Of a stretch of 34,713 bases of DNA, positions 1 through 34,713 are shown one piece after another. The position numbers and the translations under genes are program-made. Position 1 is the first letter of the stretch. Every line of letters begins with the position of its first letter. The DNA comes from Accumulibacter sp. Its GTDB lineage: Bacteria; Pseudomonadota; Gammaproteobacteria; Burkholderiales; Rhodocyclaceae. The stretch spans positions 1 through 34,713 of the forward strand of contig JAISAZ010000087.1 in the NCBI GenBank assembly GCA_031266435.1, read 5' to 3'. The notes beneath the pieces are model-generated. The model had not been told where the DNA came from. It worked only from the letters and a program-made list of their open reading frames with translations, and did not search any database.

Positions 1-1906
1 TCTGCCCTCCGATTTCCGCACCCTTTCCGCGCGGCCCCTGCTGGCCTTCGGCAAGGCGGACGGCGCGCCCTGTGTGCTCTATCTCAAGGGCGGCGGCAGC
101 ACCTGTTGGGATCCGGCCCTGGGCGGGGAACCGCGCCCGCTGACCGCGGATTTTGCCGAGGGCCTGTCCTCGGAAGCGCTGTGCTTTTACGAGCCTTTTC
201 CCGCCGGCAAAAAAGACCGGAAAACCCTGCTGCGTTTCATCTTCGCCACGGCAAAACCGGCGCTCGCCACCGTGTTCCCGATCGGCCTCGCGGCCGCGCT
301 CATCGGGCTGGTCATGCCGGTGGCCACTCAGTATGTGACGGGCAACATCATTCCCACGGCCAACCTGCCGGAGCTGTGGCAACTGGCCTGTCTGCTTGTT
401 GTGCTGACCACCTGTCAAACAGTCCTGAGCGTGGTGCCCGCGCTGGTCATGCTGCTTTTCGGGACGCAGCAGTACGAGCGTTTCCAGGCCGCCGTCTTCG
501 ACCATATCCTGCGCATTCCGGTCGCAAGTTTTCAGATCTGCGATGCGGGCGACATGACGCAGCGCGTCCTCGGGGCTTCGCGGGTGCAGCAGGCGGTGTT
601 CGGGATCATCTCGGGCCAGTTCCTGGGATCGGTCTTCTCCCTGTTCAGCCTCGCCATGATGTTCTACTACAGCCCGGCGCTGGCCTGGGCGGGAACGACG
701 GCCGTCGTGCTCTATGCCTTGCTCTGGTTTCTGCTTGCCGGAATCAATTTGCGCCCCCTGGCGCTTCAGGTTACCGCTTCCGGCCGGGTCAGCGGCCTGA
801 TGAAGCAGTTTTTTGACGGCATCGGGAAAATTCGCGGCGCCGGGGCGGAACAGCAGATTGTCTCGCGTTTTCTGGACGATTTCTCGCCGCTTGCGCGCAA
901 CAACTTCGTCATCGCGCGCAACGGAGCGATGCTGAATGTCGTCACGACGATTTTCCCCATGCTGATCTCCGTCCTGTTTTACGGTCTCGCGGGAGGGTGG
1001 CTGGACAAAAATCTGCCTCTGCCGGTTTTTCTCGCCTTCATGGCGGCGTTTCAGAACTTCCAGGGCGGGATCATGGGCATTTCCTCCGGCTGCTGGTCCC
1101 TGCTGGTCATCGAACCGGAGATACGGCTCCTGATGCCTCTGCTCGATGCCGACCCGGAAGACGCGGGCGAGCGATCCCCACCCGGCACCCTGGACGGCTC
1201 CATCGAACTTGCCCATCTGAGTTTCCGCTACGCCGCGGACGCGCCGCTGGTTCTGGACGATGTTTCCCTCAAAGCCGAACCGGGTGAATTTGTCGCCGTT
1301 GTCGGGCCTTCCGGGTCGGGCAAAAGTACGCTGGTGCGCCTGCTGCTGGGCTTTGAGCGGCCGGAAAAGGGCGGCATCTACTATTCGGGAAAGGACCTGG
1401 CGACCCTCGACCCACGCGCCGTGCGGCGGCAGATGGGCGTTATCCTGCAAAACAGCAAAATCCTTCCGGGATCCATCCTGGAAAATCTTGCCGCCGGCGC
1501 GGAGCATTCGCTGGATGACGCCTGGCGTGCCCTGGAACTTGCGGCCTTTGCCGAGGAGGTCAAGGCCATGCCCATGGGAATCCATACCCTGGTTTCAAGC
1601 GATACCCTTTCCGGCGGGCAGCAGCAGCGCATCCTGATTGCGCGCGCCTTGATGGGATCGCCGAGCATCGTCATCATGGATGAATCCACAAGCGCCTTGG
1701 ACAACCGCACGCAGGACGTGGTTTCTGGCAATATGGAACGCCTGCGCATGACCCGCTTGGTCATCGCGCACCGGCTCTCGACCATCGTCCAGGCCGACCG
1801 CATTTACGTGCTGGAAAAAGGCAAGCTGCGCCAGTCGGGTAGTTATGAAGAACTGTGCGCCGAGGAAGGCCTCTTCAAACGGCTGGCGGAGCGCCAGCGT
1901 GAATAA
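1..1906 (+). CDS. NHLM-type bacteriocin/RiPP export ABC transporter, permease-ATPase (5' end outside window)
   Basis: The reading frame is open from base 2 with no start in view, so the gene begins left of the window; the GTG at 74 is internal. The fused protein has an N-terminal part of unknown fold, then about five or six membrane segments (residues 62-310 counted from base 74), then an ABC ATPase. ATPase motifs are Walker [10 protein letters not shown] (411-419), Q-loop Q459, signature LSGGQQQ (512-518), Walker B IVIMDE (532-537) and H-loop H566. The layout and phrases such as 'GSILENL' and 'SALDNRTQ' match the NHLM bacteriocin-system transporter family that lacks a C39 peptidase (TIGR03797 type). 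That family pairs with a C39-containing ABC protein and an HlyD-like adaptor to export leader-bearing peptides. Those partners are not visible and would be upstream. The gene ends 20 bp before a terminal-inverted-repeat element and faces a double-glycine leader peptide gene 1.6 kb downstream. Confidence 0.85.
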
Positions 1907-1926
1907 TCTCTCAGGAGTGCCGGGTG

Positions 1927-2023
1927 ATTCCTTTTCCAGTTCATTCATGCCGAGAAGACAGCCGCTTCACAGTACAGGGTGTACGGCAAGGCGAGTCGAC
2001 CAGGGATGAACTGGAAAAGGAAT
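1927..2023 (+). repeat. MITE-like element, copy 1 (orientation A)
   Basis: This is a 97-bp element bounded by perfect 18-bp terminal inverted repeats: ATTCCTTTTCCAGTTCAT at 1927-1944 and its reverse complement at 2006-2023. The interior (CCGAGAAGAC, AGTAC, GTACGGCAAGGCG, GTCGAC) is shared with three other copies in the window. It encodes no protein. Its right edge supplies the GGAAAAGGAATGA that serves as Shine-Dalgarno for the gene starting at 2030. Confidence 0.9.
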
Positions 2024-2029
2024 GAGAAT

Positions 2030-3214
2030 ATGAAAAACACTGTCATTGCCATTCTAGCCGCCCTGTGCGGCACCCTGCTGCTGTATGCGCTGGGCGTCTT
2101 CGATTTCGGCCCGTTCATCGACCGGGAGCATCGCGCCCATTACACAGCCCTGCGCGCACGCGCGGTCGACGATGCGCCCGAATATATTCTGGGCGCCGTA
2201 TACAACGCCGCGGACTGGGCCGACGCGGAGACTCTGAAGGGCGTCCGTCTGGCGGTGGACGTCGTCAACGGCGGCAAGCCGGCCAAGCGCTTCAGGCTCG
2301 AAGCACGGGGCACGGCGTCTTCAAGGCCGCTGAACAATGCGGCCATTCAGGGCTTCGCCGACGCCCCCGATACGGCTGTCGTCATCGGCCCTTTTGTCTC
2401 GTTTCACATCCCCGCATCGCGCGCCCTGACGCAGTTTCACGGTCTGCCCCTCGTTTCGCCCAAGACCGTTGTTTCCGAAAAACTGCCCGCTCTCGACCCC
2501 GACAATTTTGTCACCGTGTTTCCGCCGCTGGAATTGTGGGTGCGGGCGACGCTGGACCACATGGAAAAACAAGCCGTGCGCAAACTCCTGATCCTCGGTT
2601 CCGAGGCGGGAAGCTACGGCGACATCGTCTGTACGGTTCTGGAGCGCAGCAGCCGCAATCGCCGGGGCTTCGACCAGGTTTTCCGCCTGAACTACCAGCG
2701 GCCCCTGCGCCGCGAGGCCATAGAGCGATTGATACACAGCCACGCCGGAGAGCGGAAGTTCGACGCCGTCTTTTTTGGCGGTACCTTGCGGGATTTCGCC
2801 GAATTCCTGCCCATTTTGAAGGACAACGCGATTCATCTGCCCGTGTACGGTCACGACGACCTCAACGTGCCCGAAGTCACGGCATTGAAAAATCCTTTCG
2901 ACCTGTACTTGCCCAAGGCCGTATGGCGCAACGCGATCCCCGGCTTCGACGCAGCGTGGCGGGAACGCTACGGCGGAGAACCGAGTTATCACGCGCTACT
3001 CGGCGCGAAAACCGTGTTCCTGCTGGCCGAAGTCCTGACGCAAAAAGGCGGGTACGACGCACAGCGTATTGTGGATTCGCTGCGGAAAACCGTCCGCGAG
3101 CGCCTGGACAACCCCGAAACCGCGCCGCGGATCGTCGTGGACGCCTTTCCGGCCGCGAATAGAGATTGGGACGCTCCCCCAGGCCCCGCCGGGGAAAATA
3201 CACCCTTGAAGTAA
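2030..3214 (+). CDS. Membrane-anchored type-1 periplasmic-binding protein (Leu/Ile/Val-binding-protein-like)
   Basis: The protein is 394 aa. It starts at the ATG at 2030 (MKNTVIAILAALCGTLLLYA), chosen because it begins a hydrophobic signal/anchor of about 18 residues and follows AAGGA at 8-nt spacing. The body resembles the type-1 periplasmic-binding fold of branched-chain amino-acid receptors: 'ILGAVYNAADWADAETLKGVRLAVDVVN' near the N-terminus, 'VVIGPFVS' and 'LPLVSPKTVVSEKLP' in lobe 1, 'FDAVFFGGTLRDFAEFLPIL' in lobe 2. No lipobox is seen, so it may stay membrane-tethered. No permease or ATPase of an importer adjoins it; its upstream neighbour is an NHLM exporter, so a ligand-sensing or export-accessory role is possible but is inference. 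The gene is bracketed by two MITE-like copies in opposite orientation, and its ribosome binding site lies in the first. Confidence 0.75.
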   Translation: MKNTVIAILAALCGTLLLYALGVFDFGPFIDREHRAHYTALRARAVDDAPEYILGAVYNAADWADAETLKGVRLAVDVVNGGKPAKRFRLEARGTASSRPLNNAAIQGFADAPDTAVVIGPFVSFHIPASRALTQFHGLPLVSPKTVVSEKLPALDPDNFVTVFPPLELWVRATLDHMEKQAVRKLLILGSEAGSYGDIVCTVLERSSRNRRGFDQVFRLNYQRPLRREAIERLIHSHAGERKFDAVFFGGTLRDFAEFLPILKDNAIHLPVYGHDDLNVPEVTALKNPFDLYLPKAVWRNAIPGFDAAWRERYGGEPSYHALLGAKTVFLLAEVLTQKGGYDAQRIVDSLRKTVRERLDNPETAPRIVVDAFPAANRDWDAPPGPAGENTPLK

Positions 3215-3258
3215 AAAGCGGGGGTGCGGGAAAACCATTCCCCTGCCGGGGGAGTTTG

Positions 3259-3361
3259 ATTCCATATCCAGTTCATCCCTACCTTTGTCGACTTCGCCTT
3301 GCCGTACTACTTGTACTGTCTGCGGCTCGTCTTCTCGGTATGAATGAACTGGAAAAGGAAT
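3259..3361 (-). repeat. MITE-like element, copy 2 (orientation B)
   Basis: This 103-bp copy lies in inverted orientation relative to copy 1. The edge at 3344-3361 is the perfect 18-bp ATGAACTGGAAAAGGAAT; the other edge (3259-3276) differs from its partner at two positions. The interior matches copies 3 and 4 closely. It sits just after the binding-protein gene, so that gene is flanked by an inverted pair. Confidence 0.88.
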
Positions 3362-3380
3362 GAGAGGGCAAGGTCCCTCA

Positions 3381-3430
3381 AAAAATAAAGCGCGTAGCTT
3401 GGGGTCCGCTTCGCTCCCCCCAAGCTACGC
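3381..3430 (-). terminator. Rho-independent terminator for the leader-peptide gene
   Basis: A perfect 13-bp stem (3392-3404 with 3418-3430; GCGTAGCTTGGGG) closes a 13-nt loop. On the minus strand it is followed by CTTTATTTTTTGAG. It lies 30 nt past the stop codon of the double-glycine peptide gene. The loop arm carries the CTTCGCTCCCC wording of the dispersed TTGGG...CCCAA hairpins, so the terminator appears to be a member of that repeat family. Confidence 0.8.
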
Positions 3431-3459
3431 GGGCTAAGCGAGTTTTGGAACAGGCTCAA

Positions 3460-3783
3460 TTACCGGACAATACATTTGAAGGCTTGCTTGCCGGTCTTGA
3501 GCATGTAGACCCCCTTACCCGGAACCGCAATCGTTTGTTCGCCGCCCGTGCCGGGAGCCGATTCGATTTTCTGGCCGAGGATCGTGTAAATTTCGATAAG
3601 GTCCTTCGTGTTAAATACCTTGATATTACAGTCCTCCCCCGCAGGGTAAGCTACACATTTACCCTCGGCCAAGGCCTTGGCCACCGCCTCATCCATCCCC
3701 AACTGTCCGCCGCCCGCCACCTGCTCCAGTTCGTCCTCCGAAAGCTCCTTTGAGATCTTTTCTGTTTTTTCTTCGTTTGTCAT
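3460..3783 (-). CDS. Double-glycine leader peptide with T9SS sorting-domain-like core (candidate NHLM/RiPP precursor)
   Basis: The protein is 107 aa. It starts at the ATG at 3783, preceded by GAGGAAGGAATTATT, a strong Shine-Dalgarno. A longer frame exists upstream but only as the antisense shadow of tyrB. Residues 1-25 form a canonical double-glycine leader: L14 S15, E18 L19, V22 and G24 G25 fall at -12, -11, -8, -7, -4, -2 and -1 of a predicted cut after G25. The mature part is 82 residues with Cys43, Cys52 and Cys104. Its second half (IEIYTILGQKI ... GVYMLKTGKQAFKCIVR) reads like the final strands of the type IX secretion C-terminal sorting domain. The gene is convergent to an NHLM exporter and has its own terminator. 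Leader and placement argue for an exported peptide; the sorting-domain resemblance is my reading and its function is unknown. No maturation enzyme is in view. Confidence 0.8.
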   Translation of the reverse strand: MTNEEKTEKISKELSEDELEQVAGGGQLGMDEAVAKALAEGKCVAYPAGEDCNIKVFNTKDLIEIYTILGQKIESAPGTGGEQTIAVPGKGVYMLKTGKQAFKCIVR

Positions 3784-3854
3784 AATAATTCCTTCCTCAG
3801 TAAATAACAGCGCTGTTGAGCGCGCAGGCTGGCGTGAAACAACCCAGGACCGGA

Positions 3855-3876
3855 GGTGGGTTTTACTTTTTGCCGA
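3855..3876. repeat. GGTGGGTTTTACTTTTTG(A/C)CGA motif, copy 1
   Basis: This 22-bp motif lies 6 bp past the stop codon of tyrB. It recurs at 32778-32799 and 32820-32841, next to pxpA. Read on the minus strand (TCG[T/G]CAAAAAGTAAAACCCACC), each copy starts at or just beyond a gene end. Confidence 0.75.
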
Positions 3877-3881
3877 AAAAA

Positions 3882-5084
3882 CTAAAGCACCTTGACGATC
3901 GAATCCGCGACGTAGTCGAGGTTGCGCGTATTGAGCGCCGCCATGCAGATCCGTCCGGTCGTGACGGCGTAGATGGCAAACTCGTCCCTCAAGCGGACGA
4001 CCTGTTCCGGAGAAAGCCCGGTATAGGTAAACATCCCGCGCTGTTGCACGTAATACGAAAGATCGCCCGCAACGCCCCTGGCTTGCAGTTTTTCGAGCAG
4101 ACCGGTGCGCATCGCACGGATGCGGTCGCGCATCGCGGCGAGTTCGGATTCCCAGAGCGCGCGCCATTCGGGATTCGAGAGGACCGCGGCGACGACCGCG
4201 CCGCCGTGCGTCGGCGGATTCGAGTAATTCGTTCGGATGACGCGCTTGACCTGCGACAGAACGCGCGCGGATTCGTCGCTGGAAGCCGTGACGATCGAGA
4301 GCGCGCCGACGCGCTCGCCGTAGAGCGAAAACGATTTCGAGAACGAACTCGCGACGAAAAACTGCACGCCCGAATCGACGAAGAGCTTGAGCGCCGACGC
4401 GTCCTCGGTGATACCGTCGGCGAAGCCCTGGTAGGCCATGTCGATGAAAGCGACGAGGCCGCGCGCACGGACCGATTCGATCACCCCGCGCCACTCGTCC
4501 TTCGACAGATCCGCGCCCGTCGGGTTGTGGCAGCACGCGTGGAAGACGACGACTGAACCCGGAGCGAGCGAATCGAGTCCGGCTTTCAGCGCGGGGAAAT
4601 TCACGCCGCGCGTTGCCGGGTCGTAATAAGGGTAGGACTCGACCGGAAAGCCCGCCGCCTCGAAGAGCGCCCGATGGTTCTCCCAGCTCGGGTCGCTGAT
4701 ATAGACGGTCGCGCCGGGGAAAAGGCGCTTCAGATAATCGGCGCCGACCTTCAGCGCGCCCGTCCCGCCGAGCGCCTGTATCGTCACGACGCGAGCGTTT
4801 TCGAGCGGTTCCGACCCCTTTCCGAACAGCAGTTCCTGGACGGCCCTGTTGTACGCGGGCGAGCCGTCGATCGGCTGATACCCGCGCGCGACGGCGGATT
4901 CCAGACGCGCCTTTTCCGCCACGCGCACCGCTTCGAGCAAGGGAATTTTGCCGCTGTCGTCGAAATAAACACCGACGCCGAGGTTGACTTTGGCGGGACG
5001 CGACTCCGCGTTGAACGCTTCGATCAGGCCGAGAATCGGGTCTCGCGGCGCCATTTCGACCGAAGAAAAAATAGATGATGTCAT
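3882..5084 (-). CDS. tyrB: Aromatic-amino-acid / aspartate aminotransferase (class I PLP enzyme)
   Basis: The protein is 400 aa, normal for the AspC/TyrB family, which transfers amino groups between aspartate or aromatic amino acids and 2-oxo acids in the cytosol. Visible active-site features are W134 (SWENH), N187-P188 (CCHNPTG), D215 and Y218 (IDMAYQG), the Schiff-base lysine K250 in SSFSKSFSLYGERVG, and the substrate-binding arginines in VIRTNYSNPP and TGRICMAALN. The start at 5084 is preceded by GAGGGG at good spacing. It is divergent from uvrB, an arrangement common in Betaproteobacteria. The tyrB versus aspC assignment cannot be settled from sequence alone. The gene ends in TAG, showing that amber is an ordinary stop here. 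Confidence 0.92.
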   Translation of the reverse strand: MTSSIFSSVEMAPRDPILGLIEAFNAESRPAKVNLGVGVYFDDSGKIPLLEAVRVAEKARLESAVARGYQPIDGSPAYNRAVQELLFGKGSEPLENARVVTIQALGGTGALKVGADYLKRLFPGATVYISDPSWENHRALFEAAGFPVESYPYYDPATRGVNFPALKAGLDSLAPGSVVVFHACCHNPTGADLSKDEWRGVIESVRARGLVAFIDMAYQGFADGITEDASALKLFVDSGVQFFVASSFSKSFSLYGERVGALSIVTASSDESARVLSQVKRVIRTNYSNPPTHGGAVVAAVLSNPEWRALWESELAAMRDRIRAMRTGLLEKLQARGVAGDLSYYVQQRGMFTYTGLSPEQVVRLRDEFAIYAVTTGRICMAALNTRNLDYVADSIVKVL

Positions 5085-5179
5085 ATTACCCCTCGTTCAG
5101 CGTGGCGTTGCCGGCCCCTGAACCGGCGCCACAAAATTGACGAAAATCAGGGGGATTCAAAACAATGTAGAATTCTAGC

Positions 5180-7267
<2,088 letters not shown>

Positions 7268-7551
7268 ACGGCCTTCGGCCTCAGGGATCAGGAGACAGAA
7301 GTCAGGAATCAGATCAGTGACCGGCAGCTTCGCCGCCGGAGAAAGATCGTTGAAATACCGATCGGTTCTCCTCCGATTCCTGATTCCTGATGCCCAATAG
7401 CTGATGTCAGGGAGGGGAGATTCGTGACTCCCTCCCCTGACAAGGGGAGGGATGGGGAGGGGTTTTACTGAACACTGAAAACTGGTCACAAAGCGAGCGC
7501 AGCGAGCGTTCTGTCTTCTGTCCTCAGTCTTCTGTCCTCAGTCTTCTGTCC

Positions 7552-10035
7552 TCAGTCCTCTGTCCTCAGAACCCGGTACAGCGTCTGCCGGTTCCGCGCG
7601 CCGGTTTTCCGGTACGCGGCCTTCAGATGCGCCTTGACCGTGTTGACGCTGACAAGAAGCCGCGTCGCCATTTCCTGACTCGACAAGCCCTCGACCGCCA
7701 GACACGCCGTCTCAAACTCGCGTTCGGTGAGGCCGAAACGCGAGTCCTTCGCGTACAGCGTCTGCAATACCGCGCCCCGCCCCGCGGCCAAAGCCTCGGC
7801 GAGCGCACGGATTTGACCGAGGAAGTCCGGGGCGATTTCCTCGAACAAGTCGCCGACGAGCGAAAAGCCTTCCGCCAGCGGCAGGATCAGCCGGTCCGGC
7901 AAAGCCAGCGCCAGCGCCGAACGCGCTTCCGCGAGCGCTTTTTCGCGTTTTCCGAGCGCGAGGTACGCGCTCGCGGCGTGCATACGGCTGTAAAGCAGCG
8001 CCAGGGGATGCGCCTCGGCGAGACGGCGGACGGCGCCGGCCTCCCCGATCAGCCGCGCCGGCTCGCCGGTCAAGAGCAGGCCGCGCGCGCGGCAGATCTG
8101 CGCGTAAGGAACCGCCTGGACAAAGAGCCGCTGGGACAAGGCGGAGAGAGGGCCTTTGAGCAACCAATCGGCCATGTCGTGCGGGCGCTCCAGCACGCCC
8201 ATCAGAAAAGATCGCGCCATGTCCGCCTCCATCCGGTTGGATTTTTGCGGGTTCGCTTGCGCCGCGATCTCGATCTCTTCGAGCGCGGCGGCGAGCGCCT
8301 TCGCGTCGCCCCGCAGGATCGCCAGCCGACCGAAAATGAGTTCGGCCCCGATGAGAATACTGATCTGCCCGTGCGCTAGCGCGCCGCTCTCGGCTTCAAA
8401 GGCATGAATTTCGGCGTCTTCGATTTCTCCCCGGCACAAAAGCGCTTCTGCGCGCATCAGCGCCTCGCCTCCGCTCCCGTGCGCGCGCGCCAGCGCGGTG
8501 TAATACGGCGCATACGTTTCCATGTCGGCGAGTTCGCCGTCGAGATTCCCGACGTCCCGGTGGTACATCAGCAAAACCGAAGTGTTGCCGAAAGTCCAGG
8601 AGTTCTCCGGAGAGATCAGCGAAGTTTCGCCACGGATCAGATGCGCCGCGCGGCGGATGCGCTTGCCCATCGCGGAGATGCTGTTGTAGCTTGTAAAGGC
8701 CTCGATCAGCAAAAGCTCGCCGCGCAGACGGTCGCGTTCCTCTCCCGGAACGGCGTCACGCTCGACGAGCGCCGCCATCTCCGCGTGCAGGCGGGCGAAG
8801 TCTTCCAGGCAGCCCTGGCCGAAGAACTCGAAAGTCAGTTGGATCATCGACAGCGGATGGCGCAACCTCATCCCGGTATCGCAGTGCGCCGAGATGTCGC
8901 GCAAGGCGTCGACGTACGCGGGATCGGGGATGTCCAGGAGGCGGTTGTCCTTCAGGCCGGAGAGGTCCAGCGACAGAATCCTCTCGAAATCCCGCAGACG
9001 GTAGTAAAAATCGATCGCTTTTTCGCGTTCATCGTTCGCGGCGCACCAGTCGCCAGCGGCCCGGAGCATTTCGTGCCGCGCGCCTTCGGGAAGCGCGGCG
9101 AAGAGACCCCGCAGGAAGGCCAGCAAGGCGCTGTGCGGATAATACAGTCTGGACACGGGGTCGAAACGGAAGAAAGCGCCGCGCAAGGACGAGCGCAGGC
9201 TTTTGTCGTCGAATTCGGGCCGGCGCGTCAAAAACGCCGCTTGGCTTGCGGAAAAAGCGTCGAAAAGCGAAAGACGCAGAAACGCATCGCGCGTCGCGTC
9301 ATCGATCCTGTCCCAGACGACATCGCGCAGCAGCCCGTCGAGGTCGGAAGCCGGAGCGAATTCCCCGAATTTGCGGTAATGGCGCAGATGCAGCGCGAGC
9401 GCGATCATCCAGCCCCCGGTACGATCAAACGCCTCGCGCGTTTTTTTCCCGCCGAGCGAACAACGCGCGGCGGAAAAATATTCTCCGCATTCGCGTTCGC
9501 TCAGCCGCAGGTCGTTTTCGTCCAGGCGGACGAAGCCGGACTTCTCGTAAGGCATAAGCTCTACAGCCGACGGCCGCGTGACGAGCGCCACGGTGAGGAG
9601 CGTGGAATCGTGTTCCAGAAGAGCCTTCCAGAGAGAGGCCGGAACGAGGTCCGCCACGCGATGAAAATCGTCTACGACGAGCCACGCCGGGACCTTCGTT
9701 TCCAATTCCCTCAGAAGCGTCTCGGCGTCGCCCAGCGTATCCTCATCGGGCAGACCGAGGCGCAGCAAGGCTTGTCCGCTCGGCGCGTCGATTTTTTCCA
9801 CGGCGCGGCACAAACCCCGCCACGCAGCGTGTGGCGACGCCTCCGTGCAGACGTGCCGTATCCAGACTGCGTTTTCCGGCAGTATTTTCCGCAAGAAATC
9901 CTGCACGGCGGTCGTCTTGCCGTAACCCGAAGGCGCCTCGACGACGACGCTGCGCGCGGCAAACGCCTCGACCAGCCTTTCACGCAGCCGAACAGAAAAA
10001 TACGGCGTATCGCCGTGCAAACCCCGATTATTCAC
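7552..10035 (-). CDS. LuxR-family ATP-dependent transcriptional regulator (MalT/LAL-like)
   Basis: The protein is 827 aa, the size of the MalT-like STAND regulators. The N-terminal NTPase has Walker A APSGYGKT (34-41) and Walker B AWLVVDDFH (about 117-125). A long alpha-helical, TPR-like middle (about 330-740) follows. The C-terminal LuxR helix-turn-helix is LTEREFETACLAVEGLSSQEMATRLLVS..VNTVKAHLKAAYRKTGARNR (about 765-820). Members of this family bind an inducer through the helical region, oligomerise with ATP and activate promoters. No obvious target operon adjoins it: a repeat region is upstream and uvrB is convergent. The final four residues (RTED) and the TGA stop are encoded by the heptamer repeat. 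The inducer is unknown. Confidence 0.85.
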   Translation of the reverse strand: MNNRGLHGDTPYFSVRLRERLVEAFAARSVVVEAPSGYGKTTAVQDFLRKILPENAVWIRHVCTEASPHAAWRGLCRAVEKIDAPSGQALLRLGLPDEDTLGDAETLLRELETKVPAWLVVDDFHRVADLVPASLWKALLEHDSTLLTVALVTRPSAVELMPYEKSGFVRLDENDLRLSERECGEYFSAARCSLGGKKTREAFDRTGGWMIALALHLRHYRKFGEFAPASDLDGLLRDVVWDRIDDATRDAFLRLSLFDAFSASQAAFLTRRPEFDDKSLRSSLRGAFFRFDPVSRLYYPHSALLAFLRGLFAALPEGARHEMLRAAGDWCAANDEREKAIDFYYRLRDFERILSLDLSGLKDNRLLDIPDPAYVDALRDISAHCDTGMRLRHPLSMIQLTFEFFGQGCLEDFARLHAEMAALVERDAVPGEERDRLRGELLLIEAFTSYNSISAMGKRIRRAAHLIRGETSLISPENSWTFGNTSVLLMYHRDVGNLDGELADMETYAPYYTALARAHGSGGEALMRAEALLCRGEIEDAEIHAFEAESGALAHGQISILIGAELIFGRLAILRGDAKALAAALEEIEIAAQANPQKSNRMEADMARSFLMGVLERPHDMADWLLKGPLSALSQRLFVQAVPYAQICRARGLLLTGEPARLIGEAGAVRRLAEAHPLALLYSRMHAASAYLALGKREKALAEARSALALALPDRLILPLAEGFSLVGDLFEEIAPDFLGQIRALAEALAAGRGAVLQTLYAKDSRFGLTEREFETACLAVEGLSSQEMATRLLVSVNTVKAHLKAAYRKTGARNRQTLYRVLRTED

Positions 10036-10546
10036 GCCCTGTCGCCTTTCTGTCGCGGTACGCGCCGCGCGTATTGTAGTGTCGGACGAATTATAGTTTG
10101 CAAAGGGAGGGAAGGCAGGGATCAGGGATCAGGGATCAGGGATCAGGGATCAGGAGACAGAAGACAGATCAGTGAGCGGCGGCGTTGCCGCCGATCAGGT
10201 ATCAGGAATCAGGAGACAGGAATCAGATCAATTACCGGCGGCGTTGCCGCCGCATAGGAACCCCTGATGGTATAGGTTGGGCTGAACGAATGTGAAGCCC
10301 AACGTCTCGCTTGCGCGAAGCGCAAGCCATAACAGGATCGGCATTATTCCCGCCAAAGCGGACCCATTGGCGCGCGAAGGTATGACATCGCGCGTAGGGG
10401 CACGGCATGCCGTGCCCAGGGTTTCATTCCGTTTTCAAACACGCCCTTATCACATCATTCATACGTATGCGGAATCGTTGGGCTTTGCTTCGCCGCAGCC
10501 CAACCTATACCACCGTAGGGGCACGGCGTGCCGTGCCCAGCAGGAT
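10036..10546. repeat. Mosaic repeat region upstream of the LuxR-type gene
   Basis: This 511-bp stretch has no gene. It holds a near-perfect tandem of the heptamer ATCAGGG (five units around 10116-10150), further GACAGAA-type heptamers, two GGCGGCGTTGCCGCC hairpins, and the block GGTATAGGTTGGGCTGAA...AGCGCAAGCCA (10269-10329), also present at 20255-20315. It ends with two GTAGGGGCACGG..CCGTGCCC palindromes (10396-10421 and 10515-10540) flanking CATACGTATGCGGAA and a TTGGGCTTTGCTTCGCCGCAGCCCAA hairpin. Any promoter for the LuxR-type gene would be in the first ~60 bp; none is convincing. Confidence 0.85.
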
Positions 10547-12553
10547 TCACTCGACCGGCAGGGGGACGGTGTTGCGCCGGTTCCGCGAAAAGCGCGGCGA
10601 GAAATCGATTCGGCGGATTTCGGTGAGCTTCGGGCGGCGTTCCATGCCCGACGGTTTCAGTTCGCCTTCGACGAGTTCATAGCCCATGAGCGCGAAAATG
10701 CGCCCCTTCAGGAAAAGCGGACGGGAATTGCCGTACCAGTCGACGCACGACGCCTTGCAGCGGTCGTCTTTGTGTGAGTCGTTCGAAGCGCCCAGGATGC
10801 CGATTTCGCTGAGCTTGAGCTTGTCGTTTTTCAGGAAGAGCACGCCGGTGGAAACCTTTCTGAGCTGACGCCATCCTTCCACCTCGTCGTTTCCGGCAAA
10901 CGGCAGGCCGAGGAGGCCGCTGTCTTTTCCGTCGGGCTTGTAGAAAAAGCCGTGGCTGCGCGTTTCGCCCTGCGCGGCTTGGGGAAACTTGAAACTGCCC
11001 GCGATGCCGGCGTTGACCGCGCCGTCGGTGAAGGAAACGGTATACGACGTGAAGTGCAGGTCGCCGTTACGCGTCCCGACGAGCAGGGGGCTTCCCCCCA
11101 GTGATTCGATGCGGTCGACGGTATGCACGAGCGGCAGGCTGACGATCGAGGTGTCGGGGGTCTTCCAGTTCAGCGCGTAAGCCGCGCCGGGGGACGAAGT
11201 CCGCCTGTGCCAGGTATTCCCTACGCCATAAATGAGGTAGTCGCCGATATAGCGGTTCTGGAGCGCGCCCATGCCGGACGACGGAAGCGGGTGATAAGTT
11301 TCGTGAGGCGCGTCGCCCGTGCCGTCGCCGAAGAGTTCCAGCGGAACGCGCAGGAAGGCCAGATTGGCGCTCCCGACTTCGGAAGCCCACATCGACGCGG
11401 ACGGCCCCTCGGCACGCAGAAGGACGTTCAGATAACCGTCGTCGCTTTCCAGGAAGGAAAACTGGTCGATCGGGCTTCCCAGGGTCTTCAGCGCGGTCGG
11501 ATTGGTTTTCCCGTCGAGAGGCAGGCGGAAAACGGAGGAATGTTCGATCGGGCGCGCTTTGCCGGTCGCGCGGAAATCGCGGGAAAACGGCGCCGTCCAG
11601 ACATAGACGGCGTCCTTCGAGACGTAGAATTCACGACCCGCCGGCCCCAGGACGGCGGTCGCTTCGCAAGTCATCTCTTCCTTGGAAAGGTCGCAGACCT
11701 GCACCGTGTGCAAGGCGGCGAAGCGCATTTCTTCCATCGCGTCGTCGTCGACGCGGAAAATCCGCGTCGCGGGCGCGATGCGCTTGAACGCCTGCGCCTC
11801 GTCCCCGGAGCGCCAGGGACGCATCGCGGGGAAGGCGTCGAGGAGGTCGTTCCGGTGAAAATCGAGGGTGAGCGGTGTGTAGAAAATCAGGCGGTCTTCG
11901 ACCAGGCGGCTCGCGTAATTGCGTGAGGAGTAGTAGTCGCTCGAACGCAGGATGTGCGTCGATCGATACGAAAGCACCCCCTTGGCGTCGATTGAAAAAC
12001 GGATGACCTCGGTTCCGCGCTTGGCATAGCTGTAGCCGACGACGATGACGGTATTCCCGGAGACGAGCAGTTCGTCGTACCAGCCGCCGCCCTGCGACCC
12101 CGGCGCGAAGGCGTCGATGGCGGAAACCGGCTTCAGCGCGCCGGCGCGGACGCTGACCGTGAAGAGACGGCCGCGCCGCAGAACGATCAGAAAATCGCCG
12201 TGGAGTTTGACGATCCCGCCTTCGTCGACGCCAGCGGTCTGCGTATTCGTGATGGACTCCGCATCGGAAGTCTCATCGGCGGCCTGGTTGGGTGCGGGCG
12301 CGGGCGCCGCCTCCTTATTGGCGGATTCGAACACCATCTTTGCTTCGGCTTTGTTACCCTGACTCCGTGCCCTGACCCCCGCCTTTTCGAGGGCTTTCTT
12401 CTTCTCGGCGAGCCAGTCTTCCAGCGCGCGCTCGGACGAAAACGCCGTCAAGGTTTTCGATGAAGGCTGGGGAACATCGTCGGCGTGCGCTGCCGGCGCG
12501 GAAAGAGCGAAAACGGCGAACGCGAAAAACAGTGCGGAAGGCGAACGGATCAT
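10547..12553 (-). CDS. Secreted beta-propeller domain protein (Beta_propel / PF09826-like)
   Basis: The protein is 668 aa with a clear Sec signal peptide (MIRSPSALFFAFAVFALSA, cut near AHA-DD at residue ~24). After a charged, Ala/Glu-rich linker (30-95), the hallmark TNTQTAGVDEGGIVKLHGDFLIVL (about 103-125) opens the propeller. Blades recur through phrases such as LLVSGNTVIVVGYSYA, ISRLVEDRLIFYTP-like segments, YVSKDAVYVWTAPFSRD, YIGDYLIYGVGNTW and LFLKGRIFALMGYELVEGEL. The family is secreted, shows no recognised catalytic motif and has no assigned biochemical role. The start has AGGA 9 nt upstream. It follows the fab operon in the same direction after 65 bp beyond the YgfX-like gene, so co-transcription is possible. 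Confidence 0.8.
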   Translation of the reverse strand: MIRSPSALFFAFAVFALSAPAAHADDVPQPSSKTLTAFSSERALEDWLAEKKKALEKAGVRARSQGNKAEAKMVFESANKEAAPAPAPNQAADETSDAESITNTQTAGVDEGGIVKLHGDFLIVLRRGRLFTVSVRAGALKPVSAIDAFAPGSQGGGWYDELLVSGNTVIVVGYSYAKRGTEVIRFSIDAKGVLSYRSTHILRSSDYYSSRNYASRLVEDRLIFYTPLTLDFHRNDLLDAFPAMRPWRSGDEAQAFKRIAPATRIFRVDDDAMEEMRFAALHTVQVCDLSKEEMTCEATAVLGPAGREFYVSKDAVYVWTAPFSRDFRATGKARPIEHSSVFRLPLDGKTNPTALKTLGSPIDQFSFLESDDGYLNVLLRAEGPSASMWASEVGSANLAFLRVPLELFGDGTGDAPHETYHPLPSSGMGALQNRYIGDYLIYGVGNTWHRRTSSPGAAYALNWKTPDTSIVSLPLVHTVDRIESLGGSPLLVGTRNGDLHFTSYTVSFTDGAVNAGIAGSFKFPQAAQGETRSHGFFYKPDGKDSGLLGLPFAGNDEVEGWRQLRKVSTGVLFLKNDKLKLSEIGILGASNDSHKDDRCKASCVDWYGNSRPLFLKGRIFALMGYELVEGELKPSGMERRPKLTEIRRIDFSPRFSRNRRNTVPLPVE

Positions 12554-12618
12554 GGTATTTTTTCCTGGGGAGATCGGATTCGATCGAAACGTTTCATTTT
12601 ATCATGCGGGCGTCGGAC

Positions 12619-13029
12619 TCACGGAAGCGCCGTGGATGAATTCCAGCGCAGCCAGACGTTCAGGCGCCTGAACTCCTCCGCCGACATCTGGTCGGGCAGG
12701 AGCGTCACGCTGCGCGGCTGCGCGTCGTCGAACTTCAGCTTCAGGACGATCAAGCCCGAAAAAACCGTGCTTCCGTCGCCTATCGACGCTTCGAGTAGGT
12801 CGAGGCCGCGTATTCGGACTTTCATTCGCGCGTCCGCGTAAGAAAAAACGATTTCTTCGATTTCGGGCGGGCGCATCGCGTAAAAAGCCGAGACGCCCAC
12901 GAGCGCCAAAAGGAGTGCACGGGTCCAAATCGGCCACGGGAGAACGAGGACGGAAAAAACCGCGAGCAGATGGACAAGCGCGGAGGCGATGAAAAGCCGC
13001 CGCGACGCGCGGAGTTTGACGAGATTCAA
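12619..13029 (-). CDS. YgfX/CptA-like small membrane protein
   Basis: The protein is 136 aa from a TTG start at 13029; no ATG or GTG exists between the fabF stop and this codon in frame. Two adjacent membrane helices (residues ~12-30 and ~34-50, separated by PWPIWT) precede a small soluble beta domain ending EEFRRLNVWLRW. This two-helix plus domain plan and the ending match the YgfX (CptA) family. In E. coli that protein forms a toxin-antitoxin-like pair with the SdhE flavinylation factor. No sdhE-like gene is adjacent; the place after fabF is a typical betaproteobacterial location. Function here is uncertain. Confidence 0.6.
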   Translation of the reverse strand: MNLVKLRASRRLFIASALVHLLAVFSVLVLPWPIWTRALLLALVGVSAFYAMRPPEIEEIVFSYADARMKVRIRGLDLLEASIGDGSTVFSGLIVLKLKFDDAQPRSVTLLPDQMSAEEFRRLNVWLRWNSSTALP

Positions 13030-13071
13030 CAGCCCCGCCGCGTCACCGGCGCCTCGCCGATCAGCGAGGCG

Positions 13072-14307
13072 TCAGATGCGCCGGAAGACGAGCGAGGCGT
13101 TCGTCCCGCCGAACCCGAAGGAATTCGAAATGGCGACGTCGATCTTCATCCGGCGCGCCTCGTTGGCGCAGTAGTCGAGGTCGCATCCCTCGTCCTGATT
13201 GAAGATGTTGATCGTCGGCGGCGAAACCTGATCGTAAAGGGCGAGCGCCGAAAAAACCGCTTCGACTCCGCCCGCCGCGCCCAAAAGGTGCCCGGTCATC
13301 GACTTCGTCGAATTGACGACGAGTTTCTTCGCGTTATCGCCGAATGCGCGTTTCAGAGCGAGCGTTTCGGCCTTGTCGCCGAGCGGCGTCGAGGTGCCGT
13401 GGGCGTTGACATAGCCCACCTCGTCGGGGTTGACGCGCGCGTTCTTCAAGGCGATCGTGATGCAGCGCGCCGCGCCTTCGCCGTCCTCGCAGGGCGCCGT
13501 CAGGTGGTGCGCGTCGCCGTTCAGGCCATAGCCGACGAGTTCGGCGTAAATTTTCGCGCCGCGCGCTTTGGCGCACTCGTATTCTTCGAGCACCATGACG
13601 CCCGCGCCCTCGCTGAGTACGAAGCCGTCCCTGTCCCTGTCCCACGGGCGGCTGGCCGTCGCCGGGTCATCGTTGCGCGTTGAAAGCGCGCGCGCGGCGC
13701 AAAAGCCGCCGATGCCCAGATGCGATATCGTCGACTCGGCGCCGCCGGCGATCATGATGTCCGCATCGCCGTATTCGATGAGCCGCGCCGCTTCGCCGAT
13801 GCTGTGCGAACCCGTCGAACACGCGCTGACGAGCGCGATATTCGGCCCCTTGTACCCGTAAAGGATCGAGAGGTTTCCCGAAATCAGGTTGATGATCGAA
13901 CCCGGAACGAAGAACGGCGAGATCCTTCGCACGCCCGTTTGATTGAATTCGTCGCGCGCATCCTCGATCATCGGCAAGCCGCCGATGCCCGAACCGATCG
14001 AAACGCCGATGCGGTCGGCGTTTTCAGGATTCGGCTCCAGCCCCGCGTCGCGGATCGCGTCGACGCCCGCGGCGATGCCGTAGTGGATGAAAGTATCCAT
14101 CCGCCGCGCATCCTTTTGCGGGAGGTATCTGGAAATGTCGAAACCGCGAACCTCACCCGCGATCCGCACAGGAAAATTCGAAGCGTCGAAGCGCGTGATC
14201 GTGTCGATTCCGGATTTTCCGGCGACGATATTCCCCCACGCTTCTTCGACCGTGTTTCCAACGGGCGAAACAATGCCCAGACCGGTAACAACGACTCTAC
14301 GTGTCAA
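13072..14307 (-). CDS. fabF: 3-oxoacyl-[acyl-carrier-protein] synthase II (KAS II)
   Basis: The protein is 411 aa. It is the condensing enzyme that elongates acyl-ACP with malonyl-ACP, including the palmitoleoyl to cis-vaccenoyl step in the family. The catalytic triad is visible: nucleophile C163 (ALVSACSTGSHSI), H303 (NAHGTSTPLGD) and H340 (STKSMTGHLLGAAGG). The gene lies 137 bp after acpP, at the end of the fab run. A CGCCTCG...CGAGGCG hairpin follows directly after its TGA without a T-run, before the in-frame YgfX-like gene. Confidence 0.97.
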   Translation of the reverse strand: MTRRVVVTGLGIVSPVGNTVEEAWGNIVAGKSGIDTITRFDASNFPVRIAGEVRGFDISRYLPQKDARRMDTFIHYGIAAGVDAIRDAGLEPNPENADRIGVSIGSGIGGLPMIEDARDEFNQTGVRRISPFFVPGSIINLISGNLSILYGYKGPNIALVSACSTGSHSIGEAARLIEYGDADIMIAGGAESTISHLGIGGFCAARALSTRNDDPATASRPWDRDRDGFVLSEGAGVMVLEEYECAKARGAKIYAELVGYGLNGDAHHLTAPCEDGEGAARCITIALKNARVNPDEVGYVNAHGTSTPLGDKAETLALKRAFGDNAKKLVVNSTKSMTGHLLGAAGGVEAVFSALALYDQVSPPTINIFNQDEGCDLDYCANEARRMKIDVAISNSFGFGGTNASLVFRRI

Positions 14308-14444
14308 TTTCTTCTTCCTTTATCCTGTGAGAGAAAAAAGCGGATCGAACGACGACAAGCCGCATGGAACGGCCCCGGGCGACGTTCGAAACTCCGAAGC
14401 GTCGAAGAATCAAACGCTTCGCCCGCAGTCAATTCCCGAAAAAA

Positions 14445-14681
14445 TTACTTGACGTGCGCCTTGATGTAATCGATGGCTTGCTGAACGTTCAAGATCTTCT
14501 CGGCCTCATCGTCCGGGATTTCGCACTCGAACTGCTCCTCAAGCGCCATGACAAGTTCGACGGTATCCAGCGAATCCGCACCAAGATCGTCGGCAAACGA
14601 CGATTCGTTCTTGATATCCGCCTCGTTGGCGCCGAGTTGTTCCGCTACGATTTTCTTGACGCGTTGCTCGATATTCTCCAT
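14445..14681 (-). CDS. acpP: Acyl carrier protein
   Basis: The protein is 78 aa, acidic and helical. It has the phosphopantetheine attachment serine S37 in [19 protein letters not shown]. It carries growing acyl chains as thioesters between the Fab enzymes encoded on either side. The start at 14681 is preceded by AGGAG. It lies between fabG and fabF, the usual order. Confidence 0.98.
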
Positions 14682-14794
14682 TGAAAGACTCCTCCTGAAA
14701 TTTCATTCCGAAACAAAACCGGAACATCCTACCAAAACAGCCGGTTTCTGCCAAACGGGACGATTCACACCATCCCTTCGTTCCTCTACCCGCG

Positions 14795-15538
14795 TCACTC
14801 CATGTGCATCCCCCCGTTGACGTGAATCGTCGCCCCGGAAATATACGCCGCTTCGGGAGACGCGAGAAAACCGACGGCCGCCGCGACGTCTTCGGGCGTA
14901 CCGAGGCGTCCCAGCGGGACTTTTGAGATCAATGCCGCTTTTTGCTTTTCATCCAGAACCTGCGTCATCGACGTGTCGATGAAACCCGGCGCAACGCAGT
15001 TTACCGTAATTCCGCGGCTTCCGAGTTCACGCGCGAGCGCGCGCGACAAACCCGAGACGCCGGCTTTCGAGGCACAGTAATTCGCCTGACCGGGATTCCC
15101 CGCGTGGCCGACGACCGAAGTGATATTGACGATCCTGCCGGCGCGCGCCTTCATCATCCCGCGCATCACCGCGCGAGAGACGCGAAAAACGGATTTGAGA
15201 TTCGTCTCGATCACCGCGTCCCATTCTTCGTCCTTCATGCGGAGCGCCAGATTGTCACGCGTGATCCCGGCGTTGTTGACGAGGACGTAGATCGGACCGA
15301 AGTCCTTCTCGACCAGCGCGACGCCGTTTTCGATGTGTTCCGCGTTGCGCACGTCGAGGAGGATCCCCCTGCCCGACGCGCCGAGTTGCGCGAGCGCATC
15401 CGTGATGCTCGCAATCCCCTTGTCGTTGATGTCGGTTCCGACGACGGTCGCGCCCTTCGCGGCGAGAACGCGCAGAATCGCCATGCCGATCCCCTGTCCG
15501 GCGCCCGTAACGAGTGCGACTCTCCCTTTGAGCGGCAT
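14795..15538 (-). CDS. fabG: 3-oxoacyl-[acyl-carrier-protein] reductase
   Basis: The protein is 247 aa, a short-chain dehydrogenase. It has the NADPH-binding TGAGQGIG (11-18), the structural NNAG (88-91), and the catalytic S141, Y154 and K158 (NITSVVGHAG..YCASK). It reduces 3-oxoacyl-ACP to 3-hydroxyacyl-ACP, the first reduction in each elongation cycle. Its start lies 3 nt past the fabD stop, indicating translational coupling. Confidence 0.97.
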   Translation of the reverse strand: MPLKGRVALVTGAGQGIGMAILRVLAAKGATVVGTDINDKGIASITDALAQLGASGRGILLDVRNAEHIENGVALVEKDFGPIYVLVNNAGITRDNLALRMKDEEWDAVIETNLKSVFRVSRAVMRGMMKARAGRIVNITSVVGHAGNPGQANYCASKAGVSGLSRALARELGSRGITVNCVAPGFIDTSMTQVLDEKQKAALISKVPLGRLGTPEDVAAAVGFLASPEAAYISGATIHVNGGMHME

Positions 15539-15541
15539 TAT

Positions 15542-16480
15542 TTACTCCAATCCAAGTTTGTCTTCGATTGACGCGGCGTCAGCCAGGGCAATGCCCTTCA
15601 GCGCGCTCGCGCAGCGTTTCGTCAATCCCGCCAGCACCATGCCGGGACCGCATTCGACGACGGTCGAAATGCCCATCGCGGCGATCTTTTCGATCGTTTC
15701 GACCCAGCGAACCGGCGAGCAGGTTTGGCGTACCAGCGCATCCTTGATCCGTTCGGGGTCGTTTTCGACCGCCACGTCGACGTTGTTGACGACGGGAATC
15801 TCCGGCGCGGAAAAAGAGAGTTCGGCGAGGCGCGCGGAAAGTTTGTCCGCCGCCGGTCGAATCAGCGAAGAATGAAAAGGCGCCGACACGGGCAGCACGA
15901 CGGCGCGCTTCGCGCCCTTCGCCTTGCACACGACGCACGCGCGTTCGACGGCGGCCTTCGTCCCGGCGATGACCGTCTGTTCCGGCGCGTTGAAATTGAC
16001 CGCCTCGACGACGGCGCCCTCGCCCAGTTCGGCGACCGTCTCCGCGCAGGCTTCGCGGATTTTCCCGGCGGCGAGGTTGAGAATCGCCGCCATCGCGCCG
16101 ACGCCTGCCGGGACGGCCTCCTGCATCGCCAGCGCGCGCAGGCGAACGAGCGGGACGGCGTCTTTGAACGCGATGACGCGCGCGGCGACGAGCGCCGAAT
16201 ATTCGCCCAGGCTGTGACCGGCGACGACCGAAGGCGCCTTCCCGCCCTTTTCGCGCCAGAGGCGGAAGACGGCGGTCGCCGCTGTCAGCATGACGGGCTG
16301 GGTATTGACGGTCTGCGCGAGCTTTTCAGCCGGCCCCTCGGCGACGAGCGCCCAGAGGTCCTCGCCAAGCGTCGCCGAAGCCTCATCGAAAGTCGCGCGG
16401 ACGACGGACGAATCGCCGTAGGCGTCCATCATTCCGACGTATTGGGATCCCTGACCGGGAAAAACGAAAGCGAAAGCCAT
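15542..16480 (-). CDS. fabD: Malonyl-CoA:ACP transacylase
   Basis: The protein is 312 aa from the ATG at 16480 (MAFAFVFPGQGSQ), chosen over upstream in-frame codons because of AGGAG 10 nt before it, normal family length, and because anything further upstream would run into fabH. The active-site serine is S90 in the GHSLGEY motif. R115 binds the malonyl carboxylate and H203 (APFHSS) completes the dyad. It loads malonate onto ACP. It lies 17 bp after fabH and 3 bp before fabG. Confidence 0.97.
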   Translation of the reverse strand: MAFAFVFPGQGSQYVGMMDAYGDSSVVRATFDEASATLGEDLWALVAEGPAEKLAQTVNTQPVMLTAATAVFRLWREKGGKAPSVVAGHSLGEYSALVAARVIAFKDAVPLVRLRALAMQEAVPAGVGAMAAILNLAAGKIREACAETVAELGEGAVVEAVNFNAPEQTVIAGTKAAVERACVVCKAKGAKRAVVLPVSAPFHSSLIRPAADKLSARLAELSFSAPEIPVVNNVDVAVENDPERIKDALVRQTCSPVRWVETIEKIAAMGISTVVECGPGMVLAGLTKRCASALKGIALADAASIEDKLGLE

Positions 16481-16497
16481 AGCGCGGAATCTCCTGA

Positions 16498-17457
16498 TTA
16501 AAATTCGAGCAGGACGGCGCCCCACGTCAGGCCGCCGCCGACGCCCTCCAGGAGAAGTTTCTGACCGCGCTGTATCCGGCCGTCGGCAACCGCGACGCTG
16601 AGCGCCAGCGGGATCGAAGCCGCCGACGTATTTCCGTGGGTATCGACCGTCACGATGATCCGTTCGGGGGGGATCCCCAATTTTTTTGCGGTTGAATTGA
16701 TGATGCGGACATTCGCTTGGTGCGGGATGAACCAGTCGACGTCGCACGGCGAAATCCCCGCGTTCGCGCAGCACTTCTCCGCCGCGTCGAAAAGTACGCG
16801 AACGGCGAAGCGAAAGACGGCCTGACCATCCATCCGCAAGAAGGGGTCGCCGATGACCTTGCCCCCGCAGACGTTCCCCGGAACGGAAAGAATCGCGTGA
16901 TGCGCACCGTCGGCGTACGCGACGCTCGAAAGGATTCCGGGCGTTTCCGACGCTTCGACGACGACAGCGCCCGCGCCGTCGCCGAAAAGCACGCACGTCG
17001 AGCGGTCGTTCCAGTCGAGTATCCGCGAAAAGACCTCGGCGCCGACGACGAGAGCTTTTTTGGTCCCGCCCGCGCGTATGAATTTCTCGGCGATCGTCAG
17101 CGCATAAACGAAACCGCTACAGACCGCCTGCACGTCGAAGGCCATCGCGCCCTTGTTCCCCAGCTTGGCCTGCAAAAGGCACGACGTTCCGGGGAAAATA
17201 CAGTCGGGGGTCGAAGTCGCCACGATGATCAGGTCGATTTCGGCAGCGTCGGTTTTCGCCGAAAGCAAAGCGCTCCGGGCGGCTTCCAGCGCCAGATCGC
17301 TCGACGAAGTTTCAGGGTCGGCCAGATACCGCGAGCGGATGCCAGTACGCGAGACGATCCATTCGTCGTCTGTATCGACACCGCGCCGGACGAGATCAAG
17401 ATTCGTCACCGGATTTCCGGGCAAAGAACCGCCGACCCCTGTTATGCGCGCAAACAT
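16498..17457 (-). CDS. fabH: 3-oxoacyl-[acyl-carrier-protein] synthase III (KAS III)
   Basis: The protein is 319 aa. It is the initiating condensing enzyme joining acetyl-CoA and malonyl-ACP. The Cys-His-Asn triad is visible as C113 ([12 protein letters not shown]), H246 ([10 protein letters not shown]) and N276 ([12 protein letters not shown]). It begins 1 nt after the plsX stop, so the two are tightly coupled. This start gives the usual [14 protein letters not shown]-terminus. Confidence 0.97.
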
Positions 17458-17458
17458 T

Positions 17459-18490
17459 TCAGGAATTCTCCTGGAGACGTTCCTGCTGGAAACTCACGTG
17501 GCGCGCGATGCGGGAAAGCACGCCACCCCGAACGGTCTCGGCGACGCGGTCCAGCGCATTGCCGAACGAAAACGCATCCGCCGAACCGTGGCTCTTGAAA
17601 ACGATACCCTTGAGGCCAAGCAGGCTGGCCCCATTATAACGCCGGTGATCGACGCGCTTCTTGAAATTATTGAGCACCGGCATCGCCACGAGCGCGGCAA
17701 ACTTTGTCAGCAGGTTGCGCGAGAACTCCTCGCGCATGAATAAATTCAGCATCTGCGCAATACCTTCCGAGGTCTTCAGCGCCACGTTACCGACAAAACC
17801 GTCGCAAACGACGACGTCGGCGTCGCCCTTGTACAAACCGTCGCCCTCGACGTTGCCGATGAAATTGAGGTCGGAGTTCTTCAGGAGATCCGACGCGCGC
17901 TTGACGAGCTCGTTCCCCTTGATCTCTTCCTCGCCGATATTGAGGAGTCCGACCGTCGGCGACTCCTTGTGTTCGATGGCGCTGACGAGCGAACTCCCCA
18001 TGATCCCGAACTGAAACAGATGCTCCGGCGTGCAATCGACGTTCGCGCCGAGGTCCAGCGTATAGACGACACCCTTCATCGTCGGCAGGACGGCGCAAAT
18101 CGCCGGCCGGTCGATTCCCGGCAGCATCTTCAGCACGAAGCGCGAAATCGCCATCAGCGCGCCGCTGTTGCCCGACGAAAGGCAGGCGTCGGCATCGCTC
18201 TTCTTGACGAGGTCGATCGCCACGCGCATCGAAGACGCCTTCTTGTTACGCAGGGCCAAGGCCGGCGACTCGTCCATCTCGACGATTTCGGGCGCGTGGC
18301 GGACGACGATACGCGCCCTTTCGGATTCGGAGACGCCGCCCTCGTCCAGAAAGCGCCTGATCTCCTCCTCGATGCCGACGAGAATGACACGTGCATCCGC
18401 GTGCCGGCGGACGAAGGCGATCGACGCGGGGACGGTCACAACCGGACCGTGATCCCCGCCCATGCAGTCAATGGCAACAGTAACCGTCAT
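17459..18490 (-). CDS. plsX: Phosphate acyltransferase (acyl-ACP:phosphate transacylase)
   Basis: The protein is 343 aa, the standard length. It opens with [13 protein letters not shown], the family's N-terminal signature; other family features are [13 protein letters not shown], the LDLGANVDC stretch and [17 protein letters not shown]. It makes acyl-phosphate from acyl-ACP for PlsY and so links fatty-acid synthesis to phospholipid synthesis at the membrane surface. It is located between rpmF and fabH, the usual betaproteobacterial and gammaproteobacterial order. Confidence 0.96.
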
Positions 18491-18633
18491 CTGAAAATGG
18501 CAGTACCTATCGAATGGAAAAATTTGGGATATTTTGCGAAGCGCCGCCGTGGGAACGGGAAACGCCGCCCCGTCGCTCTAATCAAACGGGCGGGAAACCG
18601 TGCGTCCCGCGATACGGCGTACAGGCACGGATA

Positions 18634-18813
18634 TTATTCGTTGTCGTCCTTGACGACTTTCTTGCCACGATAATAGCCGGTTGGGCTGACATGGTGGCGC
18701 AGGTGGACTTCTCCGGTGGTCGGTTCGATCGCCAGCGGCGCGTTGGTCAAAAAGTCATGCGCACGACGCATCCCCCGCTTCGAGGGAGATTTCTTGTTCT
18801 GCTGAACAGCCAT
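18634..18813 (-). CDS. rpmF: 50S ribosomal protein L32
   Basis: The protein is 59 aa, starting [22 protein letters not shown]. An ATG two codons further upstream (18819) is rejected because the GGAG is only 3 nt from it but 9 nt from the ATG at 18813. There are no cysteines, so this is the zinc-free form. It lies between yceD and plsX, 18 nt after yceD, which couples a ribosomal protein to the lipid operon as in many proteobacteria. Confidence 0.96.
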
Positions 18814-18831
18814 AATCATTCACTCCGTTAA

Positions 18832-19335
18832 TCAAGTCTTGCCGTTTTTCAGGGATTTCAGAACCGAAAACGGAGAAATCTTCTCCGCTCGACCCCTCCC
18901 CGCGTCGGGCAAAACGCAGTTTTCATGACGCGGCGCGATTGGAAGACTCAGTATCACTTCGTCCTCGATCAACGCGGCTACGTCGATTTTATCCTGTACC
19001 GGCAAAAAATCCACCGCCTCGTCCCCGATCTCCTCAGGGGTCAGCGGCTCATTTTCACCGACGCACTCCAGTACGCACCGCAACTTCAGCGGATACTGTA
19101 TCCCTTCAAGGCAACGCTGACAGCGAAGAAGGAGAAGCGCGTCGACCTCCAGCAAGAATCGCGGCCTCTTGCGGTCGCTCATCGCGCCTTCGATACGATA
19201 CACCAAATCGCCCGCCGTTCCAGCTAGCCAATCCCGCAGACGGGAAAAACCGGCGATCGGCAAGACACCTTTCAAAGACCCCGCGTCACGCGCAAAAGTC
19301 AGACTATCGATCACTTGCGGCATGTTTGTCGCCAT
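18832..19335 (-). CDS. yceD: DUF177 / YceD family protein
   Basis: The protein is about 167 aa from the ATG at 19335; 19323 (MPQVIDSL) and 19359 are alternatives and no strong Shine-Dalgarno decides. The family hallmarks are the CQRCLE pair of cysteines in the middle, the acidic DKIDVAALIEDEVILSLPIAPRHE stretch and the C-terminal PFSVLKSLK. In bacteria and plastids the family is linked to 23S rRNA accumulation, and it sits before rpmF in most proteobacteria, as here. It is the first gene of the leftward operon and lies about 190 nt after a sigma-70-like promoter. Confidence 0.88.
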   Translation of the reverse strand: MATNMPQVIDSLTFARDAGSLKGVLPIAGFSRLRDWLAGTAGDLVYRIEGAMSDRKRPRFLLEVDALLLLRCQRCLEGIQYPLKLRCVLECVGENEPLTPEEIGDEAVDFLPVQDKIDVAALIEDEVILSLPIAPRHENCVLPDAGRGRAEKISPFSVLKSLKNGKT

Positions 19336-19534
19336 CCGCACCCGGACCGAACGGAGCACGCGAGGCCGACAGGCTCTTCTCGCGTCTCCCGAAAACCTTC
19401 AACCGGGCCGGGTTTCCAATGCTTCAACCACGCCCGTAACCGGGCGAAACGACACGCCGAACGTTGCTCCGCCGTGCCGGATTATCCCACTAAAGGGAGG
19501 CATCAAATCGAAAACTGTATTCGATAAGGCGCGC

Positions 19535-19563
19535 ATGATATTATTTTTGCTCCGTAAAGTCAA
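19535..19563 (-). promoter_or_regulatory. Sigma-70-like promoter for yceD-rpmF-plsX-fab operon
   Basis: On the minus strand TTGACT (19558-19563) and TATCAT (19535-19540) are separated by 17 nt, one mismatch each from consensus. Predicted transcription would begin near 19528, leaving about 190 nt of leader before yceD. Part of this leader (CGGTTACGGGCG, CCGGGCCGGG) is GC-rich, but I see no recognised riboswitch. Confidence 0.55.
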
Positions 19564-19618
19564 AACTTTGAACGCCCCCGGAGCCGCTTCCCGCCGTAGC
19601 ACCGACAAAAGAGATTTC

Positions 19619-20272
19619 ATGGCCGCTTACCGAATCGTCCTCGCATCGACTTCACCTTTCAGGCGCCAACTCCTCGACCGCCTCAAAATCCCCTTCGACG
19701 TCGCCGACCCGCGAATCGACGAAGGCGCACGGCCCGACGAGTCCCCCGAACAGACCGCGCTTCGGCTCTCCGAAGAAAAAGCACGCGCCGTCGCCAAAAG
19801 CCACCCCGACGCGCTGATCGTCGGAAGCGACCAGGTCGCCTGCCTCGACGGAGAAATCTTCGGCAAACCGCTCACGCACCAAAACGCCGTCCGGCAGCTC
19901 CAAAAAATGCGCGGACGCGTCGTCGTCTTCCATACCGGAGTCTGTCTGCTCAACGCCCAAAGAGACATCGCCCGCGTCCGAAACGTCCCGACCCGCGTCG
20001 GCTTCCGCGCGCTTTGCGACGAAGAAATCGAAAACTACCTTGGAAAAGAACGACCCTACGACTGCGCCGGCAGCGCGAAGTCCGAAGAACTCGGAATCGC
20101 CCTCGTCACAAAAATCGAAAGCGACGACCCGACCGCACTCGTCGGCCTCCCGCTCATCGCGCTGACCGAATTGCTGAGGGAAGAAGGCGTCAATCCCTTG
20201 TCAGGTATCAGGAATCAGGAGACAGGAGACAGATCAGTCAGCGGCGACTTCACAGGGTATAGGTTGGGGTGA
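19619..20272 (+). CDS. yceF: Maf-family nucleotide pyrophosphatase, YceF type, with repeat-encoded tail
   Basis: The protein is 217 aa from the ATG at 19619. The family opening LASTSPFRRQLL, the catalytic acidic segment IVGSDQVACL, and DCAGSAKSEELG and GLPLIALTELLREEGVNPL all match the YceF (m7GTP pyrophosphatase) branch that removes modified nucleotides. The family usually ends near the NPL(S/M)G point, about residue 194. Here the frame continues 23 residues (IRNQETGDRSVSGDF...) encoded by heptamer repeats and stops in a TATAGGTTGGGGTGA repeat. It is divergent from yceD, a usual betaproteobacterial arrangement. The tail is probably inert, but it shows that a repeat replaced the original stop. 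Confidence 0.9.
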   Translation: MAAYRIVLASTSPFRRQLLDRLKIPFDVADPRIDEGARPDESPEQTALRLSEEKARAVAKSHPDALIVGSDQVACLDGEIFGKPLTHQNAVRQLQKMRGRVVVFHTGVCLLNAQRDIARVRNVPTRVGFRALCDEEIENYLGKERPYDCAGSAKSEELGIALVTKIESDDPTALVGLPLIALTELLREEGVNPLSGIRNQETGDRSVSGDFTGYRLG

Positions 20273-20947
20273 GCGCAGCGATGCCCAACGTCTCGCTTGC
20301 GCGAAGCGCAAGCCATTTCAGGTATCAGGAATCAGGAGACAGGAGACAGGAGACAGATCGGCTAGCGGCGGCTTCGCCACCGATCAGGTATCAGGAATCA
20401 GAGGACAGGGATCAGATCGGTTAGCGGCGGCTTCGCCGCCGGAGAAAGATCGTTGAAACACCGATCGGTTTTCTTCTGTCTCCTGTCTCCTGACATCTGT
20501 CTCCTGATGGGCACGCCGTGCCCCTACGAGAACCCGCGAAAACGGTAACCCAACCAACTTTCCCCCTGATAAGGGGGAAATGAAGGGGGTTTCGGGGTTT
20601 CGCCAAGCGTCGGCGCGTTTTCATGGCTTCCAAACCCCTCCTATCCTCCCCTTGTCAGGGGAGGAACCACGGCGTCATACGCCCGCGCATCGTCGATTGG
20701 CGCGCGATCTTGTAGGGGCACGGCATGCCGTGCCCAGGGTTTCATTCCATTTCCAAACCCACCCCCCGATTCCGTCATTCATCCGTATGCGGAACGTTGG
20801 GCTTCGCTCCGCTCACCCCAACCTATATTCTACAATATTCCGTCATTCATATGCATACGGAATCGTTGGGCTTCACTTCGTTCAGCCCAACCTATACCGC
20901 CGATAGAGGCACGGCGGGCGGTATCCCATCCGTAGGTTGAACTGCGA
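20198..20947. repeat. Large mosaic repeat region between convergent yceF and hemN
   Basis: There is no gene in the 675 bp after yceF. From left to right it holds heptamer tracts (TCAGGTA, TCAGGAA, ACAGGAG), the TATAGGTTGGGGTGAGC..GCGCAAGCCA block (20255-20315), and GGCGGCTTCGCCGCCGGAGAAAG with ATCGTTGAAACACC (20427-20463). These are followed by inverted heptamers (CTGTCTCCTGTCTCC), an inverted GGGCACGCCGTGCCCCTAC palindrome (20508-20526), and the hairpins TTTCCCCC..GGGGGAAA (20559-20580) and CCTCCCCTTGTCAGGGGAGG (20645-20664). Next are a GTAGGGGCACGGCATGCCGTG palindrome (20713-20738) and two CATACGGAA..TTGGGCTTC..CCCAACCTATA units (to ~20897). The arrangement parallels 10269-10541. Confidence 0.85.
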
Positions 20948-22402
20948 TTAAATTATCTTGGAATATCTTGTATTCCCGCGATCTTCACGCAACCTTCGGT
21001 CGAAGACCATCGAAATCGCGCGGACGAGGATTCGTCCCGGAGGCAGGACGGCGATCCGGTTCTTTTCAAGCGAAACGAGTCCGGCTTTTTCCATCTCGCC
21101 GAGTTCGGCGATTTCGACGGAGAAATAATTTTCAAAATCGATTCGGTACGCCGATTCAAACGCCGCGAACGGCAGTTCAAAATGACACATCAGCGACTGG
21201 ATCACCGCGCGCCGCAGGAGGTCGTCGTCGTCGAGGACGATTCCGCGAGAGACCGGGAATTCGCCCCGGTCGAGCGCGGCGTAGTATTCGTCGAGCGTCT
21301 TGACGTTCTGGTCGTAGGCCGCGCCGAGTTTGCTGATCGCCGAGACGCCGAAGGCGAGCATGTCGCAGTCCGGGCGCGTCGAGTAGCCCTGAAAGTTGCG
21401 GTGGAGCCGCTTTTCGCGCTGTGCGCGCGCGAGTTCGTCGTCGGGCTTTGCGAAATGATCCATCCCGATGAAGACGTAGCCCGCGTCGCAGAGGACACGG
21501 ATCGTCAGGGAGAGGATTCGCAGGCGTTCTTCCGCGCTCGGTAGTTCAGCCGCGTTTATCCGTCGCTGCGCCTTGAAAAGCGCCGGGAGGTGCGCGTAGT
21601 TGTAGACCGAAACGCGGTCGGGGTCGATCGAGACGATGCGTTCGAGCGTGCGCGCAAAGCGCGCGGCGCTCTGGCGCGGCAGGCCGTAAATGAGGTCGAC
21701 GCCGATCGACTGGAAGCCGCTCGCGCGCGCGGCTTCGACGACGGCGCGCGTCTCTTCTTCCGACTGGACGCGGTGGATCGCGGACTGGACATCGGCGTCG
21801 AAATCCTGAACGCCGACGCTCAGGCGGTTGAAGCCGAGTCTAGCGAGCGTCTCGACGGTTGCGCGTTTCAATCCGCGCGGTTCGACTTCGATCGAGGACT
21901 CGCCGCCTTCGACGAGCCGGAAATACCGGCGCGTCGCGTCGATCAGGCTTTCGATCTCGCCGTCGGAGAGGAAGGTCGGCGTCCCCCCGCCCCAGTGCAC
22001 TTGTTCGACCGGAACCTCGCCCGCGCCGAGGCACATCGAGGCAAGCGACATTTCTTTCGAGAGCGCGCGCAGGTATTTTGCCGAACGCGCGCGGTCTTTC
22101 GTGACGATCTTGTTGCACGCGCAGAAGTAGCAGGCACTCGCGCAGAAGGGGATGTGAAAATAAAGCGACAGCGCCGGCGTTTCTTTCGCCTCTTTCATTC
22201 CTTTCGCCCCTTTCGCTTCCGGCGTCGCCGCGATCGTTTCAGCCGCCGCGCTCCGCGCGCGGAGCGCCGACTTGCGCCGTTCGGAGCCGAAGCCGTCGAT
22301 AAAGCGGTCGGCGGTCGGGTACGACGTGTAGCGCGGGCCTTTGATATCGAAGCGGCGAACGAGGTCCGGGTCGAAAATCAGGTCGCCGGAGGCAAAATTC
22401 AT
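20948..22402 (-). CDS. hemN: Oxygen-independent coproporphyrinogen III dehydrogenase
   Basis: The protein is 484 aa. It is a radical-SAM enzyme that decarboxylates coproporphyrinogen III to protoporphyrinogen IX without oxygen in haem synthesis. The cluster motif C87-x3-C91-x2-C94-x-C96 lies in HIPFCASACYFCAC, and GGGTPTF, SIEVEPRGL and the C-terminal HemN domain (YSTRPDCDMLAFGVSAIS) are present. The N-terminus (FDPDLVRRFDIKGPRYTSYPTADRF) fits HemN rather than HemW. It has an Ala/Glu/Lys-rich insert of about 30 residues (43-76) before the radical-SAM core. Its start is set by GGAAAAGGAATGATCCG-ATG, in which the Shine-Dalgarno belongs to the edge of MITE-like copy 3. Capacity for anaerobic haem synthesis suggests oxygen-limited growth. 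Confidence 0.93.
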   Translation of the reverse strand: MNFASGDLIFDPDLVRRFDIKGPRYTSYPTADRFIDGFGSERRKSALRARSAAAETIAATPEAKGAKGMKEAKETPALSLYFHIPFCASACYFCACNKIVTKDRARSAKYLRALSKEMSLASMCLGAGEVPVEQVHWGGGTPTFLSDGEIESLIDATRRYFRLVEGGESSIEVEPRGLKRATVETLARLGFNRLSVGVQDFDADVQSAIHRVQSEEETRAVVEAARASGFQSIGVDLIYGLPRQSAARFARTLERIVSIDPDRVSVYNYAHLPALFKAQRRINAAELPSAEERLRILSLTIRVLCDAGYVFIGMDHFAKPDDELARAQREKRLHRNFQGYSTRPDCDMLAFGVSAISKLGAAYDQNVKTLDEYYAALDRGEFPVSRGIVLDDDDLLRRAVIQSLMCHFELPFAAFESAYRIDFENYFSVEIAELGEMEKAGLVSLEKNRIAVLPPGRILVRAISMVFDRRLREDRGNTRYSKII

Positions 22403-22408
22403 CGGATC

Positions 22409-22510
22409 ATTCCTTTTCCAAATCGTTCATGCCGCGTAGATGAGCCGCAGACAGTACTGCAGTACGGCAAGGCGAAGTCGACAAAGGCAGGGGCGGTTTG
22501 AAAAAGGAAT
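22409..22510 (+). repeat. MITE-like element, copy 3 (orientation A)
   Basis: This 102-bp copy has ends ATTCCTTTTCCAAATCGTTCAT and a degenerate GTTTGAAAAAGGAAT. The interior AGCCGCAGACAGTACTGCAGTACGGCAAGGCG is followed by AAGTCGACAAAGG. It lies 6 bp upstream of hemN, and its left edge, read on the minus strand, is the hemN ribosome binding site. Confidence 0.87.
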
Positions 22511-22533
22511 CAGGGGGTCTGGGAATATGCTTT

Positions 22534-22788
22534 CTACTGTCCGTCGGGCGTCTCGCGTTCAGCGGACATTCCTTCGGGAAGGCTCGCCAGCGGCTCAATC
22601 GAGGGGTCGCGGTCGAAAACCTGTTTCAGCGTGACGACCACGGCGTCTTCTTCGGCGTGGCTCCCTCCGCAGAGGAATTGCCAATCGTCGTCGTCGTCGT
22701 GGAACGCGAAGAGGATCGGTCGGCCTTCGTTGAGAACGTGCCGGCAAGTCAGCGCCGCCGTATTTTCGGGAACTTCAAATGGGAACAT
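22534..22788 (-). CDS. Small conserved protein of unknown function (DUF2185-like)
   Basis: The protein is 84 aa, acidic and soluble. The core TCRHVLNEGRPILFAFHDDDDDWQFLCGGSH, with a later 'DPSIEPLASLPEGMSAERETP', follows a pattern I associate with small DUF2185-type proteins, in which a WQF(L/F)CG segment is conserved. The ATG at 22788 follows AGGAGG at 5-nt spacing, one of the strongest Shine-Dalgarnos in the window, so it is very likely translated. It is divergent from the MBOAT operon across a 75-bp tandem triplicate. The role is unknown; relatives of DUF2185 are sometimes immunity proteins, but no toxin is visible here. Confidence 0.75.
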   Translation of the reverse strand: MFPFEVPENTAALTCRHVLNEGRPILFAFHDDDDDWQFLCGGSHAEEDAVVVTLKQVFDRDPSIEPLASLPEGMSAERETPDGQ

Positions 22789-22798
22789 ATACGCCTCC

Positions 22799-23020
22799 TC
22801 TGGAATACGCTTGCGGAACCTTGGGCATCGCTTCGCTCACCCCAAGCTATAAAAATGGTCGGATTATCTCAAGTCTGGAATACGCCTGCGGAACCTTGGG
22901 CATCGCTTCGCTCACCCCAACCTATAGCAATGGTCGGATTATCTCAAGTCTGGAATACGCTTGCGGAACCTTGGGCTTCGTTCCTCAGCCCAACCTATAG
23001 CAATGGTCGGATTATCTCAA
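22799..23020. repeat. Three tandem copies of a 75-bp repeat
   Basis: The units start at 22799, 22874 and 22949, with the last one 72 bp. Each runs TCTGGAATACGC(T/C)TGCGG, then a TTGGG...CCCAA hairpin with a CTTCG loop, then CTATA(A/G)..ATGGTCGGATTATCTCAA. The units are near-identical in the outer parts and differ mostly in the hairpin loop. Contiguity without unique spacers excludes CRISPR. They fill the space between the divergent 84-aa gene and the MBOAT operon, and the minus-strand reading TTGAGA-N15-TATAG(C/G) recurs in every unit as a weak promoter-like pattern. Confidence 0.9.
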
Positions 23021-23129
23021 AGAGTGAAAGTATAAATGCTTCGACGCTTCCATTCTTTTTCCCGAAAGCTGTAGTAAATTCGAGTCCGTTGATAATTTGC
23101 CGATGCGGTGAAAAAGGCATTCCTACGTC

Positions 23130-24530
23130 ATGAGTTTTCTGTCGATCGAGTTTTGGGCTGTTTTCCCTTTGTTTTTATGCGTTTACTGGTTGTTCGCGCG
23201 TCGGCCGGGCGTCCAGAACGCGCTCTTGCTCGCGGCGGGCTACGGTCTCGTCGTCGCGTTCGACTTGTCCTTCGCGCTTTTTCTCGCGTTTTATACGGTC
23301 GCCGTTCATTTTTTGGCGGTGCTGATCCACAAAACCCCGCGAGAAAAAATCGTCTTCGCCGGGGCGATCGCTTTTTGTGTCTCTTTCCTCACATTACTCA
23401 AATACAACGATTTTTTCCGCGATGCGCTGCAAACGCTCGCCGCGCGCATCGGATCCGACCTCATCCTTCCGGGCGTCGAACTCATCGTTCCCCTGGGGGT
23501 TTCGTTCTATACGCTCCAGTCGATCACTTACCTCGTTTCGGTTCGGAGGCGCGAACTCGCGCCCGCCAGCCTCAGCGAGACCGCGCTCTTCCTGTCTTTT
23601 TTCCCCAGCCTGGTCTCCGGCCCGATCAACCGCGCGCGCGAGCTTCTGCCGTGGATACGGAGCTTGGCGCCCCGGAAGCTCGTCGACCCGTGCCGCGCTT
23701 TCGCTCTGTTGGCGCTTGCGCTCGTCAAGGTTCTGTGGCTCGGCGCCGCGCTTTCCGAAGCCTGGGTCAAGCCCGTTTTCGACAACGCTTCGGAGTTCCA
23801 TTCGCTCGACGTCCTTCTCGCGGTCTATGCTTACGCTCTCCATCTCTATCTGAATTTTTCGGGCTATACCGACCTCGTCACGGCGATCGCCCTCCTCCTG
23901 GGCTTTACGCTGCCGGTCAACTTCGACGCGCCCTACCTCGCGTCGAGCCTGCGCGACTTCTGGCGACGCTGGCATATGAGTTTGTCTTTTTTCATGCGCG
24001 ATTACGTCTATATCCCGCTCGGCGGTTCGCGCGGGGGCTTTACCCGTGCGCAGTTCAACTTGATGGTGACGATGCTCGTTTCGGGTCTGTGGCACGGCGC
24101 CAACGCCAATTTTCTCGTATGGGGCGCGATCCACGGGGTCGGACTCGTCGTCTCCGGCGTTCTTCGGCGGATTTTAAGCAAACCCCTGGTCGCAAACAAG
24201 CCGCTCGCCATCTTGCTGACTTTCCATTACGTCTGCTTCGCGTGGATCTTCTTCCGCTGCCCCACGCTCGCGGACGGCGTCGATGTGCTGTATGCGCTGT
24301 GCGCCAACTTCGACGCGGCGCCGCTGCGCTTCAACGCCTTCCTTTACCTCGGCGCGTTCGCGCTCGCGTTCGCCGTCTATCCCTTGACGCGCCGCTTGCC
24401 CGACGCCGCCGCCGAACAATTACGGCGGATGCACTGGAGCTTGCGCCCGCTGGTTCTCGGCGTCTTCGCGTGGGTCGTCGTCACCGTATCGCCTTCGGGG
24501 ATTCCCGAATTCATCTACGCCACTTTTTGA
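23130..24530 (+). CDS. MBOAT-family O-acyltransferase (AlgI/PatA-like)
   Basis: The protein is 466 aa with about ten membrane helices. It is a membrane-bound O-acyltransferase that moves acetyl (or another acyl) groups from the cytoplasm across the membrane for glycan modification. Diagnostic segments are VPLGVSFYTLQSITYLV (120-136), FFPSLVSGPINRA (157-169), LNFSGYTDL (241-249), FWRRWHMSLSFFMRDYVYIPLGGSR (277-301) and VSGLWHGANANFLVWGAIHG with the catalytic-type histidines H322 and H335. It is the first gene of a three-gene operon with two SGNH-type proteins, the usual donors' partners in alginate, cellulose and peptidoglycan O-acetylation. The substrate is not decidable from sequence. A larger frame-shifted reading of the same DNA is a shadow. 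Confidence 0.92.
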   Translation: MSFLSIEFWAVFPLFLCVYWLFARRPGVQNALLLAAGYGLVVAFDLSFALFLAFYTVAVHFLAVLIHKTPREKIVFAGAIAFCVSFLTLLKYNDFFRDALQTLAARIGSDLILPGVELIVPLGVSFYTLQSITYLVSVRRRELAPASLSETALFLSFFPSLVSGPINRARELLPWIRSLAPRKLVDPCRAFALLALALVKVLWLGAALSEAWVKPVFDNASEFHSLDVLLAVYAYALHLYLNFSGYTDLVTAIALLLGFTLPVNFDAPYLASSLRDFWRRWHMSLSFFMRDYVYIPLGGSRGGFTRAQFNLMVTMLVSGLWHGANANFLVWGAIHGVGLVVSGVLRRILSKPLVANKPLAILLTFHYVCFAWIFFRCPTLADGVDVLYALCANFDAAPLRFNAFLYLGAFALAFAVYPLTRRLPDAAAEQLRRMHWSLRPLVLGVFAWVVVTVSPSGIPEFIYATF

Positions 24531-24536
24531 CGCGCC

Positions 24537-25940
24537 ATGTCCCGAACCGCGACCCAGACGCTCTGTACGCTCCTCGTCACGCTGGCGCTCCTGACTTGCC
24601 TCGAACAGGACGCGATCACGCGCTACTGGCGGCAGGTCCACCACGAAGACGCTCCGATCGACGTCCTGAAGTTCATCCCCGCGTGGGCGTCGGGGGCGCG
24701 TTTGAACGACGCGATGAACGCCGCGAAGCTCCGGGTATTCGACACGCTCGCGCGCTTTGACGTCGCCACCGTCGCGTCTTTCAATGCGGAACGCTTTGCC
24801 GCCGATGATGCGCGCGGCGTCATGAAGGCGGAGAGCGCGGAGGGCCTTGCTAGCGTCGAAAACGATGGCGGCGGAGTGGATAACCGGGAAAACGCCGGTC
24901 CCCCGCAGCGCCTTGCGATGCTCGCGCCGTCCTTGCCTCCCGACGTGCCGCCGCCCGCGCCACTCGTACCACCCACGCCACCCACGCTACCCACGCCACC
25001 CACGCCACCCACGCCGAAGAGTGCGCCAAAACGCTCTTCTGTCGCTTCCGCCACGGCACCCACCACACCCACCACACTTTCCGCGCCCCTCACGCCCCCT
25101 GCGCCCCCTGTACCTCCCGCCTTCGCGCCGGAGGACGACGACAGCGGCGCCGAAACCGACGCGGAACTTCCCAAGGCGCGTGTGTCGCTGGACGCGGCGA
25201 ACAGGGTTCTTTTCGTCGGCGATTCTCTGATGCAGGGGGTCGCGCCGCACGTCCATACGAGCCTTTTCAAGCGTTTTGCGATCCACGGTATCGACCTGAG
25301 CAAGCAGTCGACAGGCTTGGCCTACCCGGATTTTTTCAACTGGCCGCGACAGATAAAAAAAGCGCTCCATGAAAACCCTGAAATCAAGCTGATGGTCGTT
25401 TTTCTCGGCCCCAACGACCCTTGGGACTTTCCTCACGAGAGGGGCAAGCCCTACCTGAAATTCAAGTCGGAGGTCTGGGAGAGCGCTTACCGCGCCCGCA
25501 TCCGCGAAGTGCTTGAAATCGCACGGGAAAACGGCACGCGGGTGTTCTGGCTCGAAGTTCCGTGTATGCGAAGGAGGGAACTCGATGCGCGTATGGTTTA
25601 TTTGAACGGATTGTTTTCCGACGAGGTGAAAAAGAGCGGCGAATTCTTCCTGACTACCGGTAAAATCCTGGGGTGCGACAACGGACAATTTTCAAGTTTC
25701 ATGGATTCCAACGGTAAGAGAAAAAAATCACGGATCGACGACGGCGTGCATTTCACGATCGCCGGACAAAGGAAAATCGCCGACGAAATCCTGTCTTTCA
25801 TACACGCCGACCCGCGCGCTCGCGTCAGCCCCCGGCGGCGTCCGCTCGCGCACGACGTTCCGGCTTTGAATCGAGACGCGCCAACGCTCCCCGAAGATGC
25901 GCGCAAGCCGGGTTTCAAACCGGAGTCCGCCGCACGATGA
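24537..25940 (+). CDS. Membrane-anchored SGNH-hydrolase-like protein (DUF459-like) with Pro/Thr linker
   Basis: The protein is 467 aa. It has an N-terminal hydrophobic anchor (about 8-22), a soluble region, and a Pro/Thr-rich linker (about 132-196, partly PPTPPT repeats), then an SGNH fold. Block I is VLFVGDSLMQG with S230, block III is LGPNDPWD with N293-D294, and the last block is DDGVHFTIAG with D402 and H405. The pattern fits the DUF459-type SGNH proteins that accompany MBOAT acyltransferases and transfer or remove O-acetyl groups in the periplasm. It begins 6 nt after the MBOAT stop and overlaps the next gene by 4 nt. The tail (about 415-467) is Arg/Pro-rich and disordered. The linker suggests a reach through the envelope toward the glycan. 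Confidence 0.82.
   Translation: MSRTATQTLCTLLVTLALLTCLEQDAITRYWRQVHHEDAPIDVLKFIPAWASGARLNDAMNAAKLRVFDTLARFDVATVASFNAERFAADDARGVMKAESAEGLASVENDGGGVDNRENAGPPQRLAMLAPSLPPDVPPPAPLVPPTPPTLPTPPTPPTPKSAPKRSSVASATAPTTPTTLSAPLTPPAPPVPPAFAPEDDDSGAETDAELPKARVSLDAANRVLFVGDSLMQGVAPHVHTSLFKRFAIHGIDLSKQSTGLAYPDFFNWPRQIKKALHENPEIKLMVVFLGPNDPWDFPHERGKPYLKFKSEVWESAYRARIREVLEIARENGTRVFWLEVPCMRRRELDARMVYLNGLFSDEVKKSGEFFLTTGKILGCDNGQFSSFMDSNGKRKKSRIDDGVHFTIAGQRKIADEILSFIHADPRARVSPRRRPLAHDVPALNRDAPTLPEDARKPGFKPESAAR
24963..25012 (+). repeat. In-frame 9-bp tandem repeat encoding PPT units
   Basis: The 9-mer CCACCCACG (with CTACCCACG variants) is tandemly repeated about five times and encodes Pro-Pro-Thr units of the linker in the DUF459-like protein. 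Because 9 is a multiple of 3, copy-number change would lengthen or shorten the linker without a frameshift. A looser ACCACACCCACC tract follows near 25054-25077. Confidence 0.75.
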
Positions 25941-27349
25941 AAACCCCGATCCGTCCGCTTTTTTCGACGATTCCAACCTCCCTTCGCGTCGCCGTCTGCG
26001 CGCTCGCGGGACTCTCTTTCGTCGCCTGCGACGGTGTAACGCAGACGCGGTCGACCGACGACGTGTCCTCGCTCTCGCCGACGCGCGAGGACGCGGCGGG
26101 TGCGGCGCCTTCCACACCGCCCATTCTTCCTCCGCCTTCCATTTCTTCCCTCCCCTCCCCGCCTTCAACGCCCTCTCCCGCAACGGGCGCCACCGACGAA
26201 AGCGTCGACGCGGACGTGGGGCTTTCGGGCTTTCAGAATTTCGGCGACCCCAACTTCGACCGGCTCGTCGGAAAAATTCGCGTTCTGCAGAGCCAGAAAG
26301 CGCCGACGGGGACGGTTTTGCGAATCACGCAGTTCGGCGATTCGCACACGGCTTCGGATACGATCACGTCGGGGCTGCGGCGGCTTCTGCAAGCGCGTTT
26401 CGGAGACGCCGGAATCGGGTGGATCGCGCCGATGCGGGTTCCGAGCCAGAGCCATCAGCGCGTGAAGTACGAATCGAAGGGCTGGGAATTGAGCAGTAGC
26501 CGACACGCGACCGACGTTTCAAGGCAGAGAATCTTTCCGATGGGCGGTTACATCGCCACGCCGGTCAAGCGCGGCGCGAAGATCACCGTCCTGTCGCGCG
26601 ACGAGAGCAGCGGCGCGTGGCACGCGCGTTTCGTCGTCAAACACTGGAAAGCGCCGCTGACGGTCAGGGACGCGAACAGCCGCCGCGTCGACCTGAAGTC
26701 CCCCGGTCCTTCGGGACTCTGGCGCGAAGTCGACGTGAAACCCGCCTTGCGTCTGCCGCTTGCGATCAGCGCCGGCGCGCCCGACGACGCCGAACTCGGC
26801 GGCATCTGGCTCGAAAAAAACCGCTCGTCGGGCGTCGTCGTCTCGGCGATCGGCGCCAACGGAACGATCCTGAAAAACTGGGAATACTGGTCCCCTCTCC
26901 AATGGACCGAGCAACTCGCGACGAGCCGGTCGGATGTGATCATCCTCGCTTACGGCACGAACGAGGCAATCCGCGCGAACCTCGACGTCTCCGACATGAA
27001 AAACGTCCTGCGCGAAAGCGTGCGGACGGTTCGAAAGGCGCTACCGAACAGCGTGATCGTCATCGTCGGCGCGCCGGATTCGATTCACGTGAAGGAAAGG
27101 GAGGAGTTTCGTTGCGAGGAGCGCCTTTTCCCGATGCTGCGCGAAGTCAAACGCGCGCAGCTCGAAGTCGCCAAAGAGAGAAAAACGCTGTTCTGGGACT
27201 GGCAGGCGGCAATGGGCGGCCCCTGCGCGATCGACACGTGGTTCGACGAAGGTCTCGCAAAAGAAGACCTGACGCATCTGACGATGGACGGATACCGCAA
27301 AAGCGCCGAGATTTTCTACCGCGATTTTATGGCGATTATCGGGGACTGA
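25937..27349 (+). CDS. SGNH/GDSL-hydrolase lipoprotein, probable glycan O-acetyl transferase/esterase
   Basis: The protein is 470 aa. The signal CALAGLSFVAC-D places a likely lipid-modified C31; the lipobox is imperfect (F at -3). A Pro/Ser-rich linker (55-85) leads to an SGNH domain: block I ITQFGDSHTAS with S136, the oxyanion and block III residue N342 in LAYGTNEA, and the final D444 and H447 in KEDLTHLTMDGY. Between blocks I and III is a ~150-residue beta-rich insert (about 200-300) like the carbohydrate-binding modules of peptidoglycan O-acetyl esterases and acetyltransferases. It overlaps the previous gene by ATGA. Its TGA stop is part of a heptamer repeat (GACTGAGGACAGAAGACTG). It probably works with the MBOAT protein on the same polymer. 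Confidence 0.85.
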   Translation: MKTPIRPLFSTIPTSLRVAVCALAGLSFVACDGVTQTRSTDDVSSLSPTREDAAGAAPSTPPILPPPSISSLPSPPSTPSPATGATDESVDADVGLSGFQNFGDPNFDRLVGKIRVLQSQKAPTGTVLRITQFGDSHTASDTITSGLRRLLQARFGDAGIGWIAPMRVPSQSHQRVKYESKGWELSSSRHATDVSRQRIFPMGGYIATPVKRGAKITVLSRDESSGAWHARFVVKHWKAPLTVRDANSRRVDLKSPGPSGLWREVDVKPALRLPLAISAGAPDDAELGGIWLEKNRSSGVVVSAIGANGTILKNWEYWSPLQWTEQLATSRSDVIILAYGTNEAIRANLDVSDMKNVLRESVRTVRKALPNSVIVIVGAPDSIHVKEREEFRCEERLFPMLREVKRAQLEVAKERKTLFWDWQAAMGGPCAIDTWFDEGLAKEDLTHLTMDGYRKSAEIFYRDFMAIIGD

Positions 27350-27546
27350 GGACAGAAGACTGAGGACAGATGACAGAGCGCTCACTGCGTTCGCTTTGTG
27401 ACCAGTAATCAGATGAAAACCGATCGGTGTTTAGCGATCTTTCTCCGACGGCGAAGCCGCCGGTAACTGATCTGATTCCTGTCCACTGATTCCTGATACC
27501 TGAAGGCCGAAGGCCGTTCTGTCTTCTGTCTTCAGTCCTCAGATCC
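27343..27546. repeat. Composite heptamer-repeat region between convergent SGNH gene and livF
   Basis: There is no gene in the 189 bp between the stops. The left edge GGGGACTGAGGACAGAAGAC and the right edge, read on the minus strand as GGGGATCTGAGGACTGAAGAC, are near copies in inverted orientation, and each contains the TGA stop of the adjacent gene. Between them are the GCGCTCACTGCGTTCGC hairpin, an inverted GGTGTTTAGCGATCTTTCTC core, the GGCGAAGCCGCC hairpin, TCCTGATACCTGA heptamers and the GGCCGAAGGCC hairpin. Confidence 0.87.
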
Positions 27547-28243
27547 CCAGGTAAGCTTTCTGAACCTCCGGGTTTCCGAGCAGGTCCTGGCCGCTGCCGG
27601 AGAGCGCGATGCGTCCGGTTTGCAGGACGTAGCCGCGGTTCGCTATTTCGAGCGCGCGCTTGACGTTCTGTTCAACCAGGAGGACGGTCAGCCCCGACGC
27701 GTTGATCTGCTGGATCGTGTCGAGAATTTTCGTCACGAGTTTGGGCGCGATGCCCCACGAGGGTTCGTCGAGCATCAGGAGCCGAGGCTTTGCCATCAGC
27801 CCGCGGCCGATGGCGAGCATCTGTTGCTGGCCGCCGCTCAAGGTTCCGGCGATCTGGTCGCGGCGCTCTTTCAGGATCGGGAATAGCTCGAAGACGTAGT
27901 CCTGCGATTTCGCAATCTCTTCCGAATCGCTCCGGGTAAACGCGCCGAGCATCAAATTCTTTTCAACCGACAGCTTCGGAAACAGGCGGCGACCCTCCGG
28001 GACGAGGCAGATTCCGCGTGAGGTACGCTTGTGCGCGGGGAGATGCGTGATGTCTTCGCCGGCGAAGATGAGATTCCCGCGCGCGAGCGGGTTCAGGCCG
28101 GCAATCGCGCGGAGCGTCGAGGATTTTCCGTTCCCGTTTCCGCCGACGAGCGCGACGATCTCACCGTCGTTCACTTCGACGCTGACGTCATGAACGGCGG
28201 GGATTCCGTTGTAGGCGATGCCGATATTCCGCAGTGAGAGCAT
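27539..28243 (-). CDS. livF: Branched-chain amino-acid type ABC transporter, ATPase LivF
   Basis: The protein is 234 aa from the ATG at 28243, favoured by GGGAG at 7-nt spacing; the ATG at 28249, overlapping the livG stop as ATGA, is an alternative two codons longer. It has Walker A GGNGNGKSS, the family stretch RGICLVPEGRRLFPKLSVEKNLMLGA, signature LSGGQQQMLAIGRGLM, Walker B LLMLDEPSWGIAP and H-loop region VLLVEQN. It pairs with LivG to drive uptake. It is the last gene of the operon; its TGA lies in a heptamer repeat. Confidence 0.94.
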   Translation of the reverse strand: MLSLRNIGIAYNGIPAVHDVSVEVNDGEIVALVGGNGNGKSSTLRAIAGLNPLARGNLIFAGEDITHLPAHKRTSRGICLVPEGRRLFPKLSVEKNLMLGAFTRSDSEEIAKSQDYVFELFPILKERRDQIAGTLSGGQQQMLAIGRGLMAKPRLLMLDEPSWGIAPKLVTKILDTIQQINASGLTVLLVEQNVKRALEIANRGYVLQTGRIALSGSGQDLLGNPEVQKAYLGI

Positions 28244-28245
28244 GG

Positions 28246-28959
28246 TCATTCTCCCAGATAGGCCGCAAGGACGACCGGGTCGCAACTGATTTCCGCAGGC
28301 GTTCCTTCGGCGATCTTGCGGCCGTAGTCGAGGACGATCATGTGGTCGGCGATCGGCATGATGCCCTCCATGACGTGTTCGACGATCAGGCAGGCGATCC
28401 CGCGCTTCTGGATCGTTTTTACGAGACCGACCGCTTCCTGGACTTCGGAAGGCGTCAGGCCGGCCATCATTTCGTCGAGGAGGAGAAGGTGGGGTTCGGT
28501 CGCCAGCGCGCGCGCGACTTCGAGCCGCCGCTGCTCGGCAACCGTCAGGTCGCTCGCGGGGACGCTCGCGCGCGAGGATAGCCCGCAGAATTCGAGTTCG
28601 TCGCTCGCGCGCTCGTGCGCGATCGAAACGCTCTTGTTCCTGAGCATCGCCCCGACCATGACGTTTTCGAGCACGGTCATCGACCCGAAGCTGCGGACGA
28701 TCTGGAAGGTGCGCGCGATTCCCATGTGCGCCATTTTCGGCGACGGCATTCCGGTAATGTCGTTGCCCAGGAAACGGATCGTCCCCTCGGACGGCGGGTA
28801 GAACCCGGCGATGCAGTTGAATAGCGTCGTCTTGCCCGCGCCGTTCGGGCCGATCAGGCCGACGATCTGCCCCGCGTCGAGGTGGAAGGAAATGTCTTCG
28901 TTGGCGACGATGCCGCCAAAGTGCTTGCCGAGTTTGTCGACGACGAGGAGCTTGTTCAT
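28246..28959 (-). CDS. livG: Branched-chain amino-acid type ABC transporter, ATPase LivG
   Basis: The protein is 237 aa. Walker A GPNGAGKTT, the typical IARTFQIVRSFGSMTVLENVMVGA, signature LTVAEQRRLEVARAL (the LivG-type degenerate C-loop), Walker B LLLLDEMMAGLTPSEV and IVEHVMEGIMPIADHMIVLDYG identify it. It is shorter than E. coli LivG (about 255) in the loop after the FQ segment. Its start overlaps the livM stop by 4 nt. Confidence 0.94.
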   Translation of the reverse strand: MNKLLVVDKLGKHFGGIVANEDISFHLDAGQIVGLIGPNGAGKTTLFNCIAGFYPPSEGTIRFLGNDITGMPSPKMAHMGIARTFQIVRSFGSMTVLENVMVGAMLRNKSVSIAHERASDELEFCGLSSRASVPASDLTVAEQRRLEVARALATEPHLLLLDEMMAGLTPSEVQEAVGLVKTIQKRGIACLIVEHVMEGIMPIADHMIVLDYGRKIAEGTPAEISCDPVVLAAYLGE

Positions 28960-29930
28960 GCGCCGTCCTCCGCTTTTTTACCGCGCCGCAAAAACCGCTT
29001 CGCCCAGCCGAGGATTCCCGTCGGATAATAGATGGCGACGGCGATGATGATCGTGGCGTAGATGATCAGGTCGATCCCCATCCCGCTCCCGCCGAGGATC
29101 TGGCGCGTCGCTTCCTCGATGCCGGTCAGCAGCACGGAGCCGACGAGCGGGCCGAAGAGGCTGCCGATTCCCCCCAGGATCGTCACGAGCGACATCTTGA
29201 TCGAGAGCGAGGTCACGAGAACCGACCCGGGGTCGATGAAGAGTTCTTTCTGCGCGTAGAACGAGCCGCCGAGCGCGGCGAAAAAGCTCGAAATGGCGAT
29301 CGCGACGAGTTTGTAGTCGGTCAGGCTGACGCCCAGGCTGCGCGCGGCCTCCGGGTCGTCCTTGATCGCGCGGAAATAGTAGCCGAGGAAGCTCTTTTCT
29401 ATCGCCCAGTTGGCGAGCAGCGTCACGGTGAAAAGACCGAGCGCGATGTAGTAGTACGGCAGTTTGCTGTTGAAGACCATCGCCCACCAGCCTTGCTGGT
29501 CGAGAGGAACGTAGAGTCCGACGGCGCCGCCGACGCCTTCCCAGTTGGTGAAGAGCACCTGGAGGATTTCGGCAACGGCGATCGTCGCCATCGTGAAATA
29601 GTGCCCTTTGAAACGGAAGCAGATCCACCCGATCAGGAGGCCGAAAAACGCCGCGACGACGCCGCCGATCAGCATGCCGATCCACGGACTCAAGCCGACA
29701 CTGACCAACAGGACGGTCGAAGTGTAGGCGCCGATCCCGAAAAAGGCGACGTGCCCCAGCGAGACCTGACCGACGTAGCCGCCGAGGATGTTCCACGCGA
29801 CGCCGATCTGCGCGAACATCAGGACGAGAATCAGATAATTCTGGTGCGAGGGGTTCGATACGATGAAGGGCAGGACGAGGGCGAAGCCCATCCCCGACAC
29901 GATCAGCGTGTTTCGTTGTTTCGGCGTCAT
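28956..29930 (-). CDS. livM: Branched-chain amino-acid type ABC transporter, permease LivM
   Basis: The protein is 324 aa from the ATG at 29930, which overlaps the livH stop (ATGA). The open frame continues upstream but only through antisense and out-of-frame livH sequence. It has about eight to nine membrane helices. Family segments are AWNILGGYVGQVSLGHVAFFGIGAYTSTVL, a long central region ending in AIKDDPEAARSLGVSLTDYKL (the cytoplasmic coupling loop) and VTILGGIGSLFGPLVGSVLL. The start matches the usual N-terminus. Confidence 0.94.
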   Translation of the reverse strand: MTPKQRNTLIVSGMGFALVLPFIVSNPSHQNYLILVLMFAQIGVAWNILGGYVGQVSLGHVAFFGIGAYTSTVLLVSVGLSPWIGMLIGGVVAAFFGLLIGWICFRFKGHYFTMATIAVAEILQVLFTNWEGVGGAVGLYVPLDQQGWWAMVFNSKLPYYYIALGLFTVTLLANWAIEKSFLGYYFRAIKDDPEAARSLGVSLTDYKLVAIAISSFFAALGGSFYAQKELFIDPGSVLVTSLSIKMSLVTILGGIGSLFGPLVGSVLLTGIEEATRQILGGSGMGIDLIIYATIIIAVAIYYPTGILGWAKRFLRRGKKAEDGA

Positions 29931-30796
29931 TCGGCTCTCCCCATGAGACCCTGCGGACGCACGATGATGACCAGAAGAAAGAGCGTGAGTACGATCGCGA
30001 GCTTGTATTCGGGCCCGATCAAAAAGCCGCCGAGCACTTCGACGACGCCGACGATGATCCCCGCCCAGAACGCGCCGGTCACGTTGCCGAAGCCGCCGAG
30101 CGCGACGACGACGAAGGCGATGAGCGAGAAGGTGGCGCCGACTTCGGGGAAGATCGGGAAGAAGGTCGAAAGCAGAACGCCCGCGACGCCGGCGCACGCC
30201 GCACCCAGCCCCCACGCGAGCGCGAACATCCAGTGCGACGGGATTCCCATCAGTTGCGCCGCCTCTTTGTCCTGCGCCGTCGCTTCGAGCGCCGCGCCGA
30301 GGCGCGTGCGGTTGATGAACCACCAGACGCCGCCGGTCGCCAAAACTGCGCCGACCGCCGCGACGAGGTGGGGAATTCCGAAATACAGGCCGCTGACGAC
30401 GATGTTCCCGGAAACGAGAGAGTTTTCAACCGTGCGGAAGTCCGGCTTCCAGAGGAACTGCGCGACCCCGCGGAAAAGAATCATCAGCCCGAAGGTCGCA
30501 AATATCTGCGAAACCATCGGCGCGCTGGCGATGCGCTTGATCGTAAATCGATAGACGAGCGCGCCGAGCGCGAACAGAAAAAGCGCCGAGAGCGGCAAGG
30601 TCAACAGGGGATCGAGCGCGAAGAGCGTAAAGAGCCAGAAACTCGAATACATGCCGAACATCAGAAATTCGCCGTGCGCGAAATTCACGATTTCCATCAC
30701 GCCGTATATGATCGACAAGCCCACGGCGACAAGCGCATAGACCATTCCGATCAGTATCCCCGAAAGCAGGGTTTGCAGGAGGATATCCCAATTCAT
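29927..30796 (-). CDS. livH: Branched-chain amino-acid type ABC transporter, permease LivH
   Basis: The protein is 289 aa from the ATG at 30796 (MNWDILLQTLLSGI); the ATG at 30832 would put the start inside the intergenic terminator and is rejected. It has about eight membrane helices, GLSIIYGVMEIVNFAHGEFLM near the N-terminus, the coupling loop ATAQDKEAAQLMGIP, and VALGGFGNVTGAFWAGIIVGVVE. It is separated from livK by a strong terminator, so its expression depends on read-through or an unseen promoter. Confidence 0.94.
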   Translation of the reverse strand: MNWDILLQTLLSGILIGMVYALVAVGLSIIYGVMEIVNFAHGEFLMFGMYSSFWLFTLFALDPLLTLPLSALFLFALGALVYRFTIKRIASAPMVSQIFATFGLMILFRGVAQFLWKPDFRTVENSLVSGNIVVSGLYFGIPHLVAAVGAVLATGGVWWFINRTRLGAALEATAQDKEAAQLMGIPSHWMFALAWGLGAACAGVAGVLLSTFFPIFPEVGATFSLIAFVVVALGGFGNVTGAFWAGIIVGVVEVLGGFLIGPEYKLAIVLTLFLLVIIVRPQGLMGRAE

Positions 30797-30810
30797 CCGA
30801 CCACCACAGA

Positions 30811-30842
30811 AAAAAATCCGGCCGCGGATCACGCGGCCGGAG
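30811..30842 (-). terminator. Rho-independent terminator between livK and livH
   Basis: On the minus strand a perfect 10-bp stem (TCCGGCCGCG, 30818-30827 with 30833-30842) has a 5-nt loop and is followed directly by seven T (30811-30817). It lies 10 nt after the livK stop and 14 nt before the livH start. This fits partial termination that gives more binding protein than permease. Confidence 0.9.
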
Positions 30843-30852
30843 TTACAGATTA

Positions 30853-32118
30853 TCAGCGCTTATCCCAAGCCGGCATCGGCCAGATCAGGTCTTTGGTCGC
30901 GATATCGAACGGCCATACGGTGGCGAACTCACCGTCCTGGATTTGAACGATGATTCCGCGACCGAGCGTGTTTTGACCCGCCGCGTCGAACTTGACACCG
31001 CTCCAGGGCATGATCAACTGGTTGCCCGGAATATCGGTTTCGCTGAGCGCCTTGCGAATCGCTTCGGGAGCGGTCGATCCCGCGCGGTTGATCGCGTCGG
31101 CCAAAACGAAGAGGCCGGTAAACGAACGCGCCGAATTTCCGTTGAAATCGGTTTTATGCTTTGCCGCGTACAGGTCGTTGACTTGCTTGATCAGCGGATT
31201 CTGCGTCGTCAGGTCCTTGGCCCACACTTCGCGCGAGAAAACGAAGTTCGCGTCCTTGCCCAAGGTGCGGCGGAATTCGGTATCGCTGAAGCCCGCGTCG
31301 TTGGCGAGGATCGCTTTGGGCGCAAAACCCTGTTCCTTGAACGTCTTCATCGCAAGAATCGCGTCGCCCAGGTAGGAAGATTGCATCAGGAGGTCGGCGT
31401 TCGACGCCTTGAGCCTTTGCACTTCCGAGGTGAGCTGCGTGCTCTTCGCCGGATAATTGATGCTTTCGACGATGTTGTAGCCGAGTTCTTTCGCCAGACG
31501 CACTTGAATCCTCGAAGTCTCGACGCCCCATTCGGTGTTTTCGTTCAGGATCGCGATACGTTGAGGCTTGAAGCCCTTCTTGGTTTCGACGTCTTTCAAG
31601 AACTCGTAGAAGTTGTGGACGAACAGGTCGTCGTGCGGCGTCGTGCGGAAGAACCACTTGAGCTTGCGCTGCGTCAGCTTCGCCGACGACGATTCGGGGT
31701 TCAGAAAAGGAATGCCGTTACGTTCCGCGACGACGCTCGCCGTCGCCGTTACGTTGCTGAAATAGCAACCGATCAGCGCGACGACTTTTTCCTGAAGGAT
31801 CAGGCGTTCCGCCTCGGTCGCACCGACCTGCGGATTTCCCTGGTGATCCGCGAAAATCAGGCGAATCTTGGCGTTCTTGAGATTCGGCAAGCCGCCGCCC
31901 GCCGCCAGAGGCATATTGATGCCCTTGGCGCCGTTGTTGATCATGTCGGCGGCGAGTTCAAGGGTGTGCCGCATTTCCAGACCGGTCGAGGCCGCCGCGC
32001 CGGTCAGGGGATAGATCGCGCCGATCCTGATTTCCTCCTGCGCCTGAGCGCCGGCAAAAAATCCCGGCGCAAACAGGAGCGCCGCCACAAAAATGCTTCG
32101 CAATTTTTGTATGCACAT
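30853..32118 (-). CDS. livK: Periplasmic branched-chain amino-acid type substrate-binding protein LivK/LivJ
   Basis: The protein is 421 aa from the ATG at 32118, preceded by GGAGGAATCAACA; longer upstream starts lack a signal at the right place. The Sec signal MCIQKLRSIFVAALLFAPGFFAGAQAQ ends near residue 27. The mature protein has the type-1 periplasmic-binding fold: IRIGAIYPLTGAAASTGLEMRHTLELA, IFADHQGNPQVGATEAERLI, VVALIGCYFSNVTATASVVAERNGIPFLNPESS and the lobe-2 SYLGDAILAMKTFKEQGFAP. It feeds the LivHMGF importer. The ligand could be a branched-chain amino acid, an amide or another small compound; sequence does not decide. It is longer than E. coli LivK (369). Confidence 0.92.
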   Translation of the reverse strand: MCIQKLRSIFVAALLFAPGFFAGAQAQEEIRIGAIYPLTGAAASTGLEMRHTLELAADMINNGAKGINMPLAAGGGLPNLKNAKIRLIFADHQGNPQVGATEAERLILQEKVVALIGCYFSNVTATASVVAERNGIPFLNPESSSAKLTQRKLKWFFRTTPHDDLFVHNFYEFLKDVETKKGFKPQRIAILNENTEWGVETSRIQVRLAKELGYNIVESINYPAKSTQLTSEVQRLKASNADLLMQSSYLGDAILAMKTFKEQGFAPKAILANDAGFSDTEFRRTLGKDANFVFSREVWAKDLTTQNPLIKQVNDLYAAKHKTDFNGNSARSFTGLFVLADAINRAGSTAPEAIRKALSETDIPGNQLIMPWSGVKFDAAGQNTLGRGIIVQIQDGEFATVWPFDIATKDLIWPMPAWDKR

Positions 32119-32393
32119 TGTTGATTCCTCCAAAGATAAGTCAAACGGAAAGTCCGGTACCTTTCGGAACCGAACCCCTACCACCCTCGGCTGGAAAGTG
32201 CTTACGCACCCAGCGCTATCGCGTTCACTTTTTTATCGCTTGTTTGGCGCTCGCCCGTCGCGCACTTATCCGGCGGGAACACCTTCCGAAAAAGAGAGAG
32301 CAAGCGCCATGCCATTCCTTGAATCGGTTTTTTCCACGCTACGCATCGAGTCGAGGCTGGAGGTTGCGTGGGTGAAGCGCAGGGACGCCCTTT

Positions 32394-32494
32394 ATTCCAT
32401 TTCCCGTTCATCCCTACCATTGTCGACTCGCCTTGCCGTACTACAGTACTGTCTGCGGCCCGTCTTCTCGGTATGAATGAACTGGAAAAGGAAT
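32394..32494 (-). repeat. MITE-like element, copy 4 (orientation B)
   Basis: This 101-bp copy has the perfect edge ATGAACTGGAAAAGGAAT at 32477-32494 and a degenerate partner ATTCCATTTCCCGTTCAT at 32394-32411. The interior GTCGACTCGCCTTGCCGTAC, TACAGTACTGTCTGCGGCCC and GTCTTCTCGGTATGAATG matches copy 2 almost base for base. No gene starts directly at its edge. Confidence 0.88.
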
Positions 32495-32725
32495 TCGAAG
32501 GACATTTTGCCGCGTATCCGTGAAATGATACCACGCCGACGCGCATTCTTGAAGACTTCCGCGCATTCTCCGGAGATCGCGCTTTGCTACCCGGCAAATG
32601 GTTCGGCGAACGCGCCCGAAACACGCCTTTTCAGCGAACGTTCACGCCTTCAAGGAATCGTCAAAAAATACCCCTTTTTTGCAAGAGAACCCCAAGGCCG
32701 GACCGGTTTTGCGTTGTTTTTACAT

Positions 32726-32758
32726 GGTTTCAAGGTGGGCTTTGCCCACCTTGAAACC
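32726..32758. terminator. Perfect 15-bp hairpin downstream of pxpA
   Basis: GGTTTCAAGGTGGGC and its exact complement surround a TTT loop. It lies about 70 nt beyond the pxpA stop. No proper T-run follows on the minus strand, so it may be a transcript-end stabiliser or a dispersed GGTGGGC..GCCCACC repeat rather than a true terminator. Confidence 0.5.
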
Positions 32759-32777
32759 CAGATCAACCCGGAAAAAA

Positions 32778-32841
32778 GGTGGGTTTTACTTTTTGACGAA
32801 CGCTTTAACCCGGCAAAAAGGTGGGTTTTACTTTTTGACGA
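32778..32841. repeat. GGTGGGTTTTACTTTTTGACGA motif, copies 2 and 3
   Basis: Two copies (32778-32799 and 32820-32841) occur with a 42-bp period. The second forms the last codons and TAA stop of pxpA (read GTC AAA AAG TAA on the minus strand). The same motif follows the tyrB stop at 3855. Confidence 0.8.
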
Positions 32842-33613
32842 GCATAAGGAGTTCCGGCAAGGGCAAAAGCGCGTAACCCGCCGCAAGCAGGCCTTCGCGC
32901 AGAGCCTTGGCCGTCGCCACCGCCTCCGCGTTGTCGCCGTGGACGCAAATACTCTGCGGATTGACCGGGATGCGCTTCCCGTTGATCGAGATCAGCGCGC
33001 TTTCACCGACGATCCGCATCACGTGCTCCAGGCTCGCTTGCGCGCCGTGGATCATCGCGCCCGGACGGCCGCGCGGAACCAGATTGCCGTCGTCGAGGTA
33101 GGCGCGGTCGGCAAAAATCTCTTCGACGACGGGTAGTCCCTTGTCCCTGCCCGCGTAGACGATTTGCGAAGTCGCCGGACCGAGGAGGATCAGTTCCGGG
33201 TCGACGCGATAGACCGCGCTGGCGACCACGTCGGCGATTTTGCGGTCTTCACACGCGATGTTGTTCAAGGCGCCGTGCGGCTTGACGTGCGTCACTTTTG
33301 CACCATTTGCGTGCGCACACGCGCAGAGCGCACCAATTTGGTAAATCAGCATCGCTTCGAGTTCGGCGGACGGAATGTCCATCCGGCGGCGCCCGAATCC
33401 CTGCAAATCGGGAAAAGAAGGATGCGCGCCGATACTCACGCCGTTTTCCACGGCGAGGCGCGTCGTATCGACCATGACCGCCGCATCACCGCCGTGCCAG
33501 CCGCAAGCGACGTTCGCCGAATCGACGATCGAGAGCATCGCGGCGTCGTTCCCCATCGACCACGGGCCGAAACTCTCGCCCAGGTCGGAATTCAGATTGA
33601 GCCTTCCTTTCAT
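32828..33613 (-). CDS. pxpA: LamB/YcsF family protein, 5-oxoprolinase subunit A
   Basis: The protein is 261 aa, slightly above the family's ~245-255. Signatures are LNSDLGESFGPW (6-17), SANVACGWHGGDA (32-44), GAHPSFPDLQGFGRRRM (62-78), THVKPHGALNN (107-117) and EIFADRAYLDDGNLVPRGRPGAMIH. PxpA works with PxpB and PxpC to hydrolyse 5-oxoproline to glutamate using ATP. Here no pxpB or pxpC is adjacent, so they are elsewhere or absent. It neighbours a liv-type importer in the same direction, so a link to amino-acid or amide uptake is possible. The last residues come from a dispersed motif that also gives the stop. Confidence 0.92.
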   Translation of the reverse strand: MKGRLNLNSDLGESFGPWSMGNDAAMLSIVDSANVACGWHGGDAAVMVDTTRLAVENGVSIGAHPSFPDLQGFGRRRMDIPSAELEAMLIYQIGALCACAHANGAKVTHVKPHGALNNIACEDRKIADVVASAVYRVDPELILLGPATSQIVYAGRDKGLPVVEEIFADRAYLDDGNLVPRGRPGAMIHGAQASLEHVMRIVGESALISINGKRIPVNPQSICVHGDNAEAVATAKALREGLLAAGYALLPLPELLMLVKK

Positions 33614-33670
33614 GTCTCCTCCACGTATTTCACCGCACCGCCCACGACGCGCGCCCCCGCATTGGGCAGG

Positions 33671-33955
33671 TCAGGCGGGACGCGGTTCCAGATTTACACC
33701 CAATGCGCGGCACACGCGCAAAATCGTATCGAAGCGCGGCTTCGCGCCGGGCTTCAAGGCATTGTACAGATTCTCCCGACCCAGCCCGCTCTCCTCGGCC
33801 AGTTTCGCCATGCCGCGCGCGCGCGCCACATGACCCAGCGACCGGAGGATTTCATCGGAATCGCCGTCCTCAAAGACCTGACGGAGATATTCGGAAATAT
33901 CCGCTTCGCTTTCAAGCAGTTCCGCCACATCGAAGGGAATGGTTTCGATTGCCAT
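33671..33955 (-). CDS. Antitoxin, HI1420-type putative addiction-module antidote (HTH)
   Basis: The protein is 94 aa. Its N-terminal arm (PFDVAELLESEADISEYLRQVFEDGD) and Cro/C1-like helix-turn-helix (MAKLAEESGLGRENLYNALKPGAKPRFDTILRVCRALGVNL, about 49-90) match the HI1420 antidote family. It starts 3 nt after the toxin stop, the family's usual toxin-first order. It is expected to bind the toxin and repress the shared promoter. Confidence 0.92.
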   Translation of the reverse strand: MAIETIPFDVAELLESEADISEYLRQVFEDGDSDEILRSLGHVARARGMAKLAEESGLGRENLYNALKPGAKPRFDTILRVCRALGVNLEPRPA

Positions 33956-33958
33956 GAC

Positions 33959-34252
33959 TCAAATCTCCTTGGCAAGTTGCTGGGCGTGGGGAATGTCTCG
34001 ATCCTGACTGGATTTATCGCCGCCGCACAGCAGGACGACGATAAAAGCATCACGCCGCGTGAAATAAATGCGATAACCCTGACCCACATCGACGCGCATT
34101 TCGGAGACACCCTCGCCCACGGGCTTTGCGTCACCCAGATTGCCCGCCGCCGCGCGGTCGAGTCTGCGGGTAATGGCATGTTTGGCGCGTAAATCACGCA
34201 GATTGGTATGCCAATCCGCAAAAATTCGGGTTTGTTCGATCAGGTATTTCAT
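33959..34252 (-). CDS. Toxin, HI1419-type RelE/ParE-superfamily killer protein
   Basis: The protein is 97 aa with typical family phrases: FADWHTNLRDLRAKHAITRRLDRAAAGNLGDAKPVGEGVSEMRVDVGQGYRIYFT, then VVLLCGGDKSSQDRDI..A..LAKE. The family is in the RelE/ParE superfamily and is the upstream gene of a toxin-antitoxin pair. The exact target (ribosome-dependent mRNA cleavage or other) is not decidable. The start follows the predicted promoter so closely that the mRNA may be leaderless. Confidence 0.92.
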   Translation of the reverse strand: MKYLIEQTRIFADWHTNLRDLRAKHAITRRLDRAAAGNLGDAKPVGEGVSEMRVDVGQGYRIYFTRRDAFIVVLLCGGDKSSQDRDIPHAQQLAKEI

Positions 34253-34258
34253 CTTTCA

Positions 34259-34286
34259 ATTGTATCGAATACGATACGAAAATCAA
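34259..34286 (-). promoter_or_regulatory. Toxin-antitoxin promoter with overlapping palindromic operator
   Basis: On the minus strand TTGATT (34281-34286) and TACAAT (34259-34264) are 16 nt apart. The spacer and -10 contain the inverted repeat GTATCG-N4-CGATAC (34262-34277), a likely autoregulatory site for the HTH antitoxin. The -10 lies 6 nt from the toxin ATG. Confidence 0.6.
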
Positions 34287-34533
34287 GGCGGAATTTCGGA
34301 AGTTGTGCTTCTCCCCATGGGTAGCATATACTTGAGCTCGTATTTTCTCGCGCCTTCGACCCCTTGCGGTTTTGGATATTCCTGTGGGCGCTTTCCTTTT
34401 ATTTGGCACGAAACTTGAGGATATTTACGGCAATGGGTTCCTGATTCATTCAAGGGCATATATCGCTTTCAAAGAGACGAAGAGTTTGTGTCCCTTTGGG
34501 AAGTGTTTTTTTGACCCTTGCAAAGGAGAACCC
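34287..34533. other. Less GC-rich region without a recognisable gene
   Basis: After the toxin-antitoxin promoter the base composition drops visibly compared with the rest of the window. Short open frames exist on both strands, but none has a good start or known motif. A change in composition next to a toxin-antitoxin pair fits accessory DNA. Confidence 0.4.
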
Positions 34534-34683
34534 ATGCGTAAATATTCAAAACGAGACAACTCGCCGCCCTTCGCCGGTAAAGTCATTCCTCTCGCTATCC
34601 CAACTTTAACGCCCCCAAAAAAAGTTGTTATAGAATCAATAGCTTGCAGGTACAAAAAGGCCTGTCTGGCACTACATACGTGA
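34534..34683 (+). CDS. Possible small basic protein, 49 aa, unknown
   Basis: The ATG at 34534 is preceded by AAAGGAGAACCC, an ideal Shine-Dalgarno and spacing. The frame gives MRKYSKRDNSPPFAGKVIPL... ending KKACLALHT, basic with two cysteines. No family is recognised. The frame is open further upstream but without a comparable start. An antisense frame (34446-34655) overlaps it. It may be a real small protein or chance. Confidence 0.35.
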   Translation: MRKYSKRDNSPPFAGKVIPLAIPTLTPPKKVVIESIACRYKKACLALHT

Positions 34684-34713
34684 GTTTGCCAGGAATCTGG
34701 AAGTGAGGGAGGG

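Follow-up and report, generated by a model that had tools for sequence, protein, structure and literature searches.

A small gene on the minus strand of the window (the whole stretch of 34,713 nucleotides analysed, contig JAISAZ010000087.1 of an Accumulibacter sp. assembly) joins a double-glycine (GG) leader to a core that resembles the sorting domains of the type IX secretion system (T9SS). The reading that we favour, with a confidence modestly above even, is that of a leader-guided, exported and unmodified small protein with a free T9SS-type sorting-domain fold. Computation on the DNA gives a leader motif, a similarity to sorting domains, a predicted fold, intact gene signals and an NHLM ABC gene nearby. 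From there we infer a course of events in which the product of the window gene would be a precursor destined for export. An NHLM-type C39-peptidase ABC exporter would recognise its leader and cleave behind Gly25; the 82 residues of the core would then pass through the exporter without modification and, once outside, take up the fold of a T9SS-type sorting domain, as a beta-sandwich standing by itself. A function on the cell surface or in competition with neighbours would belong to the same inferred part. Most weight is given to an exported small protein with a structural or competitive use.

The open reading frame proposed at 3460..3783 by an earlier, sequence-only reading is indeed present on the minus strand, with the quoted sequence and with cysteines at residues 43, 52 and 104. 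It comprises 107 codons plus a stop codon (3460-3462), and its frame has the highest codon score among the six. A ribosome-binding site, GAGGAAGG (3791..3798, minus strand), lies 7 bases upstream of the ATG, and a terminator (3380..3431, minus strand), made of a 14-bp hairpin (3391-3431) and a U-rich tract, begins 28 bases past the stop codon; its folding energy of -36.5 kcal/mol was equalled by none of 200 shuffled sequences. The gene is unlike its host in codon usage. The host-likeness of its synonymous codons is 0.048, and of 1,300 stretches of 107 codons drawn at random from 13 genes of the window none was as un-host-like (the lowest reached 0.052); livM was excluded from this control, being out of frame by the coordinates used. 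In the same kind of sample, a GC content as low as that of the peptide gene was found in 0.2% of the stretches. Leader and core have the same bias (host-like codon scores of 0.05 and 0.04, respectively), which suggests that the fusion arrived as a single gene; a recent acquisition of the entire gene with its leader is probable. The locus itself belongs to its own genome, since a 49-base intergenic repeat found about 90 bp past the peptide gene's stop codon is specific to that genome among the loci searched: there are four copies in the window (1927, 3313, 22409 and 32446) and others on contigs C14 and C75, and with up to 12 mismatches allowed the repeat was found in 7 of 63 further loci, all seven from the same genome. 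Two of the copies flank the ligand-binding gene at 2030-3214. Other intergenic repeat families, of the TCAGG(T/A)ATCAGGAATCAGG and CTTGGGCATCGCTTCGCTCACCCCAA types, occur at 7281-27503 of the window.

These signals bear on the proposal that the gene is a relic, namely a Bacteroidota sorting-domain fragment transferred horizontally behind an orphan leader, whose export was lost along with the peptidase. The aberrant codon usage, the lack of relatives in the searches described below and the fact that a competent C39 peptidase was not assembled would all suit a relic. Against it stand an intact frame, an exact leader motif, a ribosome-binding site and a strong terminator, the equal codon bias of leader and core (as expected if both came together), and a contig break at the expected site of the peptidase gene. 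We regard decay of this kind as rather unlikely.

The double-glycine leader occupies residues 1-25 (3709..3783, minus strand), with the motif ELSEDELEQVAGG at residues 13-25. All the consensus positions that had been claimed for it are there: L14 (-12), S15 (-11), E18 (-8), L19 (-7), V22 (-4), G24 (-2) and G25 (-1). In PMC2887384, the motif preceding the cut is printed as ELSDEELEAVAGG for Nif11-type precursors and as ELSDEQLDAVAGG for nitrile-hydratase-type precursors, and the window leader is identical to these N11P and NHLP motifs at 10 and 8 of 13 positions, respectively. Across 354,711 positions in 2,602 open reading frames, 10/13 identity to the N11P motif was reached once, by the window peptide alone, and 8/13 at three positions, all of them in GG-leader-like frames of the sister genome G299 and of a Ruminococcus genome. 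In the latter (Ruminococcus sp. RGIG6843, locus L034), there are two such frames, with the motifs ELSSQELKAAVGG and ELTSEELSRVSGG. The window peptide is also the sole match to TIGR01847 across its whole genome, at 16.9 bits in that scan and at 14.1 bits when the peptide is scanned by itself, the cut-off being 15.7. With TIGR03798 it scored 15.6 and 18 bits, far below the cut-off of 32.3. Finally, residues 1-42 are taken up by the GG leader, which is charged, and by a helix according to prediction, and neither a Sec signal nor a passenger was seen there in the sequence. The double-glycine leader put forward earlier is supported, and its type is that of NHLM/Nif11 leaders.

The NHLM transporter that had been noted nearby is real, and its gene ends 1.55 kb from the peptide. 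It corresponds, however, to the peptidase-free ABC subunit (TIGR03797; 1..1906, plus strand), cut by the contig edge and below the equivalog cut-off: it scores 651 bits against 709, the profile match starts from position 92, and the frame, of 634 aa, is open to base 1, its 5' end having been lost. NHLM ABC2 matches at E<=1e-115 were found in 2 of the 395 family genomes, its own included. Between this gene and the peptide lies a membrane-anchored LivJ-like ligand-binding protein (2030..3214, plus strand), with an N-terminal hydrophobic stretch and a similarity to PDB 4mlc (E 1.5e-6); no Pfam family was matched over its cut-off. Neither TIGR03796 (the NHLM peptidase ABC protein) nor TIGR03794 (HlyD) had a match over cut-off in the same assembly. 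The sequence-only reading had assigned leader recognition to C39-peptidase ABC exporters, but no competent C39 peptidase was found in the assembly: the sole C39-family match over cut-off is a type I transporter on contig C14 with a threonine at the position of the catalytic cysteine, as judged from its alignment with the NHLM peptidase of G299. That protein is part of a type I system (L006, C14, 3173-15538, plus strand) comprising an RTX-like giant protein of 2,793 codons, the degenerate C39 ABC protein and an HlyD protein. Contig C73 was considered as a source of the missing peptidase and rejected, because it encodes another ABC protein. Since the window contig ends inside the ABC gene, the NHLM peptidase and HlyD genes may lie in the assembly gap; the peptidase is either there or absent. 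The sister genome G299 has a full NHLM set (L030, 7701-17831), with ABC2, a C39 ABC protein with its cysteine and HlyD, and a GG-leader frame at some 3.5 kb from its HlyD gene, on the far side. This frame ends in TINGLDTTRPTYDTDVGF and has a weak match, under cut-off, to TIGR04497 (ATP-grasp target RiPP; E 0.0037).

The same neighbourhood has to be weighed for the idea of a RiPP precursor, whose cysteines would be modified by enzymes encoded to the left of the window. Modified peptides with leaders of the NHLP/N11P type are on record (PMC2887384), the core has three cysteines, and the region to the left is unassembled. However, the prediction for the core is a folded domain of seven strands that shows family similarity, and the adjoining proteins that were scanned proved to be an ABC transporter, a ligand-binding protein and an aminotransferase. 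Modification of this kind seems to us highly improbable. For the preferred reading, that of an unmodified exported protein, a published example is of use: in E. coli, a C39 exporter lets through its native cargo of 88 residues and unrelated ones of 26-66, and less at 116 (PMC10231218). In Treponema denticola, proteins with a GG signal are secreted, and killing by them was not detected (PMC11879956). On paper, the window peptide behaves as a GG-leader exported small protein.

The core comprises residues 26-107 (3463..3708, minus strand; 82 aa, 8,648 Da). The likeness to T9SS sorting domains claimed for it held up when TIGR04183 was applied, with 23.0 bits for the whole protein and 23.7 for the core alone at a cut-off of 23, and the peptide is the one match in its genome. 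This score was not accepted as proof, because 17 of the 395 family genomes pass the same cut-off (its own and 16 others), and some unrelated domains outscore the core on sorting-domain profiles. In this family of bacteria, a sorting domain cannot be told from its likeness to a profile alone, and the assessment was moved to where the domain ends, how Pfam ranks it and what fold it has. A second profile, built from 12 real sorting domains (one of 13, without YPNP, was dropped), gave the core 15.0 bits, which none of 20,000 shuffles equalled (18,322 scored); in an earlier control, the core had 10.9 against a shuffle maximum of 8.3 (5,000 made, 4,467 scored). As for the end position, the distance from G-x-Y to the stop is 17 residues in the core and 17-22 in all 13 real sorting domains. 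The window frame alone combines a score above 5 with a match ending no more than 8 residues from the stop, a filter that is imperfect, as the cargo-like 811-residue frame L035 fails it by ending 15 residues past its match. In another family genome, one contig (L042, G125:C65) carries two strong TIGR04183 matches, of 38 and 36.6 bits, and may be contamination, because the match read resembles Bacteroidota cargo.

Alternatively, the core could be one of the generic beta-sandwiches with an Ig-like fold (PPC, SdrD B, FlgD or carboxypeptidase-regulatory) that are common in proteobacterial proteins; its T9SS likeness would then hold at the superfamily level, and the protein would still be exported by its leader. 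The Pfam ranking speaks against this, for the core lists only DUF6383 (which we take to be a Bacteroidales C-terminal domain) and Por_Secre_tail, whereas all eight proteobacterial-type domains tested have a different best family. These eight were drawn from the 29 loci L042-L070, six of them being above the TIGR04183 cut-off, and the window peptide itself missed the Por_Secre_tail gathering score of 27 bits (16.3 and 17.0 bits). The joint result for score and end position, reached by the window frame alone, argues in the same direction, and a generic sandwich is held to be unlikely, while being the strongest of the alternatives. Type A sorting domains are Ig-like 3+4 sandwiches of seven strands. 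Residues 43-107 (3463..3657, minus strand) are modelled as a beta-sandwich of seven strands, for which the RgpB sorting domain ranks first by VIA-align, in a tie and on the basis of models. When spacing is compared by eye with PMC11285876, G70 fits the glycine of the beta3-beta4 loop and K103 the strand-7 lysine, the modelled strand 4 starting at residue 72. A phmmer search of the PDB with the peptide matched no sorting domain. If the core is a sorting domain, it might also act as a mimic of the sorting signal, that is, a free domain released through a peptide exporter by a bacterium outside the Bacteroidota, which docks on the T9SS shuttle or sortase at the surface of a neighbouring Bacteroidota cell, and either jams its secretion or becomes displayed; we consider this quite improbable.

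Relatives of the peptide were sought at several levels. Among 396 related genomes, only its own contains it, the other 395 giving no homologue. A family search returned 3 of 297, its own included, and the other two (E 0.003) lie inside larger unrelated frames, one of them broken by a stop. Peptide patterns gave 53 stretches in genome_contigs and 10 in viral contigs, none confirmed as homologues, and no peptide homologue was found in plasmids and phages. With the core alone, 20 plasmid records were retrieved at E<=10 (best E 0.7), 19 from Acinetobacter and one from Parabacteroides. When leader and core together were sought as a DNA pattern in genome_contigs (84,980 species by the database description), four stretches came up and, once translated, none was such a fusion, the pattern being strict enough (ATGA start, fixed motifs, limited spacing) that absence is not proven; one of the four is a Ruminococcus GG-leader-like frame with a different core. 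Among the open-licence papers listed, no title or abstract start dealt with a fusion of GG leader and sorting domain. The earlier suggestion of a new class rests on a single orphan gene; the window peptide may represent a type of small exported protein not described before, of which one example has been found.

This fusion is of biological significance because it would bring together two export routes that are unrelated, one served by double-glycine leaders and the other by T9SS sorting domains; a sorting domain would thereby be shown to be open to reuse as an exported protein in its own right. The peptide offers a small object with which to test sorting domains without their own secretion machine, and interference with the T9SS of neighbours. 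Even if the fold alone were shared, a folded cargo of this sort would still be unusual for an NHLM-type leader.

Three groups of known systems come closest to the peptide. With the small GG-leader secreted proteins and class II bacteriocins (TIGR01847) it shares the leader and a core of exportable size, but its core is sorting-domain-like and no activity or immunity gene is known. With the NHLM/Nif11-type (N11P, NHLP) leader peptides, served by a TIGR03794/03796/03797 exporter, it has in common leader motif 2 and the nearby NHLM ABC gene. It differs from them in having a shorter leader, with 25 residues where Table 3 of PMC2887384 gives 69 for N11P and 87 for NHLP, and in a core predicted to be a folded domain; it is not classed as a member of TIGR03798, its score being far under the cut-off. 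Finally, the T9SS type A sorting domains (RgpB, NucA) are matched by a TIGR04183 score at the cut-off, seven predicted strands, a similar predicted fold, a loop glycine and a strand-7 lysine that would by their spacing be placed alike, and the same end. The genome of the window has a single TIGR04183 match, which sets it apart from them. The window peptide is not classed as T9SS cargo, as neither a passenger nor a Sec signal was seen; in contrast to those proteins, its sorting-domain-like core stands without a cargo passenger, and a double-glycine leader takes the place of the Sec signal.
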